Shown here: piece after piece, positions 1 to 64,000 of the stretch
How positions within the stretch are numbered: position 1 is the stretch's first letter
Layout of the letters: each line of letters starts with the position of its first letter
Source: Loktanella atrilutea
GTDB taxonomy: Bacteria > Pseudomonadota > Alphaproteobacteria > Rhodobacterales > Rhodobacteraceae
DNA length: 64,000 nucleotides
NCBI RefSeq assembly: GCF_900128995.1
Contig: NZ_FQUE01000003.1
Span: 124,001-188,000 of the forward strand
Reading direction: 5' to 3'
The notes under the pieces: generated by a model
Database searches by the model: none
Told to the model about the DNA's origin: nothing
The model's input: only the letters and a program-made list of their open reading frames with translations
Program-made: the position numbers and the translations under genes

Positions 1-365
1 TGGAGATGCTGATGATCGCGTGGTTTTCAGGGGTTGCGATCGGCACGGTATTCCTTGCGATCAAGCCCTGGGCGCCAGAGGTCGCGCGCATGGGCAGTTC
101 GATCTATGGCCGGGTCAATATGATCGCATCGGGCAAGATGTTCCTTGCCAACACGCTGTCTGCGTCGATGCTGGCGATCTTCGACTGGAATCCGCTGTTT
201 CACTGCATCGACCAGCTGCGCGGCGACGTGTTCCTGAACTACAATCCGCATTTCAGCTCTCCGACCTACCCGCTTTATGTTGCAATCGTGATTTTGATGC
301 TGGGTCTGCTGGGCGAGTTCTATACCCGCCGTCGCGCATCGGTAAGCTGGGGCGCAGCCAACTGA
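1..365 (+). CDS. ABC-2 type polysaccharide/lipid export permease, C-terminal part (truncated by window edge)
   Basis: Only the last ~120 residues are present; the frame is open through the window start and stops with TGA at 363-365. The fragment has a hydrophobic segment at its beginning, a central polar stretch and a final hydrophobic segment (YVAIVILMLGLLGEFYTRRR) ending in a short basic tail. That pattern matches the C-terminus of KpsM-type permeases, which export capsular or other surface polysaccharides with a KpsT-type ATPase. The family call is inference from the tail only, and the partner ATPase lies outside the window. Confidence 0.6.
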   Translation, partial: EMLMIAWFSGVAIGTVFLAIKPWAPEVARMGSSIYGRVNMIASGKMFLANTLSASMLAIFDWNPLFHCIDQLRGDVFLNYNPHFSSPTYPLYVAIVILMLGLLGEFYTRRRASVSWGAAN

Positions 366-432
366 TATACAGGCACGCCTGCGCCTGCGCCGGTCGCTGC
401 CCGGAATTTACGCAATCTGGCCGGCGTGGGCT

Positions 433-464
433 GTTGCAGGCTTCAGACCCCCTCCCTATATACG
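433..464 (+). promoter_or_regulatory. Candidate RpoH (sigma-32) heat-shock promoter of dnaK
   Basis: GTTG at 433-436, an 18-nt spacer, then CCTATATACG at 455-464. The downstream element matches the alphaproteobacterial heat-shock -10 pattern CYTATNTNNG at every position, and the upstream element differs from CTTG by one base. It lies about 106 nt before the dnaK ATG. No CIRCE inverted repeat is visible, so control is more likely by sigma factor than by HrcA. Confidence 0.55.
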
Positions 465-570
465 CCAGACAGCCGGACAGGCGCAGGTCTGTCCGCTTTC
501 ATTCAAACGGGCGCAGGTGCCGCAACGGGTCTGCGCCTCTCACATCGCCTGACGTACAAGGGATCTGAAT

Positions 571-2481
571 ATGGCCAAGATTATCGGTATCGACCTCGGA
601 ACGACCAACTCCTGCGTTGCCATCATGGATGGCAGCAAACCGCGCGTGATCGAAAACAGCGAAGGTGCCCGCACCACGCCGTCGATCGTCGCCTTCACGG
701 ATGACGAGCGCCTTGTGGGCCAGCCGGCGAAACGCCAGGCCGTCACCAACCCCGAAAACACCATCTTCGCCGTCAAGCGTCTGATCGGCCGTCGCTTCGA
801 CGATCCGCAACTGGCGAAGGACAAGAAGAACATGCCCTTCTCCGTCGTGAACGGCGGCAACGGCGACGCCTGGGTCGAAGCCAAGGGCGACAAGTATTCT
901 CCCAGCCAGATTTCCGCCTTCATCCTCGGCAAGATGAAGGAAACCGCTGAATCCTATCTGGGCGAGGAAGTGACGCAGGCCGTCATCACCGTGCCCGCCT
1001 ACTTCAACGACGCCCAGCGTCAGGCCACCAAGGACGCCGGCAAGATCGCCGGTCTCGAAGTGCTGCGCATCATCAACGAGCCGACGGCGGCCGCCTTGGC
1101 CTATGGCCTCGACAAGAAGGATACCAAGACGATCGCGGTCTATGACCTCGGCGGCGGTACCTTCGACGTCACGATCCTGGAAATCGACGACGGTCTGTTC
1201 GAGGTGAAGTCGACCAACGGCGACACCTTTCTGGGTGGCGAAGACTTCGACATGCGCATCGTCAACTATCTGGCTGACGAATTCAAAAAGGAAAACCAGG
1301 TCGACCTGACCAAGGACAAGATGGCGCTGCAGCGTCTGAAGGAAGCCGCCGAGAAGGCCAAGATCGAGCTTTCGTCGTCCTCCTCGACCGAGATCAACCA
1401 GCCGTTCATCTCGATGGGGTCCAACGGCCAGCCGCTGCACATGGTGATGAAGCTGACCCGCGCCAAGCTGGAAAGCCTCGTCGGCGACCTGATCAAGAAC
1501 TCGATCAAGCCGTGCCAAGCCGCGCTGAAGGATGCCGGCCTGTCGGTCGGTGATATCGACGAGGTCGTCCTTGTCGGCGGCATGACCCGCATGCCCAAGG
1601 TCAAGGAAGAGGTAGCGAAGTTTTTCGGCAAGGAACCGCATCAGGGAGTGAACCCGGACGAGGTCGTGGCGTTGGGCGCTGCGATCCAGGCCGGCGTGCT
1701 GCAGGGTGATGTCAAGGACGTGGTGCTGCTGGACGTGACGCCGCTGTCGCTGGGTATCGAAACCCTCGGCGGTGTTTTCACCCGCCTGATCGATCGCAAC
1801 ACGACGATCCCGACGAAGAAGTCGCAGACCTTCTCAACCGCCGAAGACAACCAGAACGCCGTGACCCTGCGCGTCTTCCAGGGCGAGCGCGAGATGGCGG
1901 CCGACAACAAGATGCTTGGCCAGTTCAACCTCGAAGGCATTCCGCCGGCACCGCGCGGCATGCCGCAGATCGAGGTGACCTTCGACATCGACGCCAACGG
2001 CATCGTGTCCGTCGGCGCCAAGGACAAGGGCACCGGCAAGGAGCAGAACATCACGATTCAAGCGTCGGGTGGTCTGTCGGACGAGGATATCGAGGCGATG
2101 GTCAAGGACGCCGAGGCCAATGCCGACGCGGACAAGCAGCGTCGTGCGCTGGTCGAAGCCAAGAACCAGGCGGAAAGCCTGATCCACTCGACCGAGAAGT
2201 CGATGGAGGAGCACAGCTCCAAGGTCGATCCGACCACCATCGAGGCGATCGAGCTGGCGATCGCGGCGCTGAAGGACGAGCTGGAGAACGACAACGTCGA
2301 CAAGATCAAGTCCGGCATCCAGAACGTCACCGAATCCGCCATGAAGCTGGGTGAGGCGATCTACAAGGCCAGCCAGGATGCGGAAGAAGGCGACAATGCC
2401 GACGCACCCAAGGCTGCTGACGAGGATGATATCCTCGACGCCGACTTCGAGGATCTGGACGACGACAAGCGCAACAAGTAA
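571..2481 (+). CDS. dnaK: Chaperone protein DnaK (Hsp70)
   Basis: 636 aa, the normal length for bacterial DnaK. This cytoplasmic ATP-driven chaperone works with DnaJ (next gene) and GrpE. All Hsp70 signatures are present: [14 protein letters not shown] at the N-terminus, a phosphate-2 loop [13 protein letters not shown] near residue 190, and [13 protein letters not shown] near residue 330. The substrate-binding domain follows, then a helical lid and an acidic tail ending [15 protein letters not shown]-like. The ATG is preceded by AAGGGATCTGA. It probably uses the heat-shock-type promoter at 433-464 and is followed by an intrinsic terminator before dnaJ. Confidence 0.98.
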
Positions 2482-2500
2482 GGCATTCGCCTGACGGGAT

Positions 2501-2533
2501 AGACCGGCCCCTTCAACCGGGCCGGTCTTTTCT
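2501..2533 (+). terminator. Intrinsic terminator between dnaK and dnaJ
   Basis: Perfect 10-bp inverted repeat AGACCGGCCC (2501-2510) / GGGCCGGTCT (2519-2528) with an 8-nt loop, followed by TTTTCT. It starts 20 nt after the dnaK stop and ends about 25 nt before the dnaJ start. It would lower read-through into dnaJ rather than isolate it, because I see no strong promoter in the short gap. Confidence 0.85.
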
Positions 2534-2557
2534 CATTCCCAAGGGGGAAATGTGACG

Positions 2558-3718
2558 ATGGCAAAACGAGATTACTACGAGACGCTGGGACTGCGCAAAG
2601 GCGCCGGCGCCGACGAGATCAAGAAGGCCTATCGCCAGAAGGCGAAGGAATTGCACCCGGACCGCAATACCGACAATCCCAAGGCCGAAGAGCAGTTCAA
2701 GGAGGCCAACGAGGCCTATGAGGTGCTGAAAGACGCGGACAAGAAGGCAGCCTACGACCGCTACGGTCACGCTGCGTTCGAAGGCGGCATGGGCGGCGGC
2801 GGTGGCGGACGGCGTCCCGGCGGAGCGCAGGGCAACGGTGACTTCGCTTCGGCCTTCTCTGACGTGTTCGACGACCTGTTCGGCGACTTCATGGGCGGCC
2901 AGCGCGGTGGCGGCGGCGGACGGGCGCGGGCGACGCGCGGCAACGACCTGCGCTACAACCTGCGGGTCAAGCTGGAGGATGCCTACGCGGGTCTGGCCAA
3001 GACGATCACCGTGCCGACCGCCGTGCAATGCGGCAACTGCAACGGGACCGGTGCCGACGACGGGTCCGAACCCGTCACCTGCCCCACCTGTTCGGGTATG
3101 GGCAAAGTCCGTGCGCAGCAGGGATTCTTTACCGTCGAACGCACCTGCCCGACCTGCAACGGCATGGGCCAGACGATCAAGAACCCTTGCCATGTCTGCC
3201 ACGGCGCCGGCCGGGTCGAAAAGGAGAAGTCGCTGTCGGTCAATATCCCCGCGGGGGTCGAGACAGGCACGCGGATCCGCCTGGCCGGCGAAGGCGAGGC
3301 GGGGATGCGCGGCGGACCTGCGGGCGACCTCTACATCTTTATCGAAGTGGCGGATCATCCGCTGTTCGAGCGTGAGGCCAGCAACCTGTTCTGCCGTGTG
3401 CCCGTCAGTATCGCCTCTGCCGCCCTGGGTGGAGAGATCGAGGTCCCGACCATCGACGGTGGCCGCAGTCGCGTGAAGATCCCCGAGGGTAGCCAGTCCG
3501 GTCGCCAGATGCGCCTGCGTGGTAAGGGTATGCCGGCCTTGCGTGGCGGTGCGGCGGGCGACATGTTCATCGAACTGAACGTCGAGACGCCGGTGAACCT
3601 GACCGTGCGCCAGCGCGAGATACTGAAGGAGTTCGACACGCTGTCGAAGGACAACAACCCGCAGGGGTCGAGCTTCTTCAAGTCGGTGAAGGGCTTCTGG
3701 GATTCGATGAAGGGCTGA
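2558..3718 (+). CDS. dnaJ: Chaperone protein DnaJ (Hsp40 type I)
   Basis: About 386 aa. Domains in order: J domain with the HPD motif at residues 33-35, a Gly/Phe-rich linker (about 75-130), a zinc region with four CxxCxGxG repeats ([32 protein letters not shown]) and the C-terminal substrate-binding domains. It stimulates DnaK ATPase and delivers clients. I chose ATG 2558 over an in-frame GTG at 2552 because AAGGGGG at 2541-2547 is about 10 nt from the ATG but only 4 nt from the GTG, and [11 protein letters not shown] is the usual DnaJ N-terminus. Confidence 0.97.
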
Positions 3719-3733
3719 CGATGCCCCCTGGCG

Positions 3734-3755
3734 CCGATTTTTCTAGAAAAATCGG
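3734..3755. repeat. Perfect 22-bp palindrome centred on CTAG
   Basis: CCGATTTTTCTAGA continuing symmetrically to 3755; every position pairs. It starts 15 nt after the dnaJ stop, in a 74-nt gap between converging genes. As RNA it would form an 11-bp stem with no loop, and as DNA it could be a dimeric protein site or a dispersed intergenic repeat. It is AT-rich against a GC-rich background. Confidence 0.7.
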
Positions 3756-3782
3756 AGAGTCAGCGCCTCTTGACCGATGCAG

Positions 3783-3806
3783 GGTCCCCGGTTCAGGCCG
3801 GGGACC
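3783..3806. terminator. Hairpin at the end of dnaJ overlapping the stop codon of the converging gene
   Basis: Perfect 9-bp inverted repeat GGTCCCCGG (3783-3791) / CCGGGGACC (3798-3806), loop TTCAGG, followed on the plus strand by TTTCGCGTTT. It includes the TGA of the minus-strand gene at 3793-3795. The U-tract is weak on both strands, so this is a probable plus-strand terminator, not a strong one. Confidence 0.5.
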
Positions 3807-4869
3807 TTTCGCGTTTGCGGACCCGAAGCGACGACCAGAAGGCCGCGGCGATGAAGCCTGCGCCAAGCAGGCCGGTAACGTATTCCGGTACCTCGATCAT
3901 GGTCTGCGCAAACATGATGAAGGACAGGGTCAGGATCGACCAGAACGCCCCGTTCTCGAGGTATTCGAATTCCGCCAGCGTACCCTTTTCCACCAGCATG
4001 ATCGTCATCGACCGGACATACATCGCACCGATCCCAAGGCCGATCGCGATCAGCAGCAGATCCTGCGTCAGCGCAAAGGCCCCGATCACGCCGTCGAAGC
4101 TGAAGGAGGCGTCCAGCACCTCGAGGTAAAGAAATGCACCGAAGCCGGCCTTGGCAGTGCCTTCCAGCATCTCGTCAGGGGAATCGAGCAGGTAGCCGAT
4201 CACGTCCAGCGCCAAAAAGACGACCAGTCCCGCCACGGCGGCGAAAAGGAAGGTCGCGGCGTCCGCCTCCGGCAGCAGCCACGCAACAAGCATCATCGCG
4301 CCCAGCACGACGGCCATCTCGATCCCGCGGATGTTGGAAAAATGCGCAACTGCCCGCTCAATCGGTGCGATCCAATGGACGGTCTTGTCGGCATCGAAAA
4401 AGAACCGCAAGGCGACCATCATGAGGAAGGCCCCGCCGAAGCCTACGATGGAAACGTGCGCCTCCTCGATGATATGGGCATACTGCTCAGGCTCGGCGAT
4501 CGACAGGTGCAGCGCCTCCCACGGGCCGACACCGGCGGCGACCACGACGATCAGCAGCGGGAATACCAACCGCATGCCGAAGACCGCAATCAGGATCCCC
4601 CAGGTCAGAAAGCGCTTTTGCCAGACTTCTGACATGCGTTTCAGCGTGTTGGCATTCACGATGGCATTGTCGAAGGACAGGCTGATTTCCAGCACGGCTA
4701 ACACGGTGCCGATCAGCAGGAATGCAACGGCACCGGACGTGCCCCCCTGCAGGACAAAACCCAGCACCCCCGCCAGTATCAGGCCCAGAAATGTCACGAC
4801 CAAGGACCAGCGGAAGTAGATCAGCGCGTCTTTCAAAACCGGGGTGTCCTTTGTTCTATCCCCACTCAC
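3793..4869 (-). CDS. DUF475 / TerC-like integral membrane protein
   Basis: 358 aa with about nine hydrophobic segments and short polar loops. It has acidic residues inside the membrane in SLSFDNAIVNA (about 65-75), and a second similar motif (DASFSFDGVIGAF) in the C-terminal half. This pseudo-twofold arrangement with embedded Asp-Asn/Asp-Gly motifs is typical of DUF475 and TerC proteins, which are linked to metal (manganese or tellurite) handling. The transport role here is inference. The start is a GTG with a weak ribosome-binding site, so the first residues are uncertain. It diverges from radC. Confidence 0.8.
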   Translation of the reverse strand: MSGDRTKDTPVLKDALIYFRWSLVVTFLGLILAGVLGFVLQGGTSGAVAFLLIGTVLAVLEISLSFDNAIVNANTLKRMSEVWQKRFLTWGILIAVFGMRLVFPLLIVVVAAGVGPWEALHLSIAEPEQYAHIIEEAHVSIVGFGGAFLMMVALRFFFDADKTVHWIAPIERAVAHFSNIRGIEMAVVLGAMMLVAWLLPEADAATFLFAAVAGLVVFLALDVIGYLLDSPDEMLEGTAKAGFGAFLYLEVLDASFSFDGVIGAFALTQDLLLIAIGLGIGAMYVRSMTIMLVEKGTLAEFEYLENGAFWSILTLSFIMFAQTMIEVPEYVTGLLGAGFIAAAFWSSLRVRKRERSPA

Positions 4870-4948
4870 CTAAAGGTTCCGCGGCGCATCGCAAGCGGGG
4901 CAGCGAGCTTAATCTTTTGTTCATCAAGGCTGCGGCATCATCGCGCCC

Positions 4949-5710
4949 ATGCCACATGCGTTTCAGGATTCCCTGCCGATTTTCACTTTCGCTGCTTCGG
5001 ATGAGGCGGAGGCCGCGGCGCCCGTCGGCGGTCGGCAGCCGTCCTACATCCGCGATCACCGGCAACGGTTACGCGATCGCTTCATGGCAGGCGGGGCCTC
5101 GGCCTTACCGGATTACGAGCTTCTGGAACTGGTCCTGTTCCGCGCCATTCCACGGCAGGACGTCAAGCCTCTCGCGCGGGCTCTGATCGACCATTTCGGC
5201 GATTTCAACCGGGTCCTGTCGGCACCGCCCGCAGCCTTGGGCAAGGTCAAGGGCGTTGGCGATGCGGTGATCGTGGAACTGAAGGTGGTGGAGGCGGCGG
5301 CACATCGCATGGCGCGCAGCCGGGTCATGGCGCGCCATGTCGTCAGCAGTTGGGACGCGCTGCTGGACTATTGCCATACGGTGATGGCGCATCGGGACAC
5401 GGAACAGTTTCGCATCCTTTACCTCGATACGAAGAACACGCTGATCGCGGACGAAGAACAGGCCCGTGGCACCATCGACCACGTTCCCGTTTATCCGAGA
5501 GAAGTCGTGAAGCGGGCCTTGGAGTTGAATGCCGCCTCGCTGATCCTCGTCCACAATCACCCGTCGGGCGATCCGACGCCGTCACAGGCCGACATTGCCA
5601 TGACCGCCCAGATCGCGGCGGCGGCAAGGGCGCTGGGGCTGACGGTCCACGATCATCTGATCATCGGAAAGTCCCGAGAGCTGTCGTTCCGGGCAGAGGG
5701 ACTGCTTTAG
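4949..5710 (+). CDS. radC: RadC family JAB/MPN domain protein
   Basis: 253 aa. The N-terminal half carries a helix-hairpin-helix-like region (residues about 65-110, ending KVKGVGDAVIVELK). The C-terminal half is a JAMM domain with the metal-binding signature VHNHPSGDPTPSQADI. RadC proteins were named for DNA repair, but a direct repair role is disputed and their biochemical activity is unsettled. The ribosome-binding site is weak. Its TAG overlaps the TAA of the converging gene by 2 nt. Confidence 0.9.
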   Translation: MPHAFQDSLPIFTFAASDEAEAAAPVGGRQPSYIRDHRQRLRDRFMAGGASALPDYELLELVLFRAIPRQDVKPLARALIDHFGDFNRVLSAPPAALGKVKGVGDAVIVELKVVEAAAHRMARSRVMARHVVSSWDALLDYCHTVMAHRDTEQFRILYLDTKNTLIADEEQARGTIDHVPVYPREVVKRALELNAASLILVHNHPSGDPTPSQADIAMTAQIAAAARALGLTVHDHLIIGKSRELSFRAEGLL

Positions 5711-7275
5711 TCCCCCACCCAGACCTCCACCCGGCGGTTCATCCGACGCCCCCAGCTCGTGTCGTCGCAGCCCATCGGCAGGGCCTCTCCGAACCCGCGG
5801 GTGCCGATCCGCACATCGGAGGGGAGCGTGCCCAGCAGCGTCAGAAGTGCCGACTCGACCGAAAGGGCACGCGCGGCCGACAGGTCGCGGTTCGCGTCCG
5901 CCTCTCCTTCCGCGTCGCTGAAACCGATCAGCAGGATATCGCGTCCGGCGTAGGCACCGTTGCGGATTGCCAGCGCGAAGGTGCGCAGATTGGCGGCAGA
6001 GGCGACGTCGAGGTCCGTTGTCCCGTTGGCGAACCGGAAGGTGAGAGAGATCCGCACGTGGTCAAGCATGAGTGACACCATGGCCTGCAGGTCGCGCAGC
6101 GATGTGTCGGGGCCGGCGATGGCGACGGCGTGGGCGATGCGTTCGCCCTGATCGTCCAGCGGGATCGGCGCGATGCCCTGATCCGACAGTCCGGCCCGGC
6201 GCACGATCAGTTGCGCTGCAGGGCTGCGCAGCCACCGCAGCAGGTCGCGCACGACGTCTGGCTGGCGGTGCGACCGGACGATGGCGAAAGCCAGCGTCGT
6301 CAGTGGATAATCCTGCGTCTTGAGGCCGGCAAGACGCGGTACCATTGTCAGCCCGCAGCTGTCGCGCAGGCCCAGAGGCTGCGCCACGCCGGTCGCACGC
6401 AGCGGCGTGATGCCCAGCGCCCCGGGGTCGGCGGCCACGGCAGCCGCCAGATCGCCGGCGGTTGCATGATGGGTGATCTCGGCGCCGGGCGGCCGCGGCA
6501 GCAGGGCCAGAAACGCCTCGACCTGACCATCCTCGGCTGGGCCAAGGTGCAAGGTCAGCGGTTGCGGTTCCTGCCCGAGTGACTGCCAATCGGTGATGCG
6601 CCCCGCAAAGGCGGCGATGAGTGCCGCCGGATCGATCGTACGTTGCGGATTGCGCGGCGAGGTGATGGCCACCAGCGCCTCGCCACCCAGGATCAGGCTG
6701 CGATCGGACGACGGCCCGATATCAAGACCTACCTCGGCCGCGCGGGCGATCTCGCCGGCATTGGCGGCCCGGTAGGTCAGCGCGATATCGGTTTCGAAGG
6801 TCATCAGATCGGCGAAGGCTTCTGCGCTGGATCCGGCGCGCAGACGCACCGTCAGCAGCGTCTTACCCCCCTTGTCCTGCAGGATATAGGGCGTGGCCGC
6901 GTCTACCTCCGGTCCGGTCTTCAGCGTCAGTCCGGTATCGCGGGCATAGCCGGTCAGCAGAGCCGGCAAAAGCAGGGTGCTCAGCACCGGCTCTCCCGAC
7001 AGGCGCAGGGTCGGAACATAGCCGTCGCGTGGCGGACAGTCGTCCCCGGCACAGGTGACCCCGGCATAGGCCAGCGTCACCGGGCCATGGGGCGATTCGA
7101 TTTCAAGGTAGGTGCCGTCGTAACCGGCAATGCGTCCCGTCAGCGTCAGATCGCCATGGGCAGAGGTGATTGTGACCTCTCCCGCCCATAACGGACCGGA
7201 CAAGAGCAACGCTGCGGCAAGTCCCCTTGCCGCAGCGCCCATCACGTTCTGTCCCGATCTTCGCTGCGGCGTCAT
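5707..7275 (-). CDS. PstS-like substrate-binding domain fused to a C-terminal OmpA domain
   Basis: 522 aa. Order of parts: signal peptide (1-31, hydrophobic, ending LWAGE); a small domain (about 32-85) with a CAGDDCP cysteine pair; a periplasmic binding-protein domain of PstS type (about 90-390); and an OmpA-type peptidoglycan-binding domain (about 405-522) with FRFANGTTDLD, GFSDAEGEADANRDLSAARA and MNRRVEVWV. It is therefore probably a soluble periplasmic protein tethered to peptidoglycan. The ligand is unknown; phosphate is only the family default. Its start overlaps the upstream gene by 4 nt (ATGA), so the two are translationally coupled. Confidence 0.85.
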   Translation of the reverse strand: MTPQRRSGQNVMGAAARGLAAALLLSGPLWAGEVTITSAHGDLTLTGRIAGYDGTYLEIESPHGPVTLAYAGVTCAGDDCPPRDGYVPTLRLSGEPVLSTLLLPALLTGYARDTGLTLKTGPEVDAATPYILQDKGGKTLLTVRLRAGSSAEAFADLMTFETDIALTYRAANAGEIARAAEVGLDIGPSSDRSLILGGEALVAITSPRNPQRTIDPAALIAAFAGRITDWQSLGQEPQPLTLHLGPAEDGQVEAFLALLPRPPGAEITHHATAGDLAAAVAADPGALGITPLRATGVAQPLGLRDSCGLTMVPRLAGLKTQDYPLTTLAFAIVRSHRQPDVVRDLLRWLRSPAAQLIVRRAGLSDQGIAPIPLDDQGERIAHAVAIAGPDTSLRDLQAMVSLMLDHVRISLTFRFANGTTDLDVASAANLRTFALAIRNGAYAGRDILLIGFSDAEGEADANRDLSAARALSVESALLTLLGTLPSDVRIGTRGFGEALPMGCDDTSWGRRMNRRVEVWVGD

Positions 7276-8351
7276 TTCGCCGCGAGTGTCAGGTCCGCAA
7301 ACATATTTTTCAACACAAGAAATTCGCCGATCGCGTCGCAGTCCGGCATGGTCATCGTCAGGTCGACGGCATGAGGGTCCTGTTGGGGTGCGATCTGGAT
7401 GCTTTGAGCGGACACGTCGCGGCCGCAGTTGCCACTGGTCACCTCGGCTTCCACGTTCAGAATGACCTGACCATTGCGCGCTGAATGGCCGCTTGGAAAG
7501 GTATAGACCTCGGCGTGGTAAGCGTCGCTGATTGCCGGATCGCCCAGTGCGGTCATGAAACCACCGGTTCCTCCGGCTGCAGCCTCTGGCGTTCCCGTGC
7601 TGGCGGACCAGACGTGGCCGGCATCGTCATAGCCGGCGCCGAATTCCAGCGCGTGAACCTGCACACCCTCGTCACCCTGCCATTGCAAAACGGCTCTGTC
7701 GATGTCGTCGATGTCGGGCACGACGATCGCGGCCGCGGCCCCCGGACCATCGGCGAAGTCGGCGATGAAAAGGGCCTGTGCCGTCAGGGCCGGCACGTCG
7801 ATCTGCAGCTGACCCTTTGCGTCGGTCAGGGCGCTGAACATCATGCCGCGATGATGGATTTTGACCGCAGCCTGCGGATGGCAAGCATCTGTCAACGACA
7901 GGCGCACCATGGCCAGCGGCAGCGTTTCTGCCGTCATCTCGGGAGAGCAGGCGGCAACGTCCGCCAGCACCGCAGCGTCAGGTTCCACCGCCGGCAGGGC
8001 ATCGGCCCTCGCAAGCACGGGGGCCGATCCGTCGACCGCTTCGGCATCCAAAGCGTCCTGCGGCTGATCAAGGCGCGGGATGGCTTCCATCTGCGGGACG
8101 GCGGCTTCCTGCGGTACGGGCAACGACGCGCCCCGGTCGACCGGTGGACGGGCGGGCGCCAGCACGGCGACGGTTTCCTCCGGGATCTCTGCTTGCGCGT
8201 CGCGCGCACTGCGCGCTTCAGGGCCGCCGATCGGTTCATCCACACCCAGTCGCGACGCCAGCGCATCGCCGTACTGCATGACGAATCCGATGCCAAGCGC
8301 GATCGCGAACGTCGTGCCCGCCGTGAGTGCCTTGCGCATGACCTGATTCAT
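7272..8351 (-). CDS. Secreted or membrane-anchored protein of unknown function, coupled to the OmpA-fusion gene
   Basis: 359 aa from the ATG at 8349-8351, chosen because AGGAGA lies 6 nt upstream. An N-terminal hydrophobic segment (about 8-27) would act as signal anchor or signal peptide. Residues about 35-110 are rich in Pro, Ala and acidic residues, probably a flexible linker. The C-terminal part (about 115-359) is globular, has five or more Cys (CSPEM, DACHPQ, SGNCGRD, MPDCDAI) and looks beta-rich. I do not recognise the fold. It overlaps the SBP-OmpA gene by 4 nt and follows secA in the same direction, separated by a hairpin. Confidence 0.75.
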   Translation of the reverse strand: MNQVMRKALTAGTTFAIALGIGFVMQYGDALASRLGVDEPIGGPEARSARDAQAEIPEETVAVLAPARPPVDRGASLPVPQEAAVPQMEAIPRLDQPQDALDAEAVDGSAPVLARADALPAVEPDAAVLADVAACSPEMTAETLPLAMVRLSLTDACHPQAAVKIHHRGMMFSALTDAKGQLQIDVPALTAQALFIADFADGPGAAAAIVVPDIDDIDRAVLQWQGDEGVQVHALEFGAGYDDAGHVWSASTGTPEAAAGGTGGFMTALGDPAISDAYHAEVYTFPSGHSARNGQVILNVEAEVTSGNCGRDVSAQSIQIAPQQDPHAVDLTMTMPDCDAIGEFLVLKNMFADLTLAAK

Positions 8352-8392
8352 CTGCTGTCTCCTGACCCGGGTGGGATACGGAAACAATCTGA

Positions 8393-8426
8393 CTTGCCGC
8401 GGTGTCCTGACGGGGACCGCGGCAAG
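8393..8426 (-). terminator. Terminator-like hairpin downstream of secA
   Basis: Perfect 10-bp inverted repeat CTTGCCGCGG / CCGCGGCAAG (8393-8402 and 8417-8426) with a 14-nt loop. On the minus strand it is followed by TCAGATTGTTTCC, only moderately U-rich. It lies between secA and the next minus-strand gene. Confidence 0.6.
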
Positions 8427-8461
8427 GTATTAACGTGACATGAATGTGGCAGGACGACCGG

Positions 8462-11173
8462 TCAGAGTGCGCCGTGGCAGTGCTTGAACTTCTTGCCCGA
8501 TCCGCAGGGACAGGCATCGTTGCGCGCCGGATTGCCCCAGGTGCGGGGATCGTCCTCGACGAACCCTTCGCGGGCCGAGGCGTCGCCGGGCGTCGCGGCA
8601 GAGGTCGCGCGTTCCACGGTGTCCGTCGGCGCGGGTGCGGAGGCGGCCTGCTGCTGGCGCAGTTGCGCCACCATCTGCGCCTGTTGTTCGGCGGTCATCG
8701 GCTGGATTTGACCCAGTTTTTGCGTCACATCGAGGCGCAGGCCATCCAGCAGGCGCTCGAACAACTGGAAGCCTTCGGTCTTGTATTCGTTCAGCGGATC
8801 GCGCTGCGCGTAGCCGCGGAAGCCCACGACCGACCGCAGGTGTTCCAACGTCACCAGATGCTCGCGCCACTTGGCGTCGATGGTCTGCAGCAATACCTGC
8901 TTTTCGATGTTGCGGATGGTGTCGGCGCCAAAGGCCTCTTCCTTCTTCGCCATGTGCTCGTCGGAGGCCTGCTCCAGCCGCTCGCGCATGACTTCGGCAT
9001 CGACGCCTTCTTCCTGCGCCCAGGCCATGACCGGCACGTCCATCCCGAGGTTCTGGATCACGTCGGCATAAAGCGCCTCTGTCGTCCACTGGTCGGCGTA
9101 GCTGCGCGGCGGCATGTGCTCGTCGACCATGTCCTCGATGACCTGATGACGCATGTCGCGTGCGATCTCCGACAGGTCAGTCGCCTCCATGATCTCGCGC
9201 CGCTGGCCGAAGATCACCTTGCGCTGTTCGTTCATCACGTCGTCGAACTTCAGCAGCTGCTTGCGGATATCGAAGTTGCGCCCCTCGACCTTGGCCTGCG
9301 CGCGTTCCAGCGACTTGTTCACCCAAGGATGCACGATCGCCTCGCCTTCCTTCATGCCCAGCGTCGACAGCACCTTGTCCAGACGCTCGGACCCGAAGAT
9401 CCGCATCAGGTCATCGTCAAGCGACAGGAAGAACGACGAACGCCCCGGGTCGCCCTGCCGGCCGGAGCGACCACGCAGCTGGTTGTCGATGCGGCGGGAT
9501 TCGTGACGCTCGGTCGCCAGCACGAACAGGCCGCCGGTCTCCAGCACCTTCTTCTTTTCATCTGCATGCTCCGACTCGATCCGCTGGCGGATCTCGTCGG
9601 GATTGGCCTCGGGGTCTGCGTCCAACGCCTCGATCACCTTCAGCTCCACGTTGCCGCCCAGCTGGATGTCGGTGCCGCGACCGGCCATGTTCGTCGCGAT
9701 GGTGACGGCGCCCAGTTTGCCTGCGTCGGCGATGATCTGCGCTTCCTGTTCGTGCTGACGGGCGTTCAGAACGTTATGCGGGATGCCCTCGCCCTTCAGC
9801 AGGTTGGACAGGAATTCCGACTTCTCGATGCTGGTCGTGCCGACGAGGATCGGCTGCTGCTTGGCATTCGCCTCGCGAATTTCCTTGATCACGCCCTCGA
9901 ACTTCTCGCGCGCGGTTCGATAAACCTGATCGTGTTCGTCCTGACGCGCAATGGGACGGTTCGTCGGCACCTCGACCACGCCGAGGCCGTAGATCTCCAT
10001 GAATTCGTCGGCCTCGGTCAACGCCGTGCCGGTCATGCCACCCAGCTTGTCATAAAGGCGGAAGTAGTTCTGGAAGGTGACAGACGCGAGCGTCACGTTC
10101 TCGGGCCGGATGCTGACGCCCTCCTTGGCCTCGATCGCCTGATGCAGACCATCGGACAGACGGCGGCCGGTCATCATGCGGCCGGTGAACTCGTCGATCA
10201 GCACGACCTCGTCGTTGCGGACGATGTAGTCCTTGTCCTTGGCGAACAGCTTGTGCGCCTTCAAGGCCTGGCTGGTGTGGTGAACCAGAGAGGCGCTTTC
10301 CGGGTCATAGAGGGTCTGACCTTCCGGCAGCAGGCCGATCCGCGACAGGGCCTCTTCGAGATAGTCGTTGCCTTCGTCGGTAAAGGCCACCGACCTCTGC
10401 TTTTCGTCCAGCGTGAAATGATCGTCAATGATCCCCGGCACGATGGTATCGATATCGCGATACATCTGGCTGCGGTCCTGCGCCGGGCCCGAGATGATCA
10501 GCGGCGTCCGCGCCTCGTCGATAAGGATCGAGTCGACCTCGTCCACGATGGCGTAGTTGTGGGGGCGCTGATACATTTGGCTGAGCTCGGACCGCATGTT
10601 GTCACGCAGGTAATCAAAGCCAAGCTCGTTGTTGGTGGCATAGGTCACGTCGCACTGATAGGCGACCCGCTTTTCCTCTTCGGGCTGCTGCGGCACCACA
10701 ACGCCGGTGGTCAGGCCAAGCGCGCCATAGACCTTGGACATCCAGTCGGCGTCGCGGCGGGCAAGGTAGTCGTTCACCGTGACGATGTGGACACCCTTGC
10801 CGGACAGCGCGTTCAGGTAGGCTGGGAAGGTGGCGACGAGGGTCTTGCCCTCGCCCGTCTTCATCTCGGCAATGTTACCCTGATGCAGAAAAATCCCGCC
10901 CATCAACTGCGTGTCGAAAGCGCGCAGCCCCAGCGCACGCCGCGCCGCTTCGCGGCAATTGGCGAAGGCTTCGGGCAGCATGTCATCAAGGCTTTCGCCC
11001 CTACGCGCCCGTTCCTGAAATGCGCGGGTGCGTTCCTTGATCTGCATGTCGGACAGGGCCGCGAACTCTGGCTCCAGTGCGTTGATCCGGTCGATCAGTG
11101 GGCGCACGGCCTTCACCTTGCGGTCGTTCGCGGTCCCGAAGACCTTTTTTGCAATCGTTCCAAGACCCAGCAT
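8462..11173 (-). CDS. secA: Protein translocase ATPase SecA
   Basis: 903 aa, full length. The motor has Walker [12 protein letters not shown] near residue 105 and the [19 protein letters not shown] block near residue 210. The helicase-type second nucleotide fold includes [15 protein letters not shown] near residue 495. The C-terminus ends in the zinc-binding, SecB-contacting motif [14 protein letters not shown]. It drives post-translational export through SecYEG at the inner membrane. It is divergent from the parvulin gene, sharing a 190-nt intergenic region. Confidence 0.99.
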
Positions 11174-11285
11174 GTGCTCTCCAAGCGGACCTGTGCCGCC
11201 CCTGTGATACCGATGTGAGAGGAGGTTGCTTGTAGGCGTATGCCAAGGCCCTTAGACAAGGCAGCAAGACCAGCCCCCTCAAGGC

Positions 11286-11314
11286 TTGACAGCGATGTAA
11301 GGGGCGGGCTGAAA
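11286..11314 (+). promoter_or_regulatory. Candidate sigma-70 promoter of the parvulin-argJ-mutT operon
   Basis: A consensus -35 TTGACA at 11286-11291, a 17-nt spacer, and a weak -10 CTGAAA at 11309-11314, about 50 nt before the start codon. No other good -35 is seen in the gap. Confidence 0.4.
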
Positions 11315-11363
11315 ACTGTCAACGTTGCGCCCCCCGGGGTGCATGAGAGTAAGGACGTAAACG

Positions 11364-12359
11364 ATGTCGAAACTGACCTATCTGCTGGGCTCTGCCGCCA
11401 TGGCGCTGACCCTCGCGAATGCCGTTCAGGCGCAGGATACCACCACGACAGAGGCCCCCGCCACCGCGGCACCTGCGACGGAAGCCCCCGCGACCGATGC
11501 ACCTTCGACCGACGCGCCGTCATCGGAGGCTTCAGCAACGGACGCCACCGCCGCGGATGCAGACACCACCGCACCGGCCACCGCCGATCCCGCAACCGTC
11601 GTCGCTACCGTCGACGGCACCGAGATTACCCTTGGTCAGATGATCATCGCGCGCAGCCAGCTCCCGCAACAGTATAACCAGTTCCCCCCCGATGTGATCT
11701 ATCAGGGCATCCTTGATCAGGTCGTGCAGCAGCAGCTGCTGTCCAACAGTCTGACCGACGTGCCGGCCCGCGTGGTCTGGGCCATGGCGAACGAGGAACG
11801 GTCCCTGCGGGCGGGCGAGGTCATCACCGACCTGAGCGCCACCGCCGTCACCGACGAGGCGGTCCAAGCTGCCTATGACGAGATGACCGCCGCCGCGACG
11901 GCAAACCCCGTCACGGAATGGAATGCCAGCCACCTGTTGGTCGACACGAAAGAGGCCGCCGAGGCCGCGCAGGAACGGATCAATAAAGGAGAGGACTTCG
12001 CGGCTGTCGCGACAGAGGTCTCCACCGGCCCGTCCGGCCCCACGGGCGGAGAGCTGGGCTGGTTCGGACCGGGCCAGATGGTCGCCGAATTCGAGACGGC
12101 GCTGGACGGCATGAAGCCCGGCGACGTGTCCGGTCCGGTCCAGACCCAGTTCGGCTGGCACATCATCAAGCTGAACGAGACCCGAGAGAAGCCGGTCCCG
12201 CCGCTGGAGGAGGTCAAGCCCGAGATCGTCAGCAAGCTTCAGGAAGCCGTCATCCTTGCCAAGATCGAGGAGTTGAAGGCCAATGCCGACATCACCCTGC
12301 CGGAAGAGGGCAGCATCGACCCCTCCGTCCTGACCAACCTCGACCTGCTGGAGAAGTAA
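11364..12359 (+). CDS. Periplasmic parvulin-type peptidyl-prolyl isomerase (PpiC/SurA-like)
   Basis: 331 aa. Signal peptide 1-23 ending VQAQ, then a low-complexity Thr/Ala/Pro/Asp-rich linker (about 24-75) built from repeated APATxAP and DAPST units. An N-terminal helical chaperone region follows, then a parvulin domain (about 190-285) with ASHLLVDTKEAA, GGELGWFGPGQMV and FGWHIIKL. It should assist folding of exported proteins. The start has AAGGA 8 nt upstream. It is followed by argJ after 3 nt, and the GGAGAAG near its 3' end serves as argJ's ribosome-binding site. Confidence 0.92.
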   Translation: MSKLTYLLGSAAMALTLANAVQAQDTTTTEAPATAAPATEAPATDAPSTDAPSSEASATDATAADADTTAPATADPATVVATVDGTEITLGQMIIARSQLPQQYNQFPPDVIYQGILDQVVQQQLLSNSLTDVPARVVWAMANEERSLRAGEVITDLSATAVTDEAVQAAYDEMTAAATANPVTEWNASHLLVDTKEAAEAAQERINKGEDFAAVATEVSTGPSGPTGGELGWFGPGQMVAEFETALDGMKPGDVSGPVQTQFGWHIIKLNETREKPVPPLEEVKPEIVSKLQEAVILAKIEELKANADITLPEEGSIDPSVLTNLDLLEK

Positions 12360-12362
12360 GTA

Positions 12363-13574
12363 ATGGCCATCTCCCCGCTCGCGCCTGCCGCCTTTCCTGA
12401 CCTGCCTGTCATCGAGGGCGTCACCTTCGCGGCAGCGCAGGCGGGGGTCAAATACAAGAACCGGACCGATGTGATGCTGGCGGTGCTTGCTGCCGGCAGC
12501 ACCGTCGCCGGCGTCTTCACCCGCAGCGCGACCCGTTCGGCCCCGGTGCTCGACTGCCAGTCGAAGCTGGGGGCCGGTGACGGTCCTGCCGCGATCCTCG
12601 TGAACTCCGGCAATTCCAACGCCTTCACCGGCAAGGCCGGCACCACCTCCGTCGCCGCGATCTGCGATTCCGTGGCCGTCGCGACCGGCATCGATGCGGC
12701 CCGCGTCTTCACCGCCTCTACCGGCGTGATCGGCGAACCCCTGCCCCACGACCGGATCGTCGCGAAGATCGAAGAACTGACCGCCGCGCAATCCGCCACT
12801 GCCATGAACGACGCCGCCCGCGCCATCATGACGACGGACACCTTTCCCAAGGGGGCGACGCAGACGGTCGAGATCGACGGTAAGCCCGTGAAGATCGCCG
12901 GCATCGCCAAGGGCTCCGGCATGATCGCCCCCGACATGGCGACGATGCTGGTCTACATCTTCACCGATGCGAAGATCGCCTATCGGCCATTGCAGGACAT
13001 GCTGGGCCGCCTGACCGACCGGACCTTCAACAACATCACCGTGGACAGCGACACCTCCACCTCCGACAGTCTGATGCTGGCGGCGACCGGCACCTCCGGT
13101 GTCGACGTGACCGGCCAACAGGCTTTCGAGGACGCACTGCACGCCGTCATGCTGGACCTGTCTCACCAGGTCGTGCGCGACGGTGAAGGGGCGACGAAGT
13201 TCGTCACGATCAACGTCACGGGCGCCGCCTCCGACGCCGACGCGCGCCGCGTCGCCATGGCCACGGCGAACAGCCCGCTGGTCAAGACCGCGGTTGCCGG
13301 CGAGGATCCGAACTGGGGCCGCATCGTCATGGCCGTCGGCAAGTCCGGCGCACAGGCCGACCGCGACCGCCTTACGATCCGGCTGGGCGATCTGGTGCTG
13401 GCCCGCGACGGCTGGCGTGCGCCGGAATATTCCGAAGAAAAATGCGCCGCCTACATGAAGAACCCGGATATCGACATCAACATCGACCTCGGCCTCGGTG
13501 ACGGCGCCAGCACCGTCTGGACCTGCGACCTGACCCACGCCTACATCACGATCAACGCCGACTACCGGTCGTGA
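12363..13574 (+). CDS. argJ: Bifunctional ornithine acetyltransferase / N-acetylglutamate synthase ArgJ
   Basis: 403 aa. It catalyses the first and fifth steps of the cyclic arginine pathway by moving acetyl between N-acetylornithine and glutamate. The autocleavage site is visible in [14 protein letters not shown] (near residue 200), where the Thr of ATML becomes the nucleophile of the beta chain. The N-terminal [13 protein letters not shown] block and the conserved EDPNWGRI segment near residue 315 are also present. It overlaps mutT by 4 nt. argG, of the same pathway, lies 23 kb away at 37012. Confidence 0.97.
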
Positions 13575-13969
13575 AGGTCCTGCTCGTCTCGGCCGTCGCG
13601 CTGATCGACGTGGACGGGCGCGTCCTGCTGGCCCAGAGGCCCGAAGGCAAGTCCCTCGCCGGCCTCTGGGAATTTCCCGGCGGCAAGGTCGATGCAGGCG
13701 AAACGCCGGAACAGGCCCTGATCCGCGAATTGCAGGAGGAACTGGGCATCGATACCTGGGCCTCCTGCCTCGCGCCGCTGACCTTTGCCAGCCACACCTA
13801 CGACGACTTCCACCTGCTGATGCCACTCTACGCCTGCCGCAAATGGCAGGGCACACCACAGGGGCGCGAGGGGCAGACGCTCAAATGGGTCCGCGCAAAC
13901 GATCTGACCCACTACCCCATGCCCCCTGCGGACATCCCCCTCATCCCGATCCTGCGCGACTGGCTCTGA
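13571..13969 (+). CDS. mutT: 8-oxo-dGTP diphosphatase MutT (NUDIX)
   Basis: 132 aa starting with GTG inside the argJ stop (GTGA overlap). It contains a complete NUDIX box: [20 protein letters not shown] followed by ELGI at residues about 38-60. The short single-domain form and the [20 protein letters not shown] lead-in match MutT, which removes oxidised dGTP from the nucleotide pool. The operon with argJ is a common alphaproteobacterial arrangement. Other small NUDIX pyrophosphatases cannot be fully excluded. Confidence 0.9.
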
Positions 13970-13978
13970 CGGGCCTGT

Positions 13979-14000
13979 CCTCGCTTTTTCCAAAATACTC
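13979..14000. repeat. Intergenic repeat A, copy 1 (CTCGCTTTTTCCAAAATACTC type)
   Basis: A 22-nt string that recurs with small changes at 21465-21486. Both copies lie just after a plus-strand gene that converges on a minus-strand gene, and both are followed by a GC-rich inverted repeat. Confidence 0.6.
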
Positions 14001-14032
14001 AAAATCCGGCGCCGCCCCAGGCGCCTTCCCCT

Positions 14033-14055
14033 CTCATTCATCTGACCAGATAAAC
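14033..14055. repeat. Intergenic repeat B, copy 1 (near-palindrome ATCTGACCAGATAAAC)
   Basis: 23 nt, identical at 20 of 23 positions to 25774-25796. The core ATCTGrCCAGrT is nearly self-complementary, suggesting a dimeric protein site or a mobile palindromic repeat. Confidence 0.6.
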
Positions 14056-14058
14056 GCA

Positions 14059-14093
14059 AAGAAAAAGGCCCGCCAGCAACGCTGACGGGCCTT
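14059..14093 (-). terminator. Intrinsic terminator of infB
   Basis: AAGGCCCGCCAGC (14065-14077) / GCTGACGGGCCTT (14081-14093) pair over 13 positions with one wobble. On the minus strand the stem is followed by TTTTTCTTTG. It lies about 24 nt past the infB stop. Confidence 0.85.
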
Positions 14094-14116
14094 CACTATT
14101 CTAAGGGCAGCACCCT

Positions 14117-16609
14117 TTACAGATTACGCTCCACCGACTCGCGCTCGAAGATCTCGATCACGTCGCCGGGGCGGATATCCTCGTAGTTCTCGAAGGCCAT
14201 GCCGCATTCCTGGCCTGACTGGACCTCGGTCACCTCGTCCTTGAAACGCTTCAGCGTCTTCAGCGTGCCTTCGTGGATCACCACGTTGTCGCGCAGCAGA
14301 CGCACGCCGGCAGAACGCCGCGCCACACCTTCGGTGACCAGACAGCCCGCGACGTTGCCCACGTTGGAGACCTTGAAGACCTCCTTGATGTTTGCATAGC
14401 CGATGAACTTCTCGCGGATCTCGTTCGACAGAAGACCGGAGGCCGCCTGCTTGATGTCGTCCACGAGCGCGTAAATCACCGAGTAGTACCGGATCTCCAC
14501 GCCCTTCTGGTTGGCCACGTTGCGCGCCGTCGCATTGGCGCGGACGTTGAAGCCGATGACCGGCGCACCCGATGCTTCGGCCAGGCCGATGTCCGTCTCG
14601 GTGATGGCACCGACACCCGAGTGCAGCACGCGGACGCGCACCTCATCGTTGCCGATCTTCTCCATCGCCTGAACGATCGCCTCGGCGGAGCCCTGAACGT
14701 CGGCCTTCACCACGATCGGCAGTTCGCTGACCGACTGGTTCGCCTTGGCGTTCGCCATCAGCTGTTCCAGCGTGGTCGCGGCCCCGATGGCGGCGCGCTT
14801 GTCCTTAGCGGCCTTCATCCGGTAGTCCGCGATCTCGCGCGCCTGCGCCTCGGTCTCGACTACGTTCAGCACGTCGCCGGCCTCGGGTGTGCCGTTCAGA
14901 CCCAACACCTCGACGGGGACGGACGGACCGGCCTCGTTCACGCGGTCGCCCTTGTCGTCGATCAGCGCGCGGACCTTGCCCCACTGTTCGCCGACGACGA
15001 AGATATCGCCGCGCTTCAGTGTACCGTGCTGCACCAGAACCGTGGCCACCGGACCGCGGCCCACGTCAAGCTGCGCCTCGATCACGGCACCCATGGCGGC
15101 GCGGTCGGGGTTGGCCTTGAGGTCGAGGATTTCGGCCTGCAGTGCGATCGCTTCCAGCAGATTGTCGAGCCCCGCACCCGTCTGGGCCGATACCTCGACG
15201 TCCTGCACGTCGCCGGACATCTTCTCGACGATGACTTCGTGCTGCAGCAGGTCGGTCCGCACCTTGTCGGGATTGGCCGAGGGCTTGTCCATCTTGTTGA
15301 TCGCCACGATCATCGGCACCTTGGCCGCCTTGGCGTGGTTGATCGCCTCGATGGTCTGCGGCATCACGGCGTCGTCCGCAGCAACCACCAGCACGACGAT
15401 GTCGGTAACCTGCGCACCGCGCGACCGCATCGAGGTAAAGGCGGCGTGGCCCGGGGTGTCGAGGAACGACAGCACCTGACCGCCTTCGGTCGTCACCTGA
15501 TAGGCACCGATATGCTGGGTAATGCCACCGGCTTCGCCGGCGACGACGCGGGTCTTGCGGATCGCGTCCAGCAGCGAAGTCTTGCCATGGTCGACGTGGC
15601 CCATGATCGTGATGATCGGCGCACGCGGTTTCAGGTCGCTGGCCTTGTCCTCGACCTGGTCGATGACCTGTTCCACGTCCGAATCGGACACGCGGACGAC
15701 CTTGTGGCCGAATTCCTCGATCAGCAGTTCGGCCGTATCGGCGTCGATGGTTTCGGTCTGCGTGACCATCATGCCCATCTTCATCAGTTCCTTGACGACG
15801 TCGGACGTCCGTTCGGCCATCCGGTTCGCCAGTTCCCCGACGGTGATCGCCTCGGGCAGCTGCACGTCGCGCACGACCTTTTCGCGCTCGACCTGACCGC
15901 CCATCGCCTTCTGGCGGGCGCGGTCCTGCTTGCGCTTCATCTGCGCCATGGACCGCTGACGACCGCCCTCGCGTCCGGTCAGGGCATCGTTCAGCGTCAG
16001 CTTGCCGCCGCGGCGGCCGTCGCCCTCGCGGGCCGGCTTTGCCTTGGTCGTGTCACGGGTCTGTGCCTCGCGCTCGCGCTCCGTCGCCTTGCGCGGGGCA
16101 CTGGACGTCGGGCGATCCACCTCGGTCTGTCCCGGAGGTGCGTCGACCTGCACCGCAGGCGCATTCCGGGCGGCATCCGCCGCGCGACGCTTCTCTTCCT
16201 CTTCCTCTGCCTTCGCGCGGGCCCGCTCCTCGCGCTCGCGATCCTCGGCCTCCTTGGCCTCTATCTCGGCACGGCGGCGCTCACGCTCCTCGGCACGCTC
16301 CTTTTCTTCGGCTTCGCGCTTGGCGGCTTCCTCAACTTCGCGCGACTTCGCCAGCGCCAGTGCCTTCATCCGACGGGCGAGTTCGACGTCCGAGATGCCT
16401 GCAGGCCGCTTCGACGGATCGCCACCTGCCGGCAAGCCAGCAGCCACGCCGGTCTTGGGCGCAGGTGTTCCGGGCTTCGGCACCACGACGCGCTTGCGCT
16501 TGGTTTCCACAACGACGTTCTTCGTCCGGCCGTGGCTGAAGCTCTGCTTCACGTTGCTCGGACGCGACCCGCCAAGGCCCAATGGTTTCTTGCCGTCAGT
16601 ATCGCTCAT
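14117..16609 (-). CDS. infB: Translation initiation factor IF-2
   Basis: 830 aa. The GTPase core has G1 [15 protein letters not shown]3 DTPGHAAF and G4 [10 protein letters not shown] (residues about 335-440), followed by the usual IF2 domains that carry initiator tRNA to the 30S subunit. The N-terminal third contains a long charged Glu/Arg/Lys region (about 85-155), predicted helical, then basic Gly-rich stretches. It is the last gene of the rimP-nusA-ylxR-infB operon, starting 4 nt after the upstream stop. It is followed by the terminator at 14059-14093. Confidence 0.98.
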
Positions 16610-16613
16610 CTAG

Positions 16614-17240
16614 CTATGTATCCTTCCCGACAGCCATATTGCCGTCGTCAATCTCGCGGATGCCGCGCAGTCTTGCGGCTTCCTCTACAACACGGTCACT
16701 GAGTCCGCCAGTCGCGAGCGCGCCATGTATCACACTTTGCCGCCCGAATGCCAAACCCAATTCAGCTGCAGTCAAGCAACTGTAATATCTTGCCCCTTCG
16801 GGCGTCCAAAGCTTGGCCTTGCCGCGCTCTGACCCATCGTGGGCCTGCAGCAGGACCCGCACCCGCGCGCCCCCGGCCAGCCAGCCCTTGACCTTCTCGA
16901 AGCCGCAGACCGCCAGACCCGCCTTGCGGGCCATCGCGATCAGGTCCAGCGTGCGCCGGGCCAGCTGCCGCTCGACCTCTTCCGTCAGTCCGTCCGGGAC
17001 GCTGACCGGCGCCTTGGCCGACCGGCTGAACTGGCCCTTGCGAGCCTTGTCCAGCGCGTCTCGAGTCGATGCGACATACATACCACGTCCGGGCAACTTG
17101 CCCAAGATGTCGGGCACGACCTGATTGTCAGGCCCGACCACGAAGCGGACCAGACCGGACTTCGGCTGCGTCTCGCCGGTGACGATGCACCGCCGCTCCG
17201 GTCCGTCCTCGTAGGTCTTCTTCAATCCGCCACGGGTCAT
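16614..17240 (-). CDS. YlxR (DUF448)-L7Ae-like RNA-binding fusion protein
   Basis: 208 aa from ATG 17238-17240; the frame is open further upstream, but that would overlap nusA, and MTRGGLKKTYEDG is a typical N-terminus. The N-terminal YlxR domain has ERRCIVTGETQPKSGLVRFV and KLPGRGMYV. The C-terminal half resembles the L7Ae/ribosomal L30e fold (RRTLDLIAMARKAGLAVCG). In other bacteria YlxR and an L7Ae-type YlxQ are separate small genes at this same place; in alphaproteobacteria they are often joined. The exact RNA target is unknown. Confidence 0.9.
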   Translation of the reverse strand: MTRGGLKKTYEDGPERRCIVTGETQPKSGLVRFVVGPDNQVVPDILGKLPGRGMYVASTRDALDKARKGQFSRSAKAPVSVPDGLTEEVERQLARRTLDLIAMARKAGLAVCGFEKVKGWLAGGARVRVLLQAHDGSERGKAKLWTPEGARYYSCLTAAELGLAFGRQSVIHGALATGGLSDRVVEEAARLRGIREIDDGNMAVGKDT

Positions 17241-17256
17241 GTGCAGTCGAAGGCCC

Positions 17257-18867
17257 TCAGGCCTCCGCCTCCTCTTCCATATCGGTATCATCGTCGTCGG
17301 CGACAAGGTCTGCCGGGTCGACCCAGCCCAGCGCCACACGCGCTGTCATGACAAGGGTTTGTGCCTCTTCGAGGCTCAGGTCGAACTTCTCCAGCACGCC
17401 CTCGTCCTTGTGACGCTGACCGTCGACAACCGTCCAGCCGCCGGCAAGTTCCCAGTCCGCACAGGTCGCGAAATCTTCCAGCGTCTTGACGCCATCCATC
17501 GCCAGTGCCTCGACCATCTGCGGGGTGAGACCCTCGAAGCTGACGAGGCTGTCCTCGACACCCAGCTCGCGGGCGTGATCCAGAGCCTTCTTGTTCTGCG
17601 CTTCCAGATAGTCGCGGGCACGGGCCTGCAACTCGCCAGCCGTATCAGCGTCGACACCTTCGATGACAAGCAATTCCTCGGCCTCGACATAGGCAACCTC
17701 TTCGAGGTTCGTGAACCCCTCCGAAACAAGCAGTTGGGCAAAGAATTCGTCCAGATCCAGCGTGTCCATGAACAGCTTCGTGCGCAGTTCAAACTCGGCC
17801 TGACGACGCTTGGATTCCTCTTCCTCGGTCAGGATGTCGATATCCAGACCGGTCAGCTGCGACGCCAGACGCACGTTCTGGCCGCGACGTCCGATGGCCA
17901 GCGAAAGCTGCTCCTCCGGCACGACGACCTCGATCTTGCCGGCCTCTTCGTCCAGCACGACCTTCGACACTTCGGCGGGCTGCAGCGCGTTCACCAGGAA
18001 CGTCGGCATATCCTCGTTCCAGGGAATGATGTCGATCTTCTCGCCCTGAAGCTCGTTCACGACGGCCTGCACGCGGGAACCGCGCATACCGACGCAGGCA
18101 CCGACCGGGTCGATGCTGCTGTCATACGAAATAACGGCGATCTTGGCGCGCGACCCGGGGTCGCGGGCGACGGCCTTGATCTCGATGATGCCCTCGTAGA
18201 TCTCGGGCACTTCCATCTTGAACAGCTCGGCCATGAACTCGGGCGCTGTCCGCGACAGGAATATCTGCGGCCCGCGCTGTTCGCGGCGCACGTCCTTGAT
18301 GTAGCAACGGATGCGGTCGTTGGGGCGATAGGCTTCGCGGCCAATCTTCTCGTTCCGGCGCAGGATCGCCTCGCCGCTGCCCACGTCGACGATGACGTTG
18401 CCGTATTCCTCGCGCTTGACCAGCGCGTTGATGATCGTACCGGCGCGGTCCTTGAAATCCTCGTACTGCTTGTCGCGCTCCGCTTCGCGGACCTTCTGCA
18501 GGATGACCTGCTTGGCCGACTGCGCGGCGATGCGCCCGAGCTCGACGGGCGGCACTTCCTCGACCAGCGTGTCGCCGATCTGGGGGTTTTCCATCCAGTC
18601 CTTCGCCGTTTCCAGCGTGAACTGCGCCTGATAGTTCTCGAATTCCTCGTCCTCGACGACCGTCCGGACGCGGGTAAAGGTCGCGCGACCTGTCTTGCGG
18701 TCGATGCTGACACGAATGTCCATTTCCGCGCCGTAGCGGGACTTCGCCGCCCGGGCGAGGGATTCCTCCATCGCCTCGACCACGAGGCCGGGGTCGATGT
18801 TCTTTTCGCGGGCGACCGCCTCGGCGGTCTGCAGCAGCTCGAGCTGGTTTGCGGAAGTAATGGCCAT
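17257..18867 (-). CDS. nusA: Transcription termination/antitermination factor NusA
   Basis: 536 aa. An N-terminal RNA-polymerase-binding domain is followed by S1 (about 135-200), two KH domains (including [18 protein letters not shown] and [16 protein letters not shown]) and two C-terminal acidic repeats near residues 365-420 and 440-510. It ends in an acidic [13 protein letters not shown] tail. It modulates pausing, termination and antitermination on the elongating polymerase. Its ATG overlaps the rimP TGA by one base. Because NusA acts on terminators, the terminator-like hairpin in this operon's leader is of interest. Confidence 0.98.
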
Positions 18868-19466
18868 CAGGTGTTCTCCTCATTCCCATCAATGATGGTT
18901 TCAATCTCGTCGAATTGGGCCTCGTCGATCTGCCCGCTGTCCTTGCGCCCGCGCAACACGTCGCGGATCAGCTCGTCCGTCAGCACCAGCTTGGCGTCGG
19001 ACAGCCACTCGAACTTCAGGCCGATCGTGACCTCTTCCTTGCCGTGGTCGCCGGCAGAGATGGTGATCAACACCTCGTCGCCCTCGGTGCCGGCCAGCTC
19101 GCCCTTGAACCGGCGGCGGCCGTCGATCAGCTGGTCGGTCTCGAGCTTCGCCTCGAAGCCCTGCCACTGGTCGAAATCCTTCAGGCGGGTCAGCGGCCGG
19201 TCGATGCCGGGGCTGCTGACCTCCAGCGTGTAGTTGTCGAGGATCGGATCTTCGACGTCCAGCACGGCACCCACGGCGGTGCTGATCTGGGCGCAGTCGT
19301 CGACCTCGATCGTGCCGTCGGGCTTCTGCGCCATGATCTGGAGCGTCGATTCCTTGCCGGTCATCAGGCGGATGCGCACGACCTCGAACCCCATGTCCTC
19401 GATGACGGGGGTGACGATCTCGGCGATCCGGCGGTCGATGGCCGCCTTGGCGATCAGGTCGTTCAT
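18867..19466 (-). CDS. rimP: Ribosome maturation factor RimP
   Basis: 199 aa from ATG 19464-19466, preceded by TTGGAGGAATCC. The DUF150 core is visible: an N-terminal half around [12 protein letters not shown], then [33 protein letters not shown] and the C-terminal SH3-like domain. RimP is needed for 30S maturation. The C-terminal tail ([19 protein letters not shown]) is acidic and longer than in enteric RimP, as is common in Rhodobacterales. First gene of the rimP-nusA-ylxR-infB operon. Confidence 0.95.
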
Positions 19467-19481
19467 GGATTCCTCCAAGCA

Positions 19482-19506
19482 CAAAAAAACGGGCGCGCGG
19501 CCCGTT
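19482..19506 (-). terminator. Intrinsic terminator in the rimP leader (attenuator candidate)
   Basis: Perfect 7-bp GC-rich stem AACGGGC / GCCCGTT (19500-19506 and 19488-19494 on the minus strand), 5-nt loop, followed by seven T (19483-19489). It lies between the predicted start site (about 19554) and the rimP ribosome-binding site, with only 15 nt separating it from the rimP start codon. Confidence 0.8.
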
Positions 19507-19560
19507 ATGAATTCCGGTTGGGCGCTGGGGGTGGAGGCCAGCACGCCGCTGTTGAGAAGC

Positions 19561-19589
19561 CATATAGAGCAACCGTGACGCCACCGCAA
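19561..19589 (-). promoter_or_regulatory. Candidate promoter of the rimP-nusA-ylxR-infB operon
   Basis: On the minus strand, -35 TTGCGG (19584-19589), a 17-nt spacer, and -10 TATATG (19561-19566). A transcript would start near 19554 and run about 50 nt before meeting the terminator at 19482-19506. Confidence 0.55.
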
Positions 19590-19602
19590 GGGCAGCGTCA
19601 CA
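19575..19602. repeat. Inverted repeat after pip, overlapping the rimP -35
   Basis: GTGACGC (minus strand, 19596-19602) pairs with GCGTCAC (19575-19581) around a loop that contains the candidate -35. It begins directly after the pip stop codon (19603-19605). It may be a weak pip terminator or an operator over the rimP promoter. Confidence 0.4.
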
Positions 19603-20592
19603 TCAAAGACCAAGCCGCTCCCGCTCCACCCCGAAACGGTCCATCGCGCGCACCAGTTCCGCACTGATCGCGGGCTCTGACAGGGCGTGCCCCGCGCGCC
19701 CGACCAGCGTCAGCTTGCCCATCGGCCACTGGCGGGACAGGGTCCATGCGGATACCGGCGGACAGATCATGTCATACCGCCCCTGCACGATCACGCCGGG
19801 AATCCCGGCCAGCCGGTCTGTCCGCGCAAGGATCTGGTGAGCCGCGTCCAGCCAGCCCTTGTGCTGAAAATAATGGTTCTCCAGCCGCGCAAAGGCGCGG
19901 GCGTAGTCTGCGGGGCTTTCCCCGGTCACGCCGTCGCTGTCCATTGCCGCCAGCGCGTTTTCCCACTGCGCCCAGGCGCGGGCATATTTCGTCTCGGTCA
20001 TCATGTCGCCGGAAAACAGGCGCCGGTGGTAGGCCGCGATCAGGTCGTCACGCTCGGCTTCTGGAATCAACGTTACGAAGCGGTCCCACAGGTCAGGCCA
20101 GAACCGCCCCGCGCCGCCGCCATAGAACCAGTCCAGTTCCGGCTGGGTCATCAGGAACACGCCGCGCAGGGCGAGTGCGGCGACCCGATCCGGATGTGCC
20201 TGCGCATAGATCAACGCAAGGGTCGCCCCCCAACTGCCGCCAAAGACGATCCAGCGATCGACGCCCAGCGTCTGGCGTATCAATTCGATGTCGCCGACCA
20301 GATGCCACGTCGTGTTCGCAACCACGCTTGCGTGCGGCCGCGACCGGCCGCAGCCGCGCTGGTCGAACAGCACGACACGATAGAGTGCGGGATCGAAATA
20401 TCGCCGCATCGCCGGGCTGCATCCGCCCCCCGGCCCGCCGTGAAGCACGACGACGGGGATTCCGTCGGGGTTACCGCACTGTTCGACATAGATCTTATGC
20501 CCGTCGCCCACGTCCAGCACGCGCTGGTCGAAAGGGTCGCTCGGGGGGTACAAGCCGACGGCTGTGCTCTTTTGGCTCGGGACGTTTTCCAT
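19603..20592 (-). CDS. pip: Prolyl aminopeptidase (proline iminopeptidase)
   Basis: 329 aa alpha/beta hydrolase. It has the oxyanion motif [12 protein letters not shown] near residue 45, [11 protein letters not shown], and the nucleophile elbow [19 protein letters not shown] near residue 115. The catalytic Asp and His are plausible in [10 protein letters not shown] and GRAGHALSE. It releases N-terminal proline from peptides in the cytoplasm. The ATG at 20590-20592 was chosen because the longer open frame upstream would run into ubiG. A TATATA box ends 8 nt before the ATG, so the message may be leaderless or nearly so. Confidence 0.93.
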
Positions 20593-20655
20593 GCAACACC
20601 TATATAGGGCAGAGACGGCTAAAACCATGCCCACCTGACCAATGCGAGGCCCACC

Positions 20656-21396
20656 ATGAACACCAACACGATCGACGACCAGGAGGTCGCCAAGTTCGAG
20701 GCGATGGCCGAGGAATGGTGGGACGAAACCGGCAAGTTCAAGCCGCTGCACATGATGAACCCGGTGCGGCTGGATTACATCACGCGGCAGATCGCCGCGG
20801 AGTTCAACCGCGATCTCGGGACCGACCGCCCCTTCGCCGGGCTGCGGATCCTCGACATCGGGTGTGGCGGCGGGCTGCTGTGCGAACCGATGGCGCGGCT
20901 TGGTGCCGATGTGGTCGGCGTCGACGCCGCCCCCCGCAACATCCCGGTGGCGCAAATCCACGCCGAACAGTCCGGTCTTCAGATCGACTACCGCCACGGC
21001 ACGGCCGAGGCGATGGCGGCAAGCGGCGAACAGTTCGACGTCGTCCTGAACATGGAGGTGGTGGAGCACGTCGCCGATCCGTTAGGCTACCTCACCGCCT
21101 GTCAGCAGCTCTTGAAACCGGGTGGGCTGCACCTCTGCTCCACCATCAACCGCAATCCGAAATCCTTCGCCATGGCGATCTTCGGCGCGGAATGGGTGAT
21201 GCGCTGGCTGCCTAAAGGAACCCACGACTGGAACAAGTTCATCACTCCGGACGAACTTTTCGACCTGCTGCGAAAGGCCGGCCTGACGCCCGTCGATCGC
21301 ACCGGCTACGTCTTTAATTTCCTGCAGTTCACTTGGTCCACCTCCCCGACCGACCTGTCCGTGAACTACGTCACCGCCGCCACGAAACCCGCCTGA
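20656..21396 (+). CDS. ubiG: Ubiquinone biosynthesis O-methyltransferase UbiG
   Basis: 246 aa, class I SAM methyltransferase. SAM motif I is [13 protein letters not shown] (near residue 70). The N-terminal [23 protein letters not shown] and the later [28 protein letters not shown] are characteristic of UbiG, which performs both O-methylations of the ubiquinone ring. It is monocistronic, divergent from pip, and followed by repeat A copy 2. Confidence 0.97.
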
Positions 21397-21464
21397 CCCA
21401 AACCCGCCGTCATCGATCCCAGATCGAAGCCGCCCCAAGGCGCGACAGATAAGGAACTGCGCCC

Positions 21465-21486
21465 CCTCGCTTTTTTCCAAATACTC
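21465..21486. repeat. Intergenic repeat A, copy 2
   Basis: CCTCGCTTTTTTCCAAATAC followed by TC, nearly the same as 13979-14000. A GC-rich inverted pair (CCGCGCGGAGCGCTCCGG) follows at once. It lies between converging ubiG and the marR-family gene. Confidence 0.6.
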
Positions 21487-21508
21487 CCCGCGCGGAGCGC
21501 TCCGGCCG

Positions 21509-21952
21509 TCAGGCCGGATCCGACAGCTTCGCCCGCAACTCCCGCAGGACCGGCAATGTCGCGCGCACCTTGTCTTCGCCCACCTTCGCCACGACTTCGC
21601 TGACCAACGGCGATATCGCGGCGATTGCCGCGTTGCGCGCCGACAGGCCAGAAGGACTGATCGACACCAGCTTGCGCCGCGCATCGTCCCAGTCGGGCCT
21701 GACGTGGACCCAGCCCGCCCATTCCAGCTTGCTCAGGGTGTTGGTCATCGCACCGCGGGTCAGGTGAAAGGTCTGCGCCAGCTGCGCGGGGGTGCGTTCG
21801 GCCCCGCTGTGCGCCAGATGGTTCAGTACCGAGAAATGCGACAGTTCCATCCCCTTCGGCAGCACCCGCGCCATGCTGGCCCGCGCCAGCTGGTCCACCG
21901 CCAGCAGTTCGCTGAACAGGGTGACGGCCAGGTGCTGGGTCTGATCGGGCAT
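21509..21952 (-). CDS. MarR-family transcriptional regulator
   Basis: 147 aa, all-helical with a winged helix-turn-helix (about residues 45-105: RTPAQLAQTFHLTRGAMTNT, LSKLEWAGWVHVRPDWDDAR). MarR proteins are dimeric repressors that often sense phenolics or oxidants. The effector and target are unknown. It is the last gene of the comF-grxC-nitrilase-marR unit; its ATG touches the stop codon of the nitrilase-like gene, so it may not autoregulate from its own promoter. Confidence 0.9.
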   Translation of the reverse strand: MPDQTQHLAVTLFSELLAVDQLARASMARVLPKGMELSHFSVLNHLAHSGAERTPAQLAQTFHLTRGAMTNTLSKLEWAGWVHVRPDWDDARRKLVSISPSGLSARNAAIAAISPLVSEVVAKVGEDKVRATLPVLRELRAKLSDPA

Positions 21953-22782
21953 CAGGGGCTTTCAAAGGGTCGGTCGTGGGTCAGGGACGGCACACGCGTC
22001 CGCGACTGTGCCACCAAAGCCAGATCCAGATCAACTATGGTGACGCCGGGCGCCGTGCCCGCGTCCGCCAACACCTCGCCCCACGGAGCCACCGCAAGAC
22101 TGTGTCCCCAGGTCTGCCGCGGTTTGCCGGACTGCGCCGGATGCGTCCCCGTCTGCGCCGCGGCCAGCACGAAGCAGCCGGTTTCGATCGCCCGGGCGCG
22201 CAACAGCGTTTCCCAGTGCGCGGCCCCGGTGACAGGTGAAAACGCCGAAGGCACCAACAGCACGTCCGCCCCCGCCTGCGCAAGCGCGCGGTAAAGGTGT
22301 GGGAACCGCATGTCATAGCAGACCGTTAACCCCAGCACCGCCTCTGGCGTCCGCGCCAGAACGGCCCGCTTGCCTGGGCGATAGCCTGCGGATTCGCGAT
22401 AGCTCTCCGTTTCCGACACGGTGACGTCGAACATGTGGATCTTGTCGTACTGCGCAGCAATTTCGCCATCAGGTCCGATCAGGAAACTTCGGTTGGCAAA
22501 ACGGCCGTCGGAATCCTCGGTCCGGATCGCCAGCGACCCGATCGCGATCCAGACTCCCAGCCGCACCGCATCCTCGCGCAACGCGGCCAGCGTCGGATCG
22601 TCGTCCTGATGCCTCAGCACCGTCCGTTGCCGCACGCGATCCTGGCTGACGCAGTTCGTGACCTCTGGCGTGCAGATTAGTGTCGCGCCGCCCGCCGTAG
22701 CCTCAGCCACCATCGCCCGCGTCACCACAAGGTTCGCGGTGGGATCGTCGCTCGACGTCAGCTGGACCAGTGCCGCCCTCAT
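21952..22782 (-). CDS. Carbon-nitrogen hydrolase of the Nit/omega-amidase family
   Basis: 276 aa. The catalytic Glu-Lys-Cys triad of nitrilase-superfamily enzymes can be assigned: Glu in CTPEVTN (about 40), Lys in YDKIHMFDVTV (about 112) and Cys in LTVCYDMRFPHLYRAL (about 155). The KIHMFDV lead and the YRESAGYRPG stretch point to the Nit1/Nit2 branch, whose members hydrolyse deaminated glutathione or omega-amides. That specificity would fit the adjacent glutaredoxin but is inference. The start overlaps the grxC stop by 4 nt. Confidence 0.88.
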   Translation of the reverse strand: MRAALVQLTSSDDPTANLVVTRAMVAEATAGGATLICTPEVTNCVSQDRVRQRTVLRHQDDDPTLAALREDAVRLGVWIAIGSLAIRTEDSDGRFANRSFLIGPDGEIAAQYDKIHMFDVTVSETESYRESAGYRPGKRAVLARTPEAVLGLTVCYDMRFPHLYRALAQAGADVLLVPSAFSPVTGAAHWETLLRARAIETGCFVLAAAQTGTHPAQSGKPRQTWGHSLAVAPWGEVLADAGTAPGVTIVDLDLALVAQSRTRVPSLTHDRPFESP

Positions 22783-23036
22783 GCAGCGAGCAAGGCGTCC
22801 AGCTTGCCGGCCTTGTCCAGCGCATAAAGATCATCGCAGCCGCCGACATGAGTCTCGCCCACGAAGATCTGCGGCACCGTACGGCCGCCGCCGGACCGCT
22901 GCATCATCTCGGCCCTGCGCTCGGGCTGCTGCGCCAGCGAGATTTCGGAGAAGGTGACACCCTTGGACGACAGCAGCCGTTTGGCCGCATGGCAAAAACC
23001 ACAGGTGGGCGTGGTGTAGATCTCGACTGATGTCAT
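22779..23036 (-). CDS. grxC: Glutaredoxin 3
   Basis: 85 aa, the usual size. The redox motif is CGFC at residues about 11-14 (TTPTCGFCHAAKRLL) in place of the common CPYC, so it is still a dithiol enzyme. The glutathione-binding GGRTVPQIFVGETHVGGCDDLYAL follows. It reduces disulfides and glutathionylated proteins. A good AAGGAG lies 10 nt before the ATG. Second gene after comF, 33 nt away. Confidence 0.94.
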   Translation of the reverse strand: MTSVEIYTTPTCGFCHAAKRLLSSKGVTFSEISLAQQPERRAEMMQRSGGGRTVPQIFVGETHVGGCDDLYALDKAGKLDALLAA

Positions 23037-23069
23037 GGCGAAACGCTCCTTGATAGGGTTGCCCCCAAT

Positions 23070-23792
23070 CTAGGTGTCCTTCACCACCCGCGCCAGTGTC
23101 AGCACGCACACCCGTCCTGCGCCCGCCGCATGGGCCGCCTCCGTCGCCGCGGCCAGCGTTGCGCCAGAAGTCATGACGTCATCCACGATCAGCACCTCAC
23201 GCCCGGCCAGCAGCGCCGCCCGGCGCGGATGGTGGGCGATGGCGCCCTGCAGCGCGGCAAAGCGGGCATCGCGCCCCACCGCTTCCATCTTCGGATTGCG
23301 CACCACGCGACGCAAGCCGTCCGGCACATGCAACGCACCCAGCCCGCGTGCCACAAGTCGCGACAAGAGCGCCGCCTGATTGTAGCGTCGCGCGATCAGC
23401 CGGGTCCAATGGACCGGCACCGGCACCACCACCATGTCCTTCGCGATCATCCCGCGACCCGCGTGCAGCATCCACCGCGCCGCCGGCACCGCCAGATCGG
23501 TCCGATCCCCGTGCTTGAGGTTCAACACCATCCGCCGCCCGATGCCGTCGTAGACCAGCGCCGCCCGCCCCTGCGCCCAGGGCCGCGCGATCGTCATGCA
23601 GTCGTCGCAGTGCACCGGCCCCGCGCCCTGCCCCATCAACGGCGTGCCGCAGGCCTCGCAGGTCAGGCCCTGAATGAACCGCGTTTCGCGCCAGCAGGGA
23701 CCGCACAATCCGTGATCGTCGGCAACTTGCGCCTCGCAGGCGACACATTGCGGTGGATAGACCGCCCGTACGATGCTTTGCATTCGCATCAT
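23070..23792 (-). CDS. ComF-family phosphoribosyltransferase-like protein
   Basis: 240 aa. The N-terminus has a zinc-ribbon-like set of cysteines (PPQCVACEAQ, LCGPCW, TCEACGTPL, HCDDC). The C-terminus has the PRTase PRPP loop EVLIVDDVMTSGATL. ComF proteins are linked to DNA uptake in competent bacteria, but the molecular role is unclear and homologs occur in non-competent species. Met codons at 23792, 23789 and 23783 are all possible starts. The start lies about 10 nt from that of the divergent methyltransferase-like gene. Confidence 0.88.
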   Translation of the reverse strand: MMRMQSIVRAVYPPQCVACEAQVADDHGLCGPCWRETRFIQGLTCEACGTPLMGQGAGPVHCDDCMTIARPWAQGRAALVYDGIGRRMVLNLKHGDRTDLAVPAARWMLHAGRGMIAKDMVVVPVPVHWTRLIARRYNQAALLSRLVARGLGALHVPDGLRRVVRNPKMEAVGRDARFAALQGAIAHHPRRAALLAGREVLIVDDVMTSGATLAAATEAAHAAGAGRVCVLTLARVVKDT

Positions 23793-23802
23793 TCGCCCCT
23801 AG

Positions 23803-24624
23803 ATGACCCCCATGCAGCAGTTGACCGACCGCACCGCCCTCACCCGCTACCGCACCCGCGCGCGCGACAGCTTCCTGCGGGACCGGATTGCCGCCGACGT
23901 GCAGGAAAGACTGCAAGACGTTAACAGGCCGTTTACGGCCCCCCTGATCGTGACGCCGACCCCCGCGATCTGGCACGGCATCCTTCCCGAAGCGCCGACG
24001 ACTCCCGATACCGATGTCCTGCCGGTTACCGCGGCCAGCCACGACCTGCTGATCCACGACCTGTCCCTGCACTGGGCCAACGACCTCGTTGGACAACTGG
24101 TGCAGTCCCGCCGCGCGCTGGCACCCGACGGGCTCTTCATCGGCACCCTCTTTGGCGGCCAGACCCTGCAGGAGTTGCGCAGCTGCCTTGCGGACGCGGA
24201 ATCGCGCCTGACCGGCGGCCTGTCCCCTCGCATCGCCCCGATGGCAGAGATCCGCGATCTGGGCGGCCTTCTGCAGCGCGCCGGCTTCGCGCTGCCCGTC
24301 GCCGACAGCGACACGATCCGCATCACCTACGCGGATGCCTTCGCCCTGATGCGCGACCTACGTGCGATGGGCGAGGCGAACGCTTTGCACGACCGCCTGC
24401 GCCGCCCGACCGGTCGCCGCGTCCTGCAGGAGGCCGCGCGCCTCTACGCCGCACACTTCGCGGAACCGGGCGGCCGTATCACTGCGACCTTCGAGGTCGT
24501 GACCCTGACCGGCTGGGCCCCCGCCGACAGTCAGCCGCAGCCGCTGCGGCCCGGCTCTGCAACGGCGCGACTGGCTGACGCATTGGGCACGGCGGAAACA
24601 CCGCTTAAGAACCGTAACGATTGA
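23803..24624 (+). CDS. NDUFAF5-like (C20orf7-type) methyltransferase-fold protein with degenerate SAM motif I
   Basis: 273 aa. The C-terminal two thirds match the mitochondrial complex I assembly factor NDUFAF5 closely: LSLHWANDLVGQL, LAPDGLFIGTLFGG, TLQELR, GGLSPRIAP and MRDLRAMGEANAL. Human NDUFAF5 hydroxylates an arginine of complex I subunit NDUFS7. Where a class I SAM enzyme has the LDLGCGxG loop, this protein reads LIVTPTPAIWHGILPE, so motif I is lost. Whether it binds SAM is open. Start at 23803 or 23812. Divergent from comF. Confidence 0.8.
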   Translation: MTPMQQLTDRTALTRYRTRARDSFLRDRIAADVQERLQDVNRPFTAPLIVTPTPAIWHGILPEAPTTPDTDVLPVTAASHDLLIHDLSLHWANDLVGQLVQSRRALAPDGLFIGTLFGGQTLQELRSCLADAESRLTGGLSPRIAPMAEIRDLGGLLQRAGFALPVADSDTIRITYADAFALMRDLRAMGEANALHDRLRRPTGRRVLQEAARLYAAHFAEPGGRITATFEVVTLTGWAPADSQPQPLRPGSATARLADALGTAETPLKNRND

Positions 24625-24676
24625 CCTGACGCCATTTCCCGTTATCTGACCTCGTGATCACGGGACAGGAAAGACA

Positions 24677-25768
24677 ATGGACATGTTCGACCAGAAGCCG
24701 ACCGAACGCCCAGCCGCCTGCCCGGCCCACGCCGGTTCGGATCACCCCGCGATCAAGCCCGCCCGCGTCGGCATCCTGCTGGCGAATCTCGGCACACCGG
24801 ACGGCTACGACTATTGGTCGATGCGCCGCTATCTGTCGGAATTCCTGTCAGACAAGCGTGTGGTGGACTACTCCGCCTGGGTCTGGCAGCCGCTGCTACA
24901 ACTCGTCATCCTGTCAAAACGGCCTTTCACGTCCGGCGCGAACTACAAGTCGATCTGGAACGAGGACCTGAACGAATCGCCGCTTTTGACGATCACGAAA
25001 TCCCAGACCGCGGCCATCAAGAAGCAGATGCAGGCCCGCTACGGTGACGACGTGCGCGTCGACTTCTGCATGCGTTACGGCAACCCGTCCACGCAATCCA
25101 AGGTGCGGGGAATGGTCGAGGACGGCTGCACCAAGATCCTGTTCTTCCCGCTTTACCCGCATTACGCCGGCGCCACCTCTGCCACGGCAAATGACAAGTT
25201 CTTTCAGGCCCTGATGCAGGAGAAATGGCAGCCCACCGCCCGCATCGTCGATCCCTATTTCGAGGATCCGGCCTACATCGACGCCCTCGCCCAGTCCATC
25301 GAACGCGCCTACGCCGCCGCCGCGGAAAAGCCCGAGGTCCTTGTCTGCTCTTATCACGGGGTGCCGGAACGCTACCTGCGCGAAGGGGATCCCTACCACT
25401 GCCAGTGCCAGAAGACGACGCGCCTGCTGCGCGAACGGCTCGGCTGGGACAAGACCGAGATCCGCACGACCTTTCAGTCCCGGTTCGGGCCGGAAGAATG
25501 GCTGAAGCCCTATACCGTCAAGGAAGTCGCCCGTCTGGCCGAGGAGGAGGGGATCAAACGCATCGCCGTCTGCGCCCCCGCCTTCAGCGCCGACTGCATC
25601 GAAACGCTGGAAGAGATCAACGAAGAGATCAAGGAATCCTTCGAACACGCAGGTGGCGATCATTTCACCTACATTCCCTGCTTGAACGACGATCCCGCCC
25701 ACATCGATGCGCTCTGCGGCATCATTGCCCGGAACCTCTCGGGCTGGCTCGAGACTGACCGCTCGTGA
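24677..25768 (+). CDS. hemH: Ferrochelatase
   Basis: 363 aa. It inserts Fe2+ into protoporphyrin IX, the last step of heme synthesis. Key features: GILLANLGTPDGYDYWSMRR near residue 40, the catalytic His in CSYHGVPERYL, FQSRFGPEEWLKPYT, and CAPAFSADCIETLEEI with the acidic metal-path residues. Start ATG 24677 has AGGAAAG 7 nt upstream. A possible TTGACC -35 lies at 24621. It stands alone, with repeat B copy 2 just downstream. Confidence 0.97.
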   Translation: MDMFDQKPTERPAACPAHAGSDHPAIKPARVGILLANLGTPDGYDYWSMRRYLSEFLSDKRVVDYSAWVWQPLLQLVILSKRPFTSGANYKSIWNEDLNESPLLTITKSQTAAIKKQMQARYGDDVRVDFCMRYGNPSTQSKVRGMVEDGCTKILFFPLYPHYAGATSATANDKFFQALMQEKWQPTARIVDPYFEDPAYIDALAQSIERAYAAAAEKPEVLVCSYHGVPERYLREGDPYHCQCQKTTRLLRERLGWDKTEIRTTFQSRFGPEEWLKPYTVKEVARLAEEEGIKRIAVCAPAFSADCIETLEEINEEIKESFEHAGGDHFTYIPCLNDDPAHIDALCGIIARNLSGWLETDRS

Positions 25769-25773
25769 CGATC

Positions 25774-25796
25774 CTCATTTATCTGGCCAGGTAAAC
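25774..25796. repeat. Intergenic repeat B, copy 2 (near-palindrome ATCTGGCCAGGTAAAC)
   Basis: 23 nt directly after the hemH stop, 20 of 23 identical to 14033-14055. The centre TCTGGCCAGG is close to a perfect palindrome. Confidence 0.6.
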
Positions 25797-25954
25797 TCCC
25801 GCCGGAGGCTTCCGGGCAGGCGGCACGGCGACGCGTCGCACTTTCGCTGCATACGCCCGCCAAAGGGACCAATTCGTCAAGGACGGCATGGGCCCCATTG
25901 GCCCCGCGAAGTCCGCGTGATTATGTGCCCGCGACCTCTTCCGAAAGCATCCCG

Positions 25955-27121
25955 ATGCCACTCACCGCCCGTCTTGCCCCGCACCAGCGCGTCTTCGCGT
26001 CCTTCGCGATCTATGCCTTCGCGCTTGGCAACCTGTTCCCACGCCTGCCAGACATCAAGCGTGCCATGGGAATCGAGGAAGGGGCGCTGGGTCTCGCGCT
26101 GATCGGCACTTCCACCGGCACGTTGATCTCGCTGACACTGGCCGCACCGGTCATCGCATGGCTCGGCCACCGCCGGGCGCTTTTCGTGCTGCTGCCGCTC
26201 ATGGCGCTCTTCTTTGCGATCGCCGTCCATGCGCCTTCGCCGCTTGCACTCTTCCTGCTGTTGATCCCAGCCGGACTGACCATGGGCGCGACCGAGGTCA
26301 TCGTGAACGTCGAGGCGGATCGGACCGAGGCTGCGATGGGACGGCGGATCATGAACCGCGCCCATGCATTCTGGAGCTTCGGGTTTTTCGGCGCCGGGAT
26401 CTTTGGCGCGGCCATGGCGCAGCTGGGCATTCCGCCGGGCGTCCACCTTGCGCTGGTGCTGCCGCTGATCCTTCTTGCAGTGCAGTTTCTGCTTGGCGAC
26501 TTTCAGCCGGCGCCGCGGCGCGGCACCGACAGCGGGGAAAACGGCCCGATCATTGCCAGACCGACGCTGGGGATCATGGCGCTCGTCGGCGTGTCGCTGT
26601 CTGCCATGCTGCTGGAGGGGGCCAGCATCGACTGGTCCGCGATCTACATGCGCTCCGTCTTCGACGCGCTGCCGTTCCTCGGCGGTCTGGCGGTGGCAAC
26701 CGCGGCACTCAGCCAGGCCATCACCCGCTATTTTGCCGACCGCATCGTCGATCGCCACGCGCCGGACCATGTGGCCCGCCTCATGCAGGCCAGCATGGCG
26801 CTGGGCGTGCTTGTGATCTTCTTCGCACCAGCCGCGCCTGTGGCGCTTCTGGGCTTCGCTCTCGTCGGCGCTGGCACGGCGGCGATCTTTCCCCTCGCCA
26901 TGTCCGCCGCGGCCCAGCGCAGCGACCGCCCCGCAGCGATCAACGTAGCGGCACTGGCGCAATTCTCTTTCGTGATCTTCCTGCTTGGACCGCCGCTGCT
27001 GGGCTTCGTCGCGGAACATGCGGGCCTGCGCTGGACCTTCGGCCTGTGCCTGCCGCTCGTCGCCGTCAGCTTTGCATTGGCGGGGGCACTGGGGTCAAAA
27101 CCGGCGATGCCGGAACTTTGA
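25955..27121 (+). CDS. Major facilitator superfamily transporter
   Basis: 388 aa from ATG 25955; an in-frame TTG at 25898 would add 19 residues without membrane character. About 12 hydrophobic segments with a central polar loop (about 185-200). The first cytoplasmic loop has GLALIGTSTGTLISL and WLGHRRALF, the usual MFS A-type motif region. The substrate is not evident. Resemblance to fucose-permease-like or YbjJ-like exporters is possible but unproven. It is monocistronic and followed by a perfect hairpin. Confidence 0.85.
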   Translation: MPLTARLAPHQRVFASFAIYAFALGNLFPRLPDIKRAMGIEEGALGLALIGTSTGTLISLTLAAPVIAWLGHRRALFVLLPLMALFFAIAVHAPSPLALFLLLIPAGLTMGATEVIVNVEADRTEAAMGRRIMNRAHAFWSFGFFGAGIFGAAMAQLGIPPGVHLALVLPLILLAVQFLLGDFQPAPRRGTDSGENGPIIARPTLGIMALVGVSLSAMLLEGASIDWSAIYMRSVFDALPFLGGLAVATAALSQAITRYFADRIVDRHAPDHVARLMQASMALGVLVIFFAPAAPVALLGFALVGAGTAAIFPLAMSAAAQRSDRPAAINVAALAQFSFVIFLLGPPLLGFVAEHAGLRWTFGLCLPLVAVSFALAGALGSKPAMPEL

Positions 27122-27444
27122 ATTCGCGAACGGGGACGCCATTGGCGTCCCCGTCCCTGATGATCGTCCACGATCCTCAGTTCAACAAGCCGGCGGACGA
27201 ACATGCGTCGCGCCACACCGTCCCGTGATGCGGCGATGATACGGTCCCTGGCCGTGACGATGCGACACTCACTCCGCCTATGCCCGATGATCGGCCCGCA
27301 CCCTGCGACAAATCGGCAACGGGCCCCGCGCGAGATTGCGGCACATCAAACCTCCGCCAGATCGCCGCCCATGGTCCGACGTGGCGTTTGAACTGCCCCG
27401 CCGTTCCCGCTAAGACACGCATCAACGCCAGGAAGGGTGCCGCA
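27122..27444. other. 323-nt intergenic region between the MFS and CAP-lipoprotein genes
   Basis: Apart from the hairpin at 27131-27153 I see no gene, repeat or clear promoter. Short frames on both strands lack ribosome-binding sites and protein-like composition. The downstream part should hold the promoter of the CAP lipoprotein gene. Confidence 0.5.
27131..27153 (+). terminator. Hairpin terminator after the MFS gene
   Basis: Perfect 10-bp stem CGGGGACGCC / GGCGTCCCCG with a 3-nt loop (ATT), 10 nt after the stop codon. No U-tract follows, so it may be an RNA-stabilising 3' hairpin or a weak terminator. Confidence 0.5.
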
Positions 27445-28035
27445 ATGCAAAGACGTTTCGTGATGATCGGGATCAGTGCCCTCGGGCTCGCCGCCTGTGC
27501 GCGTGCACCGCGGGGCCGGATCGGACCCGATGGCCTGCCGCTGCCGCAGGTCTACCGGATCGAACCCGGCGACACTGACGAGATCCAGTTCCGCATGTTG
27601 GACAGCGTGAATACGCTGCGCGCCGCCGCCGGCGCGCCGCCTGTCAGCCTTGATCCGCAGTTGAACGCCGCGGACGAGACCCATGCCCGTGACATGTCCG
27701 TCCAGAACCGGCCGTGGCTTTTCGGGTCCGACGGATCGTCGCCGCTGGACCGGGCCCGCCGCGTCGGGTTTCAGGGCCGCATCCTCGGCGAAAACATTTC
27801 CGAGTCATATGAGACCGAGCTCGAAACGCTGGCCGCCTGGATGAAGCAGCCGGACACCCGCCGCGTCGTGCTGGACCCCGCCGCGCGCCGCATGGGACTG
27901 GCATGGTTCCAGGAACCGGCCGGCAAGCTTTGGTGGGTGATGACGATGGGTACGGATCCGGTTGCGCAAGCTCCCGCCGTGGCATCCTTCGACACCGCGA
28001 TGACGCCCTTCGGTACCGCGTCGCTGACCCAGTAG
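27445..28035 (+). CDS. CAP (SCP/TAPS) domain lipoprotein
   Basis: 196 aa from ATG 27445 (ribosome-binding site GGAAGGG). The N-terminus MQRRFVMIGISALGLAAC ends in a lipobox LAAC, so it is probably lipidated at Cys18. A CAP domain follows (about 45-190) with LDSVNTLRAAAGAPPVSLDPQLNAADETHARDM-type helices, ILGENISESYETEL, and GLAWFQEPAGKLWWVMTMG. CAP proteins in bacteria are of mostly unknown function. The stop is 3 nt from that of the converging L,D-transpeptidase gene. Confidence 0.88.
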   Translation: MQRRFVMIGISALGLAACARAPRGRIGPDGLPLPQVYRIEPGDTDEIQFRMLDSVNTLRAAAGAPPVSLDPQLNAADETHARDMSVQNRPWLFGSDGSSPLDRARRVGFQGRILGENISESYETELETLAAWMKQPDTRRVVLDPAARRMGLAWFQEPAGKLWWVMTMGTDPVAQAPAVASFDTAMTPFGTASLTQ

Positions 28036-28038
28036 GGG

Positions 28039-28542
28039 TCAGCGGTAGATGTAGATCGGCGTGCCGTCCTTCACCATCGCGTAAAGATCCTCGATCTCGT
28101 CGTTGGCGATCGCGATGCAGCCCCAGGTCCAGTCGGTCTTGCCGATGTATTCCCGTGGCGTGCCATGGATGAAGATGTCGCCGCCCGGCCGCATCCCCAT
28201 GGCGGCAGCCCGGGCGATGTCCTGCGAATCCGGGTAGGAGATACCCAGCGAGAGATGATAGCGGCTGTTGCCGTTGCGCCGGTCGATCAGGTAGGCGCCT
28301 TCCGGGGTCTTGCCGTCGCGTTCGACCTGCTTGTGACCTTCGGGCGCGAACCCCATCTCGATGTCGTATTCCTTCAGCAGACGAGAGCCGCTGAGGACCT
28401 GCAACTTGCGTTTGCCCTTGAACACCTGAAGACGTGTGACCGGTGGCCCGTCGTAGCGCTTGAACTTGTTCGGCACCGCTTTGGCGCAGGCCGCCATCAG
28501 CGTGCCAAGCGCGCCCATCATCACGAAACGTCTGTTCAACAT
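28039..28542 (-). CDS. L,D-transpeptidase (YkuD) lipoprotein
   Basis: 167 aa from ATG 28540-28542. The N-terminus MLNRRFVMMGALGTLMAAC has a lipobox-like end at Cys19. The YkuD domain carries the catalytic motif IHGTPREYIG then TDWTWGCIAIAN, giving the His and Cys of the active site. Such enzymes make 3-3 peptidoglycan cross-links or anchor proteins to the wall, and are penicillin-insensitive. The short length (one catalytic domain, no LysM) resembles ErfK-like small Ldts. The N-terminus is strikingly like that of the converging CAP lipoprotein. Confidence 0.9.
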   Translation of the reverse strand: MLNRRFVMMGALGTLMAACAKAVPNKFKRYDGPPVTRLQVFKGKRKLQVLSGSRLLKEYDIEMGFAPEGHKQVERDGKTPEGAYLIDRRNGNSRYHLSLGISYPDSQDIARAAAMGMRPGGDIFIHGTPREYIGKTDWTWGCIAIANDEIEDLYAMVKDGTPIYIYR

Positions 28543-28645
28543 CGGTCTGCCCTGCCTGAATGTCCCACCGCCGATCTGACGTCGGCCTGTGAAACCCGAT
28601 ACACCACCGATGGCGTGCGTCAAAGACCCGTTGCACGTGACGAAT

Positions 28646-29848
28646 TCACGCCCGCGTGAGCGATGCGACCATTTCGACGTGCGGTGACCAGCGGAACTGG
28701 TCCACGACCTGCACCCAGTCGATCGAGAAACCGGCGTTTGCCAAGGTTGCCACGTCCTGTCCGAATGTGACCGGATTGCAGGACACCATGGCCACGCGGT
28801 CGATCGCGCTGACCGCCAAAGTCGCAACCTGTGCTGCGGCCCCCGCCCGCGGCGGGTCAATGACAGCAGCATCGAACCCTTTCAGTTCGTCGGGTTCGAG
28901 CGGGCGGCGGAAAAGGTCGCGTGCGCTCGCCGTGACTTTCTTCAGCCCCCGGGCCCCCCGCCAGCCCCGGTCGAGGGCCTGCGTCATCGCGGCGTCGCCT
29001 TCGACCGCCCAGACCTCTGCCTTGGTCGCGAGCGGGAGGGAAAATGTGCCGCTGCCTGCGAACAGATCCACGATCCGCGCAGCTGGGCCCACGATCTCCT
29101 TTACCGCGGCCAGCAGGGCGGCCTCCCCGTCCTGCGTGGCCTGCAGAAATGCACCGGGAGGCGGCGTCACCGTCGCCGGACCGAAGACCTGCGCCGGCGG
29201 ACGGATCGTCACCACGGTCTCGTCGACCCATGTCAGGCGTGCGAGGCGGTTGTTCTGGGCAAAGACCGCAAGGTCGATGCGCAACTGATCGGTCAGCGGT
29301 TGGTCAGTCTGCACCAGGACGTCAAGGCCGGCGGCACATTCGGTCACGGTCAGCGCGACCTCGCCACGCCGGGACGCGGACATGACGGTCAGCGCCTCCA
29401 GCATCGGCAGACCCGCAAGCAGGCCGGGGGTGACAAGCTGGCAGTCTGGCACGGCGACCAGCACATCTGATGCCCGCGCATGAAAGCCCACCATCGCACC
29501 CGATTTCGTCCGCCGGCCCGCGAACTTCGCCCGCCTGCGCGACCGGGGCGGCGAGGTATGGATCGGCCTGAACGCAGGTTCCAGACCGTGCGCCGACAGG
29601 GCACGGGCCACGACCTGCTGCTTCCACCCGGCGACAAAGTCGTCGGCCGCATGCTGCAGGGCACAGCCGCCGCAAGCCTTGAAATGGCGGCAAGGCGGCG
29701 ACACCCGCAAGGTGGACGGCGTCACGATCTGGGCCGTCCCGTCGGCGCGCAGCACGACCTCTTCGCCCGGCAGGGTCCGCGGCACCAGTGTGCCATCGCT
29801 GGCACGACCGGCACCCAAATGGGTCAGGCTTTCGATGGTCAGGCTCAC
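28646..29848 (-). CDS. TrmA/RlmD-family RNA (uracil-5-)-methyltransferase
   Basis: 400 aa. An N-terminal TRAM-like segment (1-45) is followed by an iron-sulfur cysteine cluster CRHFKACGGCALQH (about 53-66). SAM motif VDLFAGSGTFSLPL lies near residue 265. The catalytic pair is in DPPRAGAAAQ and VSCNPVTFGQDV. These enzymes make m5U in 23S rRNA or tRNA; which base is modified cannot be told from sequence. It is the 3'-most gene of the hslO-to-methyltransferase operon, overlapping the ABC gene by 4 nt. Confidence 0.92.
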   Translation of the reverse strand: MSLTIESLTHLGAGRASDGTLVPRTLPGEEVVLRADGTAQIVTPSTLRVSPPCRHFKACGGCALQHAADDFVAGWKQQVVARALSAHGLEPAFRPIHTSPPRSRRRAKFAGRRTKSGAMVGFHARASDVLVAVPDCQLVTPGLLAGLPMLEALTVMSASRRGEVALTVTECAAGLDVLVQTDQPLTDQLRIDLAVFAQNNRLARLTWVDETVVTIRPPAQVFGPATVTPPPGAFLQATQDGEAALLAAVKEIVGPAARIVDLFAGSGTFSLPLATKAEVWAVEGDAAMTQALDRGWRGARGLKKVTASARDLFRRPLEPDELKGFDAAVIDPPRAGAAAQVATLAVSAIDRVAMVSCNPVTFGQDVATLANAGFSIDWVQVVDQFRWSPHVEMVASLTRA

Positions 29849-31674
29849 GCGGCGTCCTCGACGGTGATGAAGCCCCCCGATTGCCTGTTCCAGTAGCGCG
29901 CGTAAAGCCCTTCCATCGCCAGCAGCGCGTCGTGGGTCCCTTCCTCGACGATCCGGCCCCCGTGCATAACTATGATCCGGTCCATCTGGCGCAACGTCGA
30001 AAGGCGGTGCGCGATGGCGATGACCGTCTTGCCCTCCATCACCGCGTCCAGCGCCCCCTGAATGCTGGCCTCGACCTCGGAATCGAGCGCGCTCGTCGCC
30101 TCGTCAAGGATGAGGATCGGCGCGTCCTTCAGGATCGCACGGGCTATCGCGATCCGCTGGCGCTGGCCGCCCGACAGCTTGACACCGCGTTCGCCCAGAT
30201 GCGCGTCGTAACCCTTGCGCCCGGCGTGATCGCGGATATTGGCGATGAACTCCTCGGCCTCCGCCCGCGCCGCAGCTTTGCGGATTTCGTCGTCCGTCGC
30301 CTCTGGCGCACCATAGCGGATGTTGTCACGGGCAGAGCGGTTGAACATCGCTGTTTCCTGCGTGACCATTCCGATCTTGCGACGCAGGCTTTCCTGCCGG
30401 ACGCGCCGGAGATCCTGACCATCGATGCTGACGGTTCCTGTCTCGGGATCGTAAAGCCGTAGCAACAGCGCCACCAGCGTCGATTTCCCGGCACCGGATC
30501 CGCCCACGATCCCCAGCTTTTCACCGCTCGCGATATCCAGCGTCACCCGGCGCAGGCCGCCCTCACCGCCGCCGTAGGTGAAGGTGACGTCGTCCAGCGT
30601 GATCCGCCCGGCGCTGAGGTCGAGATCGACGGCATCCTCTGCATCCGGCAGGGCATGGGACTTGGCGAGAGTGCGAACCGCGTCTTCGACCTCTCCGACG
30701 TTGGAATACATGCCCATCAGGGTGAAACTGACCCAACCGGTCATCTGCGCCAGCCGCAGGCCGATGGTGCCTGCCACGGCGATGTCGCCCGCCGTAGCCG
30801 CCCCCGACTGCCACAGGAACAGCGTCATGCCGACCAGCAGGACGGGCAGCACGCCCGCAAGCGTCATCAGCCAGAACCGGAAGCCTGCGCTGACCCAACC
30901 GAAGCCCAGCGAGTCCAGCCGGAATTTTTCCATCGCGTCGGTGGCGGCGCGGTCCTCGTGGTCGGCATGGGCAAAAAGCTTTACCGTCTTGATGTTGGTG
31001 ATCGTGTCCACGACCTGACCAGTGACCATCGCGCGTGACCCGGCCCGTTGCTTCGAGGTTTCTCGGATGCGGGGCATGAAGGCGCGGATCAGGCCGATAT
31101 AGGCACCCATCCACAGCGCCAGCACGACGGCACCCCAGATGTCGATATCCGTCAGCAGGACAATCGATCCCACGACCGAGGCCAGCGCATAGAACACCGT
31201 GTTGATGGTATCGACGCCCAGATCCGTCGTCGCCCGCGCGGCCTGCATCTGCTTCTGGCTGATTCGCCCGGCAAAGTCGTTGTCGAAGAACGTCACCGCT
31301 TGCCCCAGCGTGTGCCGGTGCAGCCGCGACAGGACAAGGTTGTAGATCGCCGGCGCGACCACGACGGACTGCATGATCCCCGACAGCCCCAGAACCAGGG
31401 GCCGGAACAGGATGAAGAACGCGGCCACCCCGATCAGCAGCCACGCGTTTTCGCCGAAATAGACACCGGGTTCGCTGGCCAAGGCAGAGTCGATGACCCG
31501 ACCGAGGATCAGGGCGGCCAGCACCTCCAGCACGCCGGCCAGCGTGCTAATCAACGCCCCCGCCCCCATAGCGCCGAAACTGCCGCGCAGCGCCCAGCGG
31601 ATGAAGGCCAGCAGGGTGCGCGGCGGCGGGCCGTCGGCGCGGGCGTTGGGGTCGATCCAGTTCGTGAATGTCAT
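29845..31674 (-). CDS. ABC exporter half-transporter (TMD-NBD), second of a pair
   Basis: 609 aa: six transmembrane helices (about 25-330), then a nucleotide-binding domain with Walker A GGSGAGKSTLVALLL, signature LSGGQRQRIAIARAIL, Walker B ILILDEATSALDSE and the switch His in AIAHRLST. All catalytic residues are intact. With the adjacent gene it most likely forms a heterodimeric type IV (MsbA-like) exporter for lipids or drugs; the substrate is unknown. It overlaps its neighbours by 4 nt on both sides. Confidence 0.93.
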   Translation of the reverse strand: MTFTNWIDPNARADGPPPRTLLAFIRWALRGSFGAMGAGALISTLAGVLEVLAALILGRVIDSALASEPGVYFGENAWLLIGVAAFFILFRPLVLGLSGIMQSVVVAPAIYNLVLSRLHRHTLGQAVTFFDNDFAGRISQKQMQAARATTDLGVDTINTVFYALASVVGSIVLLTDIDIWGAVVLALWMGAYIGLIRAFMPRIRETSKQRAGSRAMVTGQVVDTITNIKTVKLFAHADHEDRAATDAMEKFRLDSLGFGWVSAGFRFWLMTLAGVLPVLLVGMTLFLWQSGAATAGDIAVAGTIGLRLAQMTGWVSFTLMGMYSNVGEVEDAVRTLAKSHALPDAEDAVDLDLSAGRITLDDVTFTYGGGEGGLRRVTLDIASGEKLGIVGGSGAGKSTLVALLLRLYDPETGTVSIDGQDLRRVRQESLRRKIGMVTQETAMFNRSARDNIRYGAPEATDDEIRKAAARAEAEEFIANIRDHAGRKGYDAHLGERGVKLSGGQRQRIAIARAILKDAPILILDEATSALDSEVEASIQGALDAVMEGKTVIAIAHRLSTLRQMDRIIVMHGGRIVEEGTHDALLAMEGLYARYWNRQSGGFITVEDAA

Positions 31675-33503
31675 GCGTCTTCCCCCAGAAACCCGCAGGA
31701 CTGGCGCGCCCAGAACCGGGCATAGCGGCCGTTCAGCGCCAGCAACTCGTCATGCGTGCCGTCCTCGACGATCCGCCCGTCATCCATCACGACGATCCGG
31801 TCCATCCGCGCAATGGTGGACAGCCGGTGCGCGATGGCGATCACCGTCTTGCCATCCATCATCGTGACCAGCGTGTCCTGAATTGCCGCCTCGACCTCGG
31901 AATCCAGAGCGGACGTCGCTTCGTCCAGTAAAAGGATCGGCGCGTCCTTTAGAATGACCCGTGCCAGCGCGATCCGCTGCCGCTGCCCGCCGGACAGTTT
32001 CACGCCTCTTTCGCCGACCCGTGCGTCATAGCCATGACGGCCTTCGGTATCCTCCAGCGTCAGGATGAAGTCGTGCGCCTCTGCCTGACGGGCCGCGGCG
32101 ATCATCGCTGTGTCACTTGCCTGAGGTGCACCGTAGAGGATGTTTTCGCGCACCGACCGGTGCAGCAATGCTGAATCCTGCTGCACCATACCGATCGCAT
32201 GGCGCAGCGAATTCTGCGTCACGCCAGAGATGTCCTGCCCGTCGATGCGGATCACACCGCCCTCCGCATCATAGAAACGAAGAAGAAGCTTGATCAGGGT
32301 CGATTTGCCGGCGCCCGAGGCGCCGACGAGCCCCACTTTCTGACCCGCAGGAATGACCAGCGAGACGCGGTCGAGGCCACCCTTTGCCTTGCCGTAGTGA
32401 TGGCTCAGCCCGTCGATCTCGATCCGCCCCGCGGTGACCGCCAAAGGCGCAGCGCCGCGTGTGTCGGTCAGGGTGACCGGCTGGCCGATCGTCTCCAGCC
32501 CCTCGGCCACGACGCCGAGTTCCTGAAACAACTGGCTGACCGCCCACATGATCCAGCCACTCATGCCATTCAGGCGCAGCACCAGTGCCGCAGCCGCCGC
32601 CACCACGCCGACCGTCGCCAGACCGCCCAGCCAAAGGGACAGCGCCCAACCGACGACGCCCACCACTAACACGCCGTTCAGGAAGACCAGCGCAAGGTCC
32701 ATGATGGTATAGAGCCGCATTTCCCGCATCAGGGTGGTCCGCGACCCCTCGATCGCCTCCTTTGCATAGCCAAGCTCTGCATCCGCATGAGCGAACATCT
32801 TGACCGAATGGATGTTGGTATAACCGTCCACGATCCGTCCGGTCACGACGCTGCGCGCGTCGGAAGAGGCCTGCGACGCCGGCTTGATCCGCTTGATGAC
32901 CCAGCGCAGCAGCAAAAGGTAGGGGATGAACCATGCCAGCAGCGGCAACACCAGCCGCAGGTCAGCATCCGCCAGCAGGGCGAAGGCTCCGACCAGATAG
33001 GCGGCAGCGAAAGCCACGGCCTCGAAGAACTGGTTCATCACCGATGCTACGGCCTGCGGCGTCTGCATCACGCGGTTCGCGATGCGACCGGCAAAGTCGT
33101 TCTCGAACCAGCCGACGCTTTGGCGCATGATCTGCCGGTGGGCCCGCCAGCGCGACAGTGCCGTCAGGTTCGGATTGATCGTCTGATTCAACAGTGCCGT
33201 ATGTGCCGTCTGGATCAGCGGCCGCAGGGTCAGGAAAAAGGCAGCCATCGCGAGCAGCTCCAGCCCGTGGTCGGCCCAGAAGATGTTCGGGTCCTTGTCC
33301 AGCAGATCGACAAGGCGGCCGAGATAGGCGATCAGTCCGACCTCAATGAAGGCGACAAGAGTCGACAGTCCGGCCGTGACCGCAAAGACGCGGTGCAGCG
33401 GCCGGGTATAGTCCCACAGGAACGGCCAGAGCCGCGTGGGCGGTGTGTCGGTCTCCTGATACGGCGTATAGGGATCGACTAGGCGCTCGAAGTAACCAAA
33501 CAC
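31671..33503 (-). CDS. ABC exporter half-transporter (TMD-NBD), first of a pair
   Basis: 610 aa from GTG 33501-33503, chosen because VFGYFERLVDPYTPYQ resembles a typical start of this family; an in-frame TTG at 33552-33554 would add 17 residues. Six transmembrane helices are followed by an NBD with GASGAGKSTLIKLLL, LSGGQRQRIALARVIL and ILLLDEATSALDSEVE. Both NBDs of the pair look competent, unlike many heterodimers with one degenerate site. It follows the CCA-enzyme gene closely. Confidence 0.9.
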   Translation of the reverse strand: MFGYFERLVDPYTPYQETDTPPTRLWPFLWDYTRPLHRVFAVTAGLSTLVAFIEVGLIAYLGRLVDLLDKDPNIFWADHGLELLAMAAFFLTLRPLIQTAHTALLNQTINPNLTALSRWRAHRQIMRQSVGWFENDFAGRIANRVMQTPQAVASVMNQFFEAVAFAAAYLVGAFALLADADLRLVLPLLAWFIPYLLLLRWVIKRIKPASQASSDARSVVTGRIVDGYTNIHSVKMFAHADAELGYAKEAIEGSRTTLMREMRLYTIMDLALVFLNGVLVVGVVGWALSLWLGGLATVGVVAAAAALVLRLNGMSGWIMWAVSQLFQELGVVAEGLETIGQPVTLTDTRGAAPLAVTAGRIEIDGLSHHYGKAKGGLDRVSLVIPAGQKVGLVGASGAGKSTLIKLLLRFYDAEGGVIRIDGQDISGVTQNSLRHAIGMVQQDSALLHRSVRENILYGAPQASDTAMIAAARQAEAHDFILTLEDTEGRHGYDARVGERGVKLSGGQRQRIALARVILKDAPILLLDEATSALDSEVEAAIQDTLVTMMDGKTVIAIAHRLSTIARMDRIVVMDDGRIVEDGTHDELLALNGRYARFWARQSCGFLGEDA

Positions 33504-33563
33504 GGGGGGAGCCTTGAGTCTCTCGGACCCCAGATGTAGGCCCGTGTCGGACAAAGGGAAACC

Positions 33564-34697
33564 CTAGCTAAGCAGTTCCTCGCGGGTCAGCGTAAAATCG
33601 GAGGCGATCCAGCGTGCCTCTGCCGCTTTCAGCGCCGCGCCGAGCGCGGGTCCCTGCAGGGCGGGCATGAAATCTGCAGCCTTCACGGGCAGGATCTGAC
33701 CCGCACCGCGCTGGGCAGTCTTTATCTCTTTCGGATCAAGCGGTCGCGACAAAGACGCCGCCAGCACCGCCGCCCTGTCGATGGCGGTAGCCGCACCGTG
33801 GCGCCACGCGACCTCGCCCGTGCCGGGTGTCATGTCACGCAGGATGTCGCGGCGCGTGGTTTCTGCCTTCGACAGCCGCAGGCGCTCTGGATCGCCGCCG
33901 AGGGCGGCGAGCCTACGGATGAAATCAGGCTCTAATCCGACCTCTTCCTCGATATGAATCAGCACGGTCAAGGCCTCTGGCCCGGCACCGGGAAGCACCC
34001 GCAGAAGGGCGCCGCAGGCAGCCATGCTGGCGACAGCAGGCGCGGGATCGGGGGCGGACAACAGCTTGCGCATCTCCTGACCGATCCGTTCCGCCGACAG
34101 GCCATCGATCCCTTCGACATTTGCGGCGCAGGCGGCGAGACCCTCTGCGTCGATGCCAAGCGCCGGGTCGCCGTACCAGGCGTGGAAGCGGAAGAAGCGC
34201 AGGATGCGCAGGTAGTCTTCCGCAATGCGTCGGTTCGCATCGCCGATGAACCGAACGCGGCCCGCCAAAGCGTCCGCGACGCCACCCAAAGGATCGCGTA
34301 GCGTGCCGTCAGGGGCGGCGTACAGCGCGTTCATCGTGAAATCTCGACGCTGCGCGTCTTCCCCTGGCGTGTCGGCAAAGGCAACGGTGGCGTGTCGTCC
34401 GTCCGTGTCGATGTCACGCCGAAAGGTCGTGATTTCGAAAGGCGTCCCCTCGACGACTACGGTGACCGTGCCGTGATCCACACCCGTCGGCACAACCTTG
34501 AAACCGGCGCTTTTCCCCAAGGCAGAGACGGTTTCAGGCCGCGCATCGGTCGTGATGTCGATGTCGCTTGCACCAGCACCGATGAGTGCGTTGCGCACAC
34601 AGCCGCCCACGAACCATGCCTGATAGCCTGCGCTTGTCAGCATGGCGCAGACCTGCTGGACCGCAGGATTCGCAAGCCAGTCAGGCGCGATCTTCAT
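33564..34697 (-). CDS. cca: CCA tRNA nucleotidyltransferase
   Basis: 377 aa class II nucleotidyltransferase of the poly(A) polymerase family. The head motif WFVGGCVRNALIGAGASDID carries the two catalytic Asp, and RRDFTMNALYAAPDG and RIAEDYLRILRFFRFHAWYG follow. It adds or repairs the 3'-CCA of tRNAs. The tRNA-Thr in this window already encodes CCA, so repair would be its role there. Overlaps the CoA pyrophosphatase gene by 4 nt. Confidence 0.95.
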   Translation of the reverse strand: MKIAPDWLANPAVQQVCAMLTSAGYQAWFVGGCVRNALIGAGASDIDITTDARPETVSALGKSAGFKVVPTGVDHGTVTVVVEGTPFEITTFRRDIDTDGRHATVAFADTPGEDAQRRDFTMNALYAAPDGTLRDPLGGVADALAGRVRFIGDANRRIAEDYLRILRFFRFHAWYGDPALGIDAEGLAACAANVEGIDGLSAERIGQEMRKLLSAPDPAPAVASMAACGALLRVLPGAGPEALTVLIHIEEEVGLEPDFIRRLAALGGDPERLRLSKAETTRRDILRDMTPGTGEVAWRHGAATAIDRAAVLAASLSRPLDPKEIKTAQRGAGQILPVKAADFMPALQGPALGAALKAAEARWIASDFTLTREELLS

Positions 34698-35290
34698 GGC
34701 GTCATCCGGTCTGCAAGGGCACGCAGGATGCGACCTGTCGCGCCCCAGATATAATAGGGACCGAAAGGCACGGTATAATAGTGCCGGACCCGCCCCTGCC
34801 AGCGGCGGGACTGGACGATGAAATTGGCGGGGTCGGTGACATGCGCCAGCGGCACCTCGAAGACTTCTGACACCTCGCCCGCCTCGGCGCGCGGCACGTA
34901 GGGCCCTTCGATCAGGCCGAGGACCGGCGTCATGGAAAAGCCCGTCACCGTCTCGTGGGTCGGCATCTCGCCCAGCACGCGGACTTGGGATCGGGGCAGG
35001 CCAACCTCCTCTTCTGCTTCGCGCAGGGCGGCGGCGGTTAGGGTGGGATCACCGGGGTCCTGCTTGCCGCCGGGGAAAGCCACCTGCCCCGGATGATGCT
35101 TCAGCGCTGCAGAGCGTTTCGTCAGGAAGACGGTTTCGGTCTGCGGCGACACCGCGATCAGGACGGCGGCCGGTCGCAGGATACGGTCGGTGGGCGGCAG
35201 CGTATCGCGGTTCAGATCGTAGTCGGTCGAGGGCCGGCCCGGCCGGGCCAGCGCCTCTTTCAGTCGCGCTTCAAGGTCAGTCGTCGCCAT
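34694..35290 (-). CDS. NUDIX CoA pyrophosphatase (NudL/YeaB-like)
   Basis: 198 aa from ATG 35288-35290. It has the CoA-pyrophosphatase lead motif FLTKRSAALKHHPGQVAFPGG running into the NUDIX box, GGKQDPGDPTLTAAALREAE then EEVGL (residues about 72-95). It probably splits CoA into phosphopantetheine and 3',5'-ADP, removing oxidised CoA. The start lies inside the last 14 nt of hslO, indicating coupling. The link to Hsp33 suggests oxidative-stress housekeeping (inference). Confidence 0.92.
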   Translation of the reverse strand: MATTDLEARLKEALARPGRPSTDYDLNRDTLPPTDRILRPAAVLIAVSPQTETVFLTKRSAALKHHPGQVAFPGGKQDPGDPTLTAAALREAEEEVGLPRSQVRVLGEMPTHETVTGFSMTPVLGLIEGPYVPRAEAGEVSEVFEVPLAHVTDPANFIVQSRRWQGRVRHYYTVPFGPYYIWGATGRILRALADRMTP

Positions 35291-36278
35291 GGGTGGCTTC
35301 GGCCTCGAACCCCAGTGTCTCCGGCTGGAATTCGTAATGCGCACCGCAGAACTGGCAGTCGGCGGTCACGATGCCCTCGTCCGTCGTCATCGTTCCGATA
35401 TCCTTGGCGGAGTAGATCGACAGGCTCTGCCGGACACGGTCGGCGGAACAGGTGCAGCCGAATGTGACGGGCTGCGGATCGTAAACCCGGGGCTCCTCCT
35501 CGTGAAACAGGCGCACGAGCAGGTCCGTCGGCTGGACCGTCGGGCCGATCAGTTCCAGCGCATCGACGGTGTCGAGCAGAATGTTCGCACGGCGCCAGTT
35601 TTCGCCTTCGTCCTCGTCGAGAATGTCTTCCGCCGCGAGCAGGCCGCCTTCGCCAGAGCCGCCCTCGTCCTTCATCAGCGGAGAGGCCTTGGGCATGTGC
35701 TGCAGCATCACGCCGCCGGCGCGCCAGTGCTCTCCCTCGCCGGCCAGCGTGCTGCGACCGTGGGTAAGTGAAAAGCGCGTCGGGATCTGTTCGGATTGGG
35801 CGAAGTAGGTCTCGGCACAGGCTGCCAGCGACCCGCCGGCAAGAGGCGTGATACCCTGGTAAGGTTGCGTACCCTCACCCTGGTCGATCAGGATCGCGAA
35901 ATAGCCCTTGCCGATCTGTGCGAAGGCATCGCCCTCCGGGTCCAGCGTGTCCTTGTCATAGGACGCATAGGCGCGCATCCGGGCAGGTTCGCCGTCGTCG
36001 GTCGGCCCATAGTAGTCCGTTGCGAGCAAACGCACCGGGCCGCCGGACCCGCGGACCTGCAGGGAGAGCTTCCAGCGCAGTTTCATTGTCTGACCGATGA
36101 GGGCAGTCAGGGTGCACATCTCGGCGATCAGCCCTTCGATCAGCGGCGGATAGTCATGCTGACGCAGCACCTCCTCCAGTACGCCGTCGAGGCGGGCGAC
36201 GCGACCCCGGATGTCCGAGGCGTCGAGCTGGAACGGCAGGACGGTGTCGTCCCAGGCGATACGAGAGCCGAGGGTCAT
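35277..36278 (-). CDS. hslO: Redox-activated chaperone Hsp33
   Basis: 333 aa. The C-terminal redox switch is clear: CTC in FGCTCSADRVRQSL and CQFC in TADCQFCGAHYEF, the CxC...CxxC zinc site whose oxidation unfolds the linker and turns on holdase activity. The N-terminal domain includes LRWKLSLQVRGSGGPVRLLA. It protects proteins during combined heat and oxidative stress. First gene of a six-gene minus-strand operon reaching to 28646. Confidence 0.95.
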   Translation of the reverse strand: MTLGSRIAWDDTVLPFQLDASDIRGRVARLDGVLEEVLRQHDYPPLIEGLIAEMCTLTALIGQTMKLRWKLSLQVRGSGGPVRLLATDYYGPTDDGEPARMRAYASYDKDTLDPEGDAFAQIGKGYFAILIDQGEGTQPYQGITPLAGGSLAACAETYFAQSEQIPTRFSLTHGRSTLAGEGEHWRAGGVMLQHMPKASPLMKDEGGSGEGGLLAAEDILDEDEGENWRRANILLDTVDALELIGPTVQPTDLLVRLFHEEEPRVYDPQPVTFGCTCSADRVRQSLSIYSAKDIGTMTTDEGIVTADCQFCGAHYEFQPETLGFEAEATHGDD

Positions 36279-36354
36279 GGGCTTTCCTTACAAGATCGGA
36301 TTTGGCATACCGCGGCTATATAGGCACGGCAAGCGACGGTCCAAGGGGAGAGCC

Positions 36355-36855
36355 ATGATCAGACGGTATGGCAGCACGCCCAGGACCGGGCAGCGTTACG
36401 GGATCAGGGCCGGTGTCTATGCCATCCTGCCACGCGACGGGGCGTTCCTGATGACCTGGCAGGGCAGCCCGCATGAAGAGCTGCAACTGCCCGGCGGCGG
36501 CGTCGATCCGGGCGAGAGCCCGCTGCAGGCGCTGCACCGCGAGGTGTTCGAGGAGACCGGCTGGACCATCGCGCGGCCCCGCCGGTTGGGAGCCTTCCGT
36601 CGGTTCACCTATATGCCGGAATACAAGCGGTTTGCCGAAAAGCTGTGCCATGTCTATCTGGCGCATCCGGTCCGGCGTCTTGGCCCGCCGACCGAGCAGA
36701 ACCACCAGGCATTGTGGGTCGCCCCGCAGGTCGCGCTGGCGGCGCTGGCGAATGAGGGCGATTCTGCGTTTCTAAAAAATACATTGCAAAATCATAATGT
36801 TTCGCATGCGAAACATTATGGCTTTCTGCCAATGAAAACAACGCAGCCGGGTTAA
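36355..36855 (+). CDS. NUDIX hydrolase with a palindrome-encoded C-terminal tail
   Basis: 166 aa from ATG 36355 (ribosome-binding site AAGGGGAG). The NUDIX box is GGGVDPGESPLQALHREVFE then ETGW near residues 45-68. Substrate unknown. The last ~25 residues (from about FLKNTLQNHNVSHAKHYGF) are encoded by an AT-rich patch that contains the perfect 28-bp palindrome at 36793-36820. This tail looks unlike the NUDIX fold and may have been added by insertion of the palindrome. Divergent from hslO. Confidence 0.85.
   Translation: MIRRYGSTPRTGQRYGIRAGVYAILPRDGAFLMTWQGSPHEELQLPGGGVDPGESPLQALHREVFEETGWTIARPRRLGAFRRFTYMPEYKRFAEKLCHVYLAHPVRRLGPPTEQNHQALWVAPQVALAALANEGDSAFLKNTLQNHNVSHAKHYGFLPMKTTQPG
36793..36820. 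repeat. Perfect 28-bp palindrome inside the 3' end of the NUDIX gene
   Basis: The left arm is CATAATGTTTCGCA and the right arm its exact reverse complement, with no loop. It sits in a locally AT-rich segment (about 36770-36845) in a GC-rich genome. No U-tract follows. It lies about 190 nt upstream of the argG start codon. Confidence 0.85.
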
Positions 36856-37011
36856 GCAAAGGTTGACGCGACGGTGGGGTAACGCGGCGGTCGCCGGGGT
36901 CGGGCAATGTTCACACTTAAGGGTTGACGACGGGGAAGGCGCAACCTTGCCCCCTTGGGCGAAAACAAGTATCGCGCACAGTCAGGCAACATTGATGCAA
37001 AGGCTCTGACC

Positions 37012-38227
<1,216 letters not shown>

Positions 38228-38229
<2 letters not shown>

Positions 38230-38265
38230 AAAACAACCCCGCCTGCATCAGCGATGCGGGCGGGG
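38228..38265 (-). terminator. Strong intrinsic terminator for the minus strand between argG and the sulfotransferase-like gene
   Basis: 12-bp stem CCCCGCCTGCAT (38237-38248) / ATGCGGGCGGGG (38254-38265) with one wobble pair and a 5-nt loop. Read on the minus strand it is followed by TTGTTTTTTATTT. On the plus strand there is no U-tract, so it ends minus-strand transcription and may only slow argG transcripts. Confidence 0.85.
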
Positions 38266-38395
38266 CTTAACGCGATACTCTTGAACAACTGCAAGTCTTG
38301 TCGGCCAGAAAACACGGCCACTCGTCACAAGACAAACCCTTTAAGCTACAAAAGCTGCTTGCGGGTGAACACACGCGGGGCCGTTGCAAAGAGTT

Positions 38396-39106
38396 TCAGA
38401 CCTCCTCGATTTTTTTCAGCGCAAGGGTGGAGAGGGCCGCGTAGTGTGGCATGGCGCAGCTGACACGTTCGGCGGCGGGGCCCGTCACGGTAGGCAGCGG
38501 ACCTTCTGCTCCTGCGAAACCGGTGGAGGCGTGCACGGCGCCGTACCAGTGCGGGGCCCAGACGCCATCGTCGGGATGACCGCCCGCGGGCCAGTGCAGC
38601 ATTGCTGGATCGAACGGAAGGCCGATCGCGGCGCAGAGGGTGCGCAGCATTCCCGGCGGATCGGCGCGGATGTCTGCGCTGTCGACGACGATGCCGCCGA
38701 TCCGGTCGAAAAGAGCCCGCTGCGCCGCGAAACCGATATCGGCGTCGGTGATGCTGTCGCGCTTGGCCCCGTAGCTGGCGACGACCCGAGCCGGGTGCCG
38801 GATCAGGTGGATATTCACGCAATCCCGCGTCCAGTCCAGCGGGAAGCCGTCCAGCATGTGGTGAGCCATGTGTTTCATATAAAGGTGCGGGGTACCGGGC
38901 GCGCGTCTGCAGAGGTCTGCCACCCGCGCAGGATCGGTCGGCTGCGACGCGATGATCGCATCCCTCATGGGGTGGTGGAAGCCGGTCGCGGCGAGGTAGG
39001 CGGCGTAGAAGGGTTCGTCCATCACCGTGCAATCGGGACGCGCGCCAAAGCTGTACATCATCGCGGTAGACAGGTTCCGCGGCCCGGACCACATGGCGAT
39101 TTTCAT
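38396..39106 (-). CDS. Sulfotransferase-like P-loop protein paired with a class IV aminotransferase
   Basis: 236 aa. The N-terminus MWSGPRNLSTAMMYSF resembles the phosphosulfate-binding loop of sulfotransferases, and IHLIRHPARVVASYG resembles their 3'-phosphate-binding segment. The family is known in bacteria and as the N-terminal part of plant branched-chain aminotransferase-like proteins, where the C-terminal part matches the upstream neighbour here. The acceptor is unknown. It overlaps the aminotransferase by 4 nt and is followed by a strong terminator. Confidence 0.8.
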   Translation of the reverse strand: MKIAMWSGPRNLSTAMMYSFGARPDCTVMDEPFYAAYLAATGFHHPMRDAIIASQPTDPARVADLCRRAPGTPHLYMKHMAHHMLDGFPLDWTRDCVNIHLIRHPARVVASYGAKRDSITDADIGFAAQRALFDRIGGIVVDSADIRADPPGMLRTLCAAIGLPFDPAMLHWPAGGHPDDGVWAPHWYGAVHASTGFAGAEGPLPTVTGPAAERVSCAMPHYAALSTLALKKIEEV

Positions 39107-40008
39107 GGGCGCCTCGCGATCAGGTCTTTGTACAGACCGCGGATCCGCGTCGTCATCGGTCCGATTGTCCCTCTTCCGATTTGCCGGCCGTCGATACTGC
39201 CGACGGGGGTCTGTGCGCCGAAGGTGCCCGTGAGGAAGGCTTCGTCCGCGCCATAGGTATCGACAAGGGAGAAGTTGCGCTCGAAGATCGGAATATCATT
39301 GGCGCGGCACAGGTCGATGACCTTTTGGCGGGTGATCCCGTTCATGCAGTAGTCGCCAGTGCTGGTCCAGACAGCGCCCTTGCGCACGATGAAGAAGTTG
39401 CAGGCATTGGTGGTGTTCACGAAACCATGCACGTCGAGCATCAGTGCCTCGTCGGCGCCGGCCTTCTGCGCCGCGATGCAGGCGAGGATGCAGTTCAGCT
39501 TGGAGTGGGAGTTCAGCTTGGGATCCTGCGTCATCGGCAGGCCGCGCAGGTGCGGTACGGTGGCCAGGGCAATGGGGCGCGGGATCGACGGGGTCGAGTG
39601 TTCCATGATGATGACCATGGTCGGGCCGGACTGCGACAGCGACGGATGCTGGAACGGGCGGACCTTGACCCCCCGCGTCAACATCAGGCGGGCGTGGGCA
39701 TCGGTCTTCATGTCGTTCGCCGCCTGCGTCTCGCGCAGGGCGGCGATGACGCCGGCGCGGTCGAGGCCGATGTCGAGATCGATGGCCTTCGCCGCCTCGA
39801 ACAGGCGGTCCATGTGGTCGTCGAGGAAGGCCCAGTGACCTTCGTAGAGGCGCAGCCCCTCCCATACGCCGTCACCGAGCATGAAACCACTGTCGTAGAC
39901 GCTGACCGTCGCCTCGGCTTTCGGCTTCAGATGCCCGTCGACCCAGATCAGGATTTCTTCGTTGCGGGAATCATCGGCGGACTGGTGGGTGGTCACATCG
40001 GCGGGCAT
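39103..40008 (-). CDS. Class IV (branched-chain-like) aminotransferase
   Basis: 301 aa from ATG 40006-40008, preceded by AGGACA. PLP-dependent fold type IV: the Schiff-base Lys is in NSHSKLNCILACIAAQ (near residue 165). ADEALMLDVHGFVNTTNACNFFIV follows, and the phosphate-cup residues are TGTFGAQTPV near the end. IlvE-like or D-amino-acid-transaminase-like activity is possible. The tight coupling to the sulfotransferase-like gene and the known plant fusion suggest that the two act on one substrate. Confidence 0.85.
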   Translation of the reverse strand: MPADVTTHQSADDSRNEEILIWVDGHLKPKAEATVSVYDSGFMLGDGVWEGLRLYEGHWAFLDDHMDRLFEAAKAIDLDIGLDRAGVIAALRETQAANDMKTDAHARLMLTRGVKVRPFQHPSLSQSGPTMVIIMEHSTPSIPRPIALATVPHLRGLPMTQDPKLNSHSKLNCILACIAAQKAGADEALMLDVHGFVNTTNACNFFIVRKGAVWTSTGDYCMNGITRQKVIDLCRANDIPIFERNFSLVDTYGADEAFLTGTFGAQTPVGSIDGRQIGRGTIGPMTTRIRGLYKDLIARRP

Positions 40009-40120
40009 GGGGTGTCCTGTTACAGATCGGGCGCGAAGGTCAAACCCGCGTGACATGGCTGCGGGTCGCTTGTGCGATGACCCTAGGGGATGCAGGTTGG
40101 CCACAACAGGAGGAATAGAC

Positions 40121-40783
40121 ATGAAATATCTCTTTCGTCACATGAAGGCCGCGGCGCTTTGCATCGCTGCAGGAGCCGTCACCGCCCTGACCCCGCAGGG
40201 CGCTCAGGCCGCGCAGGAGACCGCCATCGTGGCCGGTGGCTGCTTCTGGTGCGTCGAATCTGACTTCGAAAGCGTGAAGGGCGTGGGGGACGTGATTTCC
40301 GGCTATACAGGTGGAACAGTCGCGAATCCGACCTACAAGCAGGTCGGTCGCGGCGGCACGGGGCATTACGAGGCGGTCGAGATTCCTTTCGACAACAGCG
40401 TCATCAGCTACCGCGAAATCATGGACCTGTTCTTTCGCAGCGTCGATCCGACGGACGCGGGCGGCCAGTTCTGCGACCGGGGTGACCAGTACCGCACGGC
40501 GATCTTCGTGCAGACGCAGGCTCAGGCGGATGCCGCCGCGGCGGCCAAGGCCAGTGCACAGGAGGCTTTGGGCCGACAGATCGTCACGCCGATCGTTCAG
40601 GCCGGCGCATTCTACCGTGCCGAGGACTATCATCAGGATTATTACAAGGGCGACAAGCTGATCCTGACGCGCGGTGGACCGAAGCGCCAGAGCGACGCCT
40701 ACGACTTCTACCGCGAGGGTTGTGGCCGCGATGCCCGGATCGAGCAGCTTTGGGGATCGTCAGCGCCATTCCTGCACCACTGA
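40121..40783 (+). CDS. msrA: Exported peptide-methionine (S)-S-oxide reductase MsrA
   Basis: 220 aa from ATG 40121 with AGGAGGAA upstream. The N-terminal 30 residues form a Sec signal peptide (hydrophobic core, cleavage near AQA-AQE). The catalytic GGCFWCVESDF starts at Cys41, GTGHYEAVEI and DRGDQYRTAIF complete the site, and a resolving Cys is probable in REGCGRDARIEQLWG. It would repair oxidised methionine in the periplasm and needs an external electron source, which I do not see nearby. Confidence 0.93.
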   Translation: MKYLFRHMKAAALCIAAGAVTALTPQGAQAAQETAIVAGGCFWCVESDFESVKGVGDVISGYTGGTVANPTYKQVGRGGTGHYEAVEIPFDNSVISYREIMDLFFRSVDPTDAGGQFCDRGDQYRTAIFVQTQAQADAAAAAKASAQEALGRQIVTPIVQAGAFYRAEDYHQDYYKGDKLILTRGGPKRQSDAYDFYREGCGRDARIEQLWGSSAPFLHH

Positions 40784-40791
40784 CACGCGGT

Positions 40792-41658
40792 TCAGGGTCT
40801 GAAACCCTCCAGATCCTTCAGATCCGGAATGACGTCCGCCGTGCCGTGGCGCGTCACCATCAGCGCCGCCGCTCGCATGGCGAGATTGATGGCCTGCGCC
40901 ATCGGCTGCCCCCGGTCCAGTCCGGCCAGCACGTAACCGGTAAAGGTATCGCCTGCGCCGGTCGTATCTACCGGCGTGACAGGGATCGCGTCGAAGTGAC
41001 GCTTGCCCTCGGGGCCGAACCAGTCCGCGCCATCGGCCCCGAGCGTCACGATCACATCGCGCACACCGAGTGCTTCTGGCCGCTCGCCGGTGGCAAACTC
41101 CAGCTGGTCAGCTTCCACCCGGTTCAGCACCAGCAGGTCGAGGTGCGGCAGCACCGCTTTCACCCTGTCGGCATCGAAAGGGGCAGCGGCATAGGCGACT
41201 TTCAGCCCCATCTTCTTGCCCAGCGTGGCGGCGGTGCGTTGAAGGTTGGTCTCGTTCTGGATCAGCAGCCAATCGCCGGTTTCAGCCTCTGCCATCGCTT
41301 CCTGCAGGATCGCCTGAGGGATCGCGTCGTTTGCGCCGGGAAAGAGGATGATCATATTCTCGCCGTTGGCATCGACGGCGATGACGGCCTGTGCTGTATC
41401 CTCGTCCACCCGAGCGATGAAGCGGGTGTCGACGCCGTATTCCATCAGACGGTCGACAGCCCATTCGCCGTCGTCCCCCACCGCACCGATATGATGCACG
41501 ACCGCCGCGGCACGGGCTGCGGCGACGGACATGTTGGTGCCCTTGCCACCGAGAAATATCTCCCGGCCCGTGGCGGCGAGCGTCTCGCCCGGGCCCGGCA
41601 TGTGCGGCACGGCATAGACGAAGTCGGCATTGATCGATCCGAGGTTCCAGATAGCCAT
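40792..41658 (-). CDS. PfkB/ribokinase-family sugar kinase
   Basis: 288 aa. N-terminal NLGSINADFVYAVPHMPGPGE and GGKGTNMSVAAARAA are the first PfkB signature; DTTGAGDTFTGYVLAGL near residue 240 is the second, with the catalytic Asp. Ribokinase is the closest familiar enzyme, but no ribose transport or pentose genes are adjacent, so the substrate is uncertain. The ribosome-binding site is AAAGGGA. Divergent from mutS. Confidence 0.88.
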   Translation of the reverse strand: MAIWNLGSINADFVYAVPHMPGPGETLAATGREIFLGGKGTNMSVAAARAAAVVHHIGAVGDDGEWAVDRLMEYGVDTRFIARVDEDTAQAVIAVDANGENMIILFPGANDAIPQAILQEAMAEAETGDWLLIQNETNLQRTAATLGKKMGLKVAYAAAPFDADRVKAVLPHLDLLVLNRVEADQLEFATGERPEALGVRDVIVTLGADGADWFGPEGKRHFDAIPVTPVDTTGAGDTFTGYVLAGLDRGQPMAQAINLAMRAAALMVTRHGTADVIPDLKDLEGFRP

Positions 41659-41971
41659 GTTTTCAGTCCCTTTCGGCAGTCAAACCAATACCTCGGGCCG
41701 CGATCAGGGCCATGTCGGGGATATCTATTACCGTAATGACGGTCGAACAGATCTGGGACGCCTTGTCGATACCCGACGGGGCCTGCACCTCCCCTTTGCC
41801 GGGATCGGGTGCAATATGGATTGTCAGCGCATCCTCGCAGGCGATCTGGCGGCGTATCATTCTGCCCTCTTCGGCGTTGAGGGAGAGGTGTAGCGAGGGG
41901 GTGCGACGCGCTCAACGGCTTTCATCGCCGGGCCGCGAATGATAGCAGTTCCCGAACGCCGGGGGATGACG
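41659..41971. other. 313-nt region between the PfkB kinase and mutS
   Basis: Divergent control region. A 65-codon minus-strand frame (41663-41860) ends 4 nt before the kinase ATG but lacks a good ribosome-binding site and recognisable protein character. Plus-strand frames running into mutS are also unconvincing. No hairpin or repeat is evident; promoters for both genes must lie here but none is clear. Confidence 0.4.
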
Positions 41972-44599
41972 ATGAGCGACACCGCAACGCCGATGATGGC
42001 GCAGTATCTGGACCTGAAGGCGGGGTATCCGGACGCGATCCTATTCTACCGGATGGGCGATTTTTACGAGATGTTCTTCGACGACGCGGTGCAGGCGGCG
42101 GCGGCGCTGGACATCGCGCTGACCAAGCGCGGCAAGCATCTGGGCGAGGATATCGCCATGTGTGGCGTGCCGGTCCACAGTGCCGAAGGCTACCTGCTGA
42201 CCCTGATTCGCAAGGGATTTCGGGTGGCCGTCTGCGAGCAGATGGAGGACCCGGCGGAGGCGAAGAAGCGCGGGTCGAAGTCGGTCGTGAAGCGCGACGT
42301 GGTGCGGCTGGTGACGCCCGGCACGCTGACCGAGGATACGCTGCTGGACGCGCGCCGGCACAACTTCCTTGCCGCCATTGCGCAGGTGCGCGACGCCACG
42401 GCACTGGCCTGGGTCGACATTTCTACCGGGGCGCTGCGGGTGATGGCCTGTTCCGCCGTGGGACTGGGACCGGAACTGGCCCGTTTGGCACCGCGCGAGG
42501 TCTTGGTTGCCGACGGGACGGAGGCGGAGTTTTGCGATGCGGTGACGGAAAACGGCGCCAGTTTGACGTCGTTGGGTCGGGCCGCCTTCGACAGCACGCA
42601 AGGCGAGAAGCGGCTTTGCGCCCTGTTCGGTGTCGGATCGCTGGATGCCTTCGGCACCTTCAGCCGGGCCGAGGTGGCGGCGCTGGCGGGAATGGTCGAG
42701 TATCTGGAGATCACCCAGAAGGGAAACTTGCCGCTGCTGCGCCCGCCGGTGCAGGAAAACCGCGACGCGATCATGCAGATCGATGCAGCGACGCGGCGGT
42801 CGCTGGAACTGACCCATGCCATGGGCGGCGGGCGGTCAGGATCGCTTCTCGATGCCATTGACCGGACCGTGACGGCGGCAGGTGCCCGCCTTCTGGAACG
42901 CCGCCTGTCATCGCCATCCCGGCGGCTGGACGTCATTACGGCCCGGCAGGAGGCGGTCGCGGCCCTCGTGGATAACCCGGCGCTGACCGGCGACCTGCGG
43001 GACATGCTGCGCGGCGTGCATGATCTGGATCGTGCTCTGTCGCGGCTGGCGCTGGATCGTGGCGGCCCGCGCGATCTGGCAGCGATCCGCAACACCATTG
43101 GACAGGCCCTGCGCCTGCATCAGACCCTCACAGCGGTTGACCTGCCCGACACGCTGGTGCGGGTGCAGAACGATCTTGTCGGTCATGATACGCTGCTGGC
43201 GCTGCTCGAAGCGGCATTGGTTGCCGAGCCCCCGCTGCTGGCCCGCGACGGTGGCTTCATTGCGATCGGCTACGACGAGGCCCTCGATGACGCCCGCAAG
43301 CTGCGCGACGAAGGCCGCGGCGTCATTGCGCAGATGCAGGCGGATTTCATTGCGCAGACGGGAATCAATGCGCTGAAGATCAAGCACAACAACGTGCTGG
43401 GCTACTTTATCGAGACGACATCAACCCATGCGGAACGGATGCAGGCGCCGCCGCTGTCCGACACCTTCATTCACCGGCAGACGACGGCCAATCAGGTCCG
43501 CTTTACCACGGTCGAGTTGAACGAGATCGAATCCCGTATTCTGAATGCGGGTGGCGAGGCGCTGGAGATCGAGAAACGTCTATACGCCTCGCTGTCGCAG
43601 GCCGTTCTTGCATCACATGCAGCGCTGGGCCAACTGGCCCGTGCGCTGGCGGAGATCGATCTGGCCGCCGCCCTTGCGCATCTCGCGCGGCAAGAAGCGT
43701 GGGTGCGCCCCGTGATCGACGACAGCCGGGCCTTTCTTGTGACCGGGGGGCGCCATCCGGTGGTGGAAGAGGCGCTTCGGCGAACGGGCACGCCATTCGT
43801 CGCCAACGACTGCGACCTGACGGAGACGCCGATCTGGTTGCTGACCGGGCCGAACATGGCAGGCAAATCGACCTATCTACGACAGAACGCACTGATCGCC
43901 GTCTTGGCGCAGATGGGTGCCTTCGTGCCCGTGACCGCTGCGCGGATCGGCATCGTCAGCCAGATCTTCAGCCGGGTCGGCGCCAGTGACGACCTTGCCC
44001 GGGGGCGGTCCACCTTCATGGTGGAGATGGTCGAGACGGCGGCGATCCTCAATCAGGCGGATGATCGCGCGCTTGTCATACTCGACGAGATCGGGCGCGG
44101 CACGGCGACCTACGACGGCCTGTCCATCGCCTGGGCGACGCTGGAACACCTGCACGATGTGAACCGGTGTCGCGCGCTGTTCGCCACCCACTACCACGAG
44201 ATGAGCAGCCTGTCTGCCAAACTGGCAGGTGTCGACAACGCGACGGTCAGCGTCAAGGAGTGGGACGGTGACGTGATCTTTCTGCACGAAGTGAGGAAGG
44301 GCACCGCAGACCGCAGCTATGGGGTTCAGGTGGCGCGGCTTGCCGGGCTGCCCGCTGCTGTCGTCGCGCGGGCCAAGGTTGTCTTGGATGCGTTGGAGAA
44401 GGGTGAACGCGAAGGCGGGGCAGCGCGGCGGGCGGTCATCGACGACCTTCCGCTGTTCGCCGCGATTCCACCGACCCCGCCCCCTGCGTCCAGAACCTCG
44501 GCCGTCGAAGATCGGTTGCGCGACGTGCTACCAGACGACCTGACTCCGAAGGACGCCTTGTCACTCGTCTATGAATTGCGAGGCTTGCTAAAAGGGTGA
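41972..44599 (+). CDS. mutS: DNA mismatch repair protein MutS
   Basis: 875 aa from ATG 41972, which has GGGGG 6 nt upstream; in-frame ATGs at 41966 and 41939 are alternatives. The mismatch-recognition domain has FYRMGDFYEMFFDDA, with the Phe-x-Glu wedge (FYE). The ATPase has TGPNMAGKSTYLRQNALI, DEIGRGTATYDG and ATHYHEMSSL. It recognises mismatches and works with MutL, which is not in this window. Confidence 0.98.
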   Translation: MSDTATPMMAQYLDLKAGYPDAILFYRMGDFYEMFFDDAVQAAAALDIALTKRGKHLGEDIAMCGVPVHSAEGYLLTLIRKGFRVAVCEQMEDPAEAKKRGSKSVVKRDVVRLVTPGTLTEDTLLDARRHNFLAAIAQVRDATALAWVDISTGALRVMACSAVGLGPELARLAPREVLVADGTEAEFCDAVTENGASLTSLGRAAFDSTQGEKRLCALFGVGSLDAFGTFSRAEVAALAGMVEYLEITQKGNLPLLRPPVQENRDAIMQIDAATRRSLELTHAMGGGRSGSLLDAIDRTVTAAGARLLERRLSSPSRRLDVITARQEAVAALVDNPALTGDLRDMLRGVHDLDRALSRLALDRGGPRDLAAIRNTIGQALRLHQTLTAVDLPDTLVRVQNDLVGHDTLLALLEAALVAEPPLLARDGGFIAIGYDEALDDARKLRDEGRGVIAQMQADFIAQTGINALKIKHNNVLGYFIETTSTHAERMQAPPLSDTFIHRQTTANQVRFTTVELNEIESRILNAGGEALEIEKRLYASLSQAVLASHAALGQLARALAEIDLAAALAHLARQEAWVRPVIDDSRAFLVTGGRHPVVEEALRRTGTPFVANDCDLTETPIWLLTGPNMAGKSTYLRQNALIAVLAQMGAFVPVTAARIGIVSQIFSRVGASDDLARGRSTFMVEMVETAAILNQADDRALVILDEIGRGTATYDGLSIAWATLEHLHDVNRCRALFATHYHEMSSLSAKLAGVDNATVSVKEWDGDVIFLHEVRKGTADRSYGVQVARLAGLPAAVVARAKVVLDALEKGEREGGAARRAVIDDLPLFAAIPPTPPPASRTSAVEDRLRDVLPDDLTPKDALSLVYELRGLLKG

Positions 44600-44843
44600 G
44601 CGATGCAACGGGTCGCCGCAGCCGGAAACGACACCCAGAGTGGCGCAAGCAAACTCAAACCTGTTTTACATTAAAGCCTGAGGACGTCGTTCGGAATGAT
44701 TTAACTCGCAATCCAACTTGCATGACACTTGAAATGACCGTCTTTAATTAAATCGCCATCGTCTTCGACGTGGACGTTTACGCGCGATTATCGGTTGTTC
44801 GCTAGTTCGGCGCGGCGAAATTTAAACCATGGAGTGACATGTG

Positions 44844-45632
44844 ATGAAAAAAGCTGCGGATCGCGATCCCTGCGAGCATTGTTCATCCCGGGCTGGTGCG
44901 AAGTTCGCCGAGGACATTACCATGGCATTCCAGCCGATCTTTGACATCGCAGGTGGCAAGGTGTTCGCTCAGGAAGCCCTGGTTCGCGGTAAGGACGGCC
45001 GGTCGGCGAGCGAAATCTTTCAGCACGTCACGCCAGAGAACCAGTATCAGTTCGATCAATTGTGCCGCACAACGGCGATCCGGACGGCATCGCGTCTGGG
45101 AATCGACGGTGCAATTTCAATAAACTTCATGCCGAATGCGGTTTACGATCCTGAAAACTGCATCAAGCAGACGCTGAATGCCGCGGATAAATGTGGCTTT
45201 GATATCCGGCGCATCATCTTCGAATTCACAGAATCGGAAAACGTTGTCGATACACAGCATCTTCAGTCGATCATGCGTGTCTACCGAAAGTCCGGGTTCA
45301 GGACTGCGATCGATGATTTCGGGGCAGGTTACGCCGGGCTGAACCTGCTGGCCGATATCGTTCCGGACATACTAAAGATCGATCGTCATCTGATCACAGA
45401 TATCGACAAGAATAAGGTCCGGCAGATCCTTGTGAGGCACATCGTGGCAATGTGCGAAGACTTGGGTGTCGAAGTCATAGCCGAAGGGATTGAGACGCCG
45501 GAAGAGCTCTCTGCACTCGGGGATCTGGGCGTGAACCTCATCCAAGGCTACTATCTTGCCACGCCCCAGTTCGAAAGCCTGCAGACCCACCCGAACAGTC
45601 CCCTTCGGCCTGCCATGTCGAAAACGGGTTAA
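44844..45632 (+). CDS. Single-domain EAL protein (c-di-GMP phosphodiesterase candidate) with N-terminal CxxC
   Basis: 262 aa from ATG 44844 (a GTG at 44841 is possible). After DPCEHCSS (Cys10, Cys13) comes a full EAL domain: QEALVRG (Glu44), NFMPNAVY, FEFTESENV, IDDFGAGYAGL, LKIDRHLI, AEGIET and QGYYLA. All residues usually needed for metal binding and c-di-GMP hydrolysis are present. There is no attached GGDEF, PAS or membrane segment. The CxxC may bind a metal or sense redox (inference). The 240-nt upstream region is unusually AT-rich. Confidence 0.9.
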   Translation: MKKAADRDPCEHCSSRAGAKFAEDITMAFQPIFDIAGGKVFAQEALVRGKDGRSASEIFQHVTPENQYQFDQLCRTTAIRTASRLGIDGAISINFMPNAVYDPENCIKQTLNAADKCGFDIRRIIFEFTESENVVDTQHLQSIMRVYRKSGFRTAIDDFGAGYAGLNLLADIVPDILKIDRHLITDIDKNKVRQILVRHIVAMCEDLGVEVIAEGIETPEELSALGDLGVNLIQGYYLATPQFESLQTHPNSPLRPAMSKTG

Positions 45633-45694
45633 GGACGCCGCCCACCGGTGAAAATGTTGTTTTTCGTAAAGCGTTATCGAGACGACCCTTCGGC

Positions 45695-45718
45695 AGCGGT
45701 CCGCCGGGCCGCTTTTTC
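45695..45718 (+). terminator. Intrinsic terminator of the EAL gene
   Basis: 8-bp stem AGCGGTCC / GGGCCGCT (one G-U pair, loop GCC) followed by TTTTTCTT, about 62 nt after the stop codon. Confidence 0.8.
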
Positions 45719-45780
45719 TTATCAATAGACTCGCCACGGCTTCGGAAACGGTCGATCCATATGCAATTAGAAGGTGATTC

Positions 45781-45856
45781 TGGTGCCGCACGAGGGATTC
45801 GAACCCCCGACCCCATCATTACGAATGATGTGCTCTACCGACTGAGCTAGTGCGGC
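45781..45856 (-). tRNA. tRNA-Thr (anticodon CGT)
   Basis: Reads GCCGCACTAGCTCAGTCGG at the 5' end, with a 7-bp acceptor stem GCCGCAC / GTGCGGC. The anticodon loop is TTCGTAA between CATCA and TGATG, giving anticodon CGT for ACG codons. The T loop is GGTTCGAATCC, the discriminator is A, and CCA is encoded at 45781-45783. Length 76 nt. It lies 44 nt after hemY-like in the same direction and is directly preceded by a perfect hairpin, so it is probably processed from the hem operon transcript or has a promoter inside hemY-like. Confidence 0.97.
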
Positions 45857-45887
45857 GCCTTGGGGGTGGCATTACCACCCCCAAGGC
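45857..45887 (-). repeat. Perfect 13-bp hairpin abutting the 5' end of tRNA-Thr
   Basis: GCCTTGGGGGTGG (45857-45869) and CCACCCCCAAGGC (45875-45887) pair completely around CATTA. On the minus strand the hairpin lies between the hemY-like stop and the first base of the tRNA, with no gap to the tRNA and no U-tract. It may mark a processing site or be the 3' end structure of the hem operon mRNA. Confidence 0.8.
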
Positions 45888-45900
45888 GGCTGGAAAAGAC

Positions 45901-47355
45901 CTATTTTGCGTGTTCGGGCTGTTCGTCCGCCAAGGTAGCGTCCAGCACTTCCATCTCTGGCGTGGTCACGGTGGCCGGTGTGTGGCCCACGATCAGGGGC
46001 AGCATTTCGGTGCCGGCAGGCATTGCGACCTCTCCGCTCGGGGGACGCTTCCATTCGAGCGTGTCGAAGGCGGCGCAGTTGTTGCAGACAGGGGTCCATG
46101 CGGCGTGGATATGCTGGCAGTTGTCGCAGATCCACTGCGGACCACGGGGTGCAGTCAAAGCGCGTGTCAGCCACCCGCGTACAACGGCATCGTCCGCGCC
46201 CTCGCCCCGTTCGATCGCGGCCATCAGGGTCAGGCTGCGCGAGGTGGGATCCTCGGTCACGAGGCGCCCCAGTGCGCGCTTGGCATCGGGAAAATGTTCT
46301 GCCGCGATATTGAGTTCGGCCAGCAGCATCCGGGTTTCCGGATGATCAGGATTCTGCTTGGTCAAGGCGCGGAACCGCTTCAGCCGCGCTTCGGGCTGCT
46401 CTTCCGGCACGATCTCGGCGAAAGTGGCGGCTATATCGGGATGCGGGTTCACACCCCACGTCTTGGCGAGGATGCGGGCCGCGTTGCGTTCGTTATTATT
46501 GGCGATCATGGCGCGGGCCGCCATGACGGTCGCGGGGATCAGGTCGGGCGAAAGCTTGTTCGCTTGAATGGCGGCCTCGCGCGCCTCCATCGATTTGCCC
46601 TCGTCGAGAATGTCTTTCGCCTCTGACAAGGCCAACACGGCGTCACGACGTTTATGGACATCACGCGGCAGGCTACCGGATTTCAGCTTGGCCCCCAACG
46701 TTTCGCGCGCGCCGGTCCAATCGGCCTTTTCCGCCTGCAGTTTAAGCAGGGTGTTCTGGACACCCTCGTGCCGCGGCTTGATCTCGAACGCCTTGCGGGC
46801 GAGGCCCAGCGCGGTGTCTGTATCGCCTTCGGCAAGTTTCTGGTGCATCAGACCTCGCACGCCGACAAAGCGCGTCTCGTCCTTTTCCAGAAGCTTGCGA
46901 TAGCTGGCCTCGGCAGTGCGGGTGTCACCAGTCAACTCTGCCGCCTGCGCGATCATCAGGGTCGTAAGCTCGGGGCGATCCAGATACTTGTCCGCCTTCC
47001 GCGCCTTGGTCATGGCAAGCTGGCCCTCGCCGCTGGCCAGCGCGAACATACCTTCGGACAGCGCCTCGTAACCCTTGCGTTCGCGGTTGCGATCGAAGTG
47101 GCGCGAAATCGCGGTTTCGTCACCGTTCAGGAAGCGGAAGACGGCGATCAGAAGCTTCAACAGTTTCAGTCCAAGCCACACCGCCACGACGAGGGCCGCG
47201 AAGGCGAAGACAAGCTGCAGCGCATTCAAAGTGATCTCGTAACCGGCGACAGAGATATTGGCCCCGCCGCGCATGTCCAGAAGTTGCACGGCGCCCCAGG
47301 TCAGACCGGTGACGACGAGCACGAAGGCGAGTATCTTGATGAAAGTCGTGAACAT
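45901..47355 (-). CDS. HemY-like TPR membrane protein with a C-terminal zinc ribbon
   Basis: 484 aa. Two transmembrane helices at about 5-25 and 42-72 form the HemY_N module. A series of TPR-like helical repeats follows (about 95-370). A C-terminal four-Cys ribbon CDNCQHIHAAWTPVCNNC lies at about 425-442, then a Pro/Ala/Glu-rich tail. HemY proteins sit in hem operons, but their enzymatic role is unproven. The TPR-plus-ribbon order resembles LapB. Downstream of mic60 and hemD in one operon. Confidence 0.87.
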   Translation of the reverse strand: MFTTFIKILAFVLVVTGLTWGAVQLLDMRGGANISVAGYEITLNALQLVFAFAALVVAVWLGLKLLKLLIAVFRFLNGDETAISRHFDRNRERKGYEALSEGMFALASGEGQLAMTKARKADKYLDRPELTTLMIAQAAELTGDTRTAEASYRKLLEKDETRFVGVRGLMHQKLAEGDTDTALGLARKAFEIKPRHEGVQNTLLKLQAEKADWTGARETLGAKLKSGSLPRDVHKRRDAVLALSEAKDILDEGKSMEAREAAIQANKLSPDLIPATVMAARAMIANNNERNAARILAKTWGVNPHPDIAATFAEIVPEEQPEARLKRFRALTKQNPDHPETRMLLAELNIAAEHFPDAKRALGRLVTEDPTSRSLTLMAAIERGEGADDAVVRGWLTRALTAPRGPQWICDNCQHIHAAWTPVCNNCAAFDTLEWKRPPSGEVAMPAGTEMLPLIVGHTPATVTTPEMEVLDATLADEQPEHAK

Positions 47356-47366
47356 CTGGGCGGCCT

Positions 47367-48653
47367 TCAGTTAGCGGTCAGGGAAGCGTCGAGCTTGTCG
47401 GCGGCATCGACGGCAGCGGCGCGGGCCTCGGCCTCGGCTGTCCAGTCGGACATCGCCGTGCGCGCGGATTCGGGCAATGTGGCGATTTCGGCAAGGGCAT
47501 CGTTCAGGCGGCCGCTCCGTAGCGCATCCTCTGCCCGGGACAGGATCGCATCGACACTGTTCCCCTCGCGCGGGGCGACGGAGCGGACGTTGAGCTGATT
47601 ACGCAGGAAGGATCCGAGAGCCCCTGCGCTGTCACCTGCCTCTCCGGCAGATCTGGCGGCGGCGAGCGCGGCGCGGGACGCTTCGGGAAAGGTTTCCCGC
47701 AGGGTTGCGAGCGTCGGCGTGCCTTCGGATACGGCCGTCAGAGCGTCCGGCACGGGATCCGTCAGGGACGACCCGAGGTCGGAAAGGGCGGCCTGCATCG
47801 GTGCACCGCTTTCGATGGAACCCTGGACGCGCGCCAACGCGGCGCGGGCGGTCTCGGTGCGAGCGGCATCGACTGCATCCTGCTGGATCTTTTCGGCCTC
47901 GGCGCGCGTCGCATCGATCTGCGCCTGCAGATCGGCACGCTGCTGTTCGACGGCAGCCTGTTGTTGCGCAAGTGCGTCCTGCTGCGTCTTGATCTCTGCG
48001 CTGATCTGGTCGACGGCCTGTTGCTGGGCCTCTTCCCCAATGGCGGGGGGTTGCTGGGCGGCCTGTGCAACCTGTTCGTTCAGGGCTGCAAAGCGGCTGT
48101 CGACGCGAGCGGACAGATCATCGATCTGCTGGGTCACGCCCGAAAGCTCGGCGGGAGGGGGAAGGTCATTCACCTGCGCCTGCAAGGCATCGATCTGGCT
48201 TTGCAGACCGCTCAGATCGACCTCCTGCGGTTGGCCGAACTGAGTATAGGCGATCCCGTAGCCGATACCGCCGGCGACGATTCCGCCCAACAACAACGGG
48301 AAGAAGCCACCGCTCTGCCGCCGCTCCGAAACTGGCGCAGAATGCTGCGGTGCGGAGCTGTCCGGGTTTCGTATCGTTTCAGTCTCTGCCGGATGCGTTG
48401 TGTCTACATCAGGTTTCGCCGGCTGGGCCGTATCGGTCATAGGCTCTGACGGTGACTTCGGATCGGTTTCGACGGAGGACGCGGCGGCGGTCGGCGGTGC
48501 GGGCTGCACATGAGGTGTCAGCGTCGGCGGCGGCATGGCCGTGACCGCGGCGCCCGGTTCCGGACGTGCCACAGCTTCCGTGACCTGCTCGGTATTCGGT
48601 TTTGCCTTCGGACTGCGTCGCTTTGCCGGTTGAGTCGCCACCAAGTTCACCAT
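47367..48653 (-). CDS. Alphaproteobacterial Mic60/mitofilin homolog
   Basis: 428 aa from ATG 48651-48653. Long disordered Pro/Thr/Ala-rich cytoplasmic start (1-110), a single transmembrane helix (about 116-136, FFPLLLGGIVAGGIGYGIAY), an extended coiled coil (about 142-270, Gln/Ala/Glu-rich) and a C-terminal mitofilin signature. That signature includes FPEASRAALAAARSAG, FLRNQLNVRSVAPREG, SVDAILSRAEDALRSG and LPESAR. Mic60 shapes mitochondrial cristae, and bacterial relatives are linked to intracytoplasmic membranes. The hemD-mic60-hemY-like order is the known alphaproteobacterial context. Confidence 0.88.
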   Translation of the reverse strand: MVNLVATQPAKRRSPKAKPNTEQVTEAVARPEPGAAVTAMPPPTLTPHVQPAPPTAAASSVETDPKSPSEPMTDTAQPAKPDVDTTHPAETETIRNPDSSAPQHSAPVSERRQSGGFFPLLLGGIVAGGIGYGIAYTQFGQPQEVDLSGLQSQIDALQAQVNDLPPPAELSGVTQQIDDLSARVDSRFAALNEQVAQAAQQPPAIGEEAQQQAVDQISAEIKTQQDALAQQQAAVEQQRADLQAQIDATRAEAEKIQQDAVDAARTETARAALARVQGSIESGAPMQAALSDLGSSLTDPVPDALTAVSEGTPTLATLRETFPEASRAALAAARSAGEAGDSAGALGSFLRNQLNVRSVAPREGNSVDAILSRAEDALRSGRLNDALAEIATLPESARTAMSDWTAEAEARAAAVDAADKLDASLTAN

Positions 48654-48725
48654 CCTGTCCTGACCGGACTCGAGGCCCGGCATTCATCATGGAACGTTAG
48701 CCCGCACGGACCCCACCCTCAAGTG

Positions 48726-49427
48726 CTAGTCGTCCGGAGCGGTCAGGCTGCGAAGCACTGCAACCGTCATGTCCCTCATGTGATCTGCGTCGGGATGGCC
48801 TGTGGTCAAGAGTGTTGCAGCATCGAGGCCGCGAAATGCGGCGGCGACGGCGGGGCTGATCGCAACGATATGCAGAGGCGCACGATACGATAGATTGCGC
48901 AGGCCCTGCGCGGACCGGGGCGAGAATATGGGCGCGACGAGCGGAGCATCGCCCTGTGTCGCTTGGTGCAGGGTATCCGGCACGTCGAGGGGCACCTGAT
49001 CGTAGATCTCGATCGTGTCGCAGCGCAGGCCAGCGGCAGTCAGGCGCGCGGCGATGGCGCCACGGCGATGCCGGCCGGCGAGGTGGACGAGACGCCCGCG
49101 CGGGCGCTGTGCAAGGATCAGCCCGACCAGCGCATCTGCGTCGCCGGCGGCGCTGTGCACCGCGTAATGGCGGGCCGCAGCCGCCGCAGCTGTCGCATTG
49201 CCGACGCACCAAGCTGTGCGCCCGTTCCCGTCGGGGGCAAGAACGACGGCCCGCGGAGAGGTGAAAATGATTTGCGATGCGTCGTCCGGGAATTGGTAGG
49301 CAATCGGCACGATCTGCAGGGCCGGAGCGTCGATGACCGGGACGGCGCGTCCCAGCGCTGCGATCACAGATCTGGCGAAGGCCTCTCCGCTGGGGGCGGG
49401 CCGGGTGATGATCAGGATCGGTTCCAT
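48726..49427 (-). CDS. hemD: Uroporphyrinogen-III synthase
   Basis: 233 aa. It has the two-lobed HemD length and weakly conserved landmarks: an N-terminal [14 protein letters not shown] and [23 protein letters not shown], then [18 protein letters not shown] and a C-terminal [14 protein letters not shown]. It cyclises hydroxymethylbilane to uroporphyrinogen III. HemD is poorly conserved in sequence, so the operon context supports the call. hemC is not adjacent. Divergent from tsaD. Confidence 0.85.
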
Positions 49428-49496
49428 CGCGGCCCATGTTGTCTGGTTGCCATGGCAGTGTTACCTGCAGGCAATCCCAGCGCAACAGGTCGCCCC

Positions 49497-50585
49497 ATGA
49501 CACGGACTATCCTCGGCATCGAGAGCAGCTGCGATGATACCGCCGCAGCGGTGGTGCGGCAATTGGACGGTAAGACGGCAATCCTGTCCTCGATTGTTTT
49601 CGACCAAGGCGTCCTGCACGCAGCCTTCGGCGGCGTGGTGCCAGAGATCGCGGCCAGGGCCCATGCGGAAAAGATCGATCATTGCGTCGAGCAGGCGTTG
49701 GCTCAGGCCGGCGTCGCACTGCGCGACTGCGACGCGATCGCGGTAACGGCGGGGCCGGGGCTGATCGGTGGCGTCCTGTCGGGCGTCATGTGCGCCAAGG
49801 GTCTTGCTGCAGCGACCGGGCTGCCACTGATCGGCGTGAACCACTTGGCAGGACATGCACTTACACCGCGGCTGACTGATGACGTCAATTTTCCCTACCT
49901 TATGCTGCTGGTGTCCGGTGGGCATTGCCAATTCCTGATTGTGCATGACGCCGACCGGTTCAAACGGATCGGCGGCACCATCGACGATGCGCCGGGGGAA
50001 GCCTTTGACAAGACCGCGCGCCTGCTCGGTCTGCCACAGCCTGGAGGGCCGGCGGTGGAGAGGGCGGCCGCGCAGGGCGACCCGAACCGCTTTGCCCTGC
50101 CCCGACCGCTGCTGGACCGCACCGATTGCGACATGAGCTTTTCCGGCCTCAAGACAGCGCTGCTGCGTGCCCGAGATGGCGTGATGACGGCGGACTTGAG
50201 CCTGACCGCCAGCGATCAGGCCGACTTGGCAGCCGGATTTCAGGCTGCAATGACGGACGTGCTGCGAGCAAAGACGGCACGGGCGCTCGATCTTTACGTG
50301 GCGCTGTCTCCAACAGAGCCGGTGTTGGCCGTTGCGGGCGGCGTTGCCGCAAACGGAGCGATCCGGGCGGCGCTGACGGACCTTTGCGCGGAACGCGACG
50401 TGCGCTTCGTGGCACCGCCACTATCCCTTTGCACCGACAACGCCGCAATGATCGCCTTTGCCGGCCTGCACCGGCTGGCGCGGGGCGACAGCGACGACCT
50501 GACCCTGTCAGCCCGCCCGCGCTGGCCGCTGGACGCCACGGCCCCGGCAATGCTGGGATCGGGCAAGAAAGGGGCGAAGGCGTGA
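49497..50585 (+). CDS. tsaD: tRNA N6-adenosine threonylcarbamoyltransferase TsaD
   Basis: 362 aa from ATG 49497; the frame is open further upstream but lies over hem[17 protein letters not shown] begins the ASKHA fold. The metal-binding His pair is in [14 protein letters not shown] (near residue 115), and LVSGGHCQF and [14 protein letters not shown] follow. It transfers threonylcarbamoyl to A37 of ANN-reading tRNAs, together with TsaB, TsaC and TsaE; tsaE lies at 60437. Its stop overlaps the gpsA GTG by 4 nt. Confidence 0.97.
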
Positions 50586-51532
50586 TCACCGTCATGGGGG
50601 CCGGCGCCTTCGGCACGGCCCTCGCCGTCGCCTTGGCACGCGACGGGCGGGACGTGACGCTTTGGGCGCGTGATCTGGCGGATATGGCGACCACCCGCAG
50701 GTCGCACCGTTTGCCGGACGTTCTGATCCCAGAGGGCGTGACGATCACCAGTCATCTGCCCGACGCCGGTGAGGCCGATACGGTACTGCTGGCTGTGCCT
50801 GCACAGACCCTGCGCGATGTGTTGATAGCTTACGAGGATGTGCTGCGATCCCGGACGCTGGTTGCCTGCTGCAAGGGGATTGACCTGACCACCCTGACCG
50901 GGCCGGCCGCAACCATTGCACGAACCCTGCCGCAAGCCACCGGTGCGATCCTGACAGGGCCATCCTTTGCTGCTGATATCGCACGTGGCCTGCCAACGGC
51001 GCTGACGCTGGCGTGCGGCAGTGCGCGAACCGGTCTTGCCCTGCAAGAGACGCTATCGACTGGCACACTACGGGTCTATCGCACGACCGATACCATCGGG
51101 GCGGAACTTGGTGGTGCCTTGAAGAATGTGATTGCCATCGCCTGCGGTGTCGCGATCGGGGCGGGGCTTGGCGACAGTGCACGCGCCGCGCTGATGACCC
51201 GCGGCTTTGCCGAGATGCAACGGCTGGCTGCTGCGCTGGGTGCGGATCCGCAGACACTGGCGGGACTGTCAGGGCTGGGCGATCTGGCGCTGACCTGTAC
51301 GTCCGAGCTGTCACGCAACTATCGCTTCGGTCTGGCGTTGGGCGCCGGAGCCAGCATCGATACGACGCTGACGGTCGAGGGGGCGGCAACCTCGCGGGCC
51401 GTGACGCGTCTGGGTCACGAACGCGGAATCGATCTGCCAATCTGCGCCGTCGTTGCCGCATTGACGGACCGTGACATCAGTGTCGAAACTGCATTACAGA
51501 CCCTGTTGTCGCGACCGTTGAAGGAGGAATGA
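50582..51532 (+). CDS. gpsA: Glycerol-3-phosphate dehydrogenase [NAD(P)+]
   Basis: 316 aa starting at GTG 50582. Dinucleotide-binding motif [15 protein letters not shown] at the N-terminus, then [39 protein letters not shown] and the catalytic Lys in [13 protein letters not shown]. The substrate-binding stretch is [16 protein letters not shown] with SRNYRFG. It supplies glycerol-3-phosphate for phospholipids. The tsaD-gpsA-EVE gene order is compact, with a 1-nt gap before the next gene. Confidence 0.97.
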
Positions 51533-51533
51533 C

Positions 51534-51947
51534 GTGGCCTATTGGTTGATGAAGTCCGAACCCGATGTCTTCGGCTGGGACGACCTGGTGGCAAAAGGGA
51601 CATCGGAATGGGATGGCGTGCGCAACTATCAGGCACGCAACTTCATGCGCGATATGAAGGTGGAGGACGAAGTCTTTTTCTATCACTCGCGGACCGGGCT
51701 GGAGATTGTCGGAATCATGGAGGTCGTGGCGCCTGCGCATCCTGACAGCACGGCCGACGATCCGAAGTGGGTCTGCGTCGATGTGCGCGCAGGTCAGCCA
51801 CTGCCGCGCCCCGTGGCGCTCGACCGGATCAAGGCGGATCCGGCGTTGGCTGACATGGTGCTGGTCAAGAACTCCCGGCTGTCGGTGCAGCCGGTCACGG
51901 CTGCAGAGTGGCGACATATCCTGACCCTTGGCGGGCTTCAGTCCTGA
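51534..51947 (+). CDS. EVE-domain protein
   Basis: 137 aa starting at GTG 51534, with GAAGGAGGA upstream. It begins YWLMKSEPDVFGWDDL and contains WDGVRNYQARNFMRDMKVED and VFFYHSR, the standard EVE fold of the PUA-like superfamily. EVE domains bind modified cytosines or other modified bases. The bacterial role of this single-domain form is not established. Its 3' end overlaps the converging FUSC-like gene by 10 nt. Confidence 0.93.
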   Translation: MAYWLMKSEPDVFGWDDLVAKGTSEWDGVRNYQARNFMRDMKVEDEVFFYHSRTGLEIVGIMEVVAPAHPDSTADDPKWVCVDVRAGQPLPRPVALDRIKADPALADMVLVKNSRLSVQPVTAAEWRHILTLGGLQS

Positions 51948-52918
51948 GCCCACAGGGCCTTGATTGCCGCGGGGCGGATCAGCCAAAGACCCACGAGACC
52001 CAAACCAGCCAAGGCTGCCGTCATGACGGCAGCGGCCCCCATCGTCGCCACCCGTTCCCACGCCAGCCTGTCGACGTCAGAGACGAGTGCCAGCACTTCG
52101 AGCACCGCGACGGTCAGGAGAGCCGTAAAAAGGGTATAGTTCGCGGGTAGCACGCGGAACCCAAGCGGCAGGCAGATCGCGCCCAGCGCGATCATCAGCC
52201 ACGTCGCGTCCGACAGCCAAGCAAACCCCAGCGCGACGGCCGTACCAAGGAGCGTGCCGACCGTTCGCTTGACCGTGCGCCCGAACAGGTGACCGTGCGG
52301 CGGTACGCAAAGCACGACGAAGGTCAGCGGGAACCAGAACCCGTGCTGTCCGAACCAGTGCCCCCCGATCCAGACCGAAATCCCCAATCCCGCCGCCAGC
52401 ATGGCGCCAAAGACGAGCGCATAGGCTTCGGAATCTGCCTCTGCCGGTTCATTATTGCCGGATTCGCCAAAGAGTTTCGACACTCCAAGGGCCCAGATCA
52501 TGGCGCCGAGGAAGATGGCAAAAAGCAACGGTTTGTCATCGGCTGGAAAGATCGGACCGGTAAAGACGGTCCAAGTAATCAACGCGCGCATGACGGGCAA
52601 TGCAAAGCCGTAGTAGCCCGCCACTCCGGCCATGATTCCCAAAGCGGTGGCAACCATCAATGCCATGTCGGGCGCGCCAACCGTCAGCAGTCCCGCGAAA
52701 CCCATGACCACCGTTACAAGCCCGCCGATCAGAATGCCGCTGTCCTTGGCCGCTAGATGCGCTGCCAGAGTCGCGATGAAGGCGACGGCGCCAATCCGGC
52801 CAAAGATCAGCACCGCGACGACAGGCGGTCCCATCACCGCAAGACATGTGACGGCGACCGACCGCCAAGGCATCGGGTCGCCGTCGTCGGTGAAACGGTC
52901 GCGCAGGGTCTGGAACAT
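51938..52918 (-). CDS. FUSC-like integral membrane protein
   Basis: 326 aa from ATG 52916-52918. About ten or eleven hydrophobic segments in two sets, separated by a polar acidic loop (about 168-182, FGESGNNEPAEADSEA). PPHGHLFGRTVKRTVGTLLGTAVAL (trimmed view: RTVKRTVGTLLGT) is the region usual for FUSC/aromatic-acid exporter family proteins. It lacks the large cytoplasmic domain of AaeB. Substrate unknown. Convergent with the EVE gene. Confidence 0.75.
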   Translation of the reverse strand: MFQTLRDRFTDDGDPMPWRSVAVTCLAVMGPPVVAVLIFGRIGAVAFIATLAAHLAAKDSGILIGGLVTVVMGFAGLLTVGAPDMALMVATALGIMAGVAGYYGFALPVMRALITWTVFTGPIFPADDKPLLFAIFLGAMIWALGVSKLFGESGNNEPAEADSEAYALVFGAMLAAGLGISVWIGGHWFGQHGFWFPLTFVVLCVPPHGHLFGRTVKRTVGTLLGTAVALGFAWLSDATWLMIALGAICLPLGFRVLPANYTLFTALLTVAVLEVLALVSDVDRLAWERVATMGAAAVMTAALAGLGLVGLWLIRPAAIKALWAQD

Positions 52919-53008
52919 GGAGAGGCCTCTTTCCCGCCGGGACCTAGACCGCGGCGACCGGCAGGCAATCGTCGCCATAACGACCGGCGATACGATCCTC
53001 TGCAGGTG

Positions 53009-53350
53009 TCAGCCGTAGATGCCTTCCTTGCCGAAGTGCTTGGTCAAGAGATAGTAGATGACCGCGCGATACTTGTTGCGGTTGGACCGGCCGTAGGTCT
53101 CGATCGCCTTCTGGATGCCGCCCATCAGTTCGGGACCGTCCGACAGACCCAGTTTTTTCTTCAGGTAGCCATCCTTGATACGCTTCAGCTCTTCTGTGTC
53201 GCTGCCGGCGACGGTACTGGCATCTTCGCTGTAGATCGACGGTCCGCAGCCGATGGTGACCTTGGTCAAAAGGTCCATGTCCGGCGTCATCCCGCATTTG
53301 TCCCTGATATCGGTTGCGTATTTCGCAATCAGGTCATCACGTTTTCCCAT
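53009..53350 (-). CDS. DUF2853 family protein
   Basis: 113 aa from ATG 53348-53350. Begins GKRDDLIAKYATDIRDKCG and ends YYLLTKHFGKEGIYG, both characteristic of DUF2853, a small helical family common in alphaproteobacteria and marine bacteria with no assigned function. No signal peptide or membrane segment. It stands alone, oriented like ahcY upstream, from which it is separated by a strong terminator. Confidence 0.85.
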   Translation of the reverse strand: MGKRDDLIAKYATDIRDKCGMTPDMDLLTKVTIGCGPSIYSEDASTVAGSDTEELKRIKDGYLKKKLGLSDGPELMGGIQKAIETYGRSNRNKYRAVIYYLLTKHFGKEGIYG

Positions 53351-53426
53351 GGCGTCCCCCACGATTTGCAATCGGGCCGTCATTCGGCCCGATCGGAAGC
53401 GTAGGGGCATCACCGCTGCGTGAACA

Positions 53427-53454
53427 AGAAAAAACCGGCCCCGCAAGGCCGGTT
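53427..53454 (-). terminator. Intrinsic terminator of ahcY
   Basis: 8-bp stem AACCGGCC / GGCCGGTT (53433-53440 and 53447-53454), loop CCGCAA, followed on the minus strand by TTTTTTCTT. About 24 nt after the ahcY stop. Confidence 0.9.
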
Positions 53455-53477
53455 CGGTGAAATGCCGGTGTGCGCGG

Positions 53478-54866
53478 TCAGTAGCGGTAATGTTCCGGCT
53501 TGAACGGGCCATCAACGGTTACGCCGATGTAATCCGCCTGATCCTTCTTGAGCTCGGTCAGCTTCACACCGATGCGGGCAAGGTGGAGACGCGCGACTTT
53601 TTCATCGAGTTTCTTGGGCAGGATGTAGACGCCCGGCTGGTATTCTTCGCATTTGGTCCAAAGCTCGATCTGCGCCAACACCTGGTTGGTGAAGGACGCA
53701 GACATAACGAAGGACGGATGGCCCGTGGCATTGCCGAGGTTCAGCAGACGTCCTTCCGAAAGCAGGATGATGCGAGAGCCGGACGGCATCTCTATCATGT
53801 CGACCTGTTCCTTGATGTTCGTCCATTTGTGGTTGCGCAGGGCGGCGACCTGGATCTCGTTGTCGAAGTGACCGATGTTGCCGACGATGGCCATGTCCTT
53901 CATCTCACGCATGTGCTCGATGCGGATGATGTCGCGGTTGCCGGTGGTGGTGATGAAGATGTCGGCGGAATCCACCACATCCTCCAGCAGCACGACCTCG
54001 AACCCGTCCATTGCGGCCTGAAGCGCGCAGATCGGGTCGACCTCGGTCACCTTCACCCGGGCGCCGGCACCGCGCAGGGACGCGGCGGAGCCCTTGCCCA
54101 CGTCGCCGTAGCCGCAAACGACGGCGACCTTGCCGGCCATCATCGTGTCGGTGGCGCGGCGGATGCCGTCGACCAGCGATTCCTTGCAGCCATACTTGTT
54201 GTCGAACTTCGACTTGGTCACTGAATCGTTCACATTGATCGCCGGAAACGGCAACTGGCCCTTCTTGTGCAGGTCATAGAGTCTGTGCACGCCGGTCGTC
54301 GTTTCCTCGGATACGCCCTTGATCGCGTCGCGGGTCTTGGTGAACCAGCCGGGCGACTGCTCCATCCGCTTTTTGATCTGCGCCTTGATGGCTTCCTCTT
54401 CCTCGGACTGCGGCACGGGAATGATTTCTTCGCCTGCCTCGGCGCGGGCGCCCAGCAGGACGTAGAGCGTCGCATCGCCGCCGTCGTCGAGGATCATGTT
54501 CGCCCCCTCGGGAAACTGGAAGGACCGGTCGAGGTAGTCCCAATGTTCCGCAAGGCTCTGTCCCTTGACCGCGAAGACCGGCGTGCCGCCTTCGGCAATC
54601 GCCGCGGCGGCGTGATCCTGCGTTGAGAAGATGTTGCACGAGGCCCAGCGCACGTCGGCGCCCAGCGCTGTCAATGTTTCGATCAACACGGCGGTCTGGA
54701 TCGTCATGTGCAGCGATCCCACGATGCGGGCACCCTTTAAGGGCTTCGCTTCGCCGTATTCCTCGCGGCAGGCCATGAGGCCGGGCATTTCGGTTTCCGC
54801 GATATCCAGTTCCTTGCGACCGTAGGCGGCAAGCCCGATATCCTTCACGACGTAATCGGTGGTCAT
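53478..54866 (-). CDS. ahcY: S-adenosylhomocysteine hydrolase
   Basis: 462 aa from ATG 54864-54866 with AAGGAG 10 nt upstream. NAD-binding [18 protein letters not shown] near residue 245; substrate-binding [30 protein letters not shown] and [14 protein letters not shown]-terminal dimerisation tail ending FKPEHYRY. It has the ~40-residue insert (near 150-190) of the long bacterial form. It splits SAH to adenosine and homocysteine. I see no SAH or SAM riboswitch in the 94-nt leader. Confidence 0.98.
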
Positions 54867-54900
54867 GTCACGTGCTCCTTGCACTTCATCTTTGGGCTGT

Positions 54901-54929
54901 CCGATAGCATAGTGGGTGTGGCGAAACAA
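54901..54929 (-). promoter_or_regulatory. Candidate promoter of ahcY
   Basis: Minus strand -35 TTGTTT (54924-54929), 17-nt spacer, -10 TATCGG (54901-54906), giving a leader of about 30 nt before ahcY. Confidence 0.35.
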
Positions 54930-54959
54930 CGAACGTCCTGACGCAGGACCGGGGGCGGC

Positions 54960-55550
54960 ATGAAGACACCACGCGCATGGCAGAGGATGCTGTCGGGACG
55001 CCGCCTTGACCTGCTGGATCCCACGCCCGTGGATATCGAGGTGGCTGACATCGCCCACGGTCTGGCCTTTGTCGCGCGCTGGAACGGGCAGACTTTGGGT
55101 GACTATGCCTATTCAGTCGCCGAACATTCGCTGCTGGTCGAGCAGATCTTTGCACGACAGCAGCCCGCCGCCCCGGCGAAGTGGCGGCTGGCAGCGCTTC
55201 TGCACGACGCGCCGGAATATGTCATTGGCGACATGATCTCTCCGGTGAAGTCGGCTGTGGGCCCCGCCTATGGAGAGCTCGACGCGCGGCTGACCGCAGC
55301 GATCCACTTGCGGTTCGGCCTGCCGGCGCAACTGCCGGTCAAGGTGAAGCGTCAGATCAAGGCCGCCGACCGGGTATCGGCCTGGTTGGAAGCGGTTCAG
55401 ATCGCAGGATTTTCGCAGGTTGAGGCTGACAAGTTCTTTGGCAAGCAGGACACGGAACTGGTCGGAACCCTGACCATCGCCTTGCGTCCCCCCGTCGCCG
55501 TGCGGCAGGACTATACCGACCGCCATGCGGCGCTGTTGAAGGAGATGTGA
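54960..55550 (+). CDS. HD-domain hydrolase (YfbR-like)
   Basis: 196 aa. HD metal motif: His in [13 protein letters not shown], His-Asp in [20 protein letters not shown] and a later Asp in KAADRVSAW. The [10 protein letters not shown] start and the H...HD...D spacing match the YfbR/5'-nucleotidase branch, which dephosphorylates deoxynucleotides. Cytoplasmic. Its TGA overlaps the next ATG by one base, so it is coupled to the GNAT gene. Divergent from ahcY. Confidence 0.88.
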
Positions 55551-56020
55551 TGCTGACCGTCCGACCGATGACCGCCGAAGACGTGCCCGCCTGCGTCGCG
55601 ATCCTGAACGACATCATCGCTCGCGGCGGCAGTACGGCCTACGAAGAACCGTATACCGAGGTCGATTTCGCTGCCCACTACATGGATGAGGCCCCTGTTC
55701 GCATGACGGCCCTCGACGGCGATCGGATTGTGGGATTTCAGGCGGTGTTCGACTACGGCGCTGGGCTTTATTCCATCGGCACGTTCGCCGATCGTCGCGA
55801 TCCGGTGTCCGCTACCGGCCGCACGCTCTTTGCCGCGACGCTGGCAGCGTGTCGGGCGCGGGGTGGTGACGCAATCCTTGCACGTATCACATCCGACAAC
55901 GCGGGGGGCCTCGCGTTCTATAGCCGGATGGGATTACGTGATATCGACGTCATTCCCGGCGATGTCGTGCGCAGGAACGGCACCGTCGTCGACCGGATCG
56001 TGAAACGCTACGATCTGTGA
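55550..56020 (+). CDS. GNAT-family N-acetyltransferase
   Basis: 156 aa. LTVRPMTAEDVPACVAILN begins the fold. The acetyl-CoA loop region is around FADRRDPVSATGRTLFAATL (weak match to the Q/RxxGxG/A pattern), and NAGGLAFYSRMGLRDI is the usual C-terminal motif. Substrate unknown; phosphinothricin-acetyltransferase-like enzymes look similar. It converges on regA with no gap between the stops. Confidence 0.85.
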   Translation: MLTVRPMTAEDVPACVAILNDIIARGGSTAYEEPYTEVDFAAHYMDEAPVRMTALDGDRIVGFQAVFDYGAGLYSIGTFADRRDPVSATGRTLFAATLAACRARGGDAILARITSDNAGGLAFYSRMGLRDIDVIPGDVVRRNGTVVDRIVKRYDL

Positions 56021-56572
56021 TTACTTCGGGCTGCGCTTGGCGAGGATCCGCTGCAGCGTTCGCCGGTGCATATTCAGGCGCCGCGCGGTTTCACTGACAT
56101 TCCGTTCGCACAATTCGTAGACGCGCTGAATGTGTTCCCAGCGCACGCGGTCCGCGCTCATCGGGTTGTCGGGGGGTGGCGGTAGTTCGTCCTTGCGCGC
56201 CAGAAGCGCATTGGTGACATCTGTCGCATCTGCGGGCTTTGCCAGATAATCCGTAGCGCCGATCTTGACCGCCGCGACGGCCGTGGCGATTGCGCCGTAC
56301 CCAGTCAGCACGACGATCCGCGCATCCGGCCGCCGTTCACGCAGCAGTTCGACGACGTCCAACCCGTTGCCATCCTCGAGCCGCAGGTCGACCACGGCGT
56401 AGGCCGGCGGTCGGGCCGTGGCGACCGCGCGCCCTGCCGCCACGGATTCAGCGGTCTCGACCTCGAATCCGCGTTTTTCCATGGCCTTGGCCAGCCGCTT
56501 GACGAAAGCCTCGTCGTCATCGACCAGAAGCAGCGTCCTGTCGGGGCCGAGGTCGAGGGACTCTTGATCCAT
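56021..56572 (-). CDS. regA: Redox response regulator RegA/PrrA
   Basis: 183 aa from ATG 56570-56572. Receiver domain with LLLVDDDEAF and phospho-acceptor Asp62 in AVVDLRLEDGNGLDVV, a proline linker (LPPPPDNP), and a Fis-type helix-turn-helix NVSETARRLNMHRRTLQRIL. It controls photosynthesis, CO2 and N2 fixation and respiration genes in purple bacteria; here it likely tunes respiratory and redox genes. senC and regB lie upstream in divergent arrangement. hvrA, found next to regA in R. capsulatus, is absent. Confidence 0.96.
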   Translation of the reverse strand: MDQESLDLGPDRTLLLVDDDEAFVKRLAKAMEKRGFEVETAESVAAGRAVATARPPAYAVVDLRLEDGNGLDVVELLRERRPDARIVVLTGYGAIATAVAAVKIGATDYLAKPADATDVTNALLARKDELPPPPDNPMSADRVRWEHIQRVYELCERNVSETARRLNMHRRTLQRILAKRSPK

Positions 56573-56622
56573 GAAATTGTCCTTCACGTCTTTGACCTGA
56601 ATTAGGGTCGCAACAGGCGGCG

Positions 56623-57228
56623 TCAACTCGCGTCGATGGCGCAGGATACCTGATCGGCCACCTGCTGGGGCGTATCCTCGCGGCGGAAGAAGGTGGCAAA
56701 GCCGGTGTCCGGCATCATCAGGTAAGTAAAGACCGAGTGGTTCATCAGATAATAGTCCGGGTCATCATCGCCGCGTCCGTAGACGACGCGGTAGGCCTCG
56801 GCCGCCTGCCTGATCTGCTCGGCACTGCCGGTCAGGCCGACCATTTTGTCGGAAAAGTTCTGCACGTAGTCACCCATCACCTCTGGCGTATCCCGTTCAG
56901 GGTCGATGGTGATAAAGACGGGCTTGGCGCTGTAGCCCTTCTCCGCCAGAAGATCGACGGCTGCGGCGTTGCGGGCATTATCGATCGGGCAGACGTCGGG
57001 ACAGAAACTGTAGCCGAAATAGATCAGTGATGGTTCCGTGATGACATCCTTGTCTGACACCGTCTTGCCAGTGGTATCGACGAGTGTGAAAGGTCCCCCG
57101 ATCGCCCCGCCGGCCACGGCAGAGGTAAAGCACTGTCCCATGTCGCCACGACCGAGCGTCACGAGGTACGTCACACCAACGACGGCAATGGTCGCAAGGC
57201 TGGCAAGCAGGGCGATCAGACGGGTCAT
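56623..57228 (-). CDS. senC: SenC/PrrC (Sco1-type copper chaperone)
   Basis: 201 aa from ATG 57226-57228. N-terminal transmembrane anchor (about 3-25), then a periplasmic thioredoxin-like Sco domain with copper ligands CPDVC (in FGYSFCPDVCPIDNAR) and His in NHSVFTYLM. It delivers copper for cytochrome oxidase assembly and is linked to RegB signalling. Same direction as regA with 50 nt between them; divergent from regB, the classical regB-senC-regA layout. Confidence 0.95.
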   Translation of the reverse strand: MTRLIALLASLATIAVVGVTYLVTLGRGDMGQCFTSAVAGGAIGGPFTLVDTTGKTVSDKDVITEPSLIYFGYSFCPDVCPIDNARNAAAVDLLAEKGYSAKPVFITIDPERDTPEVMGDYVQNFSDKMVGLTGSAEQIRQAAEAYRVVYGRGDDDPDYYLMNHSVFTYLMMPDTGFATFFRREDTPQQVADQVSCAIDAS

Positions 57229-57324
57229 CGGCAAATCCTTTGCAAAGCGCCGCATTGATCGCGCATCGCGCCCTCCGTAACAATGGGCTACCCGTGCACA
57301 TTCCCTTGATTCTCGGACTGGACG

Positions 57325-58716
57325 ATGACCCTCCACGATCTGGACGCCCTGCAGGACCGGGAACGCAGCAACTGGGTTCGGCTACGGACCCTGCTGATTT
57401 TGCGCTGGTTCGCCATTGGCGGGCAGATCGTGGCAATCCTCGTCGCCACGCGGGTCTACGACTTGCGGATGGATGCCGGGCCTCCGGCAATCACCATCGG
57501 CGCCGCGATCCTTGCCAATCTGGTCAGCAGCTTCGTCTATCCGGAAAGTAAGCGGCTGTCGGAACGCGAGGCAAGCGCGATGATGGCTTTCGACATCGTG
57601 CAGCTGACGCTGCTTCTGTATCTGACCGGCGGATTGAACAATCCTTTCGCCCTGCTGATCCTTGCACCAGTGACCATTGCCGCCACGGTCTTGCACCTGA
57701 TGAGCTTCGTCGCGCTCGGGCTTCTGGCAATTGTCATGATTTCCATCATTGGAACGGTGGCCGTGCCGCTGCAGATGGCGGACGGCACCTTGCTGTTGCT
57801 GCCACCGCTATTCCATTTCGGCTTCTGGGTGTCCTTGGTAATCGGCGTGATCTTCCTGGGCATCTATGCCCGTCAGGTCACGACAGAGATGAACGCCATG
57901 GGTGATGCCCTGCTCGCAACGCAGATGGCTTTGGCCCGCGAACAGAAGTTGACTGATCTTGGCGGTGTCGTCGCCGCCGCGGCGCACGAACTTGGCACAC
58001 CCTTGGCGACGATCAAACTGGTCAGCAACGAGTTGCTGGAGGATCTGGCCGACCAACCGGAATTGCGCGAGGATGCCCTGCTGATCCGGACGCAGGCGGA
58101 CCGATGCCGCGACATCCTTCATTCCATGGGACGCGCCGGCAAGGATGACCTGCACCTGCGCACCGCTCTGCTGGAAACCGTCGTGCGTGAATCCGCAGAG
58201 CCGCACCTGCAGCGCGGTCGCGACGTGACCTTTGATATCGCACCTGAATCCAGCTGCGACAGCGCTCAGCCCGTAATCTCTCGGCGGCCAGAGATCATTC
58301 ACGGCTTGCGCAACCTGATCCAGAATGCGGTCGATTTCTCGGAAACGAGGGTCGAAATCGACGTGAACTGGTCGGATACACAGGTATTCGTGCGGATCGC
58401 GGACGACGGTCACGGGTTTCCCCAATCAGTTATCGGCCGCATCGGAGACCCGTTCGTACGACGGCGGCGCGGATCGCTGGACGGTTTGCGCCGTCCCGGT
58501 TACGAGGGCATGGGCCTTGGGCTGTTCATTGCAAAGACGTTGCTGGAAAGGTCTGGCGCGCAATTGTCCTTTGCGAACGGGCCGCGGCGACGGCGACGGG
58601 CAGAAGGTATCGTCGCGGGTGCAATCGTGACGGTGACATGGCCGATGCGCGTTCTTGTCCGGGGACAAAGCGGGGCCTATCCACCGTTGGGAAAAAACCA
58701 ACCAATTCTAGAATAG
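57325..58716 (+). CDS. regB: Redox sensor histidine kinase RegB/PrrB
   Basis: 463 aa. About six transmembrane helices (25-180) with the quinone-sensing motif GGLNNPF at 102-108. The H-box is HELGTPLATIKL with His221. The redox-active Cys is conserved as Cys261 in ADRCRDIL. The ATP-binding N box NLIQNAVDFSET, the G1 box DDGHGFP and the G2 box GMGLGLFI complete the kinase. It phosphorylates RegA when respiratory electron flow drops. The C-terminus is extended by ~20 residues past the kinase fold. Confidence 0.96.
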   Translation: MTLHDLDALQDRERSNWVRLRTLLILRWFAIGGQIVAILVATRVYDLRMDAGPPAITIGAAILANLVSSFVYPESKRLSEREASAMMAFDIVQLTLLLYLTGGLNNPFALLILAPVTIAATVLHLMSFVALGLLAIVMISIIGTVAVPLQMADGTLLLLPPLFHFGFWVSLVIGVIFLGIYARQVTTEMNAMGDALLATQMALAREQKLTDLGGVVAAAAHELGTPLATIKLVSNELLEDLADQPELREDALLIRTQADRCRDILHSMGRAGKDDLHLRTALLETVVRESAEPHLQRGRDVTFDIAPESSCDSAQPVISRRPEIIHGLRNLIQNAVDFSETRVEIDVNWSDTQVFVRIADDGHGFPQSVIGRIGDPFVRRRRGSLDGLRRPGYEGMGLGLFIAKTLLERSGAQLSFANGPRRRRRAEGIVAGAIVTVTWPMRVLVRGQSGAYPPLGKNQPILE

Positions 58717-58726
58717 TTCAGGATTG

Positions 58727-58741
58727 TTAAGCAGACGTTAA
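58727..58741 (+). promoter_or_regulatory. Perfect CtrA-binding site (TTAA-N7-TTAA)
   Basis: TTAA at 58727-58730, seven bases (GCAGACG), TTAA at 58738-58741, continuing as TTAACC as in the full CtrA half-site. It is the only perfect TTAA-N7-TTAA box I noticed in an intergenic region of the window, and lies 47 nt before the DivL-like ATG, at typical promoter distance. Confidence 0.75.
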
Positions 58742-58788
58742 CCTCAACCCCAGATTGTCGGGCAAGGACAACCGGGAGAATCGCGGTG

Positions 58789-60396
58789 ATGTTGAGTCTG
58801 GACGTTTTACGCCTTGCTGCCGCTGGGGGACTTGTGGCCGTGGGACTGTTTTGTGCATTTCAGTCCGTCCGATCGCTCCTGATAGCGAGGCCCAACGGCA
58901 ATGCGCAGCGACTTCCCGAGGTGTCGGCACCGGCCTTTTTGTTTCAGGGCGATATGCTGATTGATGCGTCTCCAAGTGGAGCGGCACTGATCGCCGTCGC
59001 GGCCGACGACAGGAACGAGCGTGCCGCCCTTCTCCATGTACTCGAACCGCAGTTTCCGGACCTGCGCGATCGACTACAAGACCTTAGACCCGGCGACAGG
59101 ATAAGGATCCAATCGGCTGTCGATTCCGGTCTGTCGTTGATTCTTGCAATGATGGACGGTCTTGTCCGCATCACGCTGGAGGAGGACGGTGGCGTCCAGT
59201 CCGTGTCACGGACCTGCAGCGACATCGAACGCGCATCCATGTTGGACGAACTCAATCTGCTGCGGCTGATCATGCGCGACACGCCTCAGCTGATCTGGCG
59301 AGAGGATGGTCAGGGCCAACTGACCTGGGCCAATGCGGCCTATCTGTCCTATGCCGACCGACTGATGCCCGATGGCGAACGACGCGGGCAGGTCTGGCCG
59401 GGAGAGAGACTCTTTCCCGAAATCCAGCCGCCGCTGCCAACCGATCCGCGCACCTTCGAAGGGCGTCAGGCCCTGCAGCTTCCCGGTGAAAAGGCGGAGC
59501 ACTGGTTCGAGATTACCGCCGTGCCGCAGGATGGTTCGGTGATTTATTACGCGATCGACGCAAACGCGACTATCCGGGCCGAACGCGCGCAATTTGATTT
59601 TCAACAGACGCTCGGCAAGACCTTTGCGCAACTGTCGACGGGACTGGCTATCTTCAACAAGAAGCGGCAGCTGACGATGTTCAATCCGGCATTGCTGGAC
59701 ATGACGGGCCTGCCCTTTGCATTCATGTCGACGCGGCCCAGCATTGAAAGAGTGCTGGACCGTCTGCGCGAAATGCGCAGATTGCCAGAACCCAAGAACT
59801 ACGCCACATGGCGGGAACAATTTGCCGCGCTGGAGGCTGCCGCGCAGAGTGGCACATATTCCGAAAACTGGGACATGCCCGATGGCCAGACCTATCGCGT
59901 CTCGGGACGACCGCATCCGGACGGGGCCATCGCGTTCCTGTTCGAGGACATCAGTGCAGAGATATCTCTGACCCGTCGCTTCAGGACGGAAATCGAGTCC
60001 GGTCAGGCCGTTCTGGACGCCCTTCCCGACGCTATCGCGGTGTTTTCGTCCAGCAATACGCTGACCATGACCAATGTGGCCTACGACCAGCTATGGCAGT
60101 CCGACGACGAGCCGCAAATGACGGTCCACGACCTGCGCGGGGCATTGCGGATGTGGAAATCCCGGGCAGCCTCAACCACGCTATGGCGAGAGATCGAGGA
60201 TTTCGGTCGCCTGCGGCATGACCGTGCAATGGTGCGGGATCAGCTTGTATTGCATACCGGGCGCCGGATGAATTGCGAAATCATGGCGATCAGTGGCGGC
60301 ATGACGATGATCCGCTTCACCGTCAGCACGGAACGTTTGACAGCGCCGCTGAGTGCGCGCTTGAAGACTTCGGGCGAGCGCCTCGCCACGGGTTGA
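58789..60396 (+). CDS. divL: PAS-repeat membrane protein, DivL-like, without a kinase domain
   Basis: 535 aa from ATG 58789 (a GTG at 58786 is possible; GGGAGAATCGC upstream). One transmembrane helix at about 3-24. Residues about 150-260, 265-385 and 385-500 form PAS-like modules (LIMRDTPQLIWREDGQGQLTW; FAQLSTGLAIFNKKRQLTMFN; LDALPDAIAVFSSSNTLTMTN). No histidine phosphotransfer or ATP-binding domain follows. From memory, Rhodobacter DivL is a PAS-domain protein acting on CckA-ChpT-CtrA, and the tsaE-amgK-murU-addB context fits. The identification is inference. A perfect CtrA box precedes it. Confidence 0.65.
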   Translation: MLSLDVLRLAAAGGLVAVGLFCAFQSVRSLLIARPNGNAQRLPEVSAPAFLFQGDMLIDASPSGAALIAVAADDRNERAALLHVLEPQFPDLRDRLQDLRPGDRIRIQSAVDSGLSLILAMMDGLVRITLEEDGGVQSVSRTCSDIERASMLDELNLLRLIMRDTPQLIWREDGQGQLTWANAAYLSYADRLMPDGERRGQVWPGERLFPEIQPPLPTDPRTFEGRQALQLPGEKAEHWFEITAVPQDGSVIYYAIDANATIRAERAQFDFQQTLGKTFAQLSTGLAIFNKKRQLTMFNPALLDMTGLPFAFMSTRPSIERVLDRLREMRRLPEPKNYATWREQFAALEAAAQSGTYSENWDMPDGQTYRVSGRPHPDGAIAFLFEDISAEISLTRRFRTEIESGQAVLDALPDAIAVFSSSNTLTMTNVAYDQLWQSDDEPQMTVHDLRGALRMWKSRAASTTLWREIEDFGRLRHDRAMVRDQLVLHTGRRMNCEIMAISGGMTMIRFTVSTERLTAPLSARLKTSGERLATG

Positions 60397-60436
60397 TTTG
60401 CCTTGCAGCGCAGCCCCCTTCTTCTAGTCTGCCGAC

Positions 60437-60901
60437 ATGTCACAGTTCGCCTGCATACGCCTCGAAGACGAGGCCGCCACGGCCGCTATTGCGGGTCAGA
60501 TCGCGGCAAGGCTTGGACCCGGCGACACGCTCCTGCTGGAAGGGCCGATCGGTGCGGGCAAGACCACCTTTGCCCGCGCCTTGATCCGTGCCCGGCTGGG
60601 AAGACCACAGGAAGACGTTCCCTCACCGACTTTCACGCTCGTGCAGACCTACGAGGCCGATGGGGTGGAGATCTGGCATTGCGATCTCTACCGGCTGACG
60701 GATAGTCAGCAAATTTTCGAGCTTGGTCTGGAAGACGCCTTTGCCACCGCGATCTGCCTGATCGAATGGCCCGACCGGCTGGGACCGGACCTGCCTGCCG
60801 ATGCGCTGATTTGCTGCTTTGAAGCGGGAACAGGGCATCACGATTTGACCCTCTGCGGGTCCGATACATGGCAGGCAAGACTGGAGGCCATGCATGACTG
60901 A
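60437..60901 (+). CDS. tsaE: tRNA threonylcarbamoyladenosine biosynthesis ATPase TsaE
   Basis: 154 aa. Walker A in LEGPIGAGKTTFARALI (near residue 40), switch region PSPTFTLVQTYE, HCDLYRL and IEWPDRLG. It is the ATPase that recycles the TsaB-TsaD complex in t6A synthesis; tsaD is at 49497 in this window. It overlaps the following kinase gene by 8 nt. Confidence 0.95.
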   Translation: MSQFACIRLEDEAATAAIAGQIAARLGPGDTLLLEGPIGAGKTTFARALIRARLGRPQEDVPSPTFTLVQTYEADGVEIWHCDLYRLTDSQQIFELGLEDAFATAICLIEWPDRLGPDLPADALICCFEAGTGHHDLTLCGSDTWQARLEAMHD

Positions 60902-61844
60902 CAGGAATATGCAGATCCGCGCTTTCCTTTACGGCACCCGCTGGCAGGACTGGTCGGCGGCAGCACTGGCTGGCGATGCATCGGCCCGCCGCTATCTGCG
61001 ACTGACGGGTGCAGAGGGCAAACAGGCCATCTTGATGGACGCCGACCCTGCGACCGGTGAAACGGTAACGCCTTTCGTCCAAATTGCTGCCTGGTTGTTG
61101 TCACAGGGCCTTTCGGCACCGCGGATCCTTCATCATGCCGAGGTCGATGGCTTTCTGCTGCTCGAGGATCTGGGTCCGGAAACCCTTGCCGTCGCCACCG
61201 GCAAGATGGCAGAGGACGACCTTTATGACGCTGCCGTCGATGTGCTTGTGGCATTGGACAGCATGACACCGCCTGAAAACCTCAAGAAGATGACCCCGCA
61301 GGTCGGCGGTGAAATGGTGGCCGTGGTAGCCGAGGCCTATTGCCGCTGCGATCCGGCCCCATTGGTCGCGATAACCAGAGAGACGCTGACCACCCTTGCG
61401 CCAATCGCGGACAGGGTCGCGCTGCGCGACTACCACGCCGAGAACCTGATCTGGCGGCCGGACCGATGTGGCCTCGACCGGGTAGGCTTGCTGGACTTCC
61501 AGGATGCCTTCATCGCGCCGCGGGGCTACGACCTCGCTTCGTTGCTCAGTGACATCCGCCGAGCGGTGCCCGACAGGCAGGTGAGCCGGCAGACTGCCCG
61601 GTTTGCCGCGGCAACCGGGGCCGATCCGGTCGTGCTGTCGGCGCAACTGGCTGCCTTGGGCGCCCAGCGCAACCTGCGAATCCTCGGCGTCTTCGCCCGT
61701 CTGGCGGAGCGCGGCAAGACGTCCTACGCACGCTATCTTCCAGCGGTATGGGACACCCTGCGGCGCGATCTGGCGCATCCCGCACTGGCGGATATGCGCG
61801 AGGTCGTGCTGACCACTTTGCCAGCACCCGAGGACCGCCCATGA
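60894..61844 (+). CDS. amgK: AmgK-like sugar kinase (peptidoglycan recycling)
   Basis: 316 aa, aminoglycoside phosphotransferase fold. ATP site region GDASARRYLRL and ILMDADP; LLLEDLG; catalytic loop LRDYHAENLIW and metal-binding LLDFQDAFIAPRGYDLASLL. In Pseudomonas AmgK phosphorylates N-acetylmuramic acid at C1 and MurU uses the product. The same kinase-nucleotidyltransferase pair occurs here with a 4-nt overlap, which supports the assignment. Confidence 0.85.
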   Translation: MTDRNMQIRAFLYGTRWQDWSAAALAGDASARRYLRLTGAEGKQAILMDADPATGETVTPFVQIAAWLLSQGLSAPRILHHAEVDGFLLLEDLGPETLAVATGKMAEDDLYDAAVDVLVALDSMTPPENLKKMTPQVGGEMVAVVAEAYCRCDPAPLVAITRETLTTLAPIADRVALRDYHAENLIWRPDRCGLDRVGLLDFQDAFIAPRGYDLASLLSDIRRAVPDRQVSRQTARFAAATGADPVVLSAQLAALGAQRNLRILGVFARLAERGKTSYARYLPAVWDTLRRDLAHPALADMREVVLTTLPAPEDRP

Positions 61845-62524
61845 CAGAGCGGTTTCCCGTCATGCTGTTCGCCGCCGGCCGCGGTACCCGGATGGCGCCG
61901 CTGAGTGACGACCGACCTAAACCGCTGATTGTGGTGGATGACCGCACCCTGCTGGACCACGCGTTGGATCAGACGAACCTGCCCTGCATCAGCCGGAGGG
62001 TCGTGAACGTGAATTATCTGGGCGACATGGTGAGACTTCATCTGAAGGGACGCGACGTCGCGATCTCTGCCGAAGACCCCGTACTGGAAACCGGCGGGGG
62101 CCTACGGCATGCGCTGCCCTTGCTGGGCGACGGTCCGGTCATGACGATGAATACGGATGCGGTCTGGAAAGGTCCCAATCCGCTGGCGGTTCTGGCGCAG
62201 GCCTGGCAGCCGGAGATGGAAGGGCTTTTGCTGCTGGTTCCGCCCGCGCAGGTCAAGTGTCATACGGGGCGCGGCGATTTCAGCCTTGGTGACGATGGTC
62301 GACTGAACCGGGCACCGGACCTGATTTATACAGGCGCGCAGATCATCCGGACCGAACGGCTTAAGGAAATCGGCGACAAGGTGTTCTCGCTCAACGCGCT
62401 GTGGAACATCATGGCCGAGACCGGCGGCCTGCGCGGCGTGACCTATTCCGGTCAATGGTGCGATGTCGGACGGCCCGACAGCATCCCGGTGGCCGAAGCC
62501 ATGCTGCACGCAGCCGATGTTTAA
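61841..62524 (+). CDS. murU: MurU-like nucleotidyltransferase
   Basis: 227 aa. Sugar-nucleotidyltransferase start PVMLFAAGRGTRMAPLSDDRPKPL with the activating Gly-rich loop, then ETGGGLRHALPLL, MTMNTDAVW (metal-binding Asp) and GVTYSGQWCDVGRPDSI. Likely makes UDP-MurNAc from MurNAc-1-phosphate, a recycling route that bypasses GlcNAc-based synthesis. Overlaps amgK by 4 nt and addB by 8 nt. Confidence 0.86.
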   Translation: MTERFPVMLFAAGRGTRMAPLSDDRPKPLIVVDDRTLLDHALDQTNLPCISRRVVNVNYLGDMVRLHLKGRDVAISAEDPVLETGGGLRHALPLLGDGPVMTMNTDAVWKGPNPLAVLAQAWQPEMEGLLLLVPPAQVKCHTGRGDFSLGDDGRLNRAPDLIYTGAQIIRTERLKEIGDKVFSLNALWNIMAETGGLRGVTYSGQWCDVGRPDSIPVAEAMLHAADV

Positions 62525-64000
62525 ACCGTCATCGACACCCCGCGTTTATGGTCTGCCGCCGGGCGCCGACTTTGCAGCGGCGTTCGTCGATGGCCTGACA
62601 GCTCGTAGCGATGATCTGACGGCTGTCCGGGTTTTCGTCAACGCGCCGCGTATGATGCGGCAGATCCAAGCCGCATTCGACAGGGGCCCGGCCCGTTTGC
62701 TGCCCCGCATCCAGCCGGTCACGGACCTTGCGTTCGAAGGAACATTGGCGGGGCTGGCCGCACCGGTGTCGCCCTTGCGGCGGCGGCTTGAACTGTCGCG
62801 GGCGGTGCATCGTCTGCTGGAAGCGGCGCCCGAACTTGCGCCGCGCAGCGCACTTTACGACCTGTCAGACAGCCTCGCGGCGCTGATGGACGAAATGCAC
62901 GGCGAGGGCGTCGATCCGACGCGGCTGGCCGAACTGGACGTCAGCGACCAATCGGGACATTGGCAACGTTCGTTGCGGTTCCTGACCATCCTGCAGCCCT
63001 ATTTCGAGGCAGGACGCGACGCGCCAGACGTCGCTGCGCGGCAACGCATGGTCGTGACCGCTCTGATCGAGCGCTGGCAGACGCAACCACCGGCGGGCCC
63101 GGTGGTCGTCGCAGGGTCGACGGGGTCGCGGGGAGCCACCGGTCTGCTGATGCAGGCCGTCGCGCGATTGCCGCAAGGGGCTTTGGTGCTCCCGGGTTTC
63201 GACCATGACATGCCACAGGCAGTCTGGGACAGCATGGAGGCCGACCCGCCGCAGGAGGATCATCCGCAATACCGCTTCGCGCACTTGATGCGTGCACTAG
63301 ATCTGCAAGCCTCCAAGGTCTTGCCATGGACCACGAGAAAAGCCGCGGCCCCGGCGCGAAACCGCTTGATCTCTTTATCCCTGCGGCCTGCCCCCGTCAC
63401 CGATCAATGGCGCAGCGAGGGTGCGACTTTGGGTGATCTTTGCGCGGCCACCGATCTGGTCGATCTGGTCGAGACCGATAGCCCGCGGGCCGAGGCGGAA
63501 ACGATCGCCCTTCGGCTGCGGCAGGCAGCCGTTGCGGGACAGACGGCCGCGTTGATCAGTCCCGACCGGATGCTGACGCGGCAGGTCGCCGCTGCATTGG
63601 ACCGCTGGCAGATCAGGCCGGACGACAGTGCAGGCCTGCCGCTGGCCCTGTCAGCTCCGGGGCGCCTGCTGACACATGTGGTGCGCGCCCTGGGCCAGCC
63701 GGTGACGGCAGAGACGCTTCTTGTGCTTCTCAAACACCCACTTACCCATACGGGCAGCGACCGGCGCAACCAGCACCTGCTGTGGACGCGAGAGTTGGAA
63801 CTGAACCTGCGCCGCCGGGGGCCTCCGTTCATCGGCACGGGCACCGTCGCCGCATGGGTCGCCGAACGCGAAGCGCCCACCGCCGAGCTGACCGGTTGGG
63901 CCACTTGGGTGGGACGTGTCGTTGCGCTGCTGTGTCACGACGGCACCTTGCCGATCGCCACACATCTGGACAGACACATGGCAGCGACCGCGGCCCTTGC
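62517..64000 (+). CDS. addB: Double-strand break repair protein AddB, N-terminal part (cut by window end)
   Basis: The first 494 codons are open to the window end. The start ATG 62517 lies inside the murU stop region; it begins MFKPSSTPRVYGLPPGADFAAAF. Landmarks include VVVAGSTGSRGATGLLMQAVA, the UvrD-like AALISPDRMLTRQVAAAL and LLVLLKHPLTHTG. AddB is the inactivated-helicase/nuclease partner of AddA in the recombination complex that starts homologous repair. addA should follow outside the window. The gene order tsaE-amgK-murU-addB is widespread in alphaproteobacteria. Confidence 0.93.
   Translation, partial: MFKPSSTPRVYGLPPGADFAAAFVDGLTARSDDLTAVRVFVNAPRMMRQIQAAFDRGPARLLPRIQPVTDLAFEGTLAGLAAPVSPLRRRLELSRAVHRLLEAAPELAPRSALYDLSDSLAALMDEMHGEGVDPTRLAELDVSDQSGHWQRSLRFLTILQPYFEAGRDAPDVAARQRMVVTALIERWQTQPPAGPVVVAGSTGSRGATGLLMQAVARLPQGALVLPGFDHDMPQAVWDSMEADPPQEDHPQYRFAHLMRALDLQASKVLPWTTRKAAAPARNRLISLSLRPAPVTDQWRSEGATLGDLCAATDLVDLVETDSPRAEAETIALRLRQAAVAGQTAALISPDRMLTRQVAAALDRWQIRPDDSAGLPLALSAPGRLLTHVVRALGQPVTAETLLVLLKHPLTHTGSDRRNQHLLWTRELELNLRRRGPPFIGTGTVAAWVAEREAPTAELTGWATWVGRVVALLCHDGTLPIATHLDRHMAATAAL

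Follow-up and report, generated by a model that had tools for sequence, protein, structure and literature searches.

The window analyzed here, a 64-kb stretch of the Loktanella atrilutea genome, encodes regA and senC on its minus strand; these are followed by four plus-strand genes, namely regB, divL, tsaE and one of the APH family. Between regB and divL lies a sequence of the full TTAA-N7-TTAA type, which we predict to be a CtrA site (Table 1). The box begins 10 nt beyond the regB stop codon and ends 44 or 47 nt ahead of divL, depending on whether the GTG or the ATG is taken as the start. Its next base is a C, so the stricter pattern TTAA-N7-TTAAC is also satisfied.

Table 1. Features of the regB–divL–tsaE region, in window coordinates
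Feature	Position	Strand	Basis
regB, directly upstream of divL	57325..58716	+	NF045988, E 3.7e-223
Predicted CtrA box, TTAA-N7-TTAA, TTAAGCAGACGTTAA	58727..58741	.	Sequence
Putative –10 element of the divL promoter, AGATTGTC	58752..58759	+	84-locus box-anchored profile; weak match in the window
Ribosome-binding-site-like GGGAG	58774..58778	+	Sequence
divL, short form, 536 aa from GTG 58786 (535 from ATG 58789)	58786..60396	+	ORF, Pfam, profile search, AF2
N-terminal membrane helix, residues 2–33	58789..58884	+	AF2 model; hydropathy maximum 2.06
PAS-like fold 1, residues 50–133	58933..59184	+	AF2; outside the best Pfam stretches
PAS fold 2, residues 169–258	59290..59559	+	Pfam, AF2
PAS fold 3, residues 285–388	59638..59949	+	Pfam, AF2
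PAS fold 4, residues 416–513	60031..60324	+	Alignment, AF2
tsaE, directly downstream of divL	60437..60901	+	PF02367

This is the sole perfect TTAA-N7-TTAA in the window, and none of 100 dinucleotide shuffles contained one. The window has 22 TTAA, for which 0.0076 pairs are expected per single spacing; among spacings of 0–29, only 0 and 26 occur besides 7, once each. The first-pass annotation had noted a perfect CtrA box 47 nt before the gene, and both points hold, the distance being that to the ATG. Because the whole 4.2-Mb genome has 24 perfect sites versus 15 for the reversed pattern, a lone perfect site is weak evidence. It is conservation of the box across family loci, described below, that makes the evidence strong.

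Of the other 23 perfect sites in the genome, 10 fall inside ORF calls. Scans of 13 ORFs beside other boxes, in Pfam and/or NCBIfam, returned few informative names, and for this reason the other boxes gave no regulon test. One locus (L047:3026-3076, G000:C26:716225-716275) has a perfect TTAA-N7-TTAA pair with sites 36 nt apart, the closer lying 33 nt ahead of a 412-aa ORF without a Pfam match; this ORF is a candidate CtrA target. The same genome encodes CtrA (NF045991, 5.4e-129), ChpT (PF10090) and a hybrid kinase resembling CckA, which combines PAS, HisKA, HATPase and receiver domains and is matched by CckA models below their curated cut-off, and so the phosphorelay gene set (ctrA, chpT and a cckA) is present. 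One-mismatch boxes lie upstream of ctrA and, read by eye, upstream of cckA (L256:178-192).

Architecture and identity of the kinase-less DivL

In Pfam, the divL product matched PAS_7, PAS_8 and PAS_4, with no match to a kinase domain (HisKA, HATPase) at E up to 1. An AF2 model built from 43 sequences (mean pLDDT 84.7, pTM 0.46) opens with a single N-terminal helix, continues with four PAS-like folds linked by long helices, and closes with a low-confidence tail. The fold boundaries in Table 1 are a reading of the AF2 secondary structure, and, with so low a pTM, how the folds are arranged with respect to one another is uncertain. In alignments, kinase-bearing relatives run on into the DHp domain at about the point where the window protein ends. 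Pfam, alignment and model all show that the classical DHp-CA pseudokinase, in which Tyr takes the position of His, is absent, and they rule out a hidden kinase domain. The protein does have the membrane anchor and tandem PAS domains that are a trait of DivL (AF2, Pfam). Thus, the initial description of a membrane-anchored PAS-repeat protein devoid of kinase modules was correct, and the domain search of 58789-60396 that had been proposed with it matched PAS domains and no kinase domain (Pfam).

Sequence comparisons identify this protein as the short DivL of Rhodobacteraceae. A family profile, comprising the window protein and longer relatives, found Caulobacter DivL (4q20, 'Sensor protein DivL', 2.1e-15) as the best of 30 PDB matches, with the alignment covering the kinase part of the longer family members. 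Searched across the class, this profile gave a match in 86 of 144 alphaproteobacterial genomes. The phospho-site was read in the 30 best-scoring loci, of which 27 lie outside Rhodobacteraceae; at these 27, the DHp residue was the Tyr that is the hallmark of DivL in 26 cases and His in one. Identity to the DivL of L. fryxellensis is 65%.

Further evidence comes from four published primers for R. capsulatus divL (two for qPCR, two for the promoter), which were compared with all collected loci. Both qPCR primers match the regB-linked divL in four loci, 82 nt apart (best in L058, with 2 + 1 mismatches), whereas the two promoter primers matched none of the divL promoters of the collected loci. From the qPCR primer matches, the experimentally studied R. 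capsulatus divL, rcc00042, very probably belongs to the regB-linked DivL family. That the protein is some other PAS-repeat protein is very improbable. It is true that no NCBIfam DivL model was matched and that phmmer with the window protein alone found no related PDB chain, the latter because the kinase part is missing. Yet the family profile retrieves DHp-Tyr pseudokinases across the class, its best PDB match, via the longer members, is 4q20, and the R. capsulatus qPCR primers match. Foldseek on the AF2 model returned generic multi-PAS chains (PpsR, DosP, FixL) and was uninformative as to family. Taken together, the family profile, the Tyr pseudokinases, 4q20 and the primer matches agree with the earlier proposal that this is the DivL of the organism.

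The closest studied counterpart is rcc00042, reported as PAS-only and lacking a kinase domain like the window protein (PMC2877005, PMC9430884); CtrA-dependent expression has been reported for it as well, and it shows no essential difference from the window DivL. Caulobacter crescentus DivL also has multiple PAS domains, and its homology to the window protein runs through the kinase-bearing relatives. Unlike the window DivL, it keeps a DHp-CA pseudokinase, in which Tyr550 is reported to read DivK~P (PMC4211667). According to the same source, DivL proteins across the Alphaproteobacteria share this Tyr in all cases but one.

Conservation of the box and its promoter context

For a family-wide view, we used 120 Rhodobacteraceae genomes, 111 of which have a divL homologue; two loci with weak or broken matches were excluded, leaving 109. 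A same-strand regB match lies upstream of divL in 104 of the 109 loci and a tsaE match is present in 101 of the fetched stretches, with both in 97. regB and divL are codirectional, with a median intergenic distance of 85 nt (99 loci). Outside Rhodobacteraceae, where flanks were short, regB was near divL in one of 27 loci. In R. capsulatus, activation of the CtrA regulon by RegA has been reported (PMC7232146), and the regB–divL linkage may therefore carry regulatory meaning.

A perfect box lies within 200 nt upstream of the chosen divL start in 90 of the 109 loci. In the same stretches, control patterns were found in two loci (TTAA with N6) or in none (TTAA with N8, AATT-N7-AATT, TATA-N7-TATA). 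Between the regB stop and the divL start, the perfect box occurs in 83 of 99 loci, other TTAA spacings of 0–20 in at most 3 each, and 50 dinucleotide shuffles gave a mean of 0.26 boxes and a maximum of 2. Among the 19 loci in which no perfect box was found within 200 nt, 9 have a one-mismatch form (raw count) and 3 (L101, L116, L129) have a perfect box farther upstream. Loci from named records showed the box in 78 of 80, a figure skewed to near relatives because only the 80 best of 529 loci were taken. An order-level search of 30 loci, from genomes partly shared with the family set, showed it in 25 of the 29 that were usable. The modest genome-wide excess over the reversed pattern might suggest that two TTAA came together by chance, the intergenic stretch being richer in AT, but the spacing-specific conservation and the shuffle controls refute that reading, leaving it next to no probability. 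In the literature searched, with subscription papers mostly outside its scope, we found no family-wide count of the box before divL.

To describe the promoter, 84 loci were aligned on the box. Its right half reads TTAACCwtt in this profile, and a second conserved motif, roughly CrAAnnTT, lies at +25 to +32 from the box start. The median distance from the box end to the start codon is 47.5 nt in this alignment; that from the regB stop to the box is 21.5 nt among family loci. With the box overlapping the –35, a –10 element would come at the position of CrAAnnTT, and activating CtrA sites have been reported near –35 (PMC6180460). We infer that CrAAnnTT is the –10 element, with the spacing to the box of a class II promoter. 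For the window, the assignment is putative because its own match is weak. In three loci that lack the divL N-terminus, the box still stands 43 nt (L091), 30 nt (L102) and 37 nt (L121) before the new start. These data suggest that the box occupies a conserved, activator-like position.

A predicted CtrA–DivL feedback loop and its evolution

Several of these features have precedents. Brilli 2010 predicted that, in Rhodobacterales cluster B, CtrA controls cckA and divL, and described the DivL of this cluster as lacking a kinase domain (PMC2877005). Vega-Baray 2022 presents short DivL as a trait common in Rhodobacterales, and states that DivK is absent from the order (PMC9430884). In Dinoroseobacter shibae, a CtrA site was reported upstream of divL, whose expression was reduced in ctrA, chpT and cckA mutants (Wang 2014, PMC4046655). 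Likewise, divL of Rhodobacter capsulatus was down in ctrA knockouts (Fogg 2019, PMC6363796), and in Phaeobacter inhibens only one of two homologues, divL1, was down in ctrA and cckA mutants (PMC12363192). D. shibae Dshi_3433 and P. inhibens divL1 are candidate counterparts of the regB-linked divL; a different D. shibae gene, Dshi_3346, has been equated with R. capsulatus divL (PMC6473078). In R. capsulatus, DivL is reported to promote CtrA phosphorylation via CckA (PMC9143464, citing Westbye 2018). The combination of a CtrA box and a kinase-less DivL is therefore an already published feature of Rhodobacterales, of which we describe one more member.

The reading we favor, with considerable confidence, is a positive feedback loop. 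CtrA~P would bind the box overlapping the –35 of a promoter in the regB–divL intergenic region, and would thereby activate divL. The short DivL would in turn favor, through PAS contacts, the kinase state of CckA, and phosphorylation of CtrA by CckA–ChpT would close the loop. For L. atrilutea, CtrA binding at 58727-58741, the direction of its effect and the DivL–CckA contact are predictions; CtrA-dependent divL expression is supported by analogy with the mutants of relatives (PMC4046655, PMC6363796, PMC12363192). The first-pass annotation had likewise suggested a CtrA–DivL feedback loop, a proposal supported by its publication for the order (PMC2877005, PMC9430884) and by the fall of divL in the ctrA mutants of relatives. 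Another circuit in which CtrA controls a CckA regulator is the Osp–CckA negative feedback of R. sphaeroides. There, the regulator is reported to be a single-domain response regulator that inhibits CckA (PMC9430884), whereas here DivL has this role and we predict a positive sign.

Two other readings accept the box as real. divL might be transcribed mostly by read-through from the regB promoter, with a small contribution of CtrA, as the codirectional genes and the median intergenic distance of 85 nt would allow. We consider this unlikely, given how strongly the box is conserved and that the divL transcript is CtrA-dependent in relatives. Less likely still is that CtrA bound at the box represses divL or forms a roadblock, limiting, for instance, regB read-through into divL. 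The closeness of the box to the regB stop, both here and at the family median, would suit such a role. However, the box stays close to the divL start even where the divL N-terminus is missing, a –10-like motif follows it at fixed spacing, and the published mutants have less, not more, divL transcript.

Five family loci bear a kinase part. Pfam found HisKA in L126, L132, L133 and L134, with an ATPase domain under the cut-off or not found; L227 was judged from its length and DHp alignment. A perfect box was found at none of the five, although L126 has a one-mismatch form. In four of them (L126, L132, L133, L227) the phospho-site is His (SHRLRTP or SHQMRTP), not Tyr, despite the conservation described in PMC4211667; this is possibly a reversion. 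In a RegB tree with 102 rows and a midpoint root for drawing only, all five lie on one side of a single branch (support 94), which makes a single independent comparison of kinase loss with box gain. Before long DivL genes outside Rhodobacteraceae, a perfect box was found in one of 27 cases in the upstream stretch searched. Judging from this rarity and from the lack of a perfect box in the five kinase-bearing members, the perfect box was probably derived within Rhodobacteraceae. Three further loci (L117, L120, L125) encode a long DivL whose kinase region is eroded, without a HisKA match in Pfam, and do have the CtrA box; they are intermediate between the long and short forms.

Shortening of DivL goes further at nine loci (L091, L099, L102, L116, L121, L122, L123, L128, L130), all with a regB match upstream, where the 339–434-aa product starts past the membrane helix and PAS fold 1. 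The membrane anchor may have been lost repeatedly in these, and the 434–607 nt gaps ahead of the start in L099 and L116 may reflect frame errors. In three genomes (G081, G088, G111), divL matches are split into pieces or broken by in-frame stops, possibly decaying copies or assembly errors.

These results place the L. atrilutea genome within the form of the CtrA network already known from Rhodobacterales, and they turn a per-genome prediction, that of a perfect box before divL, into a family-wide one. What is perhaps new is the rarity of the perfect box beyond Rhodobacteraceae and its absence from the five kinase-bearing members, four of which have His. One scenario, which we regard as tentative and somewhat doubtful, places a single origin of the box in the Rhodobacteraceae stem, later than the branching of the kinase-bearing lineages and during the decay of the pseudokinase; forms with an eroded kinase already have the box. 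The amount of DivL, set by CtrA, would then have replaced the docking of DivK~P known from Caulobacter, with transcription replacing phospho-signaling as the input to DivL. The footprint of the box, the putative –10 element and the box-less kinase-bearing lineages would form a concrete series on how the input to a pseudokinase may be replaced by transcriptional control.
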